Shown here piece after piece: positions 1 through 64,000 of a DNA stretch of 64,000 bases (positions are counted from its first letter, which is position 1; every line of letters starts with the position of its first letter). The notes below the pieces were generated by a model. That model was not told where the DNA came from and did not search any database. It saw nothing but the letters and a program-made list of their open reading frames with translations. The position numbers and the translations under genes are program-made. This stretch comes from an uncultured Bryobacterales bacterium (GTDB lineage Bacteria > Acidobacteriota > Terriglobia > Bryobacterales > UBA6623), in the NCBI GenBank assembly GCA_951813065.1, contig CATOTH010000002.1, forward strand, positions 310,001 to 374,000. Reading direction: 5' to 3'.

Positions 1-2784
1 CTCAATCCGCTTGCGATCGCTCTTCCCCGCTTCCCGCAGAATGCGGGCGGCGAAGGATCGCGCGGCCTCCACGTAGCTGGGATCATTGAGCAGGACGAGG
101 GACTGCAGGGGCGTGTTCGAGACCGACCGCTCGGCGGCGCATTCCTCGCGCGCGGGCGCATCAAAGGCCATCAGGGACGGGTGCAGGTACTGCCGCTGCC
201 AGTGCGTGTAAATGCCCCGACGGAACTGATTGGGATTCAGGTCAGCCTCGTAGACTCTCTTGGGAAAGTTGAGTTCCTCGTAATAGCCGGGCGGCTGGTA
301 GGGCTTGACGCTCGGTCCGCCCAAGGTCCGGTTGAGCAGACCGCTGACAGCGAGCGCGTTGTCCCTGACAAACTCGGCGTCGAGCCGGGCCATCGTCTGG
401 CGTCCGTACAGACGGTTGGACAGATCCTTCGCGAGCAGTTCCTCGGACGGCTCGCTAGACCGCCGGTAAGTCTCTGCAAGCACCATTGTCCTGACCACGT
501 GACGAACATCCCAGCCGCTCTCCATGAATTCAACAGCGAGCCAATCGAGCAGTTCCTGGTTGACCGGCGGCTCGCCCTGGGAACCGACGTCGTCTAGCAC
601 CTTGGACAGCCCGGACCCGAAGAAGATCCTCCAAAGGCGGTTCACGAACACCCTGGCCGTCAATGGATTTTCCGGGCTCACGAGCCAATCGGCTAAATCC
701 AGCCTCGTCAGACGGCGACCGTCCGTGGAGATAGGGCCAAGGAAGTGCGGGACCTGCGGCTGGACTTCCGGGCCCGAGTCATCCATCCAGTTGCCGCGGG
801 GCAACAACCTCACCGTCCGCGGCTCGGCAACTGCCTTTGCGACCAACGATTCGTAGGCGCGGTCAAGCAATGCCTTCTTGCGGCGCTGCAATGCGCGGAT
901 TTCACGCCAGTTGGCGTTGCCGCCCACGATCTGATCGAAAGCCTGCCTCAATGCCTCGGCCTGCTCCGGCGTGCGATTCGCCTCCGCAAGGACAGCCTCG
1001 CGCAGCGTCTCGCCGGCCGGGATCTCGGGAAACGGGGAATCCGTGGCGAGCAAGCGGAAGCTGGCTGGAAGGCTCGCGCCGGTACGAGCGTTTGAAATCA
1101 ACGTGACCTGGAGCCGCTCTCCCGCGCGGGTTCGCAGCGGGGCCTCGAATCCGAAGACCGCCACACGAGCTGAGTCATCCCCCCACTTGCCATGCCAGCC
1201 GGTGTGATAGTTGTCGTCGAGCGTGTCTCGCAGCATCGATCCCTGTTCTTCGCGGTCCGGCAGAAGCGTTTCGAGCCGCACGCGGACGGGCCAGCCGTGC
1301 CGGCCAAGGAGGCGCACCTCGAATTCGCTGACGTAGAAGGAATCGAAGTCGGCGGTGGGGAACAGCTCCAAGGCAAGAGCGCTGATAACGCCATCGCTGA
1401 GCTCGGTCTCGAAACGATAGATCGCCTCGCGGGGCTTCTCCTTCCCAGTAACTGCCACGCGAACGAGGGAGTCCCGTTCCTGTTGCAGTTCGAAGCGGTC
1501 GCAGTGATTGAAGTCAGGGTGCTCGCAATCGGACCAGACGCGATCCGCTTCCAAAGCTCTCCAGCGCACCAAGTCGTTTCGCAGGTACACAGCCAGGCGA
1601 GCCAATGAATCCGCTTCCGCAGGAAGCTTGCCCTGCCCCGTCTCGCGGAGTTCCGCCAACGTCCGGTCGATCTCGGCAGCCCGCACGCGGTCGGGCGGCG
1701 CCAGCACGCGGACATTGGACCCCCATTGGGCGGTGCCGCCGAAGACGCCCTGTTCTTCGATATCCGCGAAGAAGGCAGCCATCGAGTAGAAATCCTTGGC
1801 CAAGAACGGATCGAACTTGTGGTCGTGGCACTCGGCGCACCCCAGCGTAGAGCCGAGCCACACCGTCGATATATTGCGCACGCGATCAGACGCATATTTC
1901 GCCAAGTACTCCGCGGCCTGGGCTCCGCCCTCGTTCGACATCCGGCTCAAGCGGTTGTAGCCGCTCGCCACCAACTGCCAGGGCGTCGGGTCGGCGAGCA
2001 GGTCTCCGGCGAGATGCTCCCGCGTCATCTCATCAAACGGCTTGTTCTCGTTGAATGAGCGGACGACATAGTCGCGGAACGGATAGACGTTGACCGGTAC
2101 ATCGCCGTGGTAACCGACGGTGTCGGCATAGCGCACTAGGTCCAGCCAGTGAACAGCCATCCGTTCGCCGAAATGCGGCGATTCGAGGAGAGCGTCCACA
2201 AGGCGCTCGTAGCCGGCGGGATCCCCGCCCCTGACGAACGCCTCGACCGCGGCCGGGTCAGGCGGCAGTCCGGTCAGGTCAAAGCTGAGGCGGCGCGCCA
2301 GCGTCCTGCGGTCAGCCTCGGCAACCGGTTGCAAGCCGTTGGCGGCAAGCTGGCGTCCGACAAGGAAGTCAATTGCCGCCGCTCCGGCCGGAGCGTCCGG
2401 CCTTCGCGGCTCGATATAGGCCCAATGTTCCTGGTATTCGGCACCCTGATCGACCCACGCCGAAAGGATCGCCTTTTCCGCGTCGGTCAGGACCTTGTCG
2501 GTCGCCTGCGGCGGCATTGCCAGAAGCGGATTCGAATGGGTGACCCGCTGGACCAGCCTGCTCGCTGCGGCGTCCCCAGGCTGGATCACGCCGCGGGCAA
2601 GCGCGTCCTCACGCCGGTCAAGCCGCAGCCCCGCTTGACGGGCGTTTCCGTCCGGTCCGTGACAGGCGAAGCAATTCTCGGAAAGGATAGGCCGGACGTC
2701 CCGGTTGAACCCGACACGCTCAGCGCCCAGGAGGACGGTTCCCGAGAGCGTGACGGCAGCAACGGCAGCAAGAACAATCTTCAT
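1..2784 (-). CDS. PSD1-type cytochrome c, DUF1549/DUF1553 protein (3' end outside window)
   Basis: The frame is open from an ATG at 2784 to the window edge, so at least 928 residues are present and the stop lies outside. The N-terminus is a signal peptide (about residues 1-21) followed by a heme motif CFACH at residues 38-42, as in planctomycete cytochrome C (PSCyt1) domains. A DUF1549 region follows, with a second Cys motif CAECHDHKFDP near residue 316. The C-terminal part reads as DUF1553 (for example YQPPGYYEELNFPKRVYEAD around residue 830 and a SFAARIL motif at the end). I checked the frame at several points and saw no frameshift. Such proteins are secreted and thought to act in redox-linked degradation of complex glycans; they usually sit next to a DUF1501 gene. 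Here the DUF1501 gene lies about 20 kb away. The substrate is unknown. Confidence 0.9.
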   Translation of the reverse strand, partial: MKIVLAAVAAVTLSGTVLLGAERVGFNRDVRPILSENCFACHGPDGNARQAGLRLDRREDALARGVIQPGDAAASRLVQRVTHSNPLLAMPPQATDKVLTDAEKAILSAWVDQGAEYQEHWAYIEPRRPDAPAGAAAIDFLVGRQLAANGLQPVAEADRRTLARRLSFDLTGLPPDPAAVEAFVRGGDPAGYERLVDALLESPHFGERMAVHWLDLVRYADTVGYHGDVPVNVYPFRDYVVRSFNENKPFDEMTREHLAGDLLADPTPWQLVASGYNRLSRMSNEGGAQAAEYLAKYASDRVRNISTVWLGSTLGCAECHDHKFDPFLAKDFYSMAAFFADIEEQGVFGGTAQWGSNVRVLAPPDRVRAAEIDRTLAELRETGQGKLPAEADSLARLAVYLRNDLVRWRALEADRVWSDCEHPDFNHCDRFELQQERDSLVRVAVTGKEKPREAIYRFETELSDGVISALALELFPTADFDSFYVSEFEVRLLGRHGWPVRVRLETLLPDREEQGSMLRDTLDDNYHTGWHGKWGDDSARVAVFGFEAPLRTRAGERLQVTLISNARTGASLPASFRLLATDSPFPEIPAGETLREAVLAEANRTPEQAEALRQAFDQIVGGNANWREIRALQRRKKALLDRAYESLVAKAVAEPRTVRLLPRGNWMDDSGPEVQPQVPHFLGPISTDGRRLTRLDLADWLVSPENPLTARVFVNRLWRIFFGSGLSKVLDDVGSQGEPPVNQELLDWLAVEFMESGWDVRHVVRTMVLAETYRRSSEPSEELLAKDLSNRLYGRQTMARLDAEFVRDNALAVSGLLNRTLGGPSVKPYQPPGYYEELNFPKRVYEADLNPNQFRRGIYTHWQRQYLHPSLMAFDAPAREECAAERSVSNTPLQSLVLLNDPSYVEAARSFAARILREAGKSDRKRIE

Positions 2785-2837
2785 GTCCGGTTCAAATCCC
2801 CCCAGCGCTGGAAAGTGATCATCCCAAGCACGAATGC

Positions 2838-3240
2838 GCTCGCCTTTCACGCCTGGCGCCAGCGAGGATCGACCGCAATGAGTTTATCGAATAGTCGCGG
2901 TACTTCGCTCGGATTCCGAGCAAGCACCTGCCTTCTGGCTTCCGCGGCGATCGTTCCAGGCAGCGGAGCCAATGCCCGGCCGGACCGGGCTAACGTCGTC
3001 TTCATGCTGGCGGACGACCTGGCTACGGCAGCGTGTCGTAGTACGGCGGTGACATCCCTACTCCAAATGTCGACTCTGTCGCGCACAACGGCGTCGGCTT
3101 AGTCTCAGGGTACGTGACAGCGCCTGTGTGCAATCCCTCCCGACCGGCGCTGATGACTGGCCGCTACCAGCAGCGTTGGGGAAAAGAGCTTAACTCGCAG
3201 ACCGTGCCTCCGGAGGGCGCGGCCCGCAAGTCGCTTCCGA
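2838..3240 (+). pseudogene. Broken 5' duplicate of the downstream sulfatase gene
   Basis: This block is a near copy of 3845-4247, including the leader (gctcgcctttcacgcctgg in both copies) and the start codon (2878 here, 3885 there). It encodes the same signal peptide and the VVFMLADDL and CNPSRPALMTGRYQQRWG motifs. The copy is dead. One G is missing near 3021, which shifts the frame after MLADDL, and the codon matching a Trp in the intact gene has become TAG just downstream. The original frame is readable again from 3114 to about 3240, where similarity stops abruptly. It therefore carries only about the first 120 codons of a 481-codon gene. Confidence 0.88.
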
Positions 3241-3844
3241 CGATCGAGACAACCCATGCGGTCGTTCCGAGCGCCCACAGGTTCAGAGGGACGAGGGCGC
3301 GGTCAGCTATCCTCGCAACCACGGCGAGGTTGATCGCGAGCGTGGTCATCCCCGTGCCGCCCTTCTGCGCGATGAAGGTGGAGTGGCTATGGAACAGTGG
3401 ACGGTTGAGAATGCAGCACGTGCGGCTGTTCCGACGAGGGCAGCATCGTGATGGCGGGGGAGGTCGGAAAAGTCAGGGCGGCGGAGCAAGGCGAGCTACT
3501 GCAGGCGGTATTCGGACACGCCTCATCTCGGACTGCGAATGTCGGTCTGCGGGGTCTGCCAGAAAGAGCGCTACCGCGCCCCGATCCGGCGATTCGGCCC
3601 CGGCGAGTACAGCCCCGCTCCCCCGGAACTCGCGCATGTCCGTGTGTTCCAGTGTGGCGCGGTGCAGTTGACCCCCGCCGCGTTGGCGCGCGCCATCCGT
3701 GCGTTGCTGAGATCGGCCCGCCCGAGGTTGGTGCCGAGCAGCGAGGCATTGCGATTGCCATCCGTCCCCCTGCATCCTCAGAACATGCACGGCCGAGGAC
3801 ACCGCGCGCCGCCCGTCCCGCCCCTCGAGATGCACCACGAAATC
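3241..3844 (-). pseudogene. Pentapeptide-repeat protein remnant between the two sulfatase copies
   Basis: This 600-bp insert between the duplicated sulfatase blocks has no intact gene. On the minus strand, 3762 to 3667 reads as tandem pentapeptides of the A(D/N)LXX type (TNLGR ADLSN ARMAR ANAAG). The reading then continues in another frame from about 3670 to 3590 (ATLEH TDMRE FRGSG AVLAG). A single frameshift in a pentapeptide-repeat gene would explain this. Near 3349-3245 the same strand encodes a short hydrophobic stretch (LVPLNLWALGTTAWVVSIVG) that I cannot assign. The coordinates are those of the whole insert, not of a defined gene. Confidence 0.5.
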
Positions 3845-3884
3845 GCTCGCCTTTCACGCCTGGGGCCAGCTACGATGGACCGAA

Positions 3885-5330
3885 ATGAGTTTATCGACTA
3901 ACAGGGGTACCTCGCTCGGATTCCGCGCAAGCATCGGCCTTCTGGCTTCCGCGGCAATCGTTCTAGGCAGCGGAGCTGACGCCCAGCCGGAACGGGCCAA
4001 CGTCGTCTTTATGCTGGCGGACGACTTGGGCTACGGTAGCGTGTCGTGGTACGGCGGTGACATCCCGACTCCAAATATCGACTCTGTCGCGCACAACGGC
4101 GTCGGCTTCGTTGCGGGCTACGTGACAGCTCCGGTTTGCAATCCTTCGCGCCCTGCGCTGATGACCGGCCGCTACCAGCAACGCTGGGGGAAGGAGCTCA
4201 ACTCGCAGACCGTTCCCCCCGAGGGTGCGGCCCGCAAGTCGCTTCCCAAGAGCGAGGCAACGCTTGCCGACGCCCTCAAGGCCGCGGGCTACGCGACCGG
4301 TGCGATCGGCAAATGGCAACTCGGAATGGCTGACGGCTACCACCCGCTGGACCGCGGCTTCGACTCCTTCTTCGGGATGCCATCCGGATCGCGTTTCGTC
4401 GACCCGTCCTGGCCGAACGCGCGGATCGCGCCGGGCCACGAGGATCCCGGGGAGCCGGACGGCACGGGGCGCATCCGAGGACTCTTCCGCGGTCGGGATC
4501 CCGTGGCGATGAACGAATACCTGACGGACCGTCTCGGCCGCGAGGGCGTCGAGTTCATCAGACGCCATAAGGACGAGCCCTTCTTTCTCTACCTGGCGTT
4601 CCACGCGCCCCACGGACCAATCCAGACGATCGACAAGTACTACGAGCGGTTTCCCGGGATCGAGAACGAGACCGCCCGGATCTACGCGGCAATGATCAGC
4701 GCGCTCGACGATTGGGTCGGCGCCGTGCTAGCCGAGTTGCGCCGGCATGGATTGGAGCAGAACACGCTTGTGTTCTTTGCCAGTGACAACGGCGCCGCCA
4801 GGCAAAGCGACATCGACGGGAAACGCAACTCGCCGCTGATCGGCCACAAGCGCAACTTATACGAGGGAGGGATCCGCGTCCCCTACGCACTGCAATGGAA
4901 GGGACGCATCGAGGGAGGGGCAAGATTCGAGTCCCCAGTCAGCACGCTCGACATCTTGCCCACTGCGCTCGCCGCCGCCGGGGCTGACCCTGGTGGGCCC
5001 GCCAACCTCGACGGGGTCAACCTGCTGCCATTCCTGGAAGGCGAGCGGGCTGGTCGCCCCCACGAGTACCTGGTCTGGCGTTCCGGCCCGAATGCCGCGG
5101 TGCGCGCCGGGCCCTGGAAGCTGCTGCTGACGAGAAGCGGCTTGGCCCGACTGTACAACGTCCAGCAGGACCCCGGCGAATCAACGGATCTTTCCTCCAG
5201 CCAGCCCAGCGTGGTCGAGGACCTGCGCGAAGCGTTCGTGCGCTGGGAGCGCGACAAGGTCGCTCCGCGCAAGGGTTCCCGCAGCGTCAAGACGAAATAC
5301 AACGGCGACCTGATCGAGTGGCACATCTAG
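3885..5330 (+). CDS. Secreted arylsulfatase-family sulfatase
   Basis: The 481-residue protein belongs to the alkaline phosphatase/sulfatase superfamily and would hydrolyse sulfate esters, probably on exported or environmental polysaccharides. An N-terminal signal peptide (to about residue 33) is followed by the metal-binding start NVVFMLADDLGYG. The sulfatase signature CNPSRPALMTGR has Cys85 in the C-x-P-S-R context that a formylglycine-generating enzyme converts to formylglycine. Other family landmarks are AIGKWQLG, HAPHGPI and FFASDNGA. Length is normal for the family. The start is the ATG at 3885, conserved in position with the dead upstream duplicate. No sulfatase-maturing enzyme is encoded in the window. 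Substrate specificity cannot be read from sequence alone. Confidence 0.92.
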   Translation: MSLSTNRGTSLGFRASIGLLASAAIVLGSGADAQPERANVVFMLADDLGYGSVSWYGGDIPTPNIDSVAHNGVGFVAGYVTAPVCNPSRPALMTGRYQQRWGKELNSQTVPPEGAARKSLPKSEATLADALKAAGYATGAIGKWQLGMADGYHPLDRGFDSFFGMPSGSRFVDPSWPNARIAPGHEDPGEPDGTGRIRGLFRGRDPVAMNEYLTDRLGREGVEFIRRHKDEPFFLYLAFHAPHGPIQTIDKYYERFPGIENETARIYAAMISALDDWVGAVLAELRRHGLEQNTLVFFASDNGAARQSDIDGKRNSPLIGHKRNLYEGGIRVPYALQWKGRIEGGARFESPVSTLDILPTALAAAGADPGGPANLDGVNLLPFLEGERAGRPHEYLVWRSGPNAAVRAGPWKLLLTRSGLARLYNVQQDPGESTDLSSSQPSVVEDLREAFVRWERDKVAPRKGSRSVKTKYNGDLIEWHI

Positions 5331-5355
5331 CGCGGATCCGCCAGTCGGCGCGGGA

Positions 5356-8300
5356 CTAGAAGTCCGGAGGGGGTCGCGGGACGAGATTCTTGACAGGAAT
5401 CCTGACGGTATTGCTGATGAACAGGCCCTGGGCGATCCAGAGCGGTGTCGCCGGGTTGTCGGCGAGATCCGTATTCGTCCGCAGGTTGACCTGGTAGACC
5501 CCGACAGCGCCTTCCATCAACCCGACGAATTCCACCTGGGCGGTGCGGCCGCCAAACTGCGAGGACACGAAGTCGGCGGCGTTGAACGGCACCTTGGCGA
5601 CGGTTCCCTCGGGCGTGGGCTGGCCCGTCACCACTGCGCTCTGATTGTCGGTGAGCCCGAGGCCCGTGGCGAAGACAGCGATCAGCTCGCCCGGCACAAG
5701 CGGGTTGTCTTCCGTGATCTGCGAGAACGGCTCGTTGCCGCAGCACAGGTGCGTGCCGCCGCTCGCGAGCGTCAGCAAGACATTGGCCTCGAGTTGTTCG
5801 TTGACGTCGGCGGTGTTGGGGTCGTCCTCTGGAATCATCGTGCCTTGTGCGGCGTAAGTGATCTCGTTGCCCTGCTTGCCCGGCATGCGCGCCGTCAGAA
5901 TGATCGACGGCGGCGTGGTCCCGTCCTCGAGCACTCCGTTCTCGCGATTGGTGGTGACCTCGATGCCGGCTCCGGAAGAAACCTCGAAGCCATAGGGGAT
6001 CGTGTTGCCCTCCACCCCGAGTATGCGTGCCACGATCTGCATCCTGACCGAGCCGACCACTTCCAGGACGCGCGCCGTGACCTCGGGATCGCCGATACCC
6101 GAGTTGATCGCCCGGACCAGGATGTTGCGCACGATCAGCAGGGCAGTGCGGCTGTCCGCGACATCGGCCTCGGTCAGGGTGTAGCTATAGCTGCGGTCGC
6201 GCACGGTGATGGTCACCGTGTCGCCGGCCGTGGGCTCGCCCTCGAAGTCAAAGTCGGCGCGAGCGGAGAAGAACCCGACCGTGCCCGCAGACGCTATCAC
6301 GTCGGGGTCACCGTCCCCTGCGTTGATGAGCTCGATGAACTTGTCACGTACCTGCTCCGGGCTCTCGTCGCCGGGCGACCTGTAGTAGTATTCGCGACCG
6401 TTGATGATAATCCGGCCGTCCGCGCCCTCCTGGGTGAGCTGGAGGTTCTCGGTGTCGTTATTGGTGGGGTCGTCATCCCTGGGGCGGTCCGGGACGGTCA
6501 CGCCCACGGAGCCCTCGGCAACACCGGTGGCGTGCACGGCGAGGGCCTGCCGGGGCTCTGGCCCGTCCAAGGCGAAAAGGCCCGGCGCGGCGCGCACCGA
6601 CTGGCTGGCCCGCGCGGCGGAAGTCAGCACGCTGCCATCAGGCATGGTCCGGCGCACGTAGGTGCTGTAGCCACCGCCCTCAAGAGTCCAAGGAACCTGG
6701 AAATTGATCTGTTCCGGAGAAACCATCCGCAGCGGCGCGAGCTTTCCGTTGATCAGCACCTGCACGCCGGCCATCTCGGTCGGCAAGGCGACCCCATCGG
6801 GCGTACTCGCCGTCTCGCTGGCGAGGTCCGTGCCGAAGATCGACGCGATCGTTCCCGGCGGCAGGTCCCGGGCATCCGATCCTCCCGTCAGGCGCGACCC
6901 GGACGTGGTCGCGTCCAGCTCGACTCCGCTGTTGCGCAACTGGACCTGCGTCCAGTTCCCGCGCGGACCCTCAATCTTCGCCCTCAATTCCGCCCGGTAA
7001 CTCACCTTGCCGCGGGCCAGTGTGGGCCCCGACACCTCGATGGTCGTGGGAGAGCCGGGGGTGATGGTGATCGAGAACGGCAGGCTGTTGCCGACCGGGC
7101 CAACCTCACGATGCACCAGCTCAAGCGTCTCGATCTGGTCGATCGTGCGCTCAACGATCACCTCGGGATCCTCGCCGTTGTCCAACTCCACGATGTAGTT
7201 CAAGCGGTCGACGAAACGCTCCGGGATATCCCCTTCGGGCACGGTGAAGGAGTATTTCCTGCCATTGATATCCAAGGTCACAACGTCCCCGGGCCGCGCC
7301 TCCCCGCCGAACGTGATCGTGCCCGTCGCATGGCGGCCGACCCCCAGGGCCGGGGTCGCGGTGACAGGCAGGTCGGCAGTGTTGTTTATCAGGTCTACGA
7401 CCTTGTCGCGGACGTCCTCGGCGGTTTCGCCTTCGACCGTGGTGTAGAAGATTTCCTGATCGTCGAGCGTGATCTTGATTTCCTCACCCCCCGGCAGCAC
7501 GGGAGCCAACTGGGATTCGTCGACCTCCGTCTCGGTGTTGTCCACGGGATTTTCCTGGTCGAACTCAAGGTGGCCGCGACTGTGAATGGCGACTGCCGCC
7601 GCGTTGCGGATCCCGTCAAGCTCGATCCAGTCCTCGCCCGGGGTAAAGACCAGAACCCGGCGGGTAAACGGGTCCGTGACATACAGGTTCTGGCCGTCGT
7701 AAGCCATCGAGGAGGGCGAGCGCACGTTGCCGGGGCTCTCCGACTCGGTGAGCTGGATGAAGTCTGCCTGGCCGATCACGGAATCGGCGGCGACGCCGTT
7801 CGCGGTGGGAATCTGGTCGTAGACCATGATGCGGTCGTTGCCCGCATCGGAGACGAACAGGCTCTGCCCGACCACAAGTGCGAACCGCGGAAAACTCAGG
7901 GTGCGCTCGCAGCGTCTCGGGTAGCGCGGCACGTCCGGGTCGATCTCGCCTCGCACTGGCGGCAGGGAGATTGTGAGGAACTCGTCCGTCCGGGGAGTCT
8001 CGTTCTCGGTCAGGCTGCCGTCGTCGTCGAGCGGGCCGAGCGCCGCGCACAGGGCCTCGGCATCATTCGGCAGGCCCGAGGTGAAGTCCGGCTGGCCGAT
8101 CACCACATCCGCAGAGACATGGTTCTGGGTGGGGACGGAGTTGTAGATCAGCACCCGGTTGAATCCGAGATCAGCGACGAACATCCTGCCTTGGGAGACG
8201 GTCACGGAGACGGGATCCAGTAGCCGCTGGGCGTCGGGGTCGTACTCGCCTTGCGTGAGGTCCGCCTGGTGGCGCGTGTCGAAATCCGGCTGGCCAACGA

Positions 8301-9024
8301 CGATGTCGGGTGTCTGGCCGTTCGAAGTCGGAATGGAGTTCCAGATCAGAATCCGGCTGTTCTGGGTGTCGGCGACGAACAGCCGGCCGCCGTCCAGCCA
8401 CACGCCCTGCGGCCCACGCATGCTGGTGGCCGAGGTGCCCGGCATGTTGCTCGTGAAGTCGGCCTGCCCGACGACAACCTCGGGCGGGGTCCCGTTGGCC
8501 GTTGGAATCGATTGCCACAGCAATACGCGGTTGTTGTTCGTGTCCGCAACGGCAAGCCGGATGCCATCGCTGTGAACGGCCGACGGATTGTTCAGCCCGG
8601 GAACTTCCGGCAAGTCGGACGAAGCGGTCGTCGCAAAGCCCGCCTGGCCCAGCACGACAGAGGCGACGCCCACGCAGGCCGGGCACTTCCGCTGTTGCGG
8701 GGGCAGGACGTCTGCAGCCGGTACGAAGGTATCCACAGCGTTGTAGATGAGGATCCGATTGTTGACCGGCTGGGCTCCCAGACGGTTGCCGTCTGCGATG
8801 AAGAGCCGGTTGCCGGCGTAGGCCACACCCTGCGCGGCGCCCAGAACCGTGCGACTCGCGGTCGGGTCCTGTCGCGTGAAGCTATCCTGGCCGATCACCA
8901 GACGGGCGCCTTGGTTCTTCACCCACACCGGCTCGGCTCCGGCCCAGCCTGGCAGCAGGCCCGCAGCCAGGGCCAGAACCGTGGCGGGAAGCAGCTTGTA
9001 CTGATCGAATCGCATGCGAACCAT
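5356..9024 (-). CDS. Large secreted NHL-repeat protein with TIGR03437-type modules
   Basis: The 1222-residue protein begins with a signal peptide (MRFDQYKLLPATVLALAAGL, preceded by a possible earlier ATG). Residues about 40-470 form a six- to eight-fold repeat with recurrent VIGQPDFT/VVGQADF and RVLIYNSVPT motifs, the pattern of an NHL beta-propeller. Two segments (PGTIASIFGTDLASET near residue 720 and NPLVPGELIAVFATGLG near 1100) match the C-terminal TIGR03437 module that is expanded in Solibacter. Between and around them are four copies of a 50-60 residue module of the type DxVTIxIxxRxYxYTV. Function is unknown; a surface or matrix role is likely. Its ATG lies 2 nt beyond the stop of the SDR gene at 9027, so the two are probably cotranscribed. 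Confidence 0.85.
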   Translation of the reverse strand: MVRMRFDQYKLLPATVLALAAGLLPGWAGAEPVWVKNQGARLVIGQDSFTRQDPTASRTVLGAAQGVAYAGNRLFIADGNRLGAQPVNNRILIYNAVDTFVPAADVLPPQQRKCPACVGVASVVLGQAGFATTASSDLPEVPGLNNPSAVHSDGIRLAVADTNNNRVLLWQSIPTANGTPPEVVVGQADFTSNMPGTSATSMRGPQGVWLDGGRLFVADTQNSRILIWNSIPTSNGQTPDIVVGQPDFDTRHQADLTQGEYDPDAQRLLDPVSVTVSQGRMFVADLGFNRVLIYNSVPTQNHVSADVVIGQPDFTSGLPNDAEALCAALGPLDDDGSLTENETPRTDEFLTISLPPVRGEIDPDVPRYPRRCERTLSFPRFALVVGQSLFVSDAGNDRIMVYDQIPTANGVAADSVIGQADFIQLTESESPGNVRSPSSMAYDGQNLYVTDPFTRRVLVFTPGEDWIELDGIRNAAAVAIHSRGHLEFDQENPVDNTETEVDESQLAPVLPGGEEIKITLDDQEIFYTTVEGETAEDVRDKVVDLINNTADLPVTATPALGVGRHATGTITFGGEARPGDVVTLDINGRKYSFTVPEGDIPERFVDRLNYIVELDNGEDPEVIVERTIDQIETLELVHREVGPVGNSLPFSITITPGSPTTIEVSGPTLARGKVSYRAELRAKIEGPRGNWTQVQLRNSGVELDATTSGSRLTGGSDARDLPPGTIASIFGTDLASETASTPDGVALPTEMAGVQVLINGKLAPLRMVSPEQINFQVPWTLEGGGYSTYVRRTMPDGSVLTSAARASQSVRAAPGLFALDGPEPRQALAVHATGVAEGSVGVTVPDRPRDDDPTNNDTENLQLTQEGADGRIIINGREYYYRSPGDESPEQVRDKFIELINAGDGDPDVIASAGTVGFFSARADFDFEGEPTAGDTVTITVRDRSYSYTLTEADVADSRTALLIVRNILVRAINSGIGDPEVTARVLEVVGSVRMQIVARILGVEGNTIPYGFEVSSGAGIEVTTNRENGVLEDGTTPPSIILTARMPGKQGNEITYAAQGTMIPEDDPNTADVNEQLEANVLLTLASGGTHLCCGNEPFSQITEDNPLVPGELIAVFATGLGLTDNQSAVVTGQPTPEGTVAKVPFNAADFVSSQFGGRTAQVEFVGLMEGAVGVYQVNLRTNTDLADNPATPLWIAQGLFISNTVRIPVKNLVPRPPPDF

Positions 9025-9026
9025 CG

Positions 9027-9815
9027 CTAGACAGCCTTTACCAGCCCGCCATCGACCATCGTGGATGTGCCGGTAACATAGCTCGCCCCCTCGGAACAGA
9101 GGAACGCCACAGCGGAGGCAAATTCCGCGGGCCGCCCGACCCGGCCGAGTGCCGTCTGGCTAGCGAGCCGCTCGATCATCTCTTCCCGGGTGAGCCCGGC
9201 ATCGTCCGCGCGCCGCTGGGCGATGCTTAGCAATCGCTCCGTGGCGATCAGCCCGGGACCGGCATTGTTAAACAGGATATTCTCCGGCCCGTACTCGGCG
9301 GCGAGAGTCTTGAGCATGCCGACCACCGCCGCGCGTACACCGTTGGAGAGGATCAAGCCCTCGATCGGCTGGCGGACGGATGTGGACGTCAGGGTGACGA
9401 CGCGACCCCAGCGCTGGGCGCGCATGTCGGGAAGCACGGCCCGGATCAGAGCCCAGGAGCTCAAGAAGTTGAGCCGGAACGCCGCTGACCAATCCTCGGC
9501 ACCGAAGTCCTCGAACCGGCCGGCCGGCGGGCCGCCGGCGTTCGCCACGGCGATGCTGAACGGGCCGAGCGCGGCGCGGGCATCGGCGACGAACGCGAGC
9601 AGGGCATCCGCATCGCTCACGTCCACGGACCGGTGAAATACCTCGACACCGTGCGCGGACCGGATTGCCTCGGCTGTCGAGGCGATTGTTTGGGCGTCGC
9701 GCGAGCAGATGGCCAGCTTGCAGCCTTCCGCCGCCAGAGCCTCTGCGATCGCGCGGCCCATGCCGCGACTGGCTGCGGTCACTACCGCCGCCCGGTGCCG
9801 AATTCCAAAGTCCAT
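9027..9815 (-). CDS. SDR-family oxidoreductase with altered catalytic residues
   Basis: The 262-residue protein has the Rossmann cofactor motif TAASRGMGRAIAEAL near residue 13 and the NAGGPP motif typical of short-chain dehydrogenases. The active-site segment is unusual: where classical members read YxxxK, this protein reads SNGVRAAVVG, so Tyr is replaced by Ser and Lys by Arg. The preceding TSTSVRQP supplies the usual Ser region. A subfamily with this SNxxR pattern exists, so it is unlikely to be a sequencing error, but the chemistry may differ from a normal NAD(P)H-dependent carbonyl reductase. The C-terminus VTGTSTMVDGGLVKAV is complete. It is the first gene of a pair with the NHL/TIGR03437 gene. 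Confidence 0.85.
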   Translation of the reverse strand: MDFGIRHRAAVVTAASRGMGRAIAEALAAEGCKLAICSRDAQTIASTAEAIRSAHGVEVFHRSVDVSDADALLAFVADARAALGPFSIAVANAGGPPAGRFEDFGAEDWSAAFRLNFLSSWALIRAVLPDMRAQRWGRVVTLTSTSVRQPIEGLILSNGVRAAVVGMLKTLAAEYGPENILFNNAGPGLIATERLLSIAQRRADDAGLTREEMIERLASQTALGRVGRPAEFASAVAFLCSEGASYVTGTSTMVDGGLVKAV

Positions 9816-9914
9816 CGATTTCGTTACAACAGTCGGCTCCCCCAGCTATGCTGCTGGTGTGCGGAACGGGGCGCGGGGGATCGTCTCTTCGGTTTTCCTT
9901 TAGCAAGTACGCAA

Positions 9915-10274
9915 TCAGGAGCCCGACGGGTTCCGAAGGTAGCTGTCGTCCCCTTGGATCCAGTCCTGCCTGACGGGCTGGAACACGTCCATCGCGAGCG
10001 AATCCTCCAAGGCTTCCACGCGGTGCGGCTCATGGGAAGGGATTTCCACCAGGTCTCCGGCGCGAGCCGTGACCTCGCAGTCGTCGAACTGAAACAGCAG
10101 GGCGCCCTCGAGCACGTGGCTGATCTGCTCGTTCTCGTGGCTGTGGCGGGGCACGACCGCGCCCTTCCTCAGAGCGATCCTGGCGGTCGTCATGCGTTTG
10201 CTGTGGACGACCCTGCGGGTTGCGGTTTCGCTGAGCGGCTCAAGCTCCACCTGGTTCCAAGAATGCAGTTTCAT
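9915..10274 (-). CDS. Small cupin-domain protein
   Basis: The 119-residue protein is a single cupin barrel. Motif 1 is visible as PRHSHENEQISHVLEG (His-x-His followed by Glu) and motif 2 as GDLVEIPSHEPHRVEAL, together giving the usual metal ligands. Such proteins bind small carboxylates or sugars or act as isomerases or dioxygenases; nothing here narrows that down. It lies upstream of, and on the same strand as, the SDR/NHL pair with a 99-bp gap, so it may share their transcript. The start is the ATG at 10274. Confidence 0.82.
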   Translation of the reverse strand: MKLHSWNQVELEPLSETATRRVVHSKRMTTARIALRKGAVVPRHSHENEQISHVLEGALLFQFDDCEVTARAGDLVEIPSHEPHRVEALEDSLAMDVFQPVRQDWIQGDDSYLRNPSGS

Positions 10275-10417
10275 CGCACACGGGCAAGCGGTACTTGCGC
10301 TTCCGCTGCCTAATTATCTCATTATACGGAGGGATCCCGCATTCAGGGGCGAACCGCCACGCAAGTCGGCCCCCTGTCAGCGAGTGGTAAACTGCCGAGC
10401 GAACGAGGCACGGCATC

Positions 10418-11305
10418 ATGCGGACCATACCCAGACTATCGCTTTTCCTGCTGCTTGTGGCCATGGCCGCCGGCACGTCCGCGCTCGGGGCGCAGCCTCC
10501 AGCGCCTCCGGAGGGCTGGACGGACAGCTTCGCGATGGCGAACGGAATCCGAGTCCACTACTGGAGGACCGGAGGCGACAAGCCCGCGCTCGTCATGCTG
10601 CACGGATCATCGGACGATGGACTTTGCTGGACCAGCCTCGCGAAGGAGCTGACCTCCGACTACGATGTGATCCTGCCGGACGCGCGCGGCCACGGCTTGT
10701 CAGATCCCGCGCTCGCAACGGACCCGGCCGACGCGCAGGCCGAAGATGTCGCTGCACTGATCCGCGAACTGAAGCTTGACAGGCCGATCGTGATGGGCCA
10801 TTCGATGGGTGCCTCGTCGGCCGCCTGGTTCGCGGCGAAGTACCCTGACATGGCCCGGGCAATCGTGCTTGAGGATCCCGGGCTGCTGCCGCGCACAGGG
10901 CGTGGCCGGATGGACGTGGAGGGGGTGCACGCGCGCATCCTGGCACGCAACCAGACAAGTCATGACGACCTAGTCAAGGGATGCGTCGAATCGTCGCCCA
11001 GGTGGGGGCTTGAGGAGTGTCGCATCTGGGCGCCCTCGAAGCGGCTGCACCATCCAAGCAATGCCTATCGATATCGCACATTTGCCGAAAGGCCGCCGAT
11101 GACCGAGCTGTTCGGGAAGATCGCGGTTCCGACCTTGATCCTCAAGGCGGACGCCGACGAGGACACCCGAGCCAAAAACCGGGAAGTCGCCGGTGTGTTG
11201 AGGAATGGCAGGATCGTGCATATCGACGGTGCCGGACACAACGTCCGCAGGGAGGAGAAGGCAGCGCTCCTCGCAGCACTGAGGGACTTCCTCTCCGCTC
11301 TCTGA
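10418..11305 (+). CDS. Secreted alpha/beta-fold hydrolase
   Basis: The 295-residue protein has a signal peptide (about residues 1-25, ending ALGAQ). It then shows the alpha/beta hydrolase landmarks in order: oxyanion-hole LHGSSDDG, ILPDARGHGLSD, the nucleophile elbow GHSMG with Ser129, an acidic residue in LILKADADED, and the catalytic His in DGAGHNVRREE. Length is normal. It would hydrolyse an ester, lactone or amide in the periplasm or outside the cell. It is transcribed away from the cupin/SDR group and converges with the Tat protein gene at 11322. The exact substrate is unknown. Confidence 0.88.
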   Translation: MRTIPRLSLFLLLVAMAAGTSALGAQPPAPPEGWTDSFAMANGIRVHYWRTGGDKPALVMLHGSSDDGLCWTSLAKELTSDYDVILPDARGHGLSDPALATDPADAQAEDVAALIRELKLDRPIVMGHSMGASSAAWFAAKYPDMARAIVLEDPGLLPRTGRGRMDVEGVHARILARNQTSHDDLVKGCVESSPRWGLEECRIWAPSKRLHHPSNAYRYRTFAERPPMTELFGKIAVPTLILKADADEDTRAKNREVAGVLRNGRIVHIDGAGHNVRREEKAALLAALRDFLSAL

Positions 11306-11321
11306 GGCCGTGGCCGGAAGC

Positions 11322-12107
11322 CTACGACGATTCGGCCAGGGCCCACGCCAAGATTCCTTGCGTGACAAGCTGCGTCCGTCCGCTCGCGTCCGCGAAGTAG
11401 TGGACCGGCAGCACCGCCGGGCCGCGCTGCGACCAGCATCCGAGCCGGTGCGAACCGTCCAGGACCGGCACATCGACCGTCGCTTCGGCGAGCAGGCGCT
11501 GGTCTGGCTTGTACAACAGGAGATCCTCGAGCAACCCAAAACGCGTGGGCTGCGGAGGGCCGGCGCCAATCGCGAGCGCCAGCGTCCATTGAGAAACCAG
11601 CGGCCCCGCGACATCGAAGACCCGCTCGGACATGCCATCCTCGATGCGGACCTTGTCTCCGTCGCGCCGGCCCGATACCACATATCGACCGTCTTCGCGT
11701 TCGTCAACCGCACTGACGAGCTTCCAGCTCCTAAGCGACAGAAGCGGGTCGGGACTACAGATGATTTCCGCCTCCAGGCGGTTTCGGGGCCTGGAGTAGC
11801 GAGTGGTTTGTATCACGTTTACAACCACTGGGTCTGCTTGGCGTTCGGCATGCAGTTCCAGACGGCCGATCTCCTCATTGGTGGTCTCGCCGCTGCGCGG
11901 CTCCGTCTTTCGCCAACGCAAGACCGCGTACTCTCTGGAGGAACCCCGGGACGCTTGGCCGGGCGGCGCATGCCGCCGCAGAAAGCCCTGGACGGGCGAA
12001 AGCCCGACCGGGAGGCCAGCGCCTAGCAAGGGCAGGCGACCCGCGGCCGCGAGCGCGGCGACCCCCCCGGCCAGTCCCAGCGCGTCTCGCCTAGTCGACC
12101 CGCTCAT
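11322..12107 (-). CDS. Tat-exported protein of unknown function
   Basis: The start is taken as the ATG at 12107 because it overlaps the stop of the upstream sulfatase gene in an ATGA arrangement, which points to translational coupling. The resulting protein of 261 residues opens with a twin-arginine signal (STRRDALGLAGGVAALAAAG). The remainder is soluble and has no motif I recognise; it contains repeated beta-like stretches such as SQWTLALAIGAGPP and RYVVSGRRDGDKVRIEDGM. Being coupled to a sulfatase, it may bind or process the same sulfated compound, but that is inference. Confidence 0.7.
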   Translation of the reverse strand: MSGSTRRDALGLAGGVAALAAAGRLPLLGAGLPVGLSPVQGFLRRHAPPGQASRGSSREYAVLRWRKTEPRSGETTNEEIGRLELHAERQADPVVVNVIQTTRYSRPRNRLEAEIICSPDPLLSLRSWKLVSAVDEREDGRYVVSGRRDGDKVRIEDGMSERVFDVAGPLVSQWTLALAIGAGPPQPTRFGLLEDLLLYKPDQRLLAEATVDVPVLDGSHRLGCWSQRGPAVLPVHYFADASGRTQLVTQGILAWALAESS

Positions 12108-13444
12108 ACCGCCAACCCAGACCCCTCGGCGATGCTCTCGTACCAAATCCGAGCCTTGCGCAACCGCTCCTTGCGGGTCTGTCCGCTACGGTCAACACCC
12201 GGCGCGTCCTCGCCGAGCCTGGAGTAGACCGCTCGGCCGCGGACGTAGCCCCGCAGGCTCTCCGCCAACCGATCGAGCTCCGCTTTGTGAGCGGGGGATG
12301 CCGCGAGGTTGCGGGTCTCGAGGGGGTCATCCGCCAGATCAAACATTCGAGTTGGCGATTGCGGATAGAAGATCGCCTTCCAGCGGCCGTCTTGCACCGC
12401 CGCCGAATGCTCGGTTTCACCAAACACGTAGGTCCGCCAGCTGGACGGGTCGCCCGCGGCTAGCGACCGCAAGCTGCGACCCACGTCGGCGTCGGGGAGT
12501 GAACGAACCCCGGCGTAGTCGCAAATCGTAGCCGGGATATCGAGGCTGGAAACGAGCCGGTTCTCTTGCGAGCGCTCGCTGACCGAGCCCGGGGGGACCA
12601 TGATGGTGGGAACGCGCCAGGACTCCTCCTCCAAGAAGTTCTTGAGGATGCGGCCGTGATGCCCCATCCCCTCGCCATGGTCAGCCGCGAACAGCACGAG
12701 CGTGTTCTGGGCAAAGCGCGAACGGCGCAACGCGTCGTAGACCAGGCCGACGTGCGCGTCGGCCATTTCAGTCTGGCGATAGCAGGAGTAGATGTAATAG
12801 CGCCAGTCCCGTTCAGTCCAATGCCCCACGCGGCCGCGCTGCTCGTCCGTCAGCCAGGGCAGGTCCGGATCGAAGTTCTCGGGCAGCGGCGGCAACTCGC
12901 TCTCGATCGAGGCAGCGTAGTCGAACTTTCCCACGCCCCCGCCGGCGCCACAGGTGTAACAGCAGTCGTGCGGATTCAGGAAGCCGACCGACAAGAAGAA
13001 CGGCCGCTGCGAAGTCCTGTTGCGAAGGAAGGCCACAGCAGCTCGTCCGACATCGCCGTCGCCGATCTCTCCCATGCCGGTGCCGGGATGCAGGTAGTCG
13101 AAACTGTCCGCAACGTTACGGCCGGGAATGTGCCACTTTCCGGCGTGAACCGTTTCATAGTCGCTGTGCCCACGCAACCATTGGCCCAAGTCGGGCAATT
13201 CGGGATCGACCGGAACGGCGTTGGTCAGCACGCCATGTTCGAGCGGGGTCCGCCCGGTGAACCAGCTGGCCCGCGCAGGACAGCAGACCGGCTGGGCTGC
13301 GTAAGCGCGGCGGAAGGAGACGCCATCCGCTGCCAAGCGGTCGATTGCCGGCGTGGTGCAGTATCGCGAACCGTAAGCGGATACAGCATCCGCATGCATC
13401 TGGTCGACGTGCAGAAACAGAATGTTCGGAACTCGGTCTTGCAC
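12104..13444 (-). CDS. Sulfatase (C-C-P-A-R active-site type)
   Basis: The protein starts NILFLHVDQMHADAVSAYGS, the metal-binding start of the sulfatase fold, and has the formylglycine motif CCPARASWFTGRTP (a C-x-P-x-R pattern). HADHGEGMGHHG supplies the second metal-binding cluster. There is no signal peptide. The open frame extends upstream to 13747, but that extension is Arg-rich and runs antisense into the divergent sialidase gene. I therefore chose the GTG at 13444, just before the conserved start of the domain; an ATG at 13498 is the alternative. The product is about 446 residues. It is coupled to the downstream Tat gene by an ATGA overlap and is divergent from the sialidase, which suggests a shared glycan target. 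Confidence 0.85.
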   Translation of the reverse strand: MQDRVPNILFLHVDQMHADAVSAYGSRYCTTPAIDRLAADGVSFRRAYAAQPVCCPARASWFTGRTPLEHGVLTNAVPVDPELPDLGQWLRGHSDYETVHAGKWHIPGRNVADSFDYLHPGTGMGEIGDGDVGRAAVAFLRNRTSQRPFFLSVGFLNPHDCCYTCGAGGGVGKFDYAASIESELPPLPENFDPDLPWLTDEQRGRVGHWTERDWRYYIYSCYRQTEMADAHVGLVYDALRRSRFAQNTLVLFAADHGEGMGHHGRILKNFLEEESWRVPTIMVPPGSVSERSQENRLVSSLDIPATICDYAGVRSLPDADVGRSLRSLAAGDPSSWRTYVFGETEHSAAVQDGRWKAIFYPQSPTRMFDLADDPLETRNLAASPAHKAELDRLAESLRGYVRGRAVYSRLGEDAPGVDRSGQTRKERLRKARIWYESIAEGSGLAV

Positions 13445-13616
13445 CGTGCGGAAACCTAGGCCGGGCCGATCGTAGCACCTAGGATCGCCAGTCTGCATCC
13501 AGGGCTGACGGCGAGCGGCACGGCCGCCACCGCAGCACCGGGCCGTCCGTGCCTGGATCCACGGTTTCCGGACGCGGCGCGGGACATGCAGTTCCGAATC
13601 CGATAAGCTCTTGGTC

Positions 13617-14792
13617 GTGTTCAAACCTCGAAGCACGCGACGGGATCTCATTCGAACCCTCGCAATAGGCTCTGCCTGCGTCGCCAGCAACGGCGCGTCG
13701 GCAGCTGAACCCGTCGCGAGACTGGGGCGGATCCGGACGATTAGCAAGCGCCCGGATCTCTACCACGGCTGGCCAACCGTAGCGCGGCGTTCGAACGGCG
13801 AGCTGATTGTGGTTTGCTCAGGCGGTAGACAGGCGCACGTGTGCCCGTTCGGATGGGTGGAAATGATGCGGTCACGGGACGGCGGGGAATCCTGGAGCTG
13901 GCCGCGAATCCTGATGGACACGGCCATTGACGACCGGGACGCGGGAGTATGCGAGACGGCCCAGGGGTCGCTGCTCGTGACGACATTCACGTCGCTTGCC
14001 TATGTCGACTACCTCAACCAGGCCAAGGCGGGGACGAGTGGCCGCTTCACGGACTGGACCGCGGAGACAATCGCTGCCTGGCAGTCGGCGCACGGACGCA
14101 TGCCGGCAGCCGAGCGCGAGGAGATGCTGGGCACCTGGATGCTGCGCTCAACCGACGGGGGCGTCACCTGGTCCGCACCCTACCGGGTACCGGTAAACAG
14201 TCCGCATGGTCCAATCGCGCTGTCCGACGGACGACTGATCTATGCCGGAAAGCGTCTATGGCACGAGAAGCGCCGGATCGGTGTCGCAGATTCCAGTGAC
14301 GACGGCAGGACCTGGAGATGGGTCGCCGAGATTCCGACACGCGACGGGGACGACTTCACCGACTACCACGAGCTGCACATTGTCGAGACAGGCGGCGGGC
14401 GGCTAGTCGCGCACATCCGAAACCACAACGAGTCCAACGAGCGCGAGATTCTCCAGACGGAATCCGAAGATGGCGGGCTCACGTGGTCCACGCCGCATGC
14501 GATCGGTGTTTGGGGTCTGCCCGCGCACCTGTTGCGGTTGCGCGATGGGCGACTGATGATGAGCTATGGGCACCGACGCCAGCCGTACGGCAACCAGGCT
14601 CGGTTGAGCACGGACGACGGGGACTCCTGGTCCGGGCCAATGACGATTTCCGACGACGGCGACGGCGGAGACCTCGGCTACCCCTCAACGGTCGAACTGG
14701 ATGACGGATCGCTCGTCACGATTTGGTACGAAAGGATGGCGGGCTCGCCCAAGGCCGTCCTGCGCCAGGCCGTGTGGCGTGTTTCCGGGTAG
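13617..14792 (+). CDS. Tat-exported sialidase/BNR-repeat glycosidase
   Basis: The protein of about 391 residues opens with a twin-arginine signal (STRRDLIRTLAIGSACVASN). It contains five Asp-box (BNR) motifs of the form S-x-D-x-G-x-T-W: SRDGGESW, STDGGVTW, SSDDGRTW, SEDGGLTW and STDDGDSW. This is the six-bladed sialidase propeller fold. It would remove sialic acid or a related sugar from exported substrates, although many BNR proteins in this phylum are only annotated as exo-alpha-sialidase-like. I chose the GTG at 13617 because it is immediately before the Tat signal; a TTG two codons earlier at 13611 is possible. It is divergent from the sulfatase gene. Confidence 0.85.
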   Translation: MFKPRSTRRDLIRTLAIGSACVASNGASAAEPVARLGRIRTISKRPDLYHGWPTVARRSNGELIVVCSGGRQAHVCPFGWVEMMRSRDGGESWSWPRILMDTAIDDRDAGVCETAQGSLLVTTFTSLAYVDYLNQAKAGTSGRFTDWTAETIAAWQSAHGRMPAAEREEMLGTWMLRSTDGGVTWSAPYRVPVNSPHGPIALSDGRLIYAGKRLWHEKRRIGVADSSDDGRTWRWVAEIPTRDGDDFTDYHELHIVETGGGRLVAHIRNHNESNEREILQTESEDGGLTWSTPHAIGVWGLPAHLLRLRDGRLMMSYGHRRQPYGNQARLSTDDGDSWSGPMTISDDGDGGDLGYPSTVELDDGSLVTIWYERMAGSPKAVLRQAVWRVSG

Positions 14793-14874
14793 GCAAGAGC
14801 CCCTAGCGGGTTGATCCCCCTGGAATCGCCGAACCTCCCTTATCCGGCGGGTTGCGGGAGCTTGCCTGGCCAAC

Positions 14875-15312
14875 TCAGTCCATGGGTCGGTGGGCGATGA
14901 CGGTGATCTCGATGCGAGCCGAACCCACCAGGCCCGCCACGGCAACGGTTGTCCTCGCTGGCCGGTGCTGCTTGAAGTGTTGCGTGTAGACGGAGTTCAT
15001 CTCGCCGAAAAGGGAGATGTCCGTGAGGTAGACCTTCGCGTCGACCACGTCGGAGAACTCGTAACCGGCCGCATCCAGAATGATGCCGATGCGGCGAAAC
15101 GTCTGCTGAACCTCCTCCGCGAACGATTCCGGGTATTCTCCGGTCTTCAGATCCGACCCGGTTTGCCCCGCACAGTACAGGGTGTCACCGACTTGCACAC
15201 CCGGGCTGAACGGCATGTTCGGACGAAACTCCGCAGGGTAGACGATCTTCCTCTCGGCCCCTGTGCCGGACGTCGCAAGCAGCAACAGCGATATGGAGAG
15301 TAACTTTCTCAT
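14875..15312 (-). CDS. Secreted RidA/YjgF-family protein
   Basis: The 145-residue protein starts at the ATG at 15312 with a short signal peptide (MRKLLSISLLLLATSGTGAE). The mature part has RidA landmarks: FSPGVQVGDTLYCAGQTG, EEVQQTFRRIGIILDAAG, VDAKVYLTDI and RTTVAVAGLVGSARIEIT. The Arg and Glu positions match the family, whose intracellular members deaminate reactive enamine/imine intermediates. Export is unusual for RidA and implies a different role from pyridoxal-enzyme protection. The open frame continues upstream of 15312, but that part has no similarity to the family. Confidence 0.85.
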   Translation of the reverse strand: MRKLLSISLLLLATSGTGAERKIVYPAEFRPNMPFSPGVQVGDTLYCAGQTGSDLKTGEYPESFAEEVQQTFRRIGIILDAAGYEFSDVVDAKVYLTDISLFGEMNSVYTQHFKQHRPARTTVAVAGLVGSARIEITVIAHRPMD

Positions 15313-15411
15313 GGGCGCGGACCTCTTTCGATCACCCAGATCATACGCCACGCTTCGCCCGGCCCGGACACCACGTGACCCGGCGGGGTTGCAATCACCC
15401 CGGAGCCTGCC

Positions 15412-16085
15412 ATGGCCCACTCTGCCCGGTTCACGCGTCGTGACAGCTTCGGGCTGTTCGCCTGCGGCCGCACTGGCGTCCCCCGGGCGGACCGCCGCCA
15501 TACCGTCCGAGAAGCCGTTGCGCGGCGCATTCATGATTCTGGCAACGCCGTACACGCAGGGCAAGGCGGTCGACTACGGAGACCTCAAGGCCGAGGTCGA
15601 GTTCCTGGACCATTGCGGCGTCCAAGGCTTGGTCTGGCCGCAGAATGCCAGCGACCTGAGCCTTCTCTCGAAGGACGAGCGGATACGCGGCATGGAAGTC
15701 ATCGCCAAGGCCGCCAAGGGACGCAAGCCGGCTCTTGTCCTCGGCGTGCAGGCGGAAGATACCCAGTCCATGCTTGAGTTCGCCCGACTTGCTGAGGATC
15801 TCGAGCCGGACGCCGTCATCGCGATCCCACCAACACGGGCCAAGTCTCTCGACGACTACCGCGAGTGATATGCCAAGCTCTGCACGGTCGCGAAACGCCC
15901 GGTGTTCATCCAAACAGCCGGTGGCTCCCTGCGAGTCAAGCCAACCGTGGAGTTCATTGTGGAAAGGGGCAGCAAGTTCGACAACTTCTGCTACTTGAAG
16001 GAGGAATACCGCAGCGTCGCAACAGCTGTCGCGCGCATGAAGGCGTTGGCCAAGCACCGCCCCGGGGCAATCAAGATCATCCTCG
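15412..16085 (+). pseudogene. Dihydrodipicolinate-synthase-family gene, broken
   Basis: The ATG at 15412 begins a Tat signal (FTRRDSFGLF), but the frame breaks within it. The downstream part (PAAALASPGRTAAIPSEKPL onward) is in another frame, consistent with a 1-bp deletion near 15465. The body has DapA-family features: FMILATPYTQ, a barrel start, and HCGVQGLVWPQN. An in-frame TGA at 15867-15869 then interrupts it between DDYRE and YAKLCTVAK. The reading resumes (RPVFIQTAGG, KFDNFCYLKEE) until about 16085, where the gene ends abruptly after IKIILGA and runs into an NHL-propeller fragment. Three independent lesions make a functional product very unlikely. Confidence 0.82.
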
Positions 16086-16631
16086 GCGCACGCCGTGTAC
16101 AAGACCGACGGCCGGGGGAACATCCTGCTGCAAATCGGCGAGCGAGGTGTGACCGGCACGGACCGGGGCCACTTCAACCTGCCCACGGACGTGGCACTTG
16201 GCCCGGACGGTTCCATCTACGTCAGCGACGGCTACGGAAGCGCCCGGGTCGTCAAGTTCGCGAGCGACGGAACGTACCGGCTGGAATGGGGCAAGCGCGG
16301 AACAGGCCCCGGAGAGTTCGGCCTGTCCCACAGTCTCGTCGTCGACGCCGAGGGGCGCGTATACGTCACGGACCGTGACAACCAGCGGATCCAAGTGTTC
16401 GACGCCAACGGCGGTTTCCTCGACCAATGGCAGGGCGGGGGCGCGGTCTCGACGCTTTTCCTCACCGCCGACCAGCAGACCTGGGCCGGCGGTGTCCTGC
16501 ACAACCTTGACGGAACGATCGCGGTCAAACTGCCGGGCAATGTCGGCGGCCATGGCATGACCGTCGCGGCTGATGGCAGCGTGTTCGCGGTGCAACTGAG
16601 CGGAATCGGGCAGAAGTTCGTGCGGAAGTGA
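16086..16631 (+). pseudogene. 5'-truncated NHL/peptidylglycine-lyase-like propeller
   Basis: An open frame from about 16086 to 16631 encodes the C-terminal half of a propeller. Motifs include HFNLPTDVALGPDGSIYVSD, GRVYVTDRDNQRIQVFD and GEFGLSHSLVVDAEG, as in NHL or peptidyl-alpha-hydroxyglycine lyase-like proteins. The first blades and any signal peptide are missing. The first readable residues (SAHAVYKTDGRGN) fall where the upstream DapA-like gene is cut, so a deletion has joined the two genes. A GTG at 16095 could start a 178-residue product, but no export signal would remain. Confidence 0.72.
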
Positions 16632-16681
16632 CCGGGTCGAGCGAGGGGCAGCTCGATCTCGAAGCACGTGGCGCATCCCGT

Positions 16682-17500
16682 TCAGAGATGCCCTGGCGAT
16701 TCCTTGTGATAGTCCGTGCGTTCGCCCCGCGGGCGATCCTTGAACTCGCGGACGAGACGCACGAACGCGTCCACAACAGCTTCGAAGATGGGTTCGCCTT
16801 TCTCGGCGGAAGCGACCGTGGGATCGCCGTAAGTTCCGCTCTTGCTGAACCGCGTCCACTCATCCATCACAAGCACGGGCGACTTGTCCATCAGGTCCAT
16901 CCAGATAAACTCCGATTCGGGCATGCCGATTTCCTTGACGGCCTTGTCCATCTGGACCTTGTCGGGAGCGAGGTGGAGGTATACGGACGTCTCTAGTTCG
17001 CCTCCGTGCGCCATGCCGCCGCGTCCCGACTCGCGCCGCCTCCTGATCTCGTCGCTCGCAAGGCTCGGCCAGATAAAACAGCCGCACAGCGCGTCGGTCT
17101 CCAGGACCGTCCGGCGCGCCACCAAGTCGAGAACGGGCATGTTCGAGCCATGGCCGTCCGCAATCAGAATTCGGTCGAAGCCATGGTGCGCCACGCTCTT
17201 CGTGATGTCGAGCACGAAGTGCAGCAGGTGTTCCTGCTGCACGTCGATCGTGCCCGTGAAATCCATATGGTGGGTCTCGAATCCGTACGGGATCAGCGGA
17301 AGCAGGAGGATATCCCCGTCGGCGCGCCTCGCGGCTTCCTCGCAGATGCTCCAGATCAGGAAGTTGTCCGTGTCGAGCGGGAGGTGATGGCCGTGGTCCT
17401 CAACGGAGCCGATGGGCAGGACGACCACCGGCCGGTCCTTGACTCGCCGGCCGAGCTCCCTCCAGGTGTGATGCTGGTAGAGATACGGAGTCTTCGGCAC
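16682..17500 (-). CDS. Creatininase-family amidohydrolase
   Basis: The 272-residue protein carries the creatininase metal-site motifs: LPIGSVEDHGHHLPLDTD near residue 30 (Glu, His and Asp ligands), ADGHGSN, and HGGELETSVYLHL. The family includes creatinine amidohydrolase and enzymes of riboflavin/F420 or mycofactocin maturation, so the substrate is open. I chose the GTG at 17500, which has a GAGGT Shine-Dalgarno about 9 nt upstream and lies 4 nt after the stop of the MFS gene. A TTG at 17539 would overlap that gene. The tight spacing makes an MFS-creatininase operon, suggesting uptake and cleavage of a small amide. Confidence 0.87.
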   Translation of the reverse strand: MPKTPYLYQHHTWRELGRRVKDRPVVVLPIGSVEDHGHHLPLDTDNFLIWSICEEAARRADGDILLLPLIPYGFETHHMDFTGTIDVQQEHLLHFVLDITKSVAHHGFDRILIADGHGSNMPVLDLVARRTVLETDALCGCFIWPSLASDEIRRRRESGRGGMAHGGELETSVYLHLAPDKVQMDKAVKEIGMPESEFIWMDLMDKSPVLVMDEWTRFSKSGTYGDPTVASAEKGEPIFEAVVDAFVRLVREFKDRPRGERTDYHKESPGHL

Positions 17501-17504
17501 GTGT

Positions 17505-18755
17505 TCAACCTCGCACGCGCCGCTCCGGGTCAATCGCAAACCACAGCAGCGCGCCTATAAGATACACAACGGTAGCGGCCCAGAACATCGACTCGAAGGA
17601 GCCGAACATCGCGGCCAGCCACGCGGCGCTGATCGGCGAGATCACGGCGGAAGCACTGGAAGCCGTGTTCATGAATCCCGTGGCGGTCCCGCCGTAGCGG
17701 TGGCCGACGTCGACGCAAACCGCCCAGGCCACCGGTAGCGTCAGATCCTGCGCGCCCTGAGCGAACGCCATCCAAAGAACCGCCGACAAGGCGTCCCCTG
17801 CTGTAGCGGCTAGGGCGAAGCCGACCGCGGCCAGACCGAAACCTCCGATGCCCACGAGCCGACGGCCCCAGCGCAAGCCCTTCTTCCGGACCAGCCAATC
17901 CGAGAATGCGCCGCCCGTGATGCACGCGCAGGCACCGGCTAGAAGCGGAAACGCTGAGTAGAGCCCCGATTGCGCGAGCGTTAGGCCATGCTCGTCGATG
18001 AGATAGGTGGGCAGCCAGGTGACAAAGAAATAGAATCCGTACGCAGAGCAAAAATACATGGCGAACAGCGCCCAAAGATTCGGGTCCGCGAGCAAGCGTC
18101 CCCAAGGAATCGCGGTTGGGGCCGTCTGGGCCGGTGCTCCGGAGCGAATGTACCTCAGTTCCGCCTCGTTGACCGCCGGGTGGTCTGCCGGGTCGTCGCG
18201 GTACCAGCGCCAGAACAGTTTGCACCAAACCAGTCCGGACACGCCGAACACGACGAAGCTGAGCCGCCACCCGACCAGGACGATCATGAGGGCTGCCAGC
18301 GGAGGAGCGACGGCCCCGCCGAGACGGGCGCCCATCCACATCAGGCCCGTCGAGCGGCCACGCTCGCCAGGAGGAAACCACCGAGCCAGAGCCCTGGTGA
18401 GCGTGGGGAAAGCACCGGCCTGCGCCGCTCCGAAGAGGAAGCGCACAGCGACGAGGAGGAGATAACCGCGCACCAGGCCTGTCAGCGCAGTGAATAGTGA
18501 CCAAGCGATGACGATGCGGGCCATCAAGCGCTTTTGGCCGAAGCGGTCCCCTGCCCATCCCATCGGAATCTCGAACGCGCCGTACGCCAAGGCGAAGACG
18601 CTGAACACATAGCCCATCTGCGCAGTCGTCAGACCGAGATCCTCGGTTATCGAAGGCGCCGCAATGGAAATGCAGATGCGGTCAAGGTAAGTGACAAATG
18701 CCGCTGCAACCGCGAATGCGAGTGTGATGCGACGGGCGTTCGTGGCAGATGGCAA
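17505..18755 (-). CDS. MFS transporter (anion:cation symporter type)
   Basis: The 416-residue protein has about twelve hydrophobic segments and MFS landmarks: FVTYLDRICISIAAPSI in the first helix, GWAGDRFGQKRLM (the loop 2-3 motif) and a long central loop near residues 200-225. The DRxxISIAAP start and the GALLWFAIDPERR end resemble the ACS (hexuronate, phthalate or glucarate) subfamily of organic-anion carriers. It resides in the inner membrane and probably imports an organic acid. The creatininase-family gene follows after a 4-nt gap, so both are likely cotranscribed. No regulator is adjacent. Confidence 0.88.
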   Translation of the reverse strand: MPSATNARRITLAFAVAAAFVTYLDRICISIAAPSITEDLGLTTAQMGYVFSVFALAYGAFEIPMGWAGDRFGQKRLMARIVIAWSLFTALTGLVRGYLLLVAVRFLFGAAQAGAFPTLTRALARWFPPGERGRSTGLMWMGARLGGAVAPPLAALMIVLVGWRLSFVVFGVSGLVWCKLFWRWYRDDPADHPAVNEAELRYIRSGAPAQTAPTAIPWGRLLADPNLWALFAMYFCSAYGFYFFVTWLPTYLIDEHGLTLAQSGLYSAFPLLAGACACITGGAFSDWLVRKKGLRWGRRLVGIGGFGLAAVGFALAATAGDALSAVLWMAFAQGAQDLTLPVAWAVCVDVGHRYGGTATGFMNTASSASAVISPISAAWLAAMFGSFESMFWAATVVYLIGALLWFAIDPERRVRG

Positions 18756-19122
18756 GGAAACTGCCGGATTCTAACACTTGGCGTGGGGGCATGGAGGGGG
18801 GCTGGCACGTAGTCTCAGCGGGGGAAGCGCCAACCGGCCGATTCCGGATCCGGGCAGGTCAGGATCGCGTGCCGGCCCGAACGCTAGGCATGGCGAGGGC
18901 CACCGGCCTCGTCGCAATCGCGACTCAGTTCTCGGGCCCGCGGCCAGCAACGATCACGAGGGGCGCCATCGGGCTGCCGTTCTGCGAATCTCCCAACGGA
19001 CGTAGTGGTAGCCCCCGTTGATAGCGAAGGGCGCAGCGCAACGAGAGCCTTCCGTCCATCGGGTGTCCCCGACTGGTGGGAATCTCTGGGTAGGGGTGCG
19101 CTAGAATGGCGGCACGGTCGCA
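18756..19122 (+). other. Gene-free stretch upstream of dciA
   Basis: I find no convincing coding frame in this 367-bp gap between the divergent MFS gene and dciA. A possible -10-like TAGAAT lies near 19102-19107, shortly before the dciA start. No terminator, RNA gene or repeat was recognised. Confidence 0.4.
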
Positions 19123-19479
19123 ATGGAGCAGGCAAAACGGATCCTTGCCAGGCTGCTCCAACAGGATCAAGCGGCCCTTCTCGGTGAGTTAGACCTGATC
19201 CGGGCCTATTGGCTGGAAACGGTTGGCCCGCTGCTAGCGGAAAAGTCCAATCCCGTCACCTTGGACCCGCCGAGACTCCTGGTCGAGGTACTAGAGCCAG
19301 CTTGGATGACACAGTTCGTGCCGATGAAGGATCAGATCCTCCTATGCCTGCGGCAGGAATTACCGAGGACCTGCGTGCGAGAGATCGAGTTCGTCGTCCG
19401 GGATCTGGAAGGCCAGAGCAAACCTCTAACAAGCCGGCCGAGACCTGGACCTCCGATAGGAACCAAGCGAATGCCATGA
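19123..19479 (+). CDS. dciA: DciA-like (DUF721) replicative helicase-loading protein
   Basis: The 118-residue protein matches the DUF721 pattern: an N-terminal ILARLLQQDQ, then WLETVGPLLAEKSNPVTLD, RLLVEVLEPAWMTQFVPMKD and LRQELPRTCVREIEF. DciA is the ancestral bacterial factor that helps load DnaB at the origin and at restart forks. Its stop codon overlaps the gatC start (ATGA at 19476-19479), so translation of gatC is probably coupled to it. The last 15 residues are Pro/Arg-rich and probably unstructured. The family is short and divergent, so this rests on pattern only. Confidence 0.75.
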   Translation: MEQAKRILARLLQQDQAALLGELDLIRAYWLETVGPLLAEKSNPVTLDPPRLLVEVLEPAWMTQFVPMKDQILLCLRQELPRTCVREIEFVVRDLEGQSKPLTSRPRPGPPIGTKRMP

Positions 19480-19772
19480 AAGTGACACCGGAGCAAGTCA
19501 AGCAGATCGCGAACTTGGCCAACCTCAGTCTGAGCGATCGCGACCTGGAGGCCTACGCCAAGGACCTGGAGGAAATTCTCGCCTATGTCGACCAGCTCAA
19601 CGAACTCGACACGAGCGGGGTGGAACCCATGGCCCAAGTGCTACACGAGGGGAGCGCGGCGCCGCTCCGGACGGATGCCGCGGGCCCCAGCCTGGCACCG
19701 GAATCCGCGCTCCGATGCGCTCCCTTGGCGGGCGCAGGCCATTTCAAGGTGCCGAGGGTGATCGAACGCTGA
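19476..19772 (+). CDS. gatC: Asp-tRNA(Asn)/Glu-tRNA(Gln) amidotransferase subunit C
   Basis: The 98-residue protein has the GatC signature KVTPEQVKQIANLANLSLSD, followed by LEEILAYVDQLNELDTSGVEPM and the C-terminal HFKVPRVIE. GatC is the small scaffold that holds GatA and GatB together in the transamidosome. The start at 19476 overlaps the dciA stop in an ATGA junction. gatA follows 8 nt after the gatC stop. gatB is not in the window. Confidence 0.93.
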   Translation: MKVTPEQVKQIANLANLSLSDRDLEAYAKDLEEILAYVDQLNELDTSGVEPMAQVLHEGSAAPLRTDAAGPSLAPESALRCAPLAGAGHFKVPRVIER

Positions 19773-19780
19773 GGTCGGTG

Positions 19781-21229
19781 ATGGACGGATATCGCGACCT
19801 GACCATTGACAGCATCCGCGCCGGGCTGCGAGAGAAGCGCTTCACCGCGCGCGAACTCGCCGAGGAAGCGCTGCGCCGCGCACGGGACGGAAACGAGGCC
19901 TCAGGCACGTTCCTGAGCTTCACCCCAGAACGGGCGTTCGCCGTGGCGGGCCGAGTCGATGCGAGCGTCGCGGCCGGCAAAGATATCGGTCCGCTGGCAG
20001 GCGTCCCGGTCGCCGTCAAGGACGTGATCATGACCGCGGGCATCAAGACGACCTGCGCGTCGAGAGCACTCGAGGATTTCGTCGCACCGTATGACGCAAC
20101 CGCGGTCAAGCGCCTCGAGAAAGCCGGGGCGGTCATCGTCGGCAAGACCAATTGCGACGAGTTCGCGATGGGTTCCTCGAACGAAAACTCGGCGTTCTAC
20201 CCCGTTCGCAACCCTGCCGATCCGGAGCGCGTGCCAGGCGGGTCGAGCGGCGGGTCGGCGGCGGCTGTCGCGTACGGCTACACCCCTGCCTCGCTCGGCT
20301 CGGACACGGGCGGGTCGATCCGGCAGCCCGCCTCGTTTTGCGGCGCGGTCGGGGTCATGCCGACCTATGGGAGGGTCTCGCGCTACGGACTGGTCGCATT
20401 CGCCAGTTCCCTGGACCACATCGGGCCGTTCTCCCGGACCGTCCGGGACTCGGCGCATTTGCTGGGGACGGTCGCCGGCGGCGACCCCTACGACGCCACG
20501 GCCGCCAACATGCCGGCTGCCGACTTCGCCGGCGCCCTCAGCGCGGACGTGAGCGGCCTGAAGCTGGGAATCCCGCGCGAGTATTTCGGCGAGGGTCTCG
20601 ACGCAGCCGTTGGAGCACGGATCGAAGCGGGCATCAAGAGGCTTGAGAGGCTGGGTTGCCAAGCCGTGGAGATCAGCCTGCCGCACACTCGATACGCGAT
20701 CGCCAGCTACTACTTGATCTGCACTGCCGAGGCGAGTTCGAACCTGGCGCGCTACGACGGCGTGCGGTACTCCAGGCGTTCGGAAGATTCCGAAACCCTG
20801 CGCGACATGTATCGCAACTCGCGCGCCGAAGCGTTCGGCCCGGAAGTCACCCGGCGCATCATCCTCGGAACGTACGTGCTGAGCGCGGGCTACTACGACG
20901 CCTATTACAAGAAGGCCCAGGAAGTCCGCTCCCTGATCGCACGGGATTTCAAGCAGGCCTTCGAGAGTGTAGACGCAATTGTCACGCCGACCTCGCCCTT
21001 CCCGGCTTTCAAGCTGGGGGAAAAGACCAGCGACCCCCTGCAGATGTACCTGTCCGATATCTACACGATCACGGGCAGCCTCGCGGGGATTGCCGGAATG
21101 AGCGTGCCCTGTGGCGCAAGCCCGGAAGGGCTGCCCATCGGAATGCAGATCCTTGCCAACCACTTCGAGGAGCAAACCATGCTCAACCTCGGCCACGCCT
21201 TCGAGCTCGACGGCGGCTTCGAGGGCTAG
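19781..21229 (+). CDS. gatA: Asp-tRNA(Asn)/Glu-tRNA(Gln) amidotransferase subunit A
   Basis: The 483-residue amidase releases ammonia from glutamine for conversion of Glu-tRNA(Gln) or Asp-tRNA(Asn). The amidase-signature triad is present: Lys80 in VAVKDVIMT, Ser155 in PGGSSGGSAAA and Ser179 in SDTGGSIRQP. Length matches the family. The ATG at 19781 fits the conserved N-terminus and has a GAGGT sequence upstream; longer in-frame extensions overlap gatC. It is the third gene of the dciA-gatC-gatA operon. Confidence 0.95.
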   Translation: MDGYRDLTIDSIRAGLREKRFTARELAEEALRRARDGNEASGTFLSFTPERAFAVAGRVDASVAAGKDIGPLAGVPVAVKDVIMTAGIKTTCASRALEDFVAPYDATAVKRLEKAGAVIVGKTNCDEFAMGSSNENSAFYPVRNPADPERVPGGSSGGSAAAVAYGYTPASLGSDTGGSIRQPASFCGAVGVMPTYGRVSRYGLVAFASSLDHIGPFSRTVRDSAHLLGTVAGGDPYDATAANMPAADFAGALSADVSGLKLGIPREYFGEGLDAAVGARIEAGIKRLERLGCQAVEISLPHTRYAIASYYLICTAEASSNLARYDGVRYSRRSEDSETLRDMYRNSRAEAFGPEVTRRIILGTYVLSAGYYDAYYKKAQEVRSLIARDFKQAFESVDAIVTPTSPFPAFKLGEKTSDPLQMYLSDIYTITGSLAGIAGMSVPCGASPEGLPIGMQILANHFEEQTMLNLGHAFELDGGFEG

Positions 21230-21286
21230 CCGGAAGCCGATGGAAGGGGCCGGATCTTCCGCGAAATGCCATAGTGTCGGGCGACG

Positions 21287-22201
21287 ATGACGAACGGCTC
21301 GATCTACCTTGTCGCTACGCCACTAGGCAATCTCGAAGACATCACCCTCCGCGCGATTCGAATCCTGCAGGAGGTGGATCTGGTCGCATGCGAAGACACG
21401 CGCCGCACCGGACGCCTTCTTCAGCACCTTCAGATCAGCAAGCCGCTTGTCAGCTGTTACGACCAGAACGAAGCGCGGCGGGCGAAACAGCTCGCCGCGC
21501 GCGCGGCGTCAGGCGAGTCCATCGCGCTGGTTTGCGATGCCGGCACACCGGGGATCGCCGATCCGGGGTACCGAGTCGTACAAGCAGCGATCGAGGCGGG
21601 TGTCACTGTCGTGCCTCTACCCGGACCCAATGCGGCGATCACCGCACTGGCGGCTTCCGGGCTTCCGACCCACGAATTCAGCTTCAAAGGGTTCCTGCCC
21701 GCTAGAGGCAACAAACGACGCTCGGCTATCAGGGCGATTCGCCAGTCGGGCCGAACGACGGTGTTTTACGAATCGCCCCACCGCATCCTCCGCACACTTG
21801 GCGATCTCGGAGAGATCCTGGGGGGCCGGAGGGTCGTAGCAGTCCGCGAACTTTCGAAGATGTTCGAGGAAATCCTGCGCGGCACGGCCACCTCCATCCG
21901 AGAGGAATTGGAGGGCCGCCCCGCCGTGAAAGGCGAGTTCGTCCTGCTAATCGGCCCGGCCGAGAACGCCGAGGAACTGTCCGTCGCGGCGCTCGAAGGC
22001 ACTGCTGAGCGCCTGGCCGAGTTGGGCGCGGCTGCAACGGATGCCTTGGAACTGGCAGCAGCGGAATGCGGGATTTCGCCAGCCGAAGCTCGGCGCCTGC
22101 TGCGCCGCCAAGCCAAGTCTGACAGGTCCGCCACGGCATCGGCCCCAACCGAGCCCGCCGAATCGTCGCCCGGCGGCTCCAGAGACACCGACGAACAGTG
22201 A
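21287..22201 (+). CDS. rsmI: 16S rRNA (cytidine-1402 2'-O)-methyltransferase
   Basis: The 304-residue SAM-dependent enzyme methylates the ribose of C1402 in the 30S P site. It shows the RsmI/tetrapyrrole-methylase landmarks: IYLVATPLGNLEDITLRA at the N-terminus, ACEDTRRTGRLL, CDAGTPGIADPGYR, PLPGPNAAITALAASGLP and FKGFLPARGNKR. The catalytic domain ends near residue 230. The last 70 residues, which are Ala- and Arg-rich (EARRLLRRQAKSDRS), form a C-terminal tail. It lies 57 bp after gatA on the same strand and may be read through from it. Confidence 0.94.
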   Translation: MTNGSIYLVATPLGNLEDITLRAIRILQEVDLVACEDTRRTGRLLQHLQISKPLVSCYDQNEARRAKQLAARAASGESIALVCDAGTPGIADPGYRVVQAAIEAGVTVVPLPGPNAAITALAASGLPTHEFSFKGFLPARGNKRRSAIRAIRQSGRTTVFYESPHRILRTLGDLGEILGGRRVVAVRELSKMFEEILRGTATSIREELEGRPAVKGEFVLLIGPAENAEELSVAALEGTAERLAELGAAATDALELAAAECGISPAEARRLLRRQAKSDRSATASAPTEPAESSPGGSRDTDEQ

Positions 22202-22335
22202 ACGGGCTCCTGTCTCGCGCGACCCCGCGACGCTGAAGCTCGATGCGGCACTACCAGCGAAGAGACAAGGTCCCGCAACCGCATGGAATCGAACGGCGGA
22301 TGGCAAGTTCGCTACAGAAGGCCCATAATCGAATC

Positions 22336-22974
22336 ATGCTTCGAAGACTCGTTCCCTTCGCCATCGCGCTCGCGCTCCTTAGCACCCTCGGGGCCCAGAC
22401 GAGGCCGCGAGTCCTGGGCTCAGAGTGGGTCTCGCTCTTCAATGGGAAGGATCTCGAAGGCTGGCGAAGCGTCGGCGAAGAGAGCTGGGAGGTGGTTGAC
22501 GGAGCGATCTTCGGGCAGGGCGTCACCGAGAAGTACGGCTACCTGGCGACGGTGAAGTCCTACCGCGACTTCCATCTGTCCCTGCGCTTCAAGTGCGAGG
22601 CTGCCGGCAACAGCGGCGTCTACATCCACACCGCCTTCGAAGGGGACACGCCACGTGTCGTGGCCGGGCGCCAGATCGAAATCGACCGGACCCTAGGCCG
22701 CCACACTGGGGGAATCTATGGAGACGGCAAGGGCTGGATTGCCTGGCCGTCGCCCCAGTACGAGGGCGTGGTCCGTCCCTACGACTGGAACGACATGCTG
22801 ATCGAGGTCGAGGGCAATCACTACGTCGTGCACCTGAACGGTATCCGGGTGCTGGACTTCACCTATCCGGCACCGGTCGCGGAAGAAGGCGTCATCGCCC
22901 TGCAATTGCACTCCGGAGGCGAGGGCAGAATGCGCTTCAAGGACATCTTCGTACGCGATCTCAGCAATCCCTGA
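22336..22974 (+). CDS. Secreted DUF1080 (3-keto-disaccharide hydrolase-like) protein
   Basis: The 212-residue protein begins at the ATG at 22336 with a signal peptide (LVPFAIALALLSTLGAQ). It has the DUF1080 pattern: WVSLFNGKDLEGWRSVG, EVVDGAIFGQG, YRDFHLSLRFKCEAAGNSGV, QIEIDRTLGRHTGGIYG and the C-terminal GVIALQLHSGGEGRMRFKDI. The fold is a concanavalin-like jelly roll. Some members hydrolyse 3-keto-glucosides in Bacteroidota and soil bacteria; others are glycan-binding. The gene is next to and convergent with the DUF1501 gene at 23003. Confidence 0.9.
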   Translation: MLRRLVPFAIALALLSTLGAQTRPRVLGSEWVSLFNGKDLEGWRSVGEESWEVVDGAIFGQGVTEKYGYLATVKSYRDFHLSLRFKCEAAGNSGVYIHTAFEGDTPRVVAGRQIEIDRTLGRHTGGIYGDGKGWIAWPSPQYEGVVRPYDWNDMLIEVEGNHYVVHLNGIRVLDFTYPAPVAEEGVIALQLHSGGEGRMRFKDIFVRDLSNP

Positions 22975-23002
22975 CCGCGTTCGGCCCACCGCGGCTCGGG
23001 CT

Positions 23003-24424
23003 CTATACAAGAATGTCGTGGACGATCTCGCCGTGCACGTCAGTCAACCGCATGTCCCTGCCGCTGTACCGGTAAGTCAGGCGCTTGTGGTCCAGGCCCA
23101 GCAGGTGGAGCATCGTGGCATGCAGGTCGTGCACGTGGACCTTGTTCTCAACCGCGAAGTAGCCGTACTCGTCAGTCGCGCCGTGGCGGATGCCGCCCTT
23201 GACGCCACCGCCGGCTAGCCACATCGTGTAGCCAAACGGATTGTGGTCCCGTCCCGTCCTGGGCCCGAACTCGCCGTCGTTCGTCTGCGCGGTCGGCGTG
23301 CGACCGAATTCGCCGCCCCAGTACACGAGAGTGCTGTCGAGCAAGCCGCGAGCCTTCAGATCCTTGAGCAGGGCTGCGATCGGCTTGTCAGTGGCGCGTG
23401 CGTTGATCCGGTGGCCCTCTGCGAGCCGCTGGTGCTGGTCCCAGCGGTCTTGGCCCTTGCGGGCCGGCGAGAGAAGCTCGATGAACCGAACCCCGCGCTC
23501 CACCATTCGGCGGGCCAGCAAGCACTGCCGGCCGAATTCGCTCGTGTCGTCCTCGTCCAAGCCGTACATTGCCCTGGTCCTCTCCGTCTCGCCGGTTAGG
23601 TCCAAGAGCTCTGGCACCGCGCTCTGCATTCGAAATGCGAGCTCGTAGTTCGAGATCGTTGCCTCGATTTCGCTCACCGAGCCCAGACGCTGCACGACAC
23701 CGCGATTCAACTTGCGAATCAGATCCAGTTTCCCGACCTGAAGCGCCGGTTCGGGCTCGCGCGGAACAATGTCTGCGATCGGGTGCTCCCCCCGCCGGAA
23801 CAGCGTGCCCTGGTAAGACGCAGGCAGAAAGCCGCTGCCGAAACAGTCCATGCCGCCTGGCGGGATCAGGCCGCTGTCGAGCACGATGAATCCCGGCAGG
23901 TTGTCACATTCGCTGCCAAGGCCATAGGTCACCCACGCCCCGGCGGAGGGGTTGCCCTGAAACCCCGAACCGGTGTGCACGAAGTAGTTGGCGGCGGTGT
24001 GCTCGGAATGGTCGGCGACCATGGAATTCACGACGCACAGGTCGTCCGCACACTCGGCCACATGGGGAAACAGGTCGCTGACCCATAGTCCGGAATCCCC
24101 ATGCTGGCTGAACTCGAACGGGGAGCCAAACACCTTGTCCGTGATGTTGAACACGGTGGTTGGCAGTTCGGGGAGCTGAATCGGCTGGCCGTGCTCGGCG
24201 CGCAAGCGCGGCTTCGGATCGAACGTGTCCATCTGGCCGGGGCCGCCGTCCATGTACAGGAAAATCACGCTCTTGGCCGTCGCCTGGAAATGTGGCGGCT
24301 TGACGGCCAGCGGATTCGCGGCAGACGAGTCCGCGGCGCGGGCCCGGTCGTCGCCCATCATCGCCGCAAGGGCAACGCCGCCGAAGCCGCTTGCGCTCCT
24401 CGTGAGCCATTCCCTGCGAGTCAC
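23003..24424 (-). CDS. Tat-exported DUF1501 protein (sulfatase-like fold)
   Basis: With the GTG at 24424 as start, the 473-residue protein opens with a twin-arginine signal (VTRREWLTRSASGFGGVAL). DUF1501 landmarks follow: SVIFLYMDGGPGQMDTFDPK, HGDSGLWVSDLFPHVAE, ADHSEHTAANYFVHTGS, and WGGEFGRTPTAQTNDGEFGP. The C-terminal GRDHNPFGYTMWLAGGGVKGG and HATMLHLLGLDHKRLTY complete the alkaline-phosphatase-like fold. These proteins are usually encoded beside a PSD1 cytochrome; the PSD1 gene here is at the window start and on the same strand. The reaction is unknown. The open frame extends to 24472, but that part precedes the Tat signal. Confidence 0.92.
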   Translation of the reverse strand: MTRREWLTRSASGFGGVALAAMMGDDRARAADSSAANPLAVKPPHFQATAKSVIFLYMDGGPGQMDTFDPKPRLRAEHGQPIQLPELPTTVFNITDKVFGSPFEFSQHGDSGLWVSDLFPHVAECADDLCVVNSMVADHSEHTAANYFVHTGSGFQGNPSAGAWVTYGLGSECDNLPGFIVLDSGLIPPGGMDCFGSGFLPASYQGTLFRRGEHPIADIVPREPEPALQVGKLDLIRKLNRGVVQRLGSVSEIEATISNYELAFRMQSAVPELLDLTGETERTRAMYGLDEDDTSEFGRQCLLARRMVERGVRFIELLSPARKGQDRWDQHQRLAEGHRINARATDKPIAALLKDLKARGLLDSTLVYWGGEFGRTPTAQTNDGEFGPRTGRDHNPFGYTMWLAGGGVKGGIRHGATDEYGYFAVENKVHVHDLHATMLHLLGLDHKRLTYRYSGRDMRLTDVHGEIVHDILV

Positions 24425-24467
24425 TACCCGCTCATCGTAGATGACACGGCGGCCGACAGCAACTCCG

Positions 24468-24473
24468 TACAAT
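24468..24473 (+). promoter_or_regulatory. Candidate -10 element before leuB
   Basis: A TACAAT hexamer lies 10 bp upstream of the leuB start, so the leader would be very short. A GGGGG tract follows and could act as the ribosome binding site. No good -35 was seen. Confidence 0.35.
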
Positions 24474-24483
24474 GGGGGCTCCG

Positions 24484-25569
24484 ATGGAATTGAACGTTCT
24501 TGTACTGCCGGGTGACGGGATCGGCCCCGAGGTCACTCGCGAGGCGATCAGGGTTCTCGAGCGAGTGGCAGCCAAGTGGGGTCACGCCCTGCGTCTTAGC
24601 GAGGGGCTGCTGGGCGGCGCTGCGATCCGTGAGACCGGAGGTCCGTTCCCGGAGGAGACACAGGCGCTTGCGTTGAAATCCGACGCCACACTGCTAGGGG
24701 CAGTCGGCTTGTCCGAGTATGACGACCTGCCGCCCTCCGAACGGCCGGAGAAGGGATTGCTGGGATTGCGGAAGGCCCTGGATGTCTACGCGAACTTGCG
24801 ACCGGTCTACTGCTACGAGAGCTTGATCGAAGCCTCGCCCCTGAAGAACAATATCGTGCGCGGCACCGATATCCTGATTGTCCGCGAGCTCACCGGAGGT
24901 CTGTATTTCGGGCAGCCGCGCGGCATTGACGGCTCCGGGAATGGTGAGACGGCAGTCAACTCCATGGTGTACAAGCGCTCCGAAATCGAGCGCGTCTGCC
25001 GCATGGCCTTCGAGCTGGCGACGAAGCGTCGGGGAATGCTGACCTCTGTCGACAAGGCGAACGTGCTGGAGAATTCCCAGTTGTGGCGTCGCGTGGTCAC
25101 CGAACTGGCCTCGGAATACCCCGAAGTCGAACTCGCTCACATGCTGGTCGACAACTGCGCCATGCAATTGCTTCTCCATCCGGCTTCGTTCGATGTGGTC
25201 GTAACGGAAAACCTCTTCGGGGACATTCTGAGCGACGAGGCTTCCGTTCTGGCGGGATCCATTGGGATGCTCGCCTCCGCCTCGATCGGTAACCGCCTGC
25301 CGAACGGCGTATGGCGGGGTCTCTACGAGCCGGTTCACGGCTCGGCCCCCGACATCGCGGGACGCTCCATGGCCAATCCCCTAGCGGCGATCGGATCGGT
25401 GGGCGCGATGCTGCACTATTCATTCGGCCTGAGCGAGGAGGCCTCGGCGATCGAATCTGCCGTCAGCAAAGTGCTCAAGAGCGGCAATGTCACCGCAGAC
25501 CTGCATCCGACCGGGCAGCCAGCGTCCACCCAGGCTGTCGGCGATGCCATCTGCGCGGCGATCGGTTAG
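24484..25569 (+). CDS. leuB: 3-isopropylmalate dehydrogenase
   Basis: The 361-residue enzyme oxidises and decarboxylates (2R,3S)-3-isopropylmalate with NAD in leucine synthesis. Landmarks are LPGDGIGPEVTREAIRVL, LLGLRKALDVYANLRPV, IVRELTGGLYFG (substrate site), DKANVLENSQLWRR, and NLFGDILSDEASVLAGSIGM (metal-binding Asp residues). It ends with EPVHGSAPDIAG and a normal C-terminus. The ATG at 24484 is preceded by GGGGG; an earlier ATG at 24472 is possible. The other leu genes are not in the window. It is divergent from the DUF1501 gene. Confidence 0.96.
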   Translation: MELNVLVLPGDGIGPEVTREAIRVLERVAAKWGHALRLSEGLLGGAAIRETGGPFPEETQALALKSDATLLGAVGLSEYDDLPPSERPEKGLLGLRKALDVYANLRPVYCYESLIEASPLKNNIVRGTDILIVRELTGGLYFGQPRGIDGSGNGETAVNSMVYKRSEIERVCRMAFELATKRRGMLTSVDKANVLENSQLWRRVVTELASEYPEVELAHMLVDNCAMQLLLHPASFDVVVTENLFGDILSDEASVLAGSIGMLASASIGNRLPNGVWRGLYEPVHGSAPDIAGRSMANPLAAIGSVGAMLHYSFGLSEEASAIESAVSKVLKSGNVTADLHPTGQPASTQAVGDAICAAIG

Positions 25570-25834
25570 AGCCCGAATTACGGATACGGGGGTGGCCCGG
25601 CTACGTCCGGGCATCGGCGAAGAGCAGTGCACGAACGCTTCAGCCAACTGCACTACGCCACCAGGGACCATGCAAAGTGTCGTAGGATATGGGTGTGATA
25701 CGTAAAGGCGCCGTGAAGACAGACTGTTGCCAGCGCCGATGTAACGGCTTGATAGGTTACTGAACGACGAATCCAAGCCAGAGGATGCCCGTGCAGGTTC
25801 TCGACATGCTGGCACCGCCACCGGGAGCGAGAAC

Positions 25835-26389
25835 GTGCCGCGCTTCGAGATGAAGGAGCGGCCTCGCGGTCCGTCAATCCTCAGACGTGGCGTGGCGGTG
25901 CTCAGTTTCGAACGAGGCATCTTCGAAGAGATTGCATCCGACCGGGGCGCTACCCGGCAGGCGCTTGCCGTGTTCGTGATCGCGTCCTCATTGGCCGGGG
26001 GGTGGCCCGATACCCCGTGGGTCTTGCTGAATTGGACGGTCGCGCTCCTCCCTGTCACGATACGGATCTTCCTCTTCAAGCTGGCGTCCCGCATTTTTTT
26101 GACGGACGTGCCAGCGTACATGCCTTGGTTCCGCGCGATGCTCTTCGCCTCAGCGCCGTGGGCGCTACTCGGCGCGGTTCCGGTCGTCGGAAGTACCATG
26201 GGCACACTTTATGTCTTCGTGCTGGAGGTCGGTGTAATTCGAGACCTGTGTCGCATCTCCACGGGACGAGCTGTAATCACTTGGCTGATCGCGACCTTGG
26301 CTATAGCCGCTGTAGCCGCTCTTGCGACCACGCTGATTCTATTCCGCATCATCGATCTGGGAGACCTCCCGGCGCTTCTTGGATCCTAA
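25835..26389 (+). CDS. Yip1-like multi-pass membrane protein, copy 1
   Basis: The 184-residue protein has a soluble N-terminus and then about four or five hydrophobic segments. It aligns along its length with the next gene: IFEEIASDRGATRQALAVFVIA against ISEEIASDPGATKQALVVFAIA, and VGVIRDLCRISTGRAVITWLIA against IVVIRDLPRISTGQAVATWLIA. The repeated GATxQAL and AxxxFxTDVP motifs recall Yip1-type domain proteins of bacteria, whose role is unknown. I chose the GTG at 25835, preceded by GGGAGCGAG; an ATG at 25850 is the alternative. It lies 12 bp before its paralogue, so the two are probably cotranscribed. Confidence 0.72.
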   Translation: MPRFEMKERPRGPSILRRGVAVLSFERGIFEEIASDRGATRQALAVFVIASSLAGGWPDTPWVLLNWTVALLPVTIRIFLFKLASRIFLTDVPAYMPWFRAMLFASAPWALLGAVPVVGSTMGTLYVFVLEVGVIRDLCRISTGRAVITWLIATLAIAAVAALATTLILFRIIDLGDLPALLGS

Positions 26390-26401
26390 GGAGAGTAATC
26401 A

Positions 26402-27097
26402 ATGAACGAAGAAACCGAAACGAACAACGGACGCTCGCAGTCGCAGGACGCCGGCTCCGCTACCGAGAGCGACAGCGTGCTTAGCGACGCAGAGAAAGAG
26501 CGGATCCGGTCCGAGGAACAACATGCCTCTGAAGAGCAACGGTACCGCCAGCAGGTGCGCCAGGAGCTTCGCGGCACCTCGGTTTGGGAACGGACACTGG
26601 CGATGCTCAAAGTGGAACCTGGGATCTCGGAGGAAATCGCCAGTGACCCGGGCGCAACCAAGCAGGCCTTGGTTGTGTTTGCGATAGCGCAGACATTGGC
26701 TGGAGGAGTGTTGCTCATTCCCGTTTGCCTGCTGCTCCTGCCATTCTCACTCGCCGGGGCCGCGATCATGATCCTTCTAGCGAGCCTCGTGTCGCGCCTG
26801 TTCGCGACGGACGTGCCCCCGTATTCGCACTGGTTCCGGGCGCTGCTCTACTCCACGTCACCGAACGCGCTCGGCGTGATTCCCTTCATCGGTGGAGCTA
26901 TCGGCATCGTCTACTCAATCGTGCTTCAGATCGTTGTGATTCGCGACCTGCCCCGGATTTCCACGGGACAGGCAGTTGCCACCTGGCTGATCGCGATCCT
27001 GCTGCCTCTTGCTGCCTTGGTGGCTGTCGCGCTCGTTGTGATTTCATTGCTCGGCGGAATCGGCCTTGGACTATTCGAAACGCTCCTGAACCGATAG
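26402..27097 (+). CDS. Yip1-like multi-pass membrane protein, copy 2
   Basis: The 231-residue protein has a 65-residue charged N-terminus rich in Glu, Gln and Ser (for example SDAEKERIRSEEQHASEEQR), followed by about five hydrophobic segments. It is a tandem paralogue of the upstream gene, which lacks the charged extension. AGGAG-like GGAGAG precedes the ATG at 26402. The predicted location is the inner membrane with the charged region in the cytoplasm. Its function is unknown. Confidence 0.75.
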   Translation: MNEETETNNGRSQSQDAGSATESDSVLSDAEKERIRSEEQHASEEQRYRQQVRQELRGTSVWERTLAMLKVEPGISEEIASDPGATKQALVVFAIAQTLAGGVLLIPVCLLLLPFSLAGAAIMILLASLVSRLFATDVPPYSHWFRALLYSTSPNALGVIPFIGGAIGIVYSIVLQIVVIRDLPRISTGQAVATWLIAILLPLAALVAVALVVISLLGGIGLGLFETLLNR

Positions 27098-27103
27098 GGA
27101 GCC

Positions 27104-27190
27104 GGATTGTCGTGAATCGCGACCATTCACGAATCCCGACCGGCCCCGCGGTCGGCACTTCGGTGATCGCTTCGCTACTGCCAATGCGCC
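27104..27190 (+). pseudogene. Third, decayed Yip1-like copy (fragment)
   Basis: Directly after copy 2, the sequence reads VVNRDHSRIPTGPAVGTSVI and then ASLLP. Copy 2 has VVIRDLPRISTGQAVATWLI and then AILLP at its C-terminal end. About 16 of 25 residues match, with no start codon, signal or rest of the domain, so this is the residue of a third array member. Confidence 0.65.
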
Positions 27191-27281
27191 GGCAGCTAGG
27201 GCGGTCGCCGGAACGCCGGTAGTCGGGTACCCGGCGCCGGGTACCGTCTCGAGCGGTCGCGAAGCCGTACAATAGGGCTTC

Positions 27282-27662
27282 ATGACGCTTGACATGCCGA
27301 GAATCTCCGTGGGCTTCGGCACTGGCTTGGTCGTCCTCGGTGTAGGAGCGTATTTCGCAAGCGGTCAAGCCAGCCCGACCGCATTGATCCCAGCCGCATT
27401 CGGGATCTTGCTGGTGGCGCTTGGACTGATTGCCAGGAAGTCGTCCGCGACGAAACACGCGATGCACGCGGCAGCCGTGCTGGCCCTGGCCGGCTTCGCC
27501 GGCTCGGTGAACGGGCTGCCGGACCTGCTCAAACTGCTCGCAGGAGGCGAGCTGGAGCACCCACTGGCCGGTGTTGCCAAGAGCTTGATGGCGCTCGCAT
27601 TGGCGACATTTCTCGGGCTTTGCGTCCAGTCCTTCCGGCAAGCCCGGACAGCCAGGCAATAA
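27282..27662 (+). CDS. Small integral membrane protein of unknown function
   Basis: The 126-residue protein has about four hydrophobic helices (VGFGTGLVVLGVGAYFASG, ALIPAAFGILLVALGLIA, a HAAAVLALAGFAG segment and SLMALALATFLGLCVQSF) separated by short charged loops. This resembles small conserved membrane proteins of Acidobacteriota and Planctomycetota, but I do not recognise a family. A TACAAT hexamer at 27268-27273 may be its -10 box. It is convergent with gyrB. Confidence 0.7.
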   Translation: MTLDMPRISVGFGTGLVVLGVGAYFASGQASPTALIPAAFGILLVALGLIARKSSATKHAMHAAAVLALAGFAGSVNGLPDLLKLLAGGELEHPLAGVAKSLMALALATFLGLCVQSFRQARTARQ

Positions 27663-27711
27663 GAGTTCGGCCGGATTCAGAACCGCGCTCGTGGCGCTGC
27701 GGACTGCCGCC

Positions 27712-31291
<3,580 letters not shown>

Positions 31292-31735
31292 TCCAGTGCT
31301 CCCCTTTCCTGGACTGGATCCACACCCTTACGAATTCCCTGATTTGAGTGTTCGATTATCGCCATGTAGTAGTAGTAGGGGCCGTGGAAATGTGGAAGAC
31401 TCTCCCATCCCCTTGGAAGGCAGAGAGCAAAGCAGTCTCTAAGGTGGTGAATAACCTGCCGTAACATCCACAACTGCGAGACATTCCGAGGCTATCCACA
31501 ACAGTCCACATCGTTTGCAGAATCTCTGTTGTGGATATTCCCATTATACAGAATCAAGCCATCCAGACAGACGTCTTGGACAGAGCCAGGCGCTGCGCGA
31601 ATGATAGCCGTGTGGAGCCTGCCTTGAGTGCTGTCGAACACCTGCGTCGAGTGCGTTTGGAAGTTGGCCTTCCCAACTGGCTGGCGCGCCTTGCCGCCAT
31701 GGGCGAAGTCGAAGGATCTGCGTGCGCTCTTGCGG
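31292..31735. other. dnaA-dnaN intergenic region, candidate oriC with weak DnaA boxes
   Basis: This 444-bp spacer has no convincing gene. Two 9-mers differ from the consensus TTATCCACA by one base: CTATCCACA at 31492-31500 (plus strand) and ATATCCACA at 31530-31538 (minus strand). They face each other about 30 bp apart. A further TCCACA occurs near 31467 and 31505. The sequence just after them (ATTCCCATTATACAG) is relatively A+T rich. Position between dnaA and dnaN is the usual place for oriC in many phyla. No clear 13-mer unwinding array was found, so the assignment is tentative. Confidence 0.5.
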
Positions 31736-33064
31736 CTATGCGCACTGTGAATAGCGGGTAGGCTTTAGCTTGCCCAATAGTTCTTCAACTGTCGCTTTAA
31801 GTTCTCTATCGGTGTCGATTTCCCTCTCTATTTTCGCGATAGAGTGTAGCACAGTCGTGTGATGCTTATGAAAGGCTTTTCCAACGCTTGTAAGCGACAT
31901 TCGCGTCAGGCGTTTGCAGAGGTACATTGCGACTTGGCGCGGGTATGCCACCGTCCTGGAGTTGTTGCGTGCCAGCAGATCCGCGACCGGTAAGCCGAAC
32001 TTTGCTGCGACTGCCTGCTGGATCGACTCGACGGTCGGCCCCTCGGGAGCGCGTAGTTCCAGAGAGCCGAACATGTTCCTGACCATGGCTAGAGTGATCT
32101 TGCTGTTGACGAACCTCGCCCTCTCGATCAGCCGGGTCAAGACCCCTTCAAGTTCCCGGATGTTCGTATTCAAACGGGTCGCGATGTAGCTGCAAACGTC
32201 TTCCGGTAGATTCACCTGTTTCTCGTCGGACATGTGGTCGAGGATCGCCATCTTGGTTTCGAGGTCGGGAGGCTGAATGTCCGCCATCATACCCCATGAG
32301 AATCTCGATCTTAATCGGCCGACCAGTCCTGGAATTGTTGCTGGATTCGAGTCGCTGCAGAGCACGATTTGCTTTCCACCGTTGTGCAAAGCGTTAAATG
32401 TGTGGAAGAACTCTTCTTGCGTGCGCTCCTTGGAGCCGATTACATGGACATCGTCAACAAGCAGCGCGTCAGCTTTTCGAAATCGGTCGTGAAATCTTCG
32501 CATATTGCTGTACCGTATAGACTTGACCATTTCGTTCATGAACTCTTCCGCTGACGTGTAGACGATTCTCATGGACGAGTCGTTGGAATACAGCTGGTTG
32601 CCTATCGCATGCAGGAGATGCGTCTTGCCCATGCCGGTGCCAGAGTAGATGTAAAGCGGGTTGTAGGCCTTCGCCGGCCGGCTCGCGACAGCACGAGCGG
32701 CTGCGTGAGCGAAGTCGTTGCAGGAGCCGACGACAAAACGGTCGAACGTGTATTTCGGATTGAACGGGGACGGCTCCGGCTCGAAGTCAAACGCTCCTTG
32801 CACCGGCTCCGATCCGGACCCGGCCACGTCGATGGCGACATTGCTGATATCGAGGCCTGCCGAGCGGGCCGCTGCGACGATTCTCGTCAGGAACTCCTGT
32901 TCCAGCCAGTCCTTGACGTCGAGGTTCGGCGCCATCAGGTGCATGTCGCTGTTCTCGCCGAAATGGCTGAACTGGACCGGCTCCACCCAGTTCCTGAAAC
33001 TCTCCTGAGTCATGGAGCCGCGGAGGTTCTCCTGAATCCGGTGCCAGTCGCTCACGTCGCCCAT
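31736..33064 (-). CDS. dnaA: Chromosomal replication initiator DnaA
   Basis: The 442-residue initiator binds DnaA boxes and unwinds oriC. It has the N-terminal domain (MTQESFRNWVEPVQ), the AAA+ core with Walker A GTGMGKTHLLHAIG and Walker B LLVDDVHVIG, then a sensor/arginine region (VGRLRSRFSWGMMADIQPPD). The C-terminal helix-turn-helix carries the DnaA-box signature VGKAFHKHHTTVLHSI. The linker between domains I and III is short. Length is near the family norm (about 440-460). Upstream there is a 305-bp gap that contains a near-consensus DnaA box, suggesting autoregulation. Confidence 0.98.
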   Translation of the reverse strand: MGDVSDWHRIQENLRGSMTQESFRNWVEPVQFSHFGENSDMHLMAPNLDVKDWLEQEFLTRIVAAARSAGLDISNVAIDVAGSGSEPVQGAFDFEPEPSPFNPKYTFDRFVVGSCNDFAHAAARAVASRPAKAYNPLYIYSGTGMGKTHLLHAIGNQLYSNDSSMRIVYTSAEEFMNEMVKSIRYSNMRRFHDRFRKADALLVDDVHVIGSKERTQEEFFHTFNALHNGGKQIVLCSDSNPATIPGLVGRLRSRFSWGMMADIQPPDLETKMAILDHMSDEKQVNLPEDVCSYIATRLNTNIRELEGVLTRLIERARFVNSKITLAMVRNMFGSLELRAPEGPTVESIQQAVAAKFGLPVADLLARNNSRTVAYPRQVAMYLCKRLTRMSLTSVGKAFHKHHTTVLHSIAKIEREIDTDRELKATVEELLGKLKPTRYSQCA

Positions 33065-33369
33065 CGAGTCGTACCGTACTTTGCAGCAGTCGGGTGATCT
33101 TCCTCCCTGGCTGGTACCGAGGCGAGGACTTGTCCTCCGAAGAGGGGTTGAGTTGCGCTATCTTACCAGACAGAATCGTGGATAAACAGCCAAGAGACGA
33201 ACAAAAACCTAGCATTAATAAATGATTAAAACCCGTTACTCAGTCCATGTTTGAATCAGGGTTTTCGTGTGCGGAGCCATCGAATCGAGCGACTTGGCGG
33301 AGCGCCGTCGCCACTTGCGCCCACTGGGAAAACGCTATACGGGCTGGGCTGCCAGCCGGGGCTGCGGCA
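33065..33369 (-). promoter_or_regulatory. dnaA upstream region: DnaA box, AT-rich block and possible promoter
   Basis: The 305-bp gap has no gene. On the minus strand it contains TTATCCACG (33185-33177), one mismatch from the DnaA box consensus. About 12 bp downstream on the dnaA strand is TGGTAAGAT, which fits an extended -10. Just beyond, 33200-33235 is unusually A+T rich for this genome (AGCATTAATAAATGATTAAA). A box next to the promoter fits autorepression by DnaA, and the block could also serve as an unwinding site. Confidence 0.5.
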
Positions 33370-34215
33370 TCAGCTGAGGATCCGGAACGCGCGGTCCGGC
33401 GCGGCTTCCAGAACCTCGTTCAGGGAGCCTTGGCGGTATCCTGCCAAGTCCAGCGTGACGTACTGGAATCCGAGATCCCGGAACGTGTTCGAGAGAGTCT
33501 CGGCCATTTCCGGGGTCAGAGCCCTGTGCAGCTCGGCCCGGCCGATCTCAATGCGGGCCAGCTCGCCGTGGTAGCGAACCCGGTAGACACGGAAGCCGAG
33601 TTCCGCGAGAGCCTCCTCGCCACGCTCGACGAGCTTGATGTTCTCGCGCGTGACCTCCGTGCCATAAGGGATCCGAGAACTGAGGCAGGCCGCCGCCGGG
33701 CGATCCCAGGTTGGCAGCCCGGCGCTGCGGGAGAGCGCGCGGATTTCTGCCTTGATCAGGTCGGCCTCAAGCAACGGTGCCCGCACCTCGTGTTTCTGCG
33801 CGGCTTTGTGACCGGGGCGGAAATCACTGGTGTCGTCCTTGTTCACCCCGTAGGCGATTGTGGAGACGCCGAGTTCCATGCCGAGCTCGTTCATCCGGTT
33901 GAACAACTCGTCCTTGCAGTGGAAACATCGGTTCGAGTCATTCCGCGTGTACTCCTCGTTGTCGAATTCCCGCGTCTCGATGAATCGGTGCGGGATTCCG
34001 AATTGCTCCACGAAGGTAAGCGCGTCGCGCTTGTGCGATTCGGGGATCGAGGCCGAGTCCGCTGTCACGGCCAGTGCGTCAGAGCCGAGCACACAATGCG
34101 CCGCCCACGCGAGATACGCCGAGTCCGTGCCGCCGGAATAGGCGACCAAGACCTTGCCCATGCCGGAGAGTAACGCGAAGAGCCTCTCCTGCTTTTGCTG
34201 CAACCCAGGGTCCAA
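33370..34215 (-). CDS. larE: LarE-type ATP-dependent sacrificial sulfur transferase
   Basis: The 281-residue protein belongs to the PP-loop ATP pyrophosphatases. SGGTDSAYL at about residue 27 binds ATP. NRCFHCKDELF and PAAACLSSRIPYG supply the Cys residues; the second is at the position of the sacrificial Cys that donates sulfur to the nickel-pincer cofactor of lactate racemase. LarB and LarC are not in the window, so the target cofactor is uncertain. I accept the TTG at 34215 because it is close to the conserved start. A TATAAT on the minus strand (34229-34224) sits 8 bp upstream, so the mRNA would be nearly leaderless. Confidence 0.88.
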   Translation of the reverse strand: MDPGLQQKQERLFALLSGMGKVLVAYSGGTDSAYLAWAAHCVLGSDALAVTADSASIPESHKRDALTFVEQFGIPHRFIETREFDNEEYTRNDSNRCFHCKDELFNRMNELGMELGVSTIAYGVNKDDTSDFRPGHKAAQKHEVRAPLLEADLIKAEIRALSRSAGLPTWDRPAAACLSSRIPYGTEVTRENIKLVERGEEALAELGFRVYRVRYHGELARIEIGRAELHRALTPEMAETLSNTFRDLGFQYVTLDLAGYRQGSLNEVLEAAPDRAFRILS

Positions 34216-34223
34216 GCAAGCTC

Positions 34224-34229
34224 ATTATA
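34224..34229 (-). promoter_or_regulatory. Candidate -10 element before larE
   Basis: A perfect TATAAT on the minus strand lies 8 bp upstream of the TTG start of larE. If used, transcription would begin at or just before the start codon. No convincing -35 was identified. Confidence 0.4.
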
Positions 34230-34272
34230 GCCGCCGGCCTCGCCGGCTTGGCCGCGGGCTAACGCGGGGAGG

Positions 34273-34725
34273 TCAGAGCTTGGCGAGCAGGGCTTCGGCG
34301 TGTCCCCGCGGTTTGACCTTCTCGTAGACCGCCTCGATCTTGCCTTGCTCGTCGATGACGAAGGTCGAGCGCACCACGCCCATGTACCTCCGGCCGTACA
34401 GGATCTTCTCGCGCCAGGTGCCGTATGCTTTCGCAATCTCGTGCCCGGCGTCGCTGATTAATGGGAACGTCAGATTGTGTTTCGCCTTGAATCGATCGTG
34501 GGACTTGACGCTGTCAGCGCTGACGCCGAGCACGACGGCGTTCTTCGCAGCAAATCCGATCGAGGCGTCGCGGAACTCGCAGGCCTCGAGAGTGCACCCC
34601 GAGGTATTGTCGCGGGGATAGAAGTACAGAACGATCTTCCTGCCGCGCAGGTCGGAAAGCTGAATCGAGCCGCCACCGTCGGTCTCGGCTGTGAAGTCGG
34701 GAGCGGGATCGCCTGGGCTCAGCAT
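34273..34725 (-). CDS. bcp: Peroxiredoxin, Bcp/AhpC-TSA type
   Basis: The 150-residue thiol peroxidase reduces hydrogen peroxide and organic hydroperoxides at the expense of thioredoxin. The N-terminal DPAPDFTAETDGGGSIQLSD and the active-site segment YFYPRDNTSGCTLEACEFRD are typical; the first Cys is the peroxidatic one and the second, five residues on, is the resolving Cys of the alpha-helix type. LGVSADSVKSHDRFKAKHN and FPLISDAGHEIAKAYG complete the fold. I prefer the ATG at 34725; an earlier TTG at 34731 adds two residues. It lies 57 bp upstream of larE on the same strand. Confidence 0.92.
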   Translation of the reverse strand: MLSPGDPAPDFTAETDGGGSIQLSDLRGRKIVLYFYPRDNTSGCTLEACEFRDASIGFAAKNAVVLGVSADSVKSHDRFKAKHNLTFPLISDAGHEIAKAYGTWREKILYGRRYMGVVRSTFVIDEQGKIEAVYEKVKPRGHAEALLAKL

Positions 34726-34804
34726 GGGCAAGCCCCGAGGTTACCAGAGGGCAATATCGAACGTGTCCCCAGAGGCGTCGCGCAGAGGCTGTCGATGAAG
34801 CGGC

Positions 34805-34810
34805 TATAAT
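34805..34810 (+). promoter_or_regulatory. Candidate -10 element before the DUF6807 gene
   Basis: A perfect TATAAT lies 29 bp upstream of the start at 34840. No good -35 was found. It overlaps no gene. Confidence 0.35.
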
Positions 34811-34839
34811 CCTGTTCGCGCCGCAAGCGTGTTCTAGCC

Positions 34840-35787
34840 GTGCTGGCCGTTGTCCCGATCTTGTTGCTGTTCGCTGGGTGCGCGACCGTAGAGATTGAGC
34901 AGCCGCAAGCGACCTCCCTGGAGATCCTTGAGGAAGAAGGGGGATACAGGGTGATCGATTCCGGCATGCCGGTGCTGTTCTATCAGCTGGAGCCGACCTC
35001 TTTGGACGGTCGTTACCAGCGGTCGAACTACGTCCATCCGCTCTACGGCTTGGATGGCGAGGTCCTGACCGAAGACTTTCCGGAAGATCACCCGCATCAC
35101 CGCGGCGTCTTCTGGACATGGCACCAGGTCCTGATCGGAGATATTCGAGCGGGTGACCCGTGGCTCGCCCAAGGGTTCTCCTGGAGCGTCGAGGAAGCGC
35201 GGGTCTTGCCTGAGCGCGACGGATTGTATCTCAGGCACCGATGGTTCTCGCCTGACTACAGCGAGGGCCGCGAGCCAATCGCTGAGGAGACCGCGGAGGT
35301 GGTGGTGCACCCGGCGAACGGCACCGTTCGCATGATCGACTTCGATATCCGCCTCAGGGCATTGCAGCAGGACGTTCGGGTGGGCGGATCCGAAGACGAC
35401 AAGGGTTACGGAGGATTCTCCCTCCGGGTGAAGATGGTCCCGGACATTCGGTTCGCGGCTGCCACTGGGGTGGTCGCGCCTAGCCGTGCCCCGATCAATG
35501 CCGGAAACTGGGTGGATTTCTCGGCTGATTTCGGAGGTCGAGGTTCCCCCAGCGGGATTGCAATTCTGGTGCATCCAGATTCGGCAGGGTATCCTCAGCC
35601 GTGGATCTTGCGCTCGCCGGCGTCCCCCAGCATGCAGAACCCGGTGTGGCCTGGCCCGGATCCGGCGCCCCTCCCTGCGGACGGCCACGTCCGCCTGCGG
35701 TATCGGCTCGTCGTTCATCGTGGCACGGCCGCAGATGTCGATCTAGCTGCGATGGCGGAGACATTCGCCGCTCTTCCCACCCGTTAG
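34840..35787 (+). CDS. DUF6807 (PmoA-like) lipoprotein
   Basis: The 315-residue protein starts at a GTG after an in-frame stop. Its signal ends with LLLFAGC, a lipobox, so it is probably an outer-membrane or periplasmic lipoprotein. The body has the DUF6807 landmark EDHPHHRGVFWTWHQV and the terminal RLRYRLVVHRG. Members occur with sugar-acid and glycan utilisation genes in Planctomycetota and Acidobacteriota; the fold resembles galactose-mutarotase barrels and activity is unproven. A small gap of 242 bp separates it from the convergent PD40/CehA gene. Confidence 0.82.
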   Translation: MLAVVPILLLFAGCATVEIEQPQATSLEILEEEGGYRVIDSGMPVLFYQLEPTSLDGRYQRSNYVHPLYGLDGEVLTEDFPEDHPHHRGVFWTWHQVLIGDIRAGDPWLAQGFSWSVEEARVLPERDGLYLRHRWFSPDYSEGREPIAEETAEVVVHPANGTVRMIDFDIRLRALQQDVRVGGSEDDKGYGGFSLRVKMVPDIRFAAATGVVAPSRAPINAGNWVDFSADFGGRGSPSGIAILVHPDSAGYPQPWILRSPASPSMQNPVWPGPDPAPLPADGHVRLRYRLVVHRGTAADVDLAAMAETFAALPTR

Positions 35788-36029
35788 GTTTGTCGGGTGT
35801 CCAATTGGCGCGGCAACTCTTGGCTGGACCGTGCGGGGCCTGCCCGGGGCTGTCTGGAAACCCTCGATCGGTTCAGTCGTCTCCAAGCGTGCAACATCAA
35901 CCCGAGGCGAATCGCATGGTTCGCTCCGACGGCGGTCTTGAAGACACTCGAGGGCCTGCCGGGTGAGCCCCGTTCATCGCCTCATCTCAGACACGGCCGG
36001 AGCGGCCATTCTGTCGGAGCAGACTCCGG

Positions 36030-38603
36030 TCACTGCGCGGCTTCGCGCGCCCGCTGTACGAAGATTTCCCGCGCGGCCTCGAACTGTCCGAGCACATGCT
36101 CGCGCTCACGGTCAGACCGCCATCCGAGGTGCTCACGAGCCTGCCTCGCGATGTCGTCGATCCAGCGGATGAAGTATTCGGCGTCCGCCGCCGAGCGGAT
36201 CGGCTTGTCTCCGCAATAGACGAAAATTGCCCCCGTCTCCCCATGGAGGCGTACGTCATCGACAGGTGGGACCGGTCCGTCTGTCGTCGCGCGGAGCGTG
36301 TACCAGCCGCTTTGGCTCACCGTAATTCGCTTGCGGACCGCGCCGGAGCGACCCCCTTCACGTAGCGGGATTTCTTCCAGCACCTCGCCGTTTCGGATCA
36401 GCTCGAGTCTCTCGACCGGAAACGCAGAGTCCATTCGCGCCGCCAGTTCTACGCTGCCGCCCTCGGCGGGCAGGCGGACCTCGGCGCCCGCGATCTCTCC
36501 GTTGATAGCGAGTTGCACCAGCGGCCCGTTGGTGATGAACGTGCGGCCGTCACGAATCGCTTCGACCCAAGCATCCCAGTCCAGTCGGTCCCCCAGGTAG
36601 GCGTACATGCGGGCCGCGCCAATCACGGCCGTGCGGTGCAGGTCGCTGATCGAGTCCTCCCCTCCCGAAGCAGTGACCCTGAAGCCGCAATTCAGTGCGC
36701 GGTGCCAGACCCGACCGGTGTGCTCAGCATGCCGCGCGCTCGTCATGACTTCCAGATACGTCAGGCCGCCGAGAGCGAGGTCGACGGGAAATCCTCGTGC
36801 TCCACCGTAGCCGACCGAGGACGGATCGCTCGAAAAGGGATGCACGTAGCCGCCGATTGCCTTTTGCGAGCGCGCCATCCGGAAGATGTCCGTGTTGCTC
36901 GGATACAGGCTCTCGATCGCCGTGCCTTCGTAACCTGTCGTGTACGGCGAAATCAGGTGCTCCGTCAGGTTCAACAGGTTGATGTGGCCGTAGAAAGGAG
37001 GCCGGTATTCCTGGCCCCAAGACAGCATCCGGTCGGCAGTCGAGCGATCCGCGTCGTAAGGACCGTTGTAGTACTGGTGGTCGAAAATCCGGTTGTCCTT
37101 GTTGGCGATTTTCTCCCCGACCACGTCCAAGTCCTCGGCGGCCGCCATGAAGAGCAGGTTCTCCGGTGTGTTGCGCAGGTTTCCACCGTAATTCATATGC
37201 ACGTGGTCGCTGCCGCTGTACCAGCCCAGCGCGCCGAAGTCGGCGAATTGCTCGAACTCCAAGCGCACCAAGGTCGCGGAATCGGCTTCGATAGCGACGG
37301 TCTTCGTCACGGGATATCGTTCGAGCCCTTTCGTCGCCAGGATTGACGCTTCGCCTACCGGCAGCTCGACCGAGAATTCCCCGCCGGTGTGGAAGAGATC
37401 CAGATCCAGTGCCCGCGAGGCCACTCTTTGGTATGCGTCGGGAGGCGCGTAGGCCTTCCCGTCCGACGCCCGCACGCGGACTCTGGCTTCTGTGGTCTTG
37501 CCTGACGCGGCGTCCGCCACGACTACGCGGAGAGTCCCGGTCGGGCGGCGGTGGATCCTCCGGCGAATCGGCACGGCCCGGTCCTCCCCGCCGAAAGTCT
37601 TCAGCAAACGCAGCTCCGATAGGCCGCGCCGGTTTGAGACGTAGGCGATCCACTCCCCGTCCGGGGACCAGCGCGGATCAAAGTGATCCCAGTCGCCAAA
37701 TGTAAGCTGGTATGGTTCGCCGCCCCGGACGGGAAGCACGTACAGGTTGGTGAACTGGCTTCCCCGGTGCGAGCTGTAGAGGATGCGCGCTCCGTCGGGC
37801 GACCACTGGGGGCGCGTGCGGTAGAGCGTTTCCTCCCGCAGGATCCTCGTGGCCCGGGACATGGCGTCGCTCGTGACCGGCGTGCGCCAGATTGCGCCGG
37901 ATCCCAGGGGGATGGAGCGGTTCGAAACCAGGATCAGCTCCTTGCCATCGGGAGAGAACGTTGGCTGGACATGCAGGTCCTGGCTTCCAAAATAGAGCCG
38001 GCTGTTGGGGTAAGCGTTGTCCTCGGTAAGCCGGACGGGTTCACTTGGCACGCCGTTCTCCAGCGGCAGTTCGTAAACGTGATACCAGCCGTCCGGATTG
38101 GTTGACACGTACAGGATGCGCGATCCGTCGGGCGACCAGACTGGATCGATGCTGACGTGCTGATCGCTGGTGAGGTCCGCGCTCTCCCCGGTAACTGTGT
38201 CCAGCAACCGCAAGTTGATGCTCTCGTAGTTGTGGTCTGCGGTATAGGCGATCCAACGGCCGTCTGGAGACCAAGCCGGCGAGGAATCATAGGTGGGATT
38301 GGCGGTCAGCTCGTAGGCCTCGCCACCACCGACCCGGACCTTCCAGATCGATCCGGACATGCTGAAGGCAAGCCATTCACCATCCGGCGAGAAGCTCGGC
38401 CTCCACGGGGTGCTCGCTACGGGCGGCAGGTAGTAGTTGTGCATGTAATTCCCGCCGGTCAGCGCCGCCGGGTACGCATCGCGCAACGGCGATTCGCTCC
38501 GGACGGGCTGGCCTCCAAGGGGAAGCGTCGCAAGGCCGGCGAGCAGGAATAGTGTCGCCGGGCTCGGCGGCGGGACAAGGTTCGGACGGTCCGTGCCAGG
38601 CAT
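36030..38603 (-). CDS. Secreted PD40 beta-propeller fused to a CehA/McbA-type metallohydrolase
   Basis: From the ATG at 38603 the product has 857 residues. A hydrophobic signal (ATLFLLAGLATLPLGGQPV) is followed by repeated TolB/PD40 blades (FSPDGEWLAFSMSG, WSPDGRWIAYTADH, WSPDGSRILYVST, WSPDGARILYSSHRG, WSPDGEWIAYVSNR), about residues 60-350. The C-terminal half has SDHVHMNYGGN and AAEDLDVVGEK, the pattern of the PHP-like CehA/McbA domain that binds metals. EIRDGRTFITNGPLVQLAING is typical of that family. The combination suggests a secreted hydrolase whose propeller binds a ligand. The open frame extends upstream to 38726 without family similarity, hence the shorter start. Confidence 0.85.
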   Translation of the reverse strand: MPGTDRPNLVPPPSPATLFLLAGLATLPLGGQPVRSESPLRDAYPAALTGGNYMHNYYLPPVASTPWRPSFSPDGEWLAFSMSGSIWKVRVGGGEAYELTANPTYDSSPAWSPDGRWIAYTADHNYESINLRLLDTVTGESADLTSDQHVSIDPVWSPDGSRILYVSTNPDGWYHVYELPLENGVPSEPVRLTEDNAYPNSRLYFGSQDLHVQPTFSPDGKELILVSNRSIPLGSGAIWRTPVTSDAMSRATRILREETLYRTRPQWSPDGARILYSSHRGSQFTNLYVLPVRGGEPYQLTFGDWDHFDPRWSPDGEWIAYVSNRRGLSELRLLKTFGGEDRAVPIRRRIHRRPTGTLRVVVADAASGKTTEARVRVRASDGKAYAPPDAYQRVASRALDLDLFHTGGEFSVELPVGEASILATKGLERYPVTKTVAIEADSATLVRLEFEQFADFGALGWYSGSDHVHMNYGGNLRNTPENLLFMAAAEDLDVVGEKIANKDNRIFDHQYYNGPYDADRSTADRMLSWGQEYRPPFYGHINLLNLTEHLISPYTTGYEGTAIESLYPSNTDIFRMARSQKAIGGYVHPFSSDPSSVGYGGARGFPVDLALGGLTYLEVMTSARHAEHTGRVWHRALNCGFRVTASGGEDSISDLHRTAVIGAARMYAYLGDRLDWDAWVEAIRDGRTFITNGPLVQLAINGEIAGAEVRLPAEGGSVELAARMDSAFPVERLELIRNGEVLEEIPLREGGRSGAVRKRITVSQSGWYTLRATTDGPVPPVDDVRLHGETGAIFVYCGDKPIRSAADAEYFIRWIDDIARQAREHLGWRSDREREHVLGQFEAAREIFVQRAREAAQ

Positions 38604-38824
38604 TGCTTGGTTAGTGTCGCGCAATCGACGTCCCAAGTCTGGCCGAATCGGCCGTTCGACCGCATTGAGCGGGCCTGAAGGAAAGTTCTGGCACCGCAAT
38701 TGCAGAATGCGACGTAGCGAGCCCACAGCCCCCGGAGATTGCCCCCGTACCGGTTCTCAGACTCCCGCGCACGGCGGGATAGAGCACTCACGTGTGAAAC
38801 ATGAACGACTGAATGCGGACGGGT

Positions 38825-39757
38825 TCACTCGGGGCGAGATCTTACCGCCGTGCCGATGTGACGGACGACGGCCCCCGTCATCACGAACGTGCCGTCCCGT
38901 TCTTCCAGGCCGCCTTCAGGCATGGGATCGCCATCGTGGTCCCGGAAAAACAAGGGCAGGCCTTCCGAAAAGTTGAGCGGTCTGCCCTTGGGGTCCTGGC
39001 GCTGGTGATGGATGTGAATGTGCGGCTCGCTCGTGTTTCCCGAGTTCCCGCACTCGCCGATCTGCTGCCCCTCGGAGACCTCCTCCCCGGCCTTCACCAG
39101 GACGCTTCCCGGCTTCAGGTGGGCGATGACGAGATAGGTACCGGTATCCAGTTCCAGCATCACGGTGTTGCCAATCGGGTTCTTGAGATTCATGCTGGCC
39201 TTGCCCGGAATTTCGTCCGGCGCTCCGTCGCTTGCGTGACGCACGCGTGCGGAGACCGGTGCGACGACCGGAGTGCCATAGCAGCCGTAGTCCTCGAGCC
39301 TTTCCGAACCGTGCATCGCCGGCTCCACTAGGAGGTCGTATGCCCAGCGCTGGTCCGGGACGGCGGCGTGGTAGTTCGTCGAGACCCGGTCGCCGCCCCA
39401 AGCGACTCGCAGCACTTCGTTGGAAGGCAGGCGAACCGTGGCCGACGGGTTCGAGCTCGCCAAGTCGAAAGGGAACGTGATGGGAAAGATGCCTACGCTC
39501 CACAAGCCTGGCCAGAAGGCGAGAGCCGCCAGCGCGAACGTGGCTTGCATCGGACGGCTGAACCGTCGTCTGCGGATCGTGTGTACCAGCAGGACAACGA
39601 GCGATAGCGGTGCGAGAAGCTGCCCCGCGGTGATCAGGGCCACCCACCCGATGACTGCCGCAAAGCCGCCAGAGAGGTAGAGCATCCACGCCGGGGCCAG
39701 TACGGCAGCCAGCAGGACGGGCAGCACCCACCGCACCACAGCACGGAATCGGCTCAT
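38825..39757 (-). CDS. Membrane-anchored M23 (LytM-type) peptidase
   Basis: The protein has about four N-terminal hydrophobic segments (WVLPVLLAAVLAPAWMLYLS, FAAVIGWVALITAGQLLAP and two more), then a periplasmic M23 domain. The first metal ligands are in NYHAAVPDQRWAYDLLVEP; the second set is HIHIHHQ, the usual HxH. GTYLVIAHLKPGSVLVKAGE and QIGECGNSGNTSEPH match the lysostaphin/LytM fold. These enzymes cleave peptidoglycan peptide bridges or act as inactive activators; the ligands appear intact. I chose the ATG at 39757, close to the first membrane helix; a GTG at 39817 would add 20 polar residues. Confidence 0.85.
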   Translation of the reverse strand: MSRFRAVVRWVLPVLLAAVLAPAWMLYLSGGFAAVIGWVALITAGQLLAPLSLVVLLVHTIRRRRFSRPMQATFALAALAFWPGLWSVGIFPITFPFDLASSNPSATVRLPSNEVLRVAWGGDRVSTNYHAAVPDQRWAYDLLVEPAMHGSERLEDYGCYGTPVVAPVSARVRHASDGAPDEIPGKASMNLKNPIGNTVMLELDTGTYLVIAHLKPGSVLVKAGEEVSEGQQIGECGNSGNTSEPHIHIHHQRQDPKGRPLNFSEGLPLFFRDHDGDPMPEGGLEERDGTFVMTGAVVRHIGTAVRSRPE

Positions 39758-39817
39758 GCGGGGTCCGTTCAAGGTCAAGTCCTCATTGCGATTATGCGGG
39801 AAATTGTCATTGGCCAC

Positions 39818-40152
39818 TTGAACCCAGTGCCTCGGTCACGGCCTGCGGCCGGTCCCACGGATGCTCAATGGGTTATCGCTTGTTCCGCATCCGGCAACAG
39901 CCGTTGCGGATGCGCCCGCACCGTCATCGAACCGCTCAGAATCACTCGGCCTCCGCTGCATGGGATGACCTCCGGAGAGCACATTCGTCGGTCCGGGGTT
40001 CCATGGTCACAGCGCGAACTCCTGCCCGCTTCCGCCCGACGGCGTTCCCATCAATTGCCGCTCCCACATTCTGGTGCCCGGAAGTCGGGAGGGACTGTGT
40101 ATCTAGTGTCCGCAATGCCTGCGGACCAATTCGCGCCAGCAGTGGGCATTCT
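39818..40152 (+). other. Gene-free stretch upstream of the toxin-antitoxin operon
   Basis: I see no convincing coding frame, RNA gene or repeat in this 335-bp stretch. Its last part runs into the promoter and operator of the vapB-like gene. Confidence 0.4.
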
Positions 40153-40203
40153 TTGAAATTCTGGCAAGACAGACAATTATGCCAGTTCAACGTAAATGGC
40201 ATA
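40153..40203 (+). promoter_or_regulatory. Promoter with 7-bp inverted-repeat operator of the toxin-antitoxin operon
   Basis: A -35-like TTGAAA (40153-40158) is followed 16-17 bp later by AATTAT/ATTATG. Overlapping and following this -10 is a perfect inverted repeat, TATGCCA at 40178-40184 and TGGCATA at 40197-40203, separated by 12 bp with an internal GTTCAAC palindrome. An operator at the -10 fits autorepression by the AbrB-type antitoxin encoded 28 bp downstream. Confidence 0.55.
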
Positions 40204-40230
40204 CAATGGCTTCCTGTAAGGGGTATGAAC

Positions 40231-40512
40231 ATGGCACAGCCGAACGTTCAACAGTTCAAGGCGACGATGGCGGATAACGGTCGAGTCGTAATTCCCTCCG
40301 CCTTACGCGCGCGGCTTGGTGTTGCCGGTCAACGTGCCGATATCTTCTTTCTCGTCCAGGGCGAAGAGGTCACCTTGACAACCAGGCTGCGGGAGCTGAG
40401 GAGAGCTCAGGACAGGCTCGCCAAGATCGCTCGGGCGGGCTCCAAACGGCTGTCAGATGAGCTGATCGAGGATCGCCGGGCGGAAGCTCGCAGCGAGTCA
40501 GGCGATGCCTAG
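40231..40512 (+). CDS. AbrB/MazE-type antitoxin (VapB-like)
   Basis: The protein of 93 residues carries a swapped-hairpin AbrB DNA-binding domain (FKATMADNGRVVIPSALRARLGVAGQRADIFFLVQGEEVTLT, shown here by its key parts GRVVIPSALR and LGVAGQ) at the N-terminus and a charged, probably unstructured tail (RRAQDRLAKIARAGSKRLSD) that would wrap the toxin. The ATG at 40231 is 7 nt after AAGGGG; another ATG at 40225 is possible. Its 3' end (ATGCCTAG at 40505-40512) contains the original start codon of the PIN toxin, which is now separated by an IS. The antitoxin itself is intact. Confidence 0.85.
   Translation: MAQPNVQQFKATMADNGRVVIPSALRARLGVAGQRADIFFLVQGEEVTLTTRLRELRRAQDRLAKIARAGSKRLSDELIEDRRAEARSESGDA
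40509..40512 (+). repeat. Left target-site duplication CTAG of the IS1182-like element
   Basis: CTAG borders the element on the left (40509-40512) and again on the right (41995-41998). Removing the element and one copy restores an overlapping toxin-antitoxin junction (see the element entry). Confidence 0.8.
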
Positions 40513-41994
40513 CAGCCTGTGGTTTAAGTCGGTTCTTGGTGGCAGAACCATCCGGCGACCTAAAGCAACGCTGTAAGGGCTCATGCGAGATCCAAGACGA
40601 GTTTGCGGCCAATTTCGTGCCGGAACCTCAGACAGGCCCCCATGGTGCTCAAGAGGCCACTCAGGACGCCCCTCAAGGGCGAATGAAAGACGAAATCACT
40701 GCCGCCGGCCAGTCGCTGCCCTTGCCCCTGTAGGCTGCGCGGCGTACCAACCCCTGTCAACGACCTCATCAGCACTCCCAAGTTGAACCCGCAGGCCTGC
40801 ACTAGCAGCCGCTTGCGGATGTTCGCTCGACCCCGCAAGTACAACCGGCGCATCCCGCCCGTCTCATACATGTGCGCCATCGACCGTTCGACCTTCTCCG
40901 TCCGTAATTTCTGCAGCTGCTTCCCGGCCGCGCTACCCACGCGCTCCCGGTTCTCCTGCACCAGCCGCTTCACCTCCGGCTTGCCCTTGAAATCCCGCTT
41001 CGCACGCTGCGGCTCCGGGATGTGCGCTTCCTGTTCCGCGGCCTCCAACTCCTGCAACACCGCGTCGCTGTGGTAGCCCTTGTCCGCCACCACCTGCTCC
41101 GGCTTCTCCCCCACCGCCGCGGTCGCCTCCAACGTCTCCCCCAGCGTCGCCGGGTCCCCTTGGTCCGCCGCTTGCAGCGTCACACCTACCAGCACCCCGC
41201 TCTCCAGATCCACCGCATGCTCCGCCTTGTGCGCCAGATGCGTCGTGCCGTTCTTCATCTTCGCCACCCGTGCGTCCGGGTCCGTCGGCGACTGCCAGTC
41301 CTTGTTCGACAGCGTCTTGCCCGGCCGCTTGCGATCAAAGGCCGCCAACTCCGCCAGAGTCGGCGTCTCCACCCCCGAAGCCGCCGCCAAGCCCTCCACG
41401 AACTCCCGGTAGCGCTGCCCGCTGTCCTTGCGCTGCAGCGTCCGCAAGGCCGCATTGGCGAACAGCATGGTCGCGTCCACTGCCACCGTCCGCCCGTTGG
41501 CCAGACCGGCCTCGCGCAACTGCTGCAGCACCCAGCCGAAGACCTGCTCGTGGGTTTCGAGGCTGATCCTGCGCCGGGTCCGCGAGATGGTCGAGTGCTC
41601 TGGCGGGTTCTGGTGCAGGGCATAGCCGAGGAAGGCCCGCAGGCCGAGCGAGTCGGCGACGGTCAGGGCGATGCCGCGCTCGGAGTCGATGCCCAGCAAG
41701 TAGCCCAGCAGGAGCAGCCGGAAATACACGCCTGGAGCGAGGGAAGGGCGACCCATGCGCTCGGCATAGTAGGACCGGCAGAGTTTCTCGACAAAGTCGT
41801 CAAAGCCCATCTGATCCAGCATTGCGTTGAGCTTTTCGAAGAACGGGGTGGTGGGAGCCACGGGCATTTGGTCCGGAGTGAAGAACAAGAGAGTCTGTCC
41901 GGGATTGCGTGTACCCATCGCCATGGTTATGATTTTAGCGAATTATGATCGGAAATTGTTGGTTATCTAATCGATTGACTTTTGCCACAGGCTG
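40513..41994 (-). mobile_element. Complete IS1182/IS5-like insertion sequence
   Basis: The 1482-bp element has imperfect terminal inverted repeats beginning CAGCCTGTGG. The left end reads CAGCCTGTGGTTTAAGTC; the right end, read inward, is CAGCCTGTGGCAAAAGTC (10 bp perfect, then few mismatches). CTAG flanks both sides. Deleting the element and one CTAG joins ATGC + CTAG + GGCGGTC, which recreates ATGCCTAGGGCGGTC. That gives the toxin start MPRAVIDAS in frame and overlapping the antitoxin stop by 8 nt, independent proof of the element ends. It carries one transposase gene on the minus strand. Confidence 0.9.
40581..41924 (-). CDS. IS1182-family (IS5-superfamily) DDE transposase
   Basis: The 447-residue protein starts MAMGTRNPGQTLLFF and has the N-terminal transposase region LCRSYYAERMGRPSLAPGV with LLLGYLLGIDSERGIA. 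The DDE catalytic core is visible as VAVDATMLFAN (first Asp), VVADKGYHSDAVL (second Asp) and KVERSMAHMYETGG (Glu), with the RGRANIRKRLLVQACGFNLG tail of IS1182 members. Length matches the family and no stop or frameshift interrupts it, so the element may be active. It lies antisense to the toxin-antitoxin operon that it splits. Confidence 0.92.
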   Translation of the reverse strand: MAMGTRNPGQTLLFFTPDQMPVAPTTPFFEKLNAMLDQMGFDDFVEKLCRSYYAERMGRPSLAPGVYFRLLLLGYLLGIDSERGIALTVADSLGLRAFLGYALHQNPPEHSTISRTRRRISLETHEQVFGWVLQQLREAGLANGRTVAVDATMLFANAALRTLQRKDSGQRYREFVEGLAAASGVETPTLAELAAFDRKRPGKTLSNKDWQSPTDPDARVAKMKNGTTHLAHKAEHAVDLESGVLVGVTLQAADQGDPATLGETLEATAAVGEKPEQVVADKGYHSDAVLQELEAAEQEAHIPEPQRAKRDFKGKPEVKRLVQENRERVGSAAGKQLQKLRTEKVERSMAHMYETGGMRRLYLRGRANIRKRLLVQACGFNLGVLMRSLTGVGTPRSLQGQGQRLAGGSDFVFHSPLRGVLSGLLSTMGACLRFRHEIGRKLVLDLA

Positions 41995-42380
41995 CTAGGG
42001 CGGTCATCGATGCGTCGGCCATCCTCGCCGTGCTCCTGCGCGAGCCCGGATCAGACGTGGTCGAGACGTACTACGCCCAAGGGATCGTCTCGGCAGTGAA
42101 TCTCTCGGAGGTTGCCGCGAAACTCTGCGACTTGGGCATGGGAGCCGCCGAGGCTCGGGATCTTCTCTCAGCACTGGGCTTGGAGATCCGGGCGTTTGAT
42201 GAGACGCAAGCACTGGCGGCAGGAGCCCTCCGCGAGGTGACGCGGTCCCGAGGACTCTCCCTTGGAGACCGTGCGTGCCTCGCGCTCGGCATCGCCGAGG
42301 GAGTGCCTGTCGTTACCACGGACAGGAACTGGGAGGCTGTTTCGACCCAGGCACGCGCTGAAGTCGTCGTTATTCGCTAG
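41982..42380 (+). pseudogene. PIN-domain toxin (VapC-like) decapitated by the IS
   Basis: From 41999 the sequence encodes a PIN ribonuclease: VIDASAILAVLLREPG (first Asp), NLSEVAAKLCDLG (Glu), LSLGDRACLALGIAEG (second Asp) and VVTTDRNW (third Asp). The active-site acidic residues are all present, so the body is intact. The native ATG remains on the other side of the IS (40505-40507). The current frame is open from a TTG at 41982, inside the IS end, which would give MPQAARAVIDAS. No Shine-Dalgarno precedes it, so expression is likely reduced or lost. Confidence 0.82.
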
Positions 42381-42596
42381 CCCCGGGTGCCGCGGAGCCA
42401 GATCGCTTCTGGTGGCGACGCGGCCAAGGTCGGGTTGGGCGGCTGGCGCCTGGAACTCTTCCCGCGAGCGGATTCCGGGCGTCAATCGCCAGAGCTTGGC
42501 CGAAATCCGTCAGCGCCGCCGAACCACCGCCCGCGGGCGACCTGTGCGAAACTCGCATAGTCCGGCGCCTACGCTTGTGGGACTCTTGCGATCCGC

Positions 42597-43805
42597 ATGT
42601 CTGCCCTCCATTTCCAAGATGCCCGAGCGATTGTCTTCGAGCGAGTCCGCGAATGCGCCGCGATACCCGCCACGGAAACAGTGCCGTTAGACGCGGCGGC
42701 GGGGCGCGTTTTGGCTGGGGACGTCCTGGCAGACCGAGAATACCCTCCGTTCAATCGGTCCGCGAGGGACGGATTCGCCGTGATCGCCCAGGATGTCGCG
42801 CACGTCCCGGCGACGTTGGAGGTCTTGGGTGAAACCCGCGCGGGAGAGCCTTCCAGGTTCAATCTGGAGCGGGGCCAGACGGTCGAGATCATGACGGGGG
42901 CACCAGGACCGGAGGGTGCCGACGCGGTAGTCATGGTGGAAGATTCGGTTCGCGCCGGCAACTCGGTCACGCTGCAACGAACCATCGCTGCTGGGCGTAA
43001 TCTGATCATGGCCGGGTCGGAGGCAGCCAAGGGTGACTGCGTGCTTCCGTCGGGCGTGCTCATCGCGCATCCCCAAATCGCACTTCTGGGTACCGTCGGT
43101 TGCGCCACTGTGCCGGTCTACCGCGAGCCGGAGGTCGCAATCCTCTCGACCGGCGACGAGGTTCTGCCGGTCGACGCGCAACCGGAGTCGTATCAGATCC
43201 GCAATTCTAACGCCCATTCACTGGCGGCGCAGGTGCGGCGTCGGGGCGGCAGGCCGCGGATTCTGCCGGTTGCGCGGGACGAACTCGACGAGACCCGCCG
43301 TCGGATCGAAGACGGACTTCGTAGTGACATGCTGCTTCTGTCGGGCGGTGTCTCGATGGGCAAGCATGACTTGGTCGAACAGGTGCTTTCGGACCTTGGT
43401 GCCGAGATTTTCTTCACCAGGGTCCGTGTTCAGCCCGGCAAGCCGCTGGTGTTCGCCCGGGTGGGCGGCACGCCCGTCTTCGGCTTGCCCGGCAATCCGC
43501 TCTCGACAATGGTCACGTTCGAAGTGTTTGCGTCCGTCGCAGTCGACCTGTTGGGAGGCCGGTCAGCTTCGCCCCTGCCGTTCCAACAGGTGCCGCTCGC
43601 GGAGCCCTTCCAGCACAAGCCGGTCCTGACCCGCTTCCTCGGCGCGAGGATCGGCGGGGAATACGCCGACTCCCGCGTTCGGCCCGAGCGTGGCCAAGGA
43701 TCGGGTGACGTCGCGGCGTTCGCCCGCGTTGACTGCTTGCTGGTGGCGTCCGAGAACCGCGGTTGGTGGCGCGCCGGAGAGCCCATCGAGGTCATGCCGC
43801 TATGA
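42597..43805 (+). CDS. moeA: Molybdopterin molybdotransferase
   Basis: The 402-residue enzyme inserts molybdate into adenylylated molybdopterin. Landmarks: [17 protein letters not shown] at the N-terminus, [50 protein letters not shown] (the phosphate-binding loop) and [17 protein letters not shown]. The full set of MoeA domains is present. Its stop overlaps the start of moaC (ATGA at 43802-43805), so they form a coupled molybdenum-cofactor pair. The other moa/mob genes are not in the window. Confidence 0.95.
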
Positions 43806-44266
43806 GCGGGCTCTCGCACTTCGACGATTCCGGCTCCGCCTCCATGGTGGATGTCGGTGCCAAGGCCGACAGCCGGCGCACGGCCAAGGCTCGCGCCGTT
43901 GTCAGGATGCGCCCGGAAGTTGTCGATGCCTTGCCGCACAATCCCAAGGGAGACCCATTGGAAGTTGCCCGCATCGCAGGCATTCAAGCAGCAAAGAAGA
44001 CTCCGGACCTGATCCCGCTTTGCCATCCCCTTTCGCTGACCCATGTGGACGTGGCCGTCGAAGTGCAACCCAGTGGTGTCGTTATCACCAGCACGGCCTC
44101 GACCGTGGGCCCCACCGGGGTCGAAATGGAAGCCATGGTGGCTTCTTCGGTCGCCGCTCTGACGGTCTATGACATGTGTAAGGCGCTCGACAAGGGCATC
44201 GAGATCCACGAGGTCGTCTTGCTGGAGAAGACCGGCGGCAAGAGCGGCAGGTATGTCCGTGACTGA
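43802..44266 (+). CDS. moaC: Cyclic pyranopterin monophosphate synthase
   Basis: The 154-residue protein converts the MoaA product (3',8-cH2GTP) to cyclic pyranopterin monophosphate. MoaC signature elements are [74 protein letters not shown] and [16 protein letters not shown]. The start at 43802 overlaps moeA by four bases (ATGA). Length is typical. It is complete and ends with [13 protein letters not shown]. Confidence 0.96.
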
Positions 44267-44305
44267 AGCCGGCCGACCCATGAACGCAGGCAATAGGCGA
44301 AACTA

Positions 44306-45478
44306 ATGCAGGCGAGCCGGATGCCGAGAGTTCTCCATACCCCGGTTGCGCTGGCAGCTGGTCTCGCGGTCCTGTCGGCGACCCTCCTGTGCGGTCAGGA
44401 CGGTGTCGATCTCTTTGACCCCGAAACCCTCTTCGAGTCTGACCAGCCGGCCATCTTTCTGGAGGAAATCGACGAAGTCACAGTTCCGCTGAGCGTTCGA
44501 GGCCCGAAGGGCGTCTACATCCACGACATGGTAAGAGAGGACTTTACGATCTACGACAATGACGTAGAGCAGGCGATCGAGGGCTTTGACGTGAGTTTCC
44601 TGCCGATCTCCATGGTGATCTGCGTGCAGACCAGCGATCGCGTGGAGGGCATTCTCGGGGACATCCGCAACACAGCGTACCTGTTCACCGAGCTCGTTCT
44701 GGGCGAGCACGGCGAAGCGGCCGTGATGACCTTTGATAGCCGGATCAAGCTGCTCGAAGACTTTACCAACGACACGAAAAAGATCGACAACGCCCTCAAG
44801 ACGATGAGGATCGGTACGTCCGCAGTGGCCTTGGCGGACGCGATGTACAGCGCGATCCGCATGCTGCTGAAGCGGCCCCAGAACCACCGCAAGATCATTG
44901 TCGCCATTTCCGAATCGCAGAATAACGGGAGTCGCATTGGCCTCGGCGAGAGCTTGCGGACTGCGCAGCTTTACAACATCTCGGTCTACCCCGTTCGTCT
45001 GTCGACGCTGTCAGCGCGGCTGCGACGCAAGCCGGAGGTCAGGCCCAGCACGATTCCGGCCGGAGTGGTCGTGCGTCCCAGGATGCCGGGCACGCCCAAC
45101 ACGCCCACCGCCCAGCAGCAGAGCGGCTACAGCATCACACCAAACATGATCCCGATCATCGTCGACTTGGTGCGCGGCGTGAAAAACCTGATCTTCGACC
45201 ATCCGCTCGAGATACTGGCCGAAGGCACCGGAGGCCGTGTCTTCACTCCCCGCACATCCAAGGGGGTCCAGGAATCCATCGTCGCGATCGGCGAGGATAT
45301 CCGCAGCCAGTATCGCCTCAGCTACCGGCCCAACAACCTCAACGAGCGCGGGATTTATCACCGTATCCGGGTCGAGGTTCCCTACGAGAGGCTCAAGGTT
45401 CGTCACCGCGTGGGCTATTTCCACGGTCCGACACCGGTGCTCGACGGCGAGCCGGCCGAGGAACAAGAGGCTCCATAG
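44306..45478 (+). CDS. Secreted VWFA-domain protein, TIGR03436-like
   Basis: The 390-residue protein has an N-terminal signal (TPVALAAGLAVLSATLLCGQ) and then a von Willebrand type A domain. It begins with VPLSVRGPKGVYIHDMVRED, with an MIDAS-like region in FLPISMVICVQTSDRVE and GEAAVMTFDSRIKLL. The rest has SIRMLLKRPQNHRKIIVAISE and the terminal RSQYRLSYRPNNLNERGIYH and RHRVGYF motifs that define the acidobacterial VWFA-related family. Function is unproven; the domain suggests metal-dependent protein binding at the cell surface. It lies 39 bp after moaC on the same strand but is not related to that pathway. Confidence 0.88.
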   Translation: MQASRMPRVLHTPVALAAGLAVLSATLLCGQDGVDLFDPETLFESDQPAIFLEEIDEVTVPLSVRGPKGVYIHDMVREDFTIYDNDVEQAIEGFDVSFLPISMVICVQTSDRVEGILGDIRNTAYLFTELVLGEHGEAAVMTFDSRIKLLEDFTNDTKKIDNALKTMRIGTSAVALADAMYSAIRMLLKRPQNHRKIIVAISESQNNGSRIGLGESLRTAQLYNISVYPVRLSTLSARLRRKPEVRPSTIPAGVVVRPRMPGTPNTPTAQQQSGYSITPNMIPIIVDLVRGVKNLIFDHPLEILAEGTGGRVFTPRTSKGVQESIVAIGEDIRSQYRLSYRPNNLNERGIYHRIRVEVPYERLKVRHRVGYFHGPTPVLDGEPAEEQEAP

Positions 45479-45565
45479 CCTGGCCCCGGATTCTCGCCTG
45501 TGCCCGGCCCGGCCCGGCCATCCCACCGATCTTGCCGGCTGGCTTCTTGCCGCGCGACGGCAAAG

Positions 45566-46864
45566 TCACCGCTGAGGGCGGAGTCCCTCGTCTACGGTCC
45601 ACACAACCCGGCCGGACACGATCGTCGCGACCGGCCCGCCGCGGAACTTCCTGCCGCCAAACGGCGAGTTCTTGCTCTTGGACAGTGTTTGATTGGCGTC
45701 GTAGGTCCATTCCCGGGTCGTTGAGAAGATTGTTACGTCTGCCGGGCCGCCCACCACCAATCTGCCCCTGTCGAGGTCCAGGCAACTGCTGGGCGCGCTC
45801 GAGAACAGTCTTACTAGGTGCGGCAGGTCGATGCTGCCGCCGTGATAAAGCGCCTCCAGGGAGAGCCCCAGTGCCGTCTCCAGTCCGGTGATTCCGAACG
45901 GGCATCGCTCGAACTCCTGCATCTTGGTGTGTCCCGTATGCGGCGCGTGATCTGTGGCGATGCAGTCGATGGTGCCGTCGACGAGGCCTTCGATCGCGGC
46001 ATCGATGTCAAGTTGCGTCCGCAGAGGTGGCTTCATCTTGTAGTTCGAGTCGTAGCCCGGGATCTCCTCGTCGCCCAGGGCGAAGTGGTGCGGTGTGACT
46101 TCCGCCGTGACCGGCAGGCCGAGCTTCTTGGCGTGCCTCACCATCGCAATCGAGTTTGCGGTGGAGATATGCGCTATATGGACCCTGGAATCGGTGTCCG
46201 CCGCGAGGATGATGTCCCGTGCCACCATCACGTCTTCCGAGCAGCTTGGAATCCCGCCAAGCCCCAGCCGGATGCTCTGGATGCCCTCGTGGATATCACC
46301 TCCCGAGCTCAGCGTGAGATCCTCGCAATGGTCGATCACTGGAATCCCGAACGAGGCCGCGTACTTCATCGCCCGCCGCATCAATCCGGAATTCATGACC
46401 GGGATCCCGTCGTCGCTGATCGCGACGATTCCCTCGGCGTGCATCGCGCCGATGTCCGCGAGCCGCTCGCCTTGGCTGCCCTTCGAGATTGCGCCGATGG
46501 GATGGACGTGGACTGCTGCCGTGCGCCGAGCGCGGTCCACGATGAAGCTGGTGACTTGCGCCGAGTCGTTGACCGGAAGGGTGTTCGGCATGCAGCAAAC
46601 CGCGGTGAAGCCCCCCGCTGCTGCCGCTCGCGAACCGCTCGCAATCGTCTCGGCGTGCTCGATCCCGGGTTCGCGCAGGTGCACGTGGATATCGACGAAT
46701 CCCGGCGCAACCACCATTCCGTCGGCCTCAATGACCTCTGCGTCCGGGCACTCGATTTGCGGTTCGATCGCCGCGATGCGGTCGCTGTCGATGAGCACGT
46801 CGCGGCCGCCGTCTAGCCCGCTGGCAGGGTCGACGACCCTGCCGTTCCGAATCAATAGGCGCAT
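45566..46864 (-). CDS. pyrC: Dihydroorotase
   Basis: The 432-residue enzyme closes N-carbamoyl-aspartate to dihydroorotate. The metal-binding HVHLREPGIEHAETI, the substrate loop FTAVCCMPNTLPVND, IPVIDHCEDLTL, RVHIAHISTANSI, and CIATDHAPHTGHTKM are all present, matching class I type dihydroorotases. The C-terminal ADVTIFSTTREWTYD and KSKNSPFGGRKFRG close the barrel. The ATG at 46864 begins MRLLIRNGRVVDPASG, 19 bp downstream of the pyrB stop; an upstream extension to 46933 overlaps pyrB and lacks similarity. It forms an operon with pyrB. Confidence 0.96.
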   Translation of the reverse strand: MRLLIRNGRVVDPASGLDGGRDVLIDSDRIAAIEPQIECPDAEVIEADGMVVAPGFVDIHVHLREPGIEHAETIASGSRAAAAGGFTAVCCMPNTLPVNDSAQVTSFIVDRARRTAAVHVHPIGAISKGSQGERLADIGAMHAEGIVAISDDGIPVMNSGLMRRAMKYAASFGIPVIDHCEDLTLSSGGDIHEGIQSIRLGLGGIPSCSEDVMVARDIILAADTDSRVHIAHISTANSIAMVRHAKKLGLPVTAEVTPHHFALGDEEIPGYDSNYKMKPPLRTQLDIDAAIEGLVDGTIDCIATDHAPHTGHTKMQEFERCPFGITGLETALGLSLEALYHGGSIDLPHLVRLFSSAPSSCLDLDRGRLVVGGPADVTIFSTTREWTYDANQTLSKSKNSPFGGRKFRGGPVATIVSGRVVWTVDEGLRPQR

Positions 46865-46883
46865 CGCGGCTCCTGAATTCCGA

Positions 46884-47807
46884 CTAACCCGAACACACCC
46901 ACTCCAGCACTGCCATGCGGATCGCGACGCCATTCTCCACTTGGTTGAGAATCATTGATCGCTGCGAGTCCGCAACCTCACTTGAGATCTCCCGGCCGCG
47001 ATTGATCGGGCCCGGATGCAACACGATCGCGTCCGGCCTCGCCAGCGCGACGTGCTCCAGGGACAGCCCAAAATACCGGAAGTACTCGCTCTTGGGGAAT
47101 ACTTCCACGTTCTGCCGTTCGAGCTGGACGCGCAGCATCATGATCACGTCGGCGTCTCGCACGGCATCCCGCATGCGGTTCGTGAGGCTGACGCCCGGGG
47201 CAAGCTGCGTCAGGTTCTTCGAAACGGAGGTCGCTGGCCCGCACGCCACGATGTCCGCTCCGAACTTCGACAGCAGATGGATGTTGGAGCGCGCCACCCG
47301 CGAGTGGGCGATGTCGCCAATGATCGCGACTCGCAGCCCTTGGAGCGTGCCCTTCACCTCCAGGATCGTTAGCGCGTCGAGCAGGGCTTGCGTGGGGTGT
47401 TCATGCTGCCCGTCCCCAGCGTTGATCATCGGCGTGGAAAGGTGCCGCGCGAGGAAGTGCGGCGCACCTGACGCCGCGTGCCGCATCACGATGATGTCGG
47501 GATTCATCGCTGCCAGCGTGTTCAGCGTGTCGACGAGCGACTCGCCTTTGGAGAGGCTCGATCCGAGCGTCTGGATACCGATCGTATCGGCGCCGAGTCG
47601 CTTGGCGGCGATTTCGAAGCTCGTGCGTGTGCGCGTCGACGGCTCGAAGAACAGGTTGACGATCGACCGCCCCCGGAGGGCGTCGAGCTTCTTGCGAGGC
47701 GGCACGGACTTGAAATGCCTGCCGCTATCGAGCAGACGCTCGATCTCGGCGCGGTCCAAGTCTTCGATTCCCAGCAGGTTCCGGGCATTGGGGCCAGTGG
47801 AGTTCAA
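46884..47807 (-). CDS. pyrB: Aspartate carbamoyltransferase catalytic subunit
   Basis: The 307-residue enzyme catalyses the committed step of pyrimidine synthesis. Motifs are FFEPSTRTRTSFEIAAKRLG (carbamoyl phosphate), SLSKGESLVDTLNTLAAMN, DGQHEHPTQALLDALTI, and VARSNIHLLSKFGADI. LHPGPINRGREISSEVAD is the C-terminal aspartate-binding loop. It starts with TTG at 47807 (AGGAT upstream); the exact start is uncertain. It is followed by pyrC on the same strand. No regulatory PyrI or PyrR gene is adjacent. Confidence 0.96.
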   Translation of the reverse strand: MNSTGPNARNLLGIEDLDRAEIERLLDSGRHFKSVPPRKKLDALRGRSIVNLFFEPSTRTRTSFEIAAKRLGADTIGIQTLGSSLSKGESLVDTLNTLAAMNPDIIVMRHAASGAPHFLARHLSTPMINAGDGQHEHPTQALLDALTILEVKGTLQGLRVAIIGDIAHSRVARSNIHLLSKFGADIVACGPATSVSKNLTQLAPGVSLTNRMRDAVRDADVIMMLRVQLERQNVEVFPKSEYFRYFGLSLEHVALARPDAIVLHPGPINRGREISSEVADSQRSMILNQVENGVAIRMAVLEWVCSG

Positions 47808-47873
47808 ATCCTGAGCCAGTCTCCCGCCGACACCATGATACCGGGTCGCAAGCTGCGGACGTGCGGGCCGCGT

Positions 47874-49409
47874 TCATCCTGGTCCGGGCAGGACGAGGGC
47901 GGTCGCGATCGAATCCACCAACATGCGCGTTGATGCTGATGCCATGCCGAAATTGTTCGCGAAGATCGAAAAGGCGTAGGTTGCCCCGTCGGCGCCTTGG
48001 GCGTAGCCCGACAAGGCCAGCACGTGCGACATCGAGCCGGTCTTGGCACGGATGCGCCCGCGGGCCCCGCCCCGCTGGAACCGCCAGTCGAGCGTCCCGT
48101 CGTGGCCGGCCACCGGAAGGCTGTCGAGAAACGCCTCGCGGTCTTCGGAATGCCACATGTACTCCAGCAGCCGCACTGTTGCGACCGGCGCGACGAGGTT
48201 GTGGCGCGACAGTCCCGACCCGTCGTGCAAGACGAACTCGCCGGTCCGCAGTCCGGCTTCGGCCAGGAATCTCCGTAGGCCAGCGACGGCCGCTTCGCGG
48301 CTTCCCACGCCAGATTCCTGTAGCGCGACCTCTCGGATCAGCATCTCGGCGTGCAAGTTCTGGCTGTCCTTGTTCACCACGCGGATCGCTTCCGCGACAC
48401 CCACGGACGCTGTTTCGGCGAAGCGCGGGGCCTCGTCCCGGGATTGCGACGGGGTGATTGATCGCAAGCTCTTCATCTGCTCAGGCAGAGAGTGGCGCGC
48501 CGAGACACCGCCGGCGACTTCGATTCCGAGTCCGGCAAGTGCTGCTTTGAAGGCGAGCGCTGCATAGCGGGCGGGATCGGCGGCGGCGAATCGGAACTTG
48601 CGGCCCCGAGAGTCCACCGGGATCTGGCCTGTGAGCACAACTTCGCCCGGCGCGTTGCCCCATCGCGCCGAGAGGCTCCGGTCAACGTAACGAGAGCGAA
48701 CCGTTGCGATCCGGTTTGAGAACTCGTAGTACGCAAGAGCCGGGGAAATGTCCAGCCGCGCCGCGGCGTTAGCGGTGCCGGGTCGCACTAGCACCTCGAT
48801 GAGGTTGTCGTTGAACGCCAGCGCGCTCGTGGGACTGCCGTAGACTTGCAGGGTGTCTGCGTGGCCCCAGCCCCTCGGATAGGGCTGCCAGACGTAGCGC
48901 GAGTCGTCTCCGACGAGGTCTCCGGCGATGCGGCGGATCCCGATGTCCTTCAGTTGCTGCGCCAGATCGCGCAATGGCGCCAGGCGATCCGGTGCGAAGT
49001 CATCTGGTTTCCGGTAAGGCAGGACCCGTGAGGAAAGGTTGGGATCCCCGCCACCGATCAGGCGCAAGTCGCCCTGCAGCACGCCGTCCCCGTCCACCGT
49101 ACCCTTCGCTGCCACAGCGGTCGCGAAGCGATAGTCTGGCCCCAGCCGCCGCAGGGCCATCGCGGTCGAGAACAATTTGGCGTTTGACGCGGGCACGAAC
49201 AGCTTCTCCGCGTTGCGTTCGAAGACCGTTGCTCCCGTCTCGAGATCGCGGACCAGGATGCCCCAGTGGGTTCGTTTCGCCGCGGGGGCCTCGAGTAGCT
49301 CCTCGATCCGCTGGGCGATAGCGGATTCAATCGACTTGGCGTCCTCGGCAAGAGTCCGTGGCGCGCTGCCGACAAGCAGCAGGATAGTCGCTAGGATTAG
49401 CGCCGGCAT
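47874..49409 (-). CDS. dacB: D-alanyl-D-alanine carboxypeptidase/endopeptidase (PBP4, S13 family)
   Basis: The 511-residue periplasmic enzyme trims and hydrolyses D-Ala peptide bridges of peptidoglycan. The signal peptide (ALILATILLLVGSAPRTLAE) is followed by the serine motif SNAK in VPASNAKLFSTAMALRRLG. The conserved HDGSGLSRHNLVAPVATV and the KTGS motif in RIRAKTGSMSHVLALSGYA follow in the expected order. An internal insertion between the motifs (residues about 130-300) is normal for the S13 family. The ATG at 49409 is 7 bp after hemB on the same strand, so they probably share a transcript. Confidence 0.95.
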   Translation of the reverse strand: MPALILATILLLVGSAPRTLAEDAKSIESAIAQRIEELLEAPAAKRTHWGILVRDLETGATVFERNAEKLFVPASNAKLFSTAMALRRLGPDYRFATAVAAKGTVDGDGVLQGDLRLIGGGDPNLSSRVLPYRKPDDFAPDRLAPLRDLAQQLKDIGIRRIAGDLVGDDSRYVWQPYPRGWGHADTLQVYGSPTSALAFNDNLIEVLVRPGTANAAARLDISPALAYYEFSNRIATVRSRYVDRSLSARWGNAPGEVVLTGQIPVDSRGRKFRFAAADPARYAALAFKAALAGLGIEVAGGVSARHSLPEQMKSLRSITPSQSRDEAPRFAETASVGVAEAIRVVNKDSQNLHAEMLIREVALQESGVGSREAAVAGLRRFLAEAGLRTGEFVLHDGSGLSRHNLVAPVATVRLLEYMWHSEDREAFLDSLPVAGHDGTLDWRFQRGGARGRIRAKTGSMSHVLALSGYAQGADGATYAFSIFANNFGMASASTRMLVDSIATALVLPGPG

Positions 49410-49416
49410 GCCCGTC

Positions 49417-50388
49417 TCAGCCCAGCAGGCGCGCCGCGTCCGGTGCGAAGTACGTCACGATGAAATCCGCGCCGGCCCGCTTGATGCACAGCAAGCTCTC
49501 CAGCATGGCCCGGTCGCCGTCCAGCCATCCATTGCGAGCGGCCGCTCGGAGCATGGCGAACTCGCCGCTCACTTGGTATGCCGCGGTGGGTACGCCGAAT
49601 TCGCTCCTTGCCTGCCACAGGACGTCGAGGCAGGGCATTGCCGGCTTGACCATGATCATGTCGGCGCCTTCTTCAATGTCGGCCCGGATCTCCCGGATCG
49701 CCTCGCGATGGTTCGCCGGGTCCATCTGATAACTGCTGCGGTCGCCGAATTGCGGGGTCGATTGCGCCGCATCCCGGAACGGCCCGTAGAACGACGAGGC
49801 GTACTTGGCGGCGTAGGAGAGGATCGGCACGTGCTCTAGGCCAGCCTCGTCCAGGCCGGCCCGGATCGCGGCGACGCGGCCGTCCATCATATCCGAGGGG
49901 GCGATCACGTCCGCCCCGGCGCGCGCCTGGGACACCGCCGTCTTCCGCAGTAGCGCGATGCTCTTGTCGTTTTCCACGTCGCCACCCTCGATGGCGCCGC
50001 AGTGGCCGTGATCGGTGTACTCGCACAGGCACGTGTCGGCGATCACCATCAAATCGGGGAGTTCGCGCTTCAGCGCCCGGATTGCTTGCTGAACGATGCC
50101 GCGCTCGTCGTAGGCCCCGGTCCCCGTTGGGTCCTTGCTGGATGGGATTCCGAACACCATCACCCCGGCGATTCCCAATCCCGCCGCTTCGCGGCATTCC
50201 TCGACCAGGCAGTCGATCGAGAGATTGCAGATCCCGGGCATGGAATCGATCGGGAGCCGCACGCCTTCTCCGGGGCAAGCGAACACGGGGTAGCAAAAAT
50301 CCCCCGGCGAGAGCTGGGTTTCCCGCACGAGGGCACGCAGAGCCGGGGTTCCCCGCAGCCTCCTCAGACGGTGCGTCGGAAAGGCCAC
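49417..50388 (-). CDS. hemB: Delta-aminolevulinate dehydratase (porphobilinogen synthase)
   Basis: The 323-residue enzyme condenses two 5-aminolevulinate molecules in tetrapyrrole synthesis. [20 protein letters not shown] carries the Cys residues of a zinc-dependent enzyme. [19 protein letters not shown] and [15 protein letters not shown] carry the two active-site lysines. [16 protein letters not shown] is the further family signature. Length is typical. The ATG at 50388 is plausible; the ends are clear. It precedes dacB on the same strand, and the yebC gene is divergent. Confidence 0.96.
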
Positions 50389-50507
50389 GGAACCATTCTA
50401 GCGGGTCGCCTGAGGGGTTTGATCCGGAGTCCGTTTGATATGCTCTAGTCAAGAGGTTCGGCCGACGGAAGAGCCGTGAAAGGCTCCGTTGCGAACGGCG
50501 AAAACGA

Positions 50508-51257
50508 ATGTCAGGCCACTCCAAATGGGCGACGATAAAGCACAAGAAGGCCGCCACTGACGCCAAGCGCGGCAAGGTATTCACGCGGCTGATCCGCGAA
50601 ATCCAGGTGGCCGCTCGTGAGGGCGGTGCCGATCAAGACGCCAATCCGAGGCTGCGTACCGCCGTGAACGCAGCCAAGGCGCAGTCCATGCCCAGCGAGA
50701 ACATCAAGCGCGCGATTCTTCGTGGGAGCGGGCAGCTCGAGGGAGAGACCTACTCCGAGATCACCTTCGAGGGGTATGCGCCCGCCGGGGTCGCCGTGCT
50801 CGTGGAGACCGTCACCGACAACCGCAACCGCACCGTTGCCGAACTCCGGCACATCTTCGCCAAGAACGGTGGGAATCTGGGAGAGAACGGCTGCGTCTCG
50901 TGGATCTTTCACAAGCAAAGCCTGATTGTCATTCCCAAGGATTCGGCTTCCGAGGACGACGTGATGGACATCGTCCTGATGGCGGGCGCGGACGACCTCC
51001 GCGACGACGGCGAGCACTGGGCGATATACTCTCCGCCCGAAGTGCACGAGGAGGTGGTTCGCGCGCTGCAGGGCGCTGGCATTGAGCCGCTCACGGCAGA
51101 GGTTTCCCGGATTCCTGAGAATACGGTCAGGGTTGAGGGGAAACAGGCGGGCAGCGTCATCCGCATGATCGGGAAGCTGGAGGATCAGGATGACGTGCAG
51201 AACGTGTTCGCGAACTTCGACATCGATGACAAGGAGCTCGAGGCGCTGTCGGCTTGA
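50508..51257 (+). CDS. YebC/PmpR-family protein
   Basis: The 249-residue protein has the family signature at its start ([28 protein letters not shown], seen as [12 protein letters not shown] and [10 protein letters not shown]). It continues with [41 protein letters not shown] and [18 protein letters not shown]. YebC proteins act as transcriptional regulators or, as recently shown for several, support translation at proline stretches. It is followed by ruvC 12 bp later, the widely conserved yebC-ruvC pair. Confidence 0.95.
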
Positions 51258-51269
51258 GGAGCTCACCTC

Positions 51270-51758
51270 GTGCTGATCCTTGGTATCGATTGTGGCTCGC
51301 GCGTGACCGGCTACGGAGTCATCGAGAGCCTCGGCCGGACGCAGCGAGCGGTTGGGTACGGAGCGATCCGGGTTCCCGCGGGCAAGGACCTGGCTGACCG
51401 ACTCCGGTTTGTCGCCGACGGTATCGACGAGGTTGTCGAGCGATTCCGTCCGTCCGAAGCGGCTGTCGAGGATGTGTTCCAGCATCGGAACGTATCCAGC
51501 GCGTTCACGCTCGCCCACGTGCGCGGGGTCGCCTTGCTCAGCGCGGCGCGCGCCGGTCTGCCGGTCGCTAGCTATGCCCCGACTCAAATCAAGAGCAGCG
51601 TGGTAGGGCACGGCACGGCCGACAAGCACCAGGTGCGACAGATGGTGACCCTCCTGCTCGGATTGCAGGAAGAAGTCAAGCCCCTGGACGTCTCCGACGC
51701 GCTTGCGGTGGCCTATTGCCACGCGAGCCTCAGGAACGCCGGTGCGTTAGCGGGATAG
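51270..51758 (+). CDS. ruvC: Holliday junction endodeoxyribonuclease RuvC
   Basis: The 162-residue nuclease resolves Holliday junctions with RuvAB. The catalytic acidic residues are recognisable: Asp in ILGIDCGSRVTGYG, Glu in PSEAAVEDVFQHRN, and the C-terminal pair in LDVSDALAVAYCH. YAPTQIKSSVVGHGTADKHQV is the conserved DNA-binding stretch. A GTG start at 51270 is preceded by GAGGAG. Length is typical. ruvA and ruvB are not adjacent. Confidence 0.96.
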   Translation: MLILGIDCGSRVTGYGVIESLGRTQRAVGYGAIRVPAGKDLADRLRFVADGIDEVVERFRPSEAAVEDVFQHRNVSSAFTLAHVRGVALLSAARAGLPVASYAPTQIKSSVVGHGTADKHQVRQMVTLLLGLQEEVKPLDVSDALAVAYCHASLRNAGALAG

Positions 51759-51762
51759 CGTT

Positions 51763-52377
51763 GTGTCCGCCCGATTGACGGTTCTCGTTCTGCTGGCGGC
51801 CTTGGCCGTTCCGGCGCAGGACTTGATCTATTTCGAGCGAGAGTTTCCCGGATCCGTGCCCGGGCAGTTTCAGGTCGAGGTCAAGCGAGACGGGACGGCA
51901 CTGTATTCCGAGGATGGCGAGGCTCCGGTCGAACTCGAGTTGGGCGAGGCCACGGTCGAGGGGATCTTTGAGAACGCTGAAGTCCTAAATTTCTTTTCCA
52001 AGCCCTTGGCGAGCCAGCGCAACGTTGCGTCAACCGGTCGCAAGGTCTTGCGGTACGAGTCCGCGGGCAAGGTCCGAGGCGAGGCGGTATTCGACTACTC
52101 CGAGGCTCCCGAGGCTCGGGAGGTCGCTTCGTGGTTCGTCAAACTGGCCGAGACCCAACGGCATCTGCTGGAGCTGGAACGCGCGTACCGGTTCGATCGC
52201 CTGGGCGTGAACCAGGCCTTGGTCCATCTTGAGATGGCGTACCAGCGCAACCGCATCGTGGCCCCACAGCTCCTTGAACCGATCCTGGACCGGATCGCCA
52301 AGCAGCCCCGGATCGTTCATCTGGCCCGTGCCCGTGCCGAGGGGATGCTGGAGAAAATACGAACCCGCGAGCGCTAG
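51763..52377 (+). CDS. Secreted protein of unknown function
   Basis: The 204-residue protein starts at a GTG 4 bp after the ruvC stop, with a short signal (LTVLVLLAALAVPAQ). The mature part is rich in charged residues and contains no motif I know. The first half has beta-like pattern (QFQVEVKRDGTALYSEDGE); the second half is helical (SWFVKLAETQRHLLELERAY). It is probably a periplasmic protein conserved in this phylum. The tight spacing suggests cotranscription with yebC-ruvC, but a functional link is not evident. Confidence 0.6.
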   Translation: MSARLTVLVLLAALAVPAQDLIYFEREFPGSVPGQFQVEVKRDGTALYSEDGEAPVELELGEATVEGIFENAEVLNFFSKPLASQRNVASTGRKVLRYESAGKVRGEAVFDYSEAPEAREVASWFVKLAETQRHLLELERAYRFDRLGVNQALVHLEMAYQRNRIVAPQLLEPILDRIAKQPRIVHLARARAEGMLEKIRTRER

Positions 52378-52408
52378 GGCAATCCCGTCAGAATCTCCAT
52401 AAGTCGTT

Positions 52409-52560
52409 TATAATCAGTTTGATAAAGACTATATAGGGTTGTCGATCCCATTGCGGACAATGGTAAGAGCCCCCGGAAACCGGACTGCGAACAGCTCCAA
52501 GACCGTGAAAACGGGAGGGCTATCGCTTCTTCGAAAGGCGTATTCGCGCCGGGCGAACGG
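52409..52560 (+). ncRNA. Possible structured small RNA between convergent genes
   Basis: This gap between the convergent secreted-protein and parB genes has a perfect TATAAT at 52409-52414. Downstream are several small stems: CCATTG-CGGA-CAATGG (52448-52463), CCGG-AAA-CCGG (52473-52483), CTG-CGAA-CAG (52485-52494), CCG...CGG (52503-52514) and TTCGC...GCGAA (52543-52557). The second to fourth are enclosed by AGCCC/GGGCT (52468-52472 with 52517-52521), which would form a multi-branch junction. Such stems occur by chance in GC-rich DNA, and I do not recognise an RNA family, so this is a weak candidate. Confidence 0.25.
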
Positions 52561-53445
52561 TCACGATTCCTGCTGCGTGCCCACGATTCGGTCATAAATC
52601 GCAGCCAGCTGCTCGGGGGATGAATAGTCGATCTCGACACGCCCCCGCTTGCCGCGCTGTTTCAGGCGAACCGGTGCTTGCAGCACTCTCTCGAGTTCCT
52701 CGATGGCTGCGCCGACGTTCGGGTCGAGCTTCGGTACAGCCCGTTTCTTCCTGGGCTCCAGCAGCTGGCGGACCAGCCGCTCGACTTCCCGGACGGAGAG
52801 TTCAGACGTTGCCGCGCGGGTCGCGAGCGATTCCTGCTGCGCGGCGTTCTCGATCGGCAGAAGCGCGCGGGCGTGGCCCATCTGAAGCTTGCCGTCGCGG
52901 ATCAGTTGCTTGACGCCGGCAGGGAGTCGCAGCAGCCTCAGGTGGTTGGTGATTGACGCGCGGCTCATGCCCGTTCGAGCCGCGAGTTCTTCGTGGATCA
53001 AGTTGAGGTCAGCGATCATCCTGTCCAGGGCCGCCGCGATTTCGATCGGATTGAGGTTCTCCCGCTGGATGTTCTCTACCAGCGTGACCTCCAGAAGCTT
53101 GTCCGGTTCGATCTCGCGCACGATCGCCGGCACGGTCGCCATTCCGGCCAGGCGGCAGGCCTTTAGCCGCCGCTCGCCCACGACTAGGGTGTAGCGATCA
53201 CCGGCAGGCCTCACGAGCACCGGCTGCAACACGCCGTCGGCGCGAATCGAGGCAGCGAGCGCGCCCAGCGCCTCCGGGTCGAAAGTGGTGCGAGGCTGCA
53301 CTGGATTGGGATCGATCTTGGCGACTGGAACTTGCGTCACTCCCTGAAGCGATTCCTCGGCGGCGGGAGCAGCAGTTGGCAACAATGCGGCTAGGCCCTT
53401 CCCTAAAGCTCTTCGTTTCAATGACTTACTAGTTTCTGATGGCAT
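52561..53445 (-). CDS. parB: Chromosome-partitioning protein ParB
   Basis: The 294-residue CTP-dependent DNA clamp loads at parS and spreads. The N-terminal RALGKGLAALLPT is the ParA-interacting motif. The catalytic/CTP-binding stretch VVGERRLKACRLAGM and VTLVENIQRENLNPIEIAAA lead to the helix-turn-helix domain with TGMSRASITNHLRLLRLP. The C-terminal dimerisation domain ends with ELAAIYDRIVG-type EQLAAIYDRIVG. The ATG at 53445 overlaps the end of parA by 17 bp. Two perfect parS sites lie upstream of parA. Confidence 0.97.
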   Translation of the reverse strand: MPSETSKSLKRRALGKGLAALLPTAAPAAEESLQGVTQVPVAKIDPNPVQPRTTFDPEALGALAASIRADGVLQPVLVRPAGDRYTLVVGERRLKACRLAGMATVPAIVREIEPDKLLEVTLVENIQRENLNPIEIAAALDRMIADLNLIHEELAARTGMSRASITNHLRLLRLPAGVKQLIRDGKLQMGHARALLPIENAAQQESLATRAATSELSVREVERLVRQLLEPRKKRAVPKLDPNVGAAIEELERVLQAPVRLKQRGKRGRVEIDYSSPEQLAAIYDRIVGTQQES

Positions 53446-54247
53446 TCGGGCGCTCCTCGCTACAATCTGTGTTGCCCAGCCTCTTTCTGGCTCGGGAGAG
53501 GATTTCCCGGGCCAGTTCGAGATAGGACTGTGCCCCCTTCGAGCGGCCTTCGTACTGGATCGCTGGCATGCCATGGCTGGGGGCCTCGGCTAGGCGCACG
53601 TTCCGCGGAATCACCGTGTTCAGGACCAGCTGGCCGAAGTGCTCGCGCAACTCGGCGGCGACCTGGCCGGTCAGGGAGAGACGGCTGTCGTACATCGTCA
53701 GCAAGATGCCCTCAACTGCCAGGGCGGGATTCTGCCCCGAGCGAACCGAGACCATCGTCCGCATTAGCGACGTGATGCCCTCGAGCGCGAAGTATTCGCA
53801 ATGCATCGGGATGAGCACTGAGTCGGCAGCCGTGAGCGCGTTGATCGTGAGCAGGTCCAGTGCGGGCGGGCAGTCCAGCAGGAGAAAGTCGTAGTTCGCC
53901 GAGGCCCCCCGCAAGTGTTGCTTCAGAACGGTTTCGCGGCTGTCCGCGTCGATCAGTTCCACGTTGGCGCCGGCCAGGTTGTGGCTGGCGGGAACAACGT
54001 CGAGGCCGCTGAAGCCGGTGCCGCGAATCGCCGCCGAGAGAGAAACCTCGCCGATCAGCACTTGGTACAGGCTGGCATCGGGTGATTCCGGCTGGATTCC
54101 CATCCCGCTCGTCGCGTTCGACTGCGGGTCGCAATCGACCAGCAAGACTCGGCAATCCGCAGCTGCCAGGGAGGCGGCCAGATTGATGGCTGTCGTCGTC
54201 TTGCCGACGCCGCCCTTCTGGTTGGCAATGGCGATGCACCTAGCCAC
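53429..54247 (-). CDS. parA: Chromosome-partitioning ATPase ParA (Soj)
   Basis: The 272-residue Walker-type ATPase moves ParB-parS complexes on the nucleoid. The deviant Walker A KGGVGKTT (residues 11-18) is followed by VLLVDCDPQSNATSG (A-prime), LLLDCPPALDLLTINAL (Walker B) and the DNA-binding GLFEGRSK-like MPAIQYEGRSKGAQSY. The start is a GTG at 54247. It overlaps parB by 17 bp on the same strand, a coupled pair. rsmG lies directly upstream across the parS sites. Confidence 0.97.
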   Translation of the reverse strand: MARCIAIANQKGGVGKTTTAINLAASLAAADCRVLLVDCDPQSNATSGMGIQPESPDASLYQVLIGEVSLSAAIRGTGFSGLDVVPASHNLAGANVELIDADSRETVLKQHLRGASANYDFLLLDCPPALDLLTINALTAADSVLIPMHCEYFALEGITSLMRTMVSVRSGQNPALAVEGILLTMYDSRLSLTGQVAAELREHFGQLVLNTVIPRNVRLAEAPSHGMPAIQYEGRSKGAQSYLELAREILSRARKRLGNTDCSEERPNAIRN

Positions 54248-54299
54248 GGGGCATCCGTACCGTCTAGGCTAGCAGACCGTCGGAGCCCCAGTTTGACGA

Positions 54300-54315
54300 T
54301 GTTTCACGTGAAACA
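54300..54315. promoter_or_regulatory. parS centromere site 1
   Basis: The 16-bp palindrome TGTTTCACGTGAAACA matches the universal bacterial parS consensus perfectly. It lies between parA and rsmG, 52 bp upstream of the parA start, and is the ParB loading site. Confidence 0.97.
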
Positions 54316-54350
54316 TGGATTCCGCGGGCCACGCGCCGTCCTCTTGCCGA

Positions 54351-54366
54351 TGTTTCACGTGAAACA
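54351..54366. promoter_or_regulatory. parS centromere site 2
   Basis: A second perfect TGTTTCACGTGAAACA palindrome lies 51 bp from the first and just downstream of the rsmG stop. Two close sites strengthen the nucleation of the ParB complex. Confidence 0.97.
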
Positions 54367-54375
54367 CCGGCGGCG

Positions 54376-54951
54376 CTAGCGGGCGGCGCCCAGCCAGAGC
54401 TTTCGCTGGCGGCTCCAGGGCGTCGGACGGCTCTCCCAGTCCGTGAAGGGGCCATCCGGAGGCCGGTCAGTGCCCAGCACCGCGACCCGACGGGTCTTGC
54501 CGGCAAGATCTCCCAGGACTCCGAGAGGGTTTACTGCGCGGAGCAGCGCCCATTCCGCTGAGCCCGTCCATTGCCTGATCCGGCAGTGACACACGCGGAC
54601 GTTGGGCATGTCGTGGGTTGCTTCGCGCAGGAACGCTGCCTTCTTACGTATTGATTCTACGAGAGTTACGGACGAAGAGGGCCGGAGTGTCGCGATTGGC
54701 AGGCCAGGGAATCCCGCACCTGAACCGACATCGACGAACGATGCGGCGTCGGGCAGTTCCCGGTGCAGGTGCGCGGATTCGCCGTAGTGCCGCCGGGCGG
54801 CTTCGGCTGGATCACTGATCCGGGTCAGGTTGATCCTCTTGTTCCATCGCTCCAGCAGGCGGAAGTGCCCGCAGAGCCTGTCGAACTGCGGTGCGGAGGT
54901 CTCCACACCCAGCTCGTCAAGGACTTCGCGCAAGGCGTCCTCGAAGGTCAC
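54376..54951 (-). CDS. rsmG: 16S rRNA (guanine-527 N7)-methyltransferase
   Basis: The 191-residue SAM-dependent enzyme methylates G527 of 16S rRNA. Landmarks: [17 protein letters not shown], the SAM-binding loop [16 protein letters not shown] and the acidic [29 protein letters not shown] follows. A GTG at 54951 is the start, since it overlaps the mnmG stop (GTGA), indicating translational coupling. A longer frame reaching 55419 overlaps mnmG and is not similar to the family. The parS sites follow. Confidence 0.94.
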
Positions 54952-56816
54952 GCGCTCAAATGCATCTCGAGTATCGACAGGGCGGCCGGGGTCATCCCCG
55001 GCACGCGGCCCGCCTGGCCAAGGGTGCGTGGGCGCACCCGTTCCATCTTCTCGACGACTTCGTTCGACAGGCCCGGCAGGCCCCGGTACTCGAAGCGCGC
55101 CGGGATGCCGCGCGCTTCGGCCTTTTGCAGCCGGTCGATCTGGCGCCGCTGTTTCTCGAGGTAGCCGACGTACTTGAGCTCCGTCTCGATCGCCTGCCAA
55201 TCGGCCTTGCGCAGCCCGGCGCCGAGCTCGGCCGGAATCGCTTGCCGGAGCTGCTCCAGGCTGACCTGAGGTCTGCGCAATAGCTGGCTCAGGCTGCTGC
55301 GTCCGGCGCTCGGCGGCGGGAGCTGCTGGTAAAGCGCACTGGTCAAGGGGGGCTTTTCGGTCTCCAGAAAGCGAATGACCCCCTCCCGGGCCGCGCACTT
55401 TGCCTGATAGCGCCGCCACTGCTCGTCTCCGACCGTGCCCGCCCGACGCCCGATCGGGGTCAGGCGCGTGTCAGCGTTGTCAATCCGCAGGTGCAGCCGG
55501 AACTCGGCCCGCGAGGTGAACATCCGGTAGGGTTCGTCCGTCCCCTTGGTCACGAGATCGTCAATCAGGATGCCAATGTAGGCATCGGTGCGTCTCAGCA
55601 CTACGCTGTCGCGCCCCTGGATCGCCCTGGCGGCGTTGATGCCCGCCATAAGTCCTTGACAGGCCGCCTCTTCGTATCCGGTAGTGCCGTTGATCTGCCC
55701 GGCCAGATATAGGCCACGAATCCGCTTGGTTTCCAGCGTCGCGAGCAGCTCGGTGGCGTCCACCGAGTCGTACTCGATCGCGTAGCCCGGCCGGATCATG
55801 GCAGCCCGCTCGAGGCCGCGGACCGAGGCTACCATTGCTTCCTGCACGTCGATCGGCATGCTGGAGGACATCCCGTTGACATACACCTCGTTCGTATCCA
55901 GCCCCTCTGGCTCGAGGAAGATCTGGTGTCGCAAGCGATCCGGGAACTTGACCACCTTGTCCTCGATCGACGGGCAGTACCGCGGCCCGACTCCTTCGAT
56001 CTGGCCGCTGTACAGTGGCGAGCGTCGGAGGCTGTTCTGCAGGAGCCGATGGGTGCCTTCGTTCGTGTAGGCGATATGGCAGCAGACCTGCTCGCGCTCG
56101 ATCGACTCGGTGCGGAACGAGAACGGCGTAGGCTCCGGATCGCCGGGTTGCGCCTCAAAGGCGTCCCAGTCAATCGTCCGCCCGTCCAGGCGTGGTGGGG
56201 TGCCGGTCTTGAGTCGGCAGCACCGAAACCCTTGATTCTTCAGGGCTTCTCCCAGCATCACTGAGGCCGGCTCGCCGCTCCGGCCTGCCGGATAGGTGCG
56301 TTCGCCGATGTGCACGAGGCCATTAAGGAAGGTCCCGGTAGTCACGATCACGGCTTCGCCGCTCAGCGTGCGGCCGTCCAGCAATTCGACTCCCCGGACT
56401 CGTTCTTGCTCGATCGCCAAGCCCGAGACCTCGGCTTGCTTGATGTCTAAGTTCGGTTCGCGCTCCAGGACCTGTCGCATGCGGATGCGGTACAGCTTCT
56501 TGTCGCATTGCGCACGGGGAGACCACACCGCTGGGCCGCGGCTCGTGTTCAGCAAGCGGAACTGGATGCCGACATCGTCGGTGACCTCGCCCATTATCCC
56601 GCCCAAGGCGTCGATTTCCCTCACGATATGCCCCTTGGCAATCCCGCCGACGGCGGGGTTGCAGGACATCTGGGCCACGAGGTCCAGATTGAGGGTGACC
56701 ACGGCGACCCGCGCTCCGGCCCGGGCCGCCGCCACGGCCGCCTCGCAACCCGCGTGGCCCGCCCCTACGACGATGACATCGTAAGCGTCCGCCGCCGCAC
56801 TCTGCGGGTCCGCCAA
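54948..56816 (-). CDS. mnmG: tRNA uridine 5-carboxymethylaminomethyl modification enzyme
   Basis: The 622-residue FAD enzyme, with MnmE, modifies wobble uridine 34 of several tRNAs. The FAD-binding [58 protein letters not shown] and [17 protein letters not shown] are typical. The C-terminal domain has [13 protein letters not shown]-like [17 protein letters not shown]. It starts at TTG 56816 with a strong AAGGGGG sequence upstream. It overlaps rsmG, giving the conserved mnmG-rsmG-parA-parB order. mnmE is not in the window. Confidence 0.97.
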
Positions 56817-56889
56817 TTCCTTGCCCCCTTCTTGTTATTCTAGGCGGTTGCGTCGCATCCCGGCTCGTGGCGGGCTCGCAAGACGAGCG

Positions 56890-58179
56890 ATGAAGGTATT
56901 GGTAATTGGCGGTGGCGGCCGAGAGCACGCCATGGCTTGGAGGGTTGCCCAGGATCCCGGAGTGGATGCTGTCTATTGCGTTCCGGGAAACGGCGGAGCG
57001 GCCGCAGATGTCTCGTGTATCCCTGGTAACATACTGAATCCAGAGGAGATAGCCTCCTTGGCAGAGACGCTCGGCGTGGACTGCACGGTGGTCGGCCCGG
57101 AAGCGCCGCTCGTCGCTGGCGTGGCGGATGAGTTCGTTTCGCGAGGCTTGGCGGTGGTGGGGCCGTCGCGGTCCGCGGCTCAGCTTGAAGGCAGCAAGGT
57201 CTTCTCCAAGCGGTTCCTCGATGAGTGCGGCCTGCCGACAGCGGCGGCGGCCGTGCTCGAGAACGAGAGTGATGTGAATGCCACGGTGGGCCGCTTCGGC
57301 TATCCTGTCGCGCTGAAGGCCGATGGATTGGCTGCGGGCAAGGGCGTGGTCATCGCCCGGGACGAAGCGGAAGCGCGCAGTAGCGCCCGAGCGATGCTCG
57401 GCGGCGACCTAGTGGGCGATGCCGGCCGGCGGATTGTCGTGGAGCAGTTCCTCGAAGGCGAGGAGGTCAGCTTCATGGTGCTTACCGACGGCAACGCCTT
57501 CTGCGTGTTGCCGGCCACGCAGGACCACAAGCGGGCCCTGGACGGTGACCGCGGTCCAAACACCGGAGGTATGGGCGCGTACTGCGACGACTCGATTCTC
57601 TCGAACGCCGCGCGCGAAGGGATTATCGAGCGGATCATCGAGCCTTCGCTGGCAGGCATGCGCCGTCGCGGAACGCCGTTCAGGGGATTCCTGTATTGCG
57701 GACTGATGGTTACCGAAGACGGTCCGCAGGTGCTCGAATTCAATGTGCGGTTGGGTGATCCGGAGACGCAGCCGATCCTGTATCGGCTCGACGGCGGTTT
57801 CGCCGAACTGCTCGCCAGCGCCTCGCGGGGCGCTCTCGACCCTACGCTCGTCACCGCCGGGCCGGAGCCGACGGCCTGCGTCGTGATGGCTTCGGGCGGG
57901 TATCCCGGCAAATACGAGACAGGCGAGCCGATCGAGGGCTTGCAGGCGGCCGGACGGCTGGGGGCGAAGGTCTTCCACGCTGGCACACGGATCGCTGGCG
58001 GCCGGATCGTCACCGCGGGCGGTCGAGTGCTCGGGGTGACGGCGCGGGGCAAAGGGCTCGACGAGGCCCTGGCCAATGCTTACAAGTCAGTGGATGTAAT
58101 TGATTTCACAGGAGTTCACTATCGCAAAGACATCGGAAGCCGGGGCTTGCGACGTCTGGCGGGAGGGATGTCGGGATAG
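56890..58179 (+). CDS. purD: Phosphoribosylamine-glycine ligase
   Basis: The 429-residue ATP-grasp enzyme ligates glycine to phosphoribosylamine in purine synthesis. Landmarks: MKVLVIGGGGREHAMAWRV at the N-terminus, VGPEAPLVAGVADEF, FSKRFLDECGLPTAA, VALKADGLAAGKGVVIA, QDHKRALDGDRGPNTGGMGA and the metal-binding VLEFNVRLGDPETQPIL. The ATG at 56890 fits the conserved start; longer frames add Arg-rich sequence. It is divergent from mnmG and is followed by an oxidoreductase gene 8 bp later. Confidence 0.97.
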   Translation: MKVLVIGGGGREHAMAWRVAQDPGVDAVYCVPGNGGAAADVSCIPGNILNPEEIASLAETLGVDCTVVGPEAPLVAGVADEFVSRGLAVVGPSRSAAQLEGSKVFSKRFLDECGLPTAAAAVLENESDVNATVGRFGYPVALKADGLAAGKGVVIARDEAEARSSARAMLGGDLVGDAGRRIVVEQFLEGEEVSFMVLTDGNAFCVLPATQDHKRALDGDRGPNTGGMGAYCDDSILSNAAREGIIERIIEPSLAGMRRRGTPFRGFLYCGLMVTEDGPQVLEFNVRLGDPETQPILYRLDGGFAELLASASRGALDPTLVTAGPEPTACVVMASGGYPGKYETGEPIEGLQAAGRLGAKVFHAGTRIAGGRIVTAGGRVLGVTARGKGLDEALANAYKSVDVIDFTGVHYRKDIGSRGLRRLAGGMSG

Positions 58180-58187
58180 ACGGGAAG

Positions 58188-59201
58188 ATGCGAGTCGGAC
58201 TGGTTGGCACGGGGGCCATAGCCCACAAGCACGGGGACAGCTACCGAGAGATCGGCTACGAGCTGGTGGCCTGCTCGAACCGGGGCCGGGCGAAAGGCGA
58301 GGAATTCGCTGCCAAGTACGGCTGCGCATTCGTGCCCGGGGTCCGCGACCTGTGTGCCCGCCCGGATATCGACTACGTGGATGTTTGCACGTTCCCGGAT
58401 TCCCACGTCCAGGTTTGCCGGTGGGCTGCCGAGAATGGCAAGCACGTGCTGCTGCAAAAGCCGATGGCGCTGACGCTGGAGGAATGCCGCACGATGATCG
58501 CGCTCTGCCGGGAGGCCGGCGTTGGCCTCGGGGTTGTCAGCCAGCATCGCTTCGACGAGTGCGCGGTCTTCCTCAAGACTGCCCTCGAGGCCGGACGCCT
58601 CGGGCGGTTGCTTCAACTTGACGGCTACGTGAAGTGGCACCGTCCTCAGGCCTACTACGACCGTCCGGGCAAGGGAACGTGGGCCGTTGAGGGCGGCGGC
58701 GCGCTGATCAACCAGGGCATTCACACCGCCGACGTCATGCAGTATCTTGCCGGCCCCGTCCGGCGGGTTTTCGCGCACTGGCAGCTAGGCGCCACCCATG
58801 CGATGGAAGCGGAGGACTTGATCAACGCGGTGCTGGTCTATGAAACCGGCGCGGGAGGAGTCCTGCAGGCGGCGACCTCGACATGGCCAGGGTACCCGGA
58901 GCGGATCGAAATCCACGGATCCAAGGGCACGGCCGTGATTACGGGCGATCAACTCACGGCTTGGGACGTTGACGGTGATCCTGGCGACGACGCGCCCCTG
59001 TCGGCCGGAGTCGATTCGGGGGCCGCTGACCCGATGGCGATCTCGATCGAGAACCTCAAGAGCCAGTTCCTGGAATTCGGCGAAGCGGTCAGCCACGGCC
59101 GCGAGCCTTTGGTCAGCGGGTCGGAAGGCTTGGCGGCGCTACGCCTAGTCCTTGGTGTCTACCAGTCGGCCCGCGAGCGTGCTCCAGTGGACCTGCTTTA
59201 G
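58188..59201 (+). CDS. Gfo/Idh/MocA-family oxidoreductase
   Basis: The 337-residue protein has an N-terminal NAD-binding domain (MRVGLVGTGAIAHKHGDSYR) and the family motif for binding the pyridine nucleotide and the sugar, HVLLQKPMALTLEECR (the EKP-type lysine is conserved as QKP). A second domain has WAVEGGGALINQGIHTADVM with the catalytic His and LQATS-like GVLQAATSTWPGYPERIEI. These enzymes oxidise or epimerise sugars or inositols; substrate is unknown. It may be cotranscribed with purD, to which it has no obvious metabolic link. Confidence 0.9.
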   Translation: MRVGLVGTGAIAHKHGDSYREIGYELVACSNRGRAKGEEFAAKYGCAFVPGVRDLCARPDIDYVDVCTFPDSHVQVCRWAAENGKHVLLQKPMALTLEECRTMIALCREAGVGLGVVSQHRFDECAVFLKTALEAGRLGRLLQLDGYVKWHRPQAYYDRPGKGTWAVEGGGALINQGIHTADVMQYLAGPVRRVFAHWQLGATHAMEAEDLINAVLVYETGAGGVLQAATSTWPGYPERIEIHGSKGTAVITGDQLTAWDVDGDPGDDAPLSAGVDSGAADPMAISIENLKSQFLEFGEAVSHGREPLVSGSEGLAALRLVLGVYQSARERAPVDLL

Positions 59202-59222
59202 CTTCGAGCCGCTCCAAACCCG

Positions 59223-59228
59223 TATAAT
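59223..59228 (+). promoter_or_regulatory. Candidate -10 element before greA
   Basis: A perfect TATAAT lies 30 bp upstream of the GTG start of greA. Nothing at 17 bp upstream strongly resembles a -35. Confidence 0.4.
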
Positions 59229-59258
59229 CTAGAGCAAGAAGTGCGATAGCCCGTTGCC

Positions 59259-59807
59259 GTGGCAGGCAAGGGACTGGTGTTCCTCGATTCCGAGGCCGTC
59301 CGCAGAGGCCGAGCCTGGGCAGACATGCAACTGAAGGTCATTGAGAGACTTGAAGACGAGATCCGGGATCTAGAGTCGGAGCTCCACGGTAAGCTTCCCA
59401 AGGAGATTCAGACGGCTCGCGAACTCGGCGATTTGAGCGAGAACGCGGAATATCACGCGGCGAAAGAGCGCCAACGCCTTCTGAACGTGCGGATGACCCA
59501 CCTTTCCGCTCGGCTCGCCCAGCTAAGGCTCATCGACTTCTCGAAAATCCCCAAGGATGCAGTTGGCCTGGGTTCAACGGTCGTGGTCTTCGACGTGGAC
59601 GCCGACAAGGAAGTGACTTACGAGCTGGTGACGACCGAAGAGTCCGATGTCGCTGCCGGGAAGATCTCAACGACATCGCCAATCGGCCGTTCCTTGCTCG
59701 GCAAGCGTGACGGCGATGTGGCCGAAGCACGAACGCCCGGAGGCGTCAAGGAGTTCGAGATCCTCAGCCTCCGCACGATTCACGAAATGGAAGGCGCGAC
59801 ACAATAG
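59259..59807 (+). CDS. greA: Transcription elongation factor GreA-like
   Basis: The 182-residue protein promotes transcript cleavage in backtracked RNA polymerase. The acidic tip ARELGDLSENAEYHAAKERQ with the conserved Asp/Glu pair is intact, followed by the C-terminal domain GLGSTVVVFDVDADKEVTYE and TSPIGRSLLGKRDGDVAEA. It is about 25 residues longer at the N-terminus than typical GreA (about 158), so the true start might be the ATG at 59325 (MQLKVIERLEDE). It is followed 9 bp later by the CDP-alcohol transferase gene. Confidence 0.9.
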   Translation: MAGKGLVFLDSEAVRRGRAWADMQLKVIERLEDEIRDLESELHGKLPKEIQTARELGDLSENAEYHAAKERQRLLNVRMTHLSARLAQLRLIDFSKIPKDAVGLGSTVVVFDVDADKEVTYELVTTEESDVAAGKISTTSPIGRSLLGKRDGDVAEARTPGGVKEFEILSLRTIHEMEGATQ

Positions 59808-59816
59808 CGGTCCTGT

Positions 59817-60488
59817 ATGCGGGTCACATACGCCATCGGAAGAGTATTCGGCTGGGTCCTGACCAGGCTCGTCCGCATGCTAACCCTCAGCGGGGTGCAT
59901 CCGAATGTATTGACGTTGATCGGATTGGTGGTCAGCGGCGTTGCGGCGTGGATCCTTGCCAATGGGGAGTTCCTGTATGCCGGACTCGTCATCCTGTGCG
60001 CGGCCGTGTTTGACCTGACGGATGGCGCCGTAGCGCGGGATGCCAACAAGGCCACCCGGTTCGGCGCCTTTCTCGACTCCGTGATGGACCGCTACTCGGA
60101 CCTGATTTTGCTCACGGGCTTGCTGGTGCACTACGCGCGCATCGACCGGTTCAGCTACATCGTGCTCACGGCGGTTGTCATGATCGGTTCCGTGCTAGTG
60201 AGCTACAGCCGGGCCCGTTCGGAGAACCTGATCGAGTCTTGCAAGGTGGGATTCCTGGAACGTCCGGAGCGGGTTGTGCTGCTAATCATCGGAGCCCTCT
60301 TCAATCGGATGGCACCGGTTCTATGGGTCATGGCAGTTCTTTCCAATGTGACCGTCATCCAGCGCATCGTGCATACGTGGATCGAGAGCCGGCGGGCTGA
60401 CGCAGCGGCCGAATCGGTACGCGACGAGGAAGCTGCTTCTGAATCGGTGGGCCGGGCCGAGTTGCAAGAGGATTATCGCTCGGTCTAG
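59817..60488 (+). CDS. CDP-alcohol phosphatidyltransferase family membrane protein
   Basis: The 223-residue membrane enzyme transfers a phosphatidyl group from CDP-diacylglycerol or a similar CDP-alcohol. The signature D-G-x2-A-R-x8-G-x3-D-x3-D is complete in DLTDGAVARDANKATRFGAF followed by LDSVMDRYSD. About six hydrophobic segments are seen, among them VLTLIGLVVSGVAAWIL and FSYIVLTAVVMIGSVLV. The product could be phosphatidylglycerol phosphate, phosphatidylinositol phosphate or similar. The final 40 residues are soluble and acidic. It ends 24 bp before the inverted-repeat cassette. Confidence 0.93.
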   Translation: MRVTYAIGRVFGWVLTRLVRMLTLSGVHPNVLTLIGLVVSGVAAWILANGEFLYAGLVILCAAVFDLTDGAVARDANKATRFGAFLDSVMDRYSDLILLTGLLVHYARIDRFSYIVLTAVVMIGSVLVSYSRARSENLIESCKVGFLERPERVVLLIIGALFNRMAPVLWVMAVLSNVTVIQRIVHTWIESRRADAAAESVRDEEAASESVGRAELQEDYRSV

Positions 60489-60507
60489 CCGGAGAGCCAG
60501 GAGCGAA

Positions 60508-60511
60508 ACGA
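60508..60511 (+). repeat. Left direct repeat ACGA flanking the 745-bp cassette
   Basis: ACGA occurs immediately outside both ends of the cassette (60508-60511 and 61257-61260), as expected for a 4-bp target-site duplication. Confidence 0.65.
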
Positions 60512-60580
60512 TTGGGGATTAAATACCGTCTTACCCAAGCTCCACCGGGCGGCCCCGTGGGCGCTTGGGCTCGGGCTGGC

Positions 60581-60892
60581 TCACTGGCCGCCCTCCATGG
60601 CTTTCCCAACGAGCTCTTGTGGTTCGGGTTCGGGCTCGGGCTCAATAAAGTCTTCTACGACAAGGGACTTGAAGGAATCAACCGCCTTCCCGGCCCCAAT
60701 CATGAACAGCTCCTCTTTCGACGCGCCCAGCTCCTCCAGCCTTGGAAACACGACAGAAGTGAAGATACTCAGGATGTGCTCGCTTTGTTTCGGGGGCATT
60801 GCCCTCAAGAGCAGGAAGAATGCCATCCCGTTCAGGAGTTCCAGTGTCTTGATATGGCCCTGGAGAATCGCTATTTCTTCCTTGGCTGTCAT
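60581..60892 (-). CDS. Small acidic protein inside the inverted-repeat cassette
   Basis: The 103-residue protein starts with ATG at 60892, which overlaps the stop of the preceding gene (ATGA), so the two are coupled. The N-terminal two-thirds is probably helical (MTAKEEIAILQGHIKTLELL) with a hydrophobic stretch (LNGMAFFLLLRAMP). The end has an acidic repeat, EPEPEPEP, from the codon pattern gaGCCCGAG. I find no known domain. It could bind the membrane or a partner protein; no function is inferred. Confidence 0.6.
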   Translation of the reverse strand: MTAKEEIAILQGHIKTLELLNGMAFFLLLRAMPPKQSEHILSIFTSVVFPRLEELGASKEELFMIGAGKAVDSFKSLVVEDFIEPEPEPEPQELVGKAMEGGQ

Positions 60893-61170
60893 GGAACTTG
60901 TTTTCCGATCCTTTGGCGGGCTACCACCGGGCTAACCTGCCCACTTCCAATCAGCTGCCCCTCTAGGCTGGCGAATCTGGCGTTCAGGTCGTTGTGCTCC
61001 CCAGCCAGGATTTCAACCTTAGCCGAAACGTCATCGATCCGCTTCCCAATGCGCTCCTCGACCTTGGTCAGCATCTTCCATAGCGAGAACAGCACGACGG
61101 CTGTAAGGGTGATCAGCGCCGCCGGTGTCGATGAGATGGCCTCCACTCCTCCCGCTACTGTGTTCAACAT
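60889..61170 (-). CDS. Small membrane protein with coiled coil inside the inverted-repeat cassette
   Basis: With ATG at 61170 the product has 93 residues. A single transmembrane helix (PAALITLTAVVLFSLWKML) is followed by a heptad-like region with VEERIGKRIDDVSAKVEILA and HNDLNARFASLEGQLIG. The layout, membrane anchor plus coiled coil, recalls small phage holin-like or tail-assembly proteins, but no homology is clear. It lies first in the two-gene cassette and overlaps the next gene by four bases. A longer open frame to 61482 runs through the right terminal repeat and is not credible. Confidence 0.6.
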   Translation of the reverse strand: MLNTVAGGVEAISSTPAALITLTAVVLFSLWKMLTKVEERIGKRIDDVSAKVEILAGEHNDLNARFASLEGQLIGSGQVSPVVARQRIGKQVP

Positions 61171-61189
61171 AAACGCACTATAGCGTGCT

Positions 61190-61207
61190 GCTAGTAAACA
61201 TGCTAGC
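61190..61207 (-). promoter_or_regulatory. Possible operator-like repeat near the cassette genes
   Basis: GCTAG-TAAACAT-GCTAGC at 61190-61207 contains two GCTAG repeats that are also inverted, about 20 bp upstream of the first cassette gene. A TATAGT on the minus strand (61184-61179) lies beside it and may be the -10. This is weak evidence. Confidence 0.3.
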
Positions 61208-61285
61208 GTAATGGCGTTGGCAAGTGGTTTTGGGTAAGACGGTATATAATCCCCAAACGATTCGGGCAGGCTGCGCTCTTGCAGT

Positions 61286-61767
61286 GCTCTCCCGCCGTTC
61301 CGCCTGAGCGCGGTCACCCGGGCGCTCGAATCGCTGCCGCGCGGAGCCACGCAGTGGAGCACGCGGTCGATGGCCGAGGCGACCGGCGCGAGTTCGGCGA
61401 CGGTCAGCCGCATCTGGCGGGCGTTCGCGTTGAAACCGCACCGCAGCGAGACGTTCAAGCTGTCGCGAGATCCGCTCTTCATCGAGACAGTGCGCGATAT
61501 CGTCTGGCTGTACCTGCATCCGCCCGAACGGGCCGTGGTGCTGTGGGTCGACGAAAAATCACAGGTTCAAGCCCTGGATCGCACGCAGCCGGTGCTGCTC
61601 TTGCCGGTCGCACCTTGCGCCACGATGCGCGCCCGCAGGGCCAGCGTCTGGGACGTCTTCCTGCGCCGGAGCCAGCGCTGTAGTTCCCGCCGCTGACCGT
61701 CTGTCACCTCTGGAGTCGCTCGTGTATGGTGGTTTGGCATCGCCTGCTCCCTGTCTGGGCTGACCAA
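61286..61767 (+). pseudogene. Rearranged IS630-family transposase remnant
   Basis: On the plus strand, about 61300-61605 encodes the middle of an IS630 transposase: TRALESLPRGATQWSTRSMA, then SSATVSRIWRAFALKPHRSE, the DDE-type VVLWVDEKSQVQALDRTQPV. On the minus strand, 61767 to about 61606 encodes the N-terminal helix-turn-helix of the same family (VTDGQRRELQRWLRRRKTSQ, LALRARIVAQGAT). The two parts should be adjacent on one strand, so an inversion or fragment fusion near 61606 has scrambled the element. The C-terminal half is missing. Confidence 0.82.
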
Positions 61768-61836
61768 AACTCATCGTACTGGTCGATGTTTTCTGCTACA
61801 CAATGCTAGGCTTGCTTTGTCTTGTGGACTTCGGGC

Positions 61837-62442
61837 TCAGGTCTCGGGTCCAAGCCCGGGTCTGCCCCACTCACCGGCGAACACGAACTCGGCCTGTGGC
61901 CGACGACTCCGAACGCCCTCGTCTCGCGCCCGCAACTCCTTGGCGCCGGAGTCGGGTCCGGCCCAATAGCCCATCGCAAGGGCCGTGACTGGCTCGAACT
62001 CTTGCGGGATAGCGAAAATCTCCCGCGCCTTGTCCGGCAGGATTCCGGCCATCTGATGCACCTGGACTCCCCGGCTGGTCGCTTCCAATGAGAGGCTCGC
62101 AGAGGCGAGTCCCAGATCGTGCTGCGCGACACGATTGGGCTTGTTATTTCGGGAAAACGTTGTCCGGGTACATCCCATCGCGAGAGTTGGGGCTTCTCGC
62201 GCCCATGCTTGATTGCCATCGAGCAAGCAGCTCAGGATCCTCTCGAAGTCCTGCTCTTGGTCGCGACTCGCGACGAGATAGCGCCAAGGCTGTTCGTTGA
62301 AGGATGAAGCCGCCCAGCGTGCGGCCTCAAAGATCGACTGCAGGTCATCGCGCGGTATCAACCGCTTCGAAAACACATACGGGCTCCAGCGCTGCGAGAT
62401 GAGTTCGTTGACCGGATAGTCAGGCGAGGTGCTTCTTGGCAT
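61837..62442 (-). CDS. Nitroreductase-family protein
   Basis: From the ATG at 62442 the product has 201 residues and resembles small FMN-dependent nitroreductases. The N-terminal SQRWSPYVFSKRLIPRDDL with the Arg-rich FMN-binding site, and AARWAASSFNEQPWRYLVA, which contributes Ser/Asn/Gln contacts, are typical. NRVAQHDLGLASASLSLEAT and FEPVTALAMGYWAG close the fold. It would reduce nitro compounds or quinones with NAD(P)H. The frame extends upstream to 62607 into the divergent promoter region without similarity, so the shorter start is used. Confidence 0.85.
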   Translation of the reverse strand: MPRSTSPDYPVNELISQRWSPYVFSKRLIPRDDLQSIFEAARWAASSFNEQPWRYLVASRDQEQDFERILSCLLDGNQAWAREAPTLAMGCTRTTFSRNNKPNRVAQHDLGLASASLSLEATSRGVQVHQMAGILPDKAREIFAIPQEFEPVTALAMGYWAGPDSGAKELRARDEGVRSRRPQAEFVFAGEWGRPGLGPET

Positions 62443-62818
62443 GAGGCCAGTGTACTTAGCCGCCGGATTCGGGTAGCCGGTTGTACCGCGATGGTCTACC
62501 GTGCAGAGGGCAGCTTTTTCGATGCACGACTCAGCCTCCTCCGCTGGGCGTGAAGCACCCCGGACGGTGCTTCGACTGCCGTCCGCGCGTCTCGTTCCGA
62601 AATGCAAGGGTCGGTCACGTCGGCCTCAGGTCCTGAGCGGGCCGGCGCGACCTGCGATCCAGCGTCCGGAGCGAGGCTGGGACCGAGAATCAATGCGGGA
62701 CGGACTTCGCGAGGCGAACGTCCCTCGCTGCCATGACTCTCTCGCCACCACGCGACAAGCGGTCGTGGACGGCGACGTATATAATTCCCATGCCGAGTGG
62801 CGGCGATCAGGGGAGATT
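62443..62818 (+). promoter_or_regulatory. Divergent region between nitroreductase and SDR genes
   Basis: This 376-bp gap is open in one frame but the translated sequence is Arg-rich and unlike either neighbour, so it is treated as non-coding. A perfect TATAAT at 62779-62784 (within GTATATAATTCC) stands 35 bp upstream of the SDR start and is a good -10 candidate. No second promoter facing the nitroreductase was identified. Confidence 0.45.
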
Positions 62819-63613
62819 GTGCGGGTCAAGGGAAAGGTTGTCGTTGTTACTGGTTCGGCACGAGGTATCGGGCGAGCACTTGCGGAACGATTCATTCGCG
62901 AAGGAGCTGCGGTCGTCGTGGCATCGGATATTGACCAGGAATCACTGGCGGCGAGCTGCGCCGAGATTGGGGCGACGCCGCAGGTTGCGGATGTGACTTC
63001 CGAGAGCCAAGTCAAGGACCTTATCGACTCGACCGAAGCCCGCCATGGCCCGATCGATCTGTTCTGCTCCAATGCCGGGATTTCTCATCCAGGCGGGCCG
63101 GAGGTGGCAGACGTGGACTTCGAGCATGTATTCGATGTCAACTACCGGTCCCATCTCTATGCCGCCCGGAATCTCGTCCCGAAGATGACCGCGCGCGGTG
63201 AAGGCTATCTGCTGAACACTGCCTCTGCCGCGGGCGTGCTGACGCAGATCGGCTCGCTCGCTTATGCAGTGACGAAACATGCGGCCGTGGCACTTGCCGA
63301 GTGGCTCTCGGTTAGTTACGGCGACCGGGGGCTGAAGGTTTCCGTGCTGTGCCCGCAAGGCGTGCGGACCAGGCTGCTGCTGGGTGAGCGTGGAGAGCGG
63401 GACAATTTCCTAACTCCGGGAGCGATCGAGCCGTCCGAAGTGGCGGAGGCGGTGGTCGCTGGATTGGCCGACGAGCGCTTTCTGATCCTCCCCCATCCCG
63501 AAGTTGCCGAATACATGCGAAGAAAGGCTTCGGATTATGACCGGTGGCTCCGGGGCATGCGCAGACTGCAAGCCCGCGTGCGAGAGAATCCAGGCACCGC
63601 GATGAAGACCTGA
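62819..63613 (+). CDS. SDR-family oxidoreductase (classical)
   Basis: With the GTG at 62819 the product has 264 residues starting MRVKGKVVVVTGSARGIGRA, the cofactor loop. The catalytic Ser is in LLNTASAAGVLTQIG and the catalytic Tyr and Lys are in YAVTKHAAVALAEWL, the full YxxxK motif. NAGISHPGGPEV and VSVLCPQGVRTRLL are family landmarks. It reduces or oxidises an unknown carbonyl with NAD(P). The tail (RWLRGMRRLQARVRENP) is Arg-rich. A GGGGAG sequence immediately precedes the start. It is divergent from the nitroreductase gene. Confidence 0.9.
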   Translation: MRVKGKVVVVTGSARGIGRALAERFIREGAAVVVASDIDQESLAASCAEIGATPQVADVTSESQVKDLIDSTEARHGPIDLFCSNAGISHPGGPEVADVDFEHVFDVNYRSHLYAARNLVPKMTARGEGYLLNTASAAGVLTQIGSLAYAVTKHAAVALAEWLSVSYGDRGLKVSVLCPQGVRTRLLLGERGERDNFLTPGAIEPSEVAEAVVAGLADERFLILPHPEVAEYMRRKASDYDRWLRGMRRLQARVRENPGTAMKT

Positions 63614-63835
63614 TCAGTGCTTGCCTGGCGCGCATGGATCTCATTGCGCCAAGGCCAGAACTCGCCAGCACGGTGCAGGGATGAGCATGTGTTTCCGAAT
63701 CTTGTCGCGTTCGCGGCGACGAAGAGCGATTCGCTAGCGTTTCGGCATTCGTCATGGCCAGAGCCCTTCGGGTCATCGGTCGGCCCGCGCCGCCGCAATC
63801 GGCAGCCCGGACACAGGTGACAGCGAATCTGGCCA

Positions 63836-64000
63836 TCAGGCAGACTCCGGAATCGGCGCTGGACGCGCTCCCGCCAGTCGGGATTCGGTCTCGTGTGCCA
63901 CCGCCGCCTCGTCGGCCTCGGAGAAGCGAACTGAGAATGCCAGCAAGGAGACCGCTGTGACCGCCGCTCCCAAGATCAGCAGCGCCTGGGGCCAGCTCAG
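63836..64000 (-). CDS. C-terminal part of a membrane protein (5' end outside window)
   Basis: The minus-strand frame is open from the window edge to a TGA at 63838-63836, giving the last 54 residues of a longer gene. It begins with a hydrophobic helix (WPQALLILGAAVTAVSLLAF) and ends with a charged tail (FSEADEAAVAHETESRLAGA). The segment would be the last membrane helix and cytoplasmic tail of a multi-pass protein. The family cannot be named from this piece. Confidence 0.45.
   Translation of the reverse strand: MSWPQALLILGAAVTAVSLLAFSVRFSEADEAAVAHETESRLAGARPAPIPESA

Follow-up and report, generated by a model that had tools for sequence, protein, structure and literature searches.

The window, our term for the whole 64,000-nucleotide stretch of DNA that was analyzed, encodes a 1222-residue protein, P0001, in which module profile matches show the same anatomy at two separate sites: the N-terminal half of a module, then a complete second copy of that module, then the C-terminal half of the first. 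The same anatomy recurs in the orthologs of this genome's clade, which comprises two families, and sister-family orthologs carry one module at each site. We consider it very probable that the module of this clade is interrupted at the same loop (about profile positions 61 to 72) by a second complete copy at both sites. The two outer halves are predicted to fold together, and the resulting units are probably arms on a secreted scaffold. Because the single and nested states occur in sister families, with the same break point and twice per protein, the insertion step can be studied directly. The module also links a near-universal and probably secreted protein of the Bryobacterales to a domain of phage tail sheaths.

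Organization of the gene and its product

P0001 is encoded on the minus strand (Table 1), a point on which an earlier sequence-only reading of this DNA was silent. The span highlighted by that reading, 5749-7520, comprises both module sites and the first half of TIGR03437. NHL repeats, which had also been noted, are confirmed by a Pfam scan, in which PF01436 matches the N-terminal part of the protein with 41.7 bits against a gathering score of 20. Site 1 lies between the NHL region and TIGR03437, and site 2 lies between the two TIGR03437 halves. On the plus strand, an 824-codon open frame (5749-8223) runs antisense to the NHL gene and is probably a codon-bias shadow.

Table 1. Features of the P0001 gene, with positions in the window and residue numbers of P0001. 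HMM ranges refer to the module profile.
Feature	Position	Strand	Evidence
Whole gene, probably secreted NHL / module / TIGR03437 protein P0001, 1222 aa	5356..9024	-	Open reading frame and translation
Likely signal peptide, about residues 1-30	8935..9024	-	Sequence read by eye
NHL-repeat region, likely beta-propeller, about residues 31-485	7570..8934	-	PF01436, 8.7e-11
Site 1, outer module N-half, residues 513-560	7345..7488	-	HMM 16-64, i-E 1.8e-7; also whole-genome search
Site 1, inner complete module, residues 565-673	7006..7332	-	HMM 2-108, i-E 1.2e-14; phrog_165; predicted sheath extension domain fold, Z 11.9
Site 1, outer module C-half, residues 678-718	6871..6993	-	HMM 69-110, i-E 7.8e-4
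TIGR03437 first half, profile 12-121	6508..6864	-	Profile search; model rows here at Z about 8 (CGTase and chains like it)
Site 2, outer module N-half, residues 866-914	6283..6429	-	HMM 15-63, i-E 3.2e-11
Site 2, inner complete module, residues 923-1027	5944..6258	-	HMM 5-101, i-E 1.6e-21
Site 2, outer module C-half, residues 1040-1092 (HMM-matched 1040-1060)	5749..5907	-	HMM 68-88, i-E 5.8e-4
Vicinal cysteine pair C1094-C1095 (LCCGN), module / TIGR03437 junction	5740..5745	-	Ortholog alignment
TIGR03437 second half, profile 98-225	5389..5787	-	Profile search of genome

The repeated module is probably interrupted by a complete copy of itself

The sequence-only reading had described a fourfold repeat of a 50-60 residue unit, with copies starting near residues 515, 575, 875, and 936. 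All four exist in P0001, and self-alignment places the internal repeat far above chance: residues 501-725 align to residues 851-1100 with a score of 174, compared with 38.4 ± 6.3 for shuffled sequences, none of which (0/500) scored as high. Five of the six pairings of single copies likewise exceed all 500 shuffles; the pairing of 505-556 with 557-722 was equalled or exceeded by 6 of 500. The unit, however, had been measured too short, as the real module spans about 105-110 residues. What had been recognized correctly were four N-terminal halves, whereas the C-terminal halves had been overlooked and the whole is not a plain series. In a search of the window's entire genome with the module, all four matches fall within the P0001 gene.

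The anatomy was read with a module HMM trained solely on 38 single modules from 19 short-form proteins of the sister family. At both sites, every nested-type protein (20/20, P0001 included) has the order N-half, full module, C-half. Four further stretches in this set, with i-E values of 0.46 or worse, were disregarded, and some of the outer C-halves counted here are weak HMM matches, with i-E values up to 0.024. The nested reading was repeated on loci taken from named records, where it was obtained in 19/19 cases; as these loci come from the same 19 genomes, they represent a second reading and no new data. The break point in them is uniform: in 38/38 nests, the N-half ends at profile positions 61-66 and the C-half starts at 62-72. 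Eleven of the 20 nested-type genomes belong to one genus.

We considered whether these proteins simply carry four ordinary tandem repeats of a short 50-60 residue unit, as originally described. The four N-halves do resemble one another, and genuine head-to-tail arrays of full modules occur in a more distant family of the class (f8), whose NHL-TIGR03437 protein holds two to six of them inside the second TIGR03437 half at 6/6 loci (L192-L197; a seventh f8 genome lies outside this count). In that family, however, full modules just succeed one another, whereas in all nested-type proteins both sites follow the chain order N, full, C and share their break point, which makes four tandem repeats a highly improbable description of P0001. 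Because the f8 arrays occupy a third place, they also indicate that TIGR03437 proteins carry the module at several places.

Predicted folding of the outer halves

Structural models were obtained with AlphaFold2 for residues 500-725, which contain site 1 (pLDDT 82.9, pTM 0.66), and for the larger region of residues 480-1216 (pLDDT 75.3, pTM 0.41). If the module is interrupted by its own copy, a single target domain is expected to align with both outer halves. Some rows for the site 1 model are of this type, with far fewer aligned residues than the stretch they extend over. Escherichia coli FliD (5h5v_C) aligns outer half to outer half over 82 residues (model residues 14-218, 3.0 Å, Z 6.8), as do 5h5w_B (Z 6.4) and Campylobacter flagellin 6x80 (Z 6.2), and the sheath of phage Pa193 (9b42_S) extends across both outer halves over 92 residues (model residues 7-215, 3.4 Å, Z 5.3); Z scores of 5.3-6.8 may reflect no more than a common arrangement. 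Our prediction is that the outer halves most probably combine into a single folded domain.

The sequence order N1 N2 C1 C2 would by itself be identical if the halves paired as N1-C1 and N2-C2, producing two intertwined domains with exchanged strands. Such an interleaved pair has a partial parallel in Pseudomonas aeruginosa PAO1 flagellin, whose D2 and D3 are described in passages of PMC10256154 as one bilobal structure with a shared strand and thus not as a clean insertion. The larger model of P0001 also contains a long strand, at model residues 75-95, that passes over the border between lobes. We nevertheless judge interleaving to be improbable, since the module profile is continuous through the inner copy, about 103-105 residues of the inner copies can be aligned with single sheath domains, and in some rows one target domain covers both outer halves. 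We therefore continue to read each site as an outer module that is interrupted by a complete inner one.

Flagellar proteins provide parallels to this arrangement. Foldseek ranks flagellin D2/D3 first for site 1 (8erm, E 1.8e-5, rmsd 12.9 Å), and the site 1 model also gives FliD rows at Z 5.5-7.7 and a P. aeruginosa flagellin row (4nx9) at Z 8.7. No flagellin core family, which would correspond to the helical D0/D1 flagellar core, was found in P0001 with Pfam or NCBIfam. According to passages of the respective papers, D3 of FliD is a loop insertion within D2 (PMC8533109), Helicobacter pylori FliD has additional D4 and D5 domains of similar fold (PMC8306008), and P. aeruginosa flagellin of type A, the smaller type, has a single outer domain whose counterpart in the two-lobed type B (8erm) is D3 (PMC10256154). 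In FliD D2/D3 and in the modules of P0001 alike (20/20 nested-type proteins), one domain sits in a loop of a similar one; unlike the flagellar D2/D3 pair, the chain of P0001 shows the nesting twice. Nested architectures are described in a survey of domain insertions, whose passages seen here do not mention insertion within a family (PMC13114784). Listings and abstract openings yielded no paper on this NHL-TIGR03437 protein. Given the FliD and flagellin precedents, the principle is known, and the new part is the twice-nested case with single forms in a sister group.

The module resembles the extension domain of phage tail sheaths

The sequence-only reading had hinted at phage tails, and here comparisons of both profile and predicted fold bear it out. 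P0001 matches the tail-sheath profile phrog_165 at 7.2e-11, with the best stretch at positions 100-188 of 493. Site 1 alone matches at 1.2e-10, and site 2 alone gave no phrog_165 row in the PHROG scan. Most single modules (36/38) match the same profile at E ≤ 0.1, the best at 2.1e-13, and the module profile searched against solved structures reaches phage sheaths at 4e-4 to 0.01. Pfam PF17481 (Phage_sheath_domII) matches 6/38 modules at E ≤ 1 (best 0.0016) and does not match P0001, and Flagellin_IN gives one weak match among the 38 modules (3.7e-4). By these searches, the module is without a strong model of its own in the copies of Pfam and NCBIfam that were used.

In the predicted structures, the inner copies fall on sheath domains. 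That of site 1 aligns with the sheath of phage Milano (8fqc) over 104 residues (Z 11.9, 2.3 Å, 20% identity, chain residues 91-202) and with that of phage Mu (9khy) at Z 11.4; further fold matches of the models include T7 gp12-type nozzles, T4 gp11, and flagellar proteins. As described in passages of PMC10811340, residues 91-203 of Milano gp20 are the sheath extension domain, and the sheath body domain consists of residues 24-90 and 204-380. The extension domain of the Milano sheath is thus likewise an insert, within the sheath body domain. P0001 differs in that the domain belongs to a probably secreted NHL/TIGR03437 protein and is nested in a copy of itself. The sheath body and handshake domains were absent from P0001 in scans with Pfam, NCBIfam, and PHROG, which returned NHL and TIGR03437.

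Searches for the module in phages gave no confirmed relatives: phage records contained no tblastn match to either a single module or the module/TIGR03437 part, and a scan of viral contigs with a close module alignment produced 65 pattern matches, none of which was confirmed. The repeat of the ice adhesin MpAFP RII (4p99) matches the profile weakly, with an E value of 9.7e-6 for the whole four-repeat chain, i-E values of about 0.2 for each repeat, and good agreement over the first 35 of 111 positions only.

One TIGR03437 domain is split by the second site

The NCBIfam scan finds TIGR03437 in P0001 at 1.3e-41 and 142.8 bits, against a curated cut-off of 29.05. Where the sequence-only reading had counted two TIGR03437-like modules, the matches are two pieces of one profile (Table 1), and the gap of about 240 residues between them is occupied by site 2. 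From the profile coordinates, P0001 has one TIGR03437 domain in two pieces, interrupted by the second module pair. Searching the window's genome with TIGR03437 gave 12 matches, two of which are these pieces; among the other ten, nine span most of the profile unbroken and one covers positions 10-107 only. When the halves were compared with each other by hhalign, they aligned in matching register with a probability of 3.5% and an E value of 0.012, which is suggestive only. The cysteine pair at the junction of module and TIGR03437 is invariant in 13/13 aligned orthologs, and CC is found in 75/76 full-length relatives (LCCxN); the two residues possibly form a vicinal disulfide.

Distribution of the long and short forms

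Among 100 related genomes, the gene is present nearly end to end in the family of the window's genome (f1) and in both genomes of family f2, and a shorter form is found in family f3 of the same order. We compared 19 long-form and 20 short-form regions; one locus read in the wrong frame (L071) was excluded from the module set. In the long form, site 1 is 204-224 and site 2 is 204-235 residues long; the corresponding lengths in the short form, where each site holds one module, are about 95-107 and 79-98. In named records of the sister family, one full module per site was found at 57/61 loci, and the other 4 are incomplete and lie outside the count of single-type proteins; some of these 61 short-form loci come from genomes of the HMM training set. 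In one sister-family ortholog (L198, open frame 1221 aa), the N-half of the site 2 module contains an insert of another kind, about 60 residues long.

The module occurs in 250/257 Bryobacterales genomes, in 88/299 genomes of the class (13 of them outside Bryobacterales), and in 6/247 genomes drawn from the phylum (3 of them outside the class). In aligned orthologs it stands beside TIGR03437, a combination that the sequence-only reading had thought unusual. With the module in nearly all Bryobacterales genomes, the pairing is not unusual there; elsewhere in the Acidobacteriota, the module is rare. By title, most of the named records are Bryobacterales, Bryobacteraceae, Solibacteraceae, Terriglobia, or Acidobacteria MAGs. 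Two records titled Bordetella parapertussis (L155) and Acidimicrobiia (L138) carry a Bryobacterales-type gene with one module per site, and their labels are probably wrong.

History of the inner copies

To follow the history of the copies, we used a module tree that includes 15 of the 57 sister proteins and a tree of the host protein (NHL region) that includes 29. Six classes of module, four from the nested form (outer and inner, sites 1 and 2) and one from each site of the short form, are separate single groups in the module tree. There, the site 2 outer module clusters with the site 2 module of the sister family with support of 98/88, a grouping that suggests the outer copy is the old resident. 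Approximately unbiased (AU) tests rejected neither a clade of inner 1 with inner 2 (p 0.44) nor outer 1 with sister site 1 (p 0.44), and weakly rejected outer 1 with outer 2 (p 0.041). Compared half by half for their resident-type score, outer N-halves exceed inner N-halves in 7/19 and 2/19 proteins, and outer C-halves exceed inner C-halves in 13/19 and 13/19; many outer N-halves are shorter, and this depresses their scores. These half-by-half scores do not clearly mark the outer copy as the resident.

The NHL-region tree shows the nested type as sister to the single type, each group with an SH-aLRT of 94, and the tandem family is the outgroup, so that gain in one or loss in the other fits equally. 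It is conceivable that the nested form is ancestral for Bryobacterales and that the inner copies of both sites were lost in the sister family, a scenario that concerns history only and leaves the anatomy as it is. Each type forming one group, with the direction left unfixed by the tree, is compatible with this course of events. Loss would, however, require two clean excisions at the same loop, a form nested at one site only is absent among the 20 nested-type and 57 full-length single-type proteins, and the outgroup family lacks the nested form in 6 loci. An ancestral nested form therefore appears unlikely to us, and gain of the inner copies appears likelier. P0001 and its sister orthologs would represent two stages of domain growth by self-insertion.

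A more general and speculative idea, on balance rather doubtful, is that domains of the sheath-extension and flagellin-D2 type are prone to recursion, their loop between N- and C-halves accepting a copy of the domain itself. Nesting at both sites in one clade would then reflect parallel insertion or copying between sites, and the same process may be a route by which the stacked domains of flagellin and FliD arose. If this is true, the paired single and nested orthologs are a natural experiment on domain growth by self-insertion.

Proposed role and gene neighborhood

P0001 is most likely a secreted or surface scaffold with the modules as projecting arms. The inner copy would fold as a second lobe that projects from the loop of the outer domain, much as D3 projects from D2 in FliD, and the result would be two two-lobed arms on a secreted scaffold. 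By lengthening or widening these arms, the nested copies might enlarge the exposed surface or space its parts for contact with matrix, host, or neighboring cells. An adhesive or matrix role is a tentative suggestion that we draw from the signal peptide, as read by eye, and from domains of extracellular type.

Upstream of the NHL gene, in the region 9027-10274 of the minus strand, a short-chain dehydrogenase (SDR) gene ends 2 nt before its start, with a cupin gene further upstream, an operon-like layout. A conserved operon was considered and rejected, because the largest cluster of neighbors covers 17/79 loci and SDR and cupin genes adjoin the gene in 7 loci each. On the other side of the NHL gene, positions 2829-3264 and 3836-4272 are direct copies with 86-87% identity. 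An intact sulfatase gene lies at 3885-5330 (PF00884, 5.2e-59), and the upstream copy (2829-3264) looks like a partial duplication of its 5' end that has since decayed.

Follow-up and report, generated by a model that had tools for sequence, protein, structure and literature searches.

A 741-bp cassette at positions 60514 to 61254 of the 64,000-nt window (the whole stretch of DNA analyzed here, from an uncultured Bryobacterales bacterium, GCA_951813065.1, CATOTH010000002.1) is very probably an IS1595-type mobile insertion cassette (MIC), that is, a unit without a transposase that would be moved by an IS1595-family transposase in trans. It has inverted repeats of the insertion sequence (IS) type, a target duplication, and passenger genes with no transposase among them, which is what defines a MIC (PMC3913671). 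Its repeats are IS1595-like, its 8-bp duplication is AT rich, and related (IS1595) transposases are encoded in the same genome. The features of the cassette, with positions counted in the window, are as follows.

60506 to 60513, no strand: left 8-bp target-site duplication, AAACGATT, identical to 61255 to 61262.
60514 to 60538, plus strand: left terminal inverted repeat, 25 bp, GGGGATTAAATACCGTCTTACCCAA, 19/25 identical to resident IS1595 element ends.
60531 to 60584, minus strand: ORF3, 17 amino acids (aa), MSQPEPKRPRGRPVELG; coordinates set by eye, homology support absent.
60581 to 60892, minus strand: ORF1, 103 aa, helical with an acidic EPEPEPEP stretch, without known family (sequence, profile searches, structure model).
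60889 to 61170, minus strand: ORF2, 93 aa, predicted N-terminal membrane segment and long coiled-coil helix (sequence, profile searches, structure model).
61230 to 61254, minus strand: right terminal inverted repeat, 25 bp, GGGGATTATATACCGTCTTACCCAA (minus strand, read inwards), agreeing with resident IS1595 ends at 20/25 positions and without mismatch over the first 13 bp.
61255 to 61262, no strand: right 8-bp target-site duplication, AAACGATT, identical to 60506 to 60513.

The two terminal inverted repeats differ at a single position (consensus GGGGATTA[A/T]ATACCGTCTTACCCAA; sequence of the cassette-type ends, GGGGATTATATACCGTCTTACCC) and are the sole inverted pair of at least 20 bp in the whole window (≤2 mismatches, arms within 4 kb); ten Markov-shuffled windows yielded no such pair. 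The original prediction had described a 745-bp unit bounded by 27-bp repeats with one mismatch (60512 to 60538 and 61230 to 61256) and by a 4-bp ACGA at both outer borders. The inverted pair is present and ACGA does stand on both sides, but as the middle of the 8-bp AAACGATT rather than as a 4-bp duplication, and the borders shift to 741 bp, with the outer 2 bp of the longer repeats belonging to the duplication as its TT/AA. The 27-bp register arises because the duplication starts with AA and ends with TT, thereby extending the inverted match by 2 bp. Combinations of duplication and repeat of 4/27, 6/26, and 8/25 bp are all formally possible; we prefer 8/25, since it has the longest duplication and agrees with the IS1595 family, and since two further 2-bp coincidences would be needed if the 8-bp duplication were not real. 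The duplication has A or T at six of its eight positions, AT rich as in the IS1595 family, and the target, CGAA-ACGA-TTCG, reads as a near palindrome. The GC content is 56% in the cassette versus 63.5% in the window.

Twelve IS1595-domain matches above the family cut-off were detected in the same genome, and the ends of the resident elements were located by searching for inverted repeats flanked by 8-bp direct repeats. Two of these elements, L083 and L084, are identical 1731-bp copies; their ends read GGGGATTATATACGAGATTACCCAG, they are flanked by perfect 8-bp duplications (ATTACAAG and TTTCCGAA), and their identity at different targets suggests recent activity. Their ends and those of the cassette have the architecture GGGGATTATATAC...TTACCC in common, with 20/25 positions identical for the right cassette end and 19/25 for the left, and no other place exceeds 16/25 over 240,804 positions of this genome's DNA. 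The first 13 bp of the right cassette end are identical to the ends of L083, L084, and L085, and among the examined loci this 13-bp tip (GGGGATTATATAC) occurs only at IS1595 ends and in the cassette. The ends had initially been assigned to no named family; that view does not hold, as they are of the IS1595 type and are shared, at 20/25 positions, with resident autonomous elements that make 8-bp duplications. The repeats of the cassette and of L083/L084 differ mainly in an internal 4-bp block, CGTC in the cassette versus GAGA in the resident elements. Because this block differs at both ends alike, the comparison suggests a near variant of the resident L083 group, not found now, as the helper; given this difference, the resident transposases would not necessarily accept the cassette ends.

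The transposases of this resident group are 328-aa proteins, and the autonomous relatives (1731 to 1805 bp) encode a transposase together with small passengers. L086, at 1805 bp and with the duplication AATCCGGT, matches the cassette repeat at 16/25 positions. The passenger of L083/L084 (C3) is a 115-aa form that has kept the N terminus and an HNH domain and is missing the middle, while L085 (C6), with one recognizable end and its left end not found, carries a 258-aa DNA methylase-HNH passenger. The cassette thus resembles L083/L084 and L086 in repeat architecture and 8-bp duplication; those elements differ from it in that they carry their passengers (methylase/HNH and small ORFs) beside a transposase and have GAGA in place of CGTC. 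Other elements were also observed in this genome. L087 (C8) is a 2514-bp IS1595 element with near-perfect ends, an 8-bp duplication (GATCTATT), a transposase, and several small ORFs. At L095:2476-3513 (C6), a 1038-bp IS1595-type element has quite different ends (GGCTCAATTAGCGAAA...) and the duplication TTTCGGAT; the genome therefore harbors IS1595 ends of several types. Directly upstream of the L085 element, a reverse-transcriptase-like ORF (L085:33-788; by eye, of the group II intron type) was noted.

ORF1 and ORF2 overlap by ATGA at 60889 to 60892 and together fill most of the cassette. In each region, codon scoring with the usage of neighboring genes ranks the minus-strand frame of the ORF highest among the six, in agreement with the two coupled minus-strand genes, one for a membrane/coiled-coil protein and one for an acidic EPEPEPEP protein, of the original prediction. 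In single-sequence models, ORF2 is a short N-terminal helix followed by one 60-residue helix (membrane segment into coiled coil; pLDDT 79), and ORF1 is two long helices followed by an acidic tail of low confidence (pLDDT 72). Neither protein matched Pfam (E ≤ 0.001), and no significant match was obtained in NCBIfam or PADLOC; PHROGs gave weak matches to unknown families only (best E = 0.018). Searches by tblastn of phages and plasmids gave no match, viral contigs contained no relatives, and a fold comparison with the single-sequence models gave no match at an E value of 0.001. Relatives of ORF1 were found neither in the order nor, by peptide patterns, in the species genomes, and no relatives of ORF2 were found in the phylum sample. 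From these predictions, the pair is likely to comprise a coiled-coil protein anchored in the membrane (ORF2) and a soluble helical partner translated along with it (ORF1). The earlier guess of a toxin-immunity or phage-type module for this pair gained no positive support from any of these sequence or fold searches; toxin-immunity, addiction, and phage exclusion are possible functions, none favored over another by the findings.

Neither ORF1 nor ORF2 gave a transposase, zinc ribbon, or nuclease match in Pfam, NCBIfam, PHROGs, or PDB, which bears out the claim that the cassette encodes no transposase. The DDE_Tnp_IS1595 domain (PF12762) was likewise not matched, and the cassette is therefore not an autonomous IS1595 element. 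No promoter-like site or known RNA family was found inside it. A possible third frame, ORF3, has a GTG start that overlaps the ORF1 stop codon (GTGA coupling), a stop codon inside the left repeat, and an AT-hook-like PRGRP core; it is a weak candidate and may be a chance occurrence. The resident element L086 has a small ORF with RMRGRPVKYPMPEP that resembles ORF3. This likeness (RMRGRPVKYPMPEP...) covers too few residues to carry weight, and searching plasmids with the small ORF of L086 returned nothing.

The contents of the cassette also bear on its origin. As a variant of the MIC explanation, a larger autonomous, passenger-bearing IS1595 element (tIS) could have lost its transposase by internal deletion. 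The resident relatives, with a transposase and small passengers, and the termination of the possible ORF3 within the repeat are consistent with such a history, but no IS1595 coding remnant was found inside the cassette, and its two intact genes take up its length. We regard this origin as plausible, though not as more likely than not.

Ends starting with GG and 8-bp duplications are found in several transposon families. IS6 is one of the families with both properties (PMC7986276). The cassette might thus be a MIC of another family with 8-bp duplications (IS1, IS6, IS66, IS256, or ISL3) whose likeness to IS1595 is convergent, and the difference of its inner 4 bp from the resident IS1595 elements would fit this reading. 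Against it stand the 20/25 identity at the tip position, with the first 13 bp exact, and the inventory of the genome, in which ISL3, IS256, and IS1595 were sought: ISL3 is absent, and the IS256 type is present as two fragments only. Convergence therefore seems improbable to us.

An autonomous, very small insertion sequence, with ORF1 and ORF2 as an unrecognized transposase, is a still weaker candidate. The 741-bp length and the two overlapping ORFs recall IS1, which is of similar size and also has overlapping ORFs, and the two proteins have no relatives that would settle their function either way. However, a predicted membrane segment with one long helix and a short protein made up of helices and a disordered acidic tail, neither of them with a transposase-related match, make this very unlikely, as does the match of the cassette ends to a resident IS1595 group whose transposases are 328-aa proteins. 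An invertible segment, or another site-specific recombination unit acting between inverted sites, is hardly credible: the inverted repeats do enclose two genes, and the partly palindromic flanks let the inverted match run imperfectly to 35 bp, but the 8-bp flanks repeat each other perfectly in direct orientation and only imperfectly in inverted orientation, the cassette encodes no recombinase, and the repeat tips recur at transposon ends.

The IS1595-type MIC is thus the reading that we follow. The original prediction of a non-autonomous element whose passengers are its entire contents stands, given the ends, the duplication, and the absence of a transposase; its mobilization in trans we infer. 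An IS1595-family transposase provided in trans would recognize the 25-bp cassette ends and move or copy the 741-bp unit to a site behind the CDP-alcohol phosphatidyltransferase gene, where joining at a cut staggered by 8 bp and subsequent gap filling would leave AAACGATT on both sides. The expected empty site would be GAGCG-AAACGATT-CGGGCAGG, with a single AAACGATT.

The cassette sits between the CDP-alcohol phosphatidyltransferase gene and IS630 debris. This debris, directly downstream of the cassette at about 61312 to 61752 of the window, is a rearranged IS630-family transposase (NCBIfam match) in which a forward piece adjoins an inverted piece. In all 10 of the 10 genus relatives, the cassette is absent after the same phosphatidyltransferase gene, and in most of them the sequence conserved among relatives starts within ∼50 bp of the stop codon of this gene. 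The DNA identity of the relatives is ∼74 to 79%, and no alignment of their intergenic sequence is possible; for this reason they show absence of the cassette and not a clean empty site. The proposed check for empty sites thus yielded ten relatives without the cassette, and a precise site with a single duplication was not seen.

Both exactly and with up to 3 mismatches, the 25-bp repeat occurs in the genome only as the cassette's own two copies, and at ≤3 mismatches it was found in none of 256 other genomes of the order and none of 395 others of the phylum sample. A slightly degenerate pattern of the exact repeat was absent from 84,980 species genomes (a set that possibly does not include the genome studied here) and from viral contigs. 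The cassette is single copy, and a second insertion with the same exact ends was not found in the genome, the order, the phylum sample, or the public collections. The original prediction had taken a repeat found only here as an argument against a transposable unit. For the exact 25-mer this is indeed what was found, yet the reading stands, since resident transposons carry the repeat tip at their ends.

Looser repeat patterns matched in the family and order at about the rate of a reversed-pattern control, i.e., at background. The best loci among these (L039/L065, beside a Thoeris pair, as well as L053, L040, and L063) had no partner repeat and were attributed to chance. The Thoeris pair, at L065:3407-4866 and 5151-8672 in another genus of the family, lies next to a type IIG restriction-modification gene; its ThsA is of the macro-domain type and its ThsB is TIR-like (PADLOC E values down to 1.4e-63 and 3.8e-77). 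Within the window, a solitary IS1595-type tip with one mismatch, GGGAATTATATAC, lies at 62777 to 62789 (minus strand), ∼1.5 kb from the cassette and without a partner; 0.01 matches to this tip pattern would be expected in the window. A solitary tip in L097/L100 was also without a partner.

Among described elements, MIC231 of Bacillus cereus has IS231 ends and is mobilized by the IS231A transposase in trans, and mic-qnrD of Proteeae has a 2-bp duplication, with no transposase with matching repeats found (PMC3913671). Like both, the cassette consists of inverted repeats and a target duplication around passengers, without a transposase, and as for mic-qnrD, no transposase with repeats matching its exact ends was found. 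Unlike both, it has IS1595-type ends and an 8-bp duplication, and its cargo is small proteins rather than peptidase or resistance genes. In MTnSag1 and tISCpe8, both of the IS1595 type, 25-bp repeats and 8-bp duplications go together with an AT-rich target preference and passengers (PMC5704250), and ISApl4 has ends that begin with GGGG and 8-bp AT-rich duplications (PMC12561309). The cassette is like tISCpe8 and MTnSag1 in its IS1595-type, 25-bp repeats, its 8-bp AT-rich duplication, and its passengers; these two elements have an IS1595 transposase of their own and carry a gene for lincosamide resistance, whereas the cassette has no transposase. With miniature inverted-repeat transposable elements (MITEs) it shares being non-autonomous, repeat bounded, and short, but MITEs are defined by the absence of intervening ORFs between their ends (PMC7986276), and the cassette has two intact coupled ORFs.

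The cassette is thus ordinary in kind, as an IS1595-type MIC; what is unusual is its orphan end variant and its cargo without relatives. A more far-reaching reading, which we consider doubtful, is that it represents a separate IS1595 end-specificity group (inner CGTC) that spreads an undescribed coupled pair of membrane anchor and soluble partner, perhaps with the AT-hook-like micro-ORF, as sole cargo for a function open to selection, phage exclusion or addiction for instance. To the transposase-less passenger cassettes, the present element adds an IS1595-type example from a GC-rich, little-studied lineage. Within one resident IS1595 group, a common 13-bp tip (joined by TTACCC in the best match) is combined with a variable internal 4-bp block, which offers a testable hypothesis for transposase-end specificity, and the passenger pair, without detectable relatives, may have a selected function.
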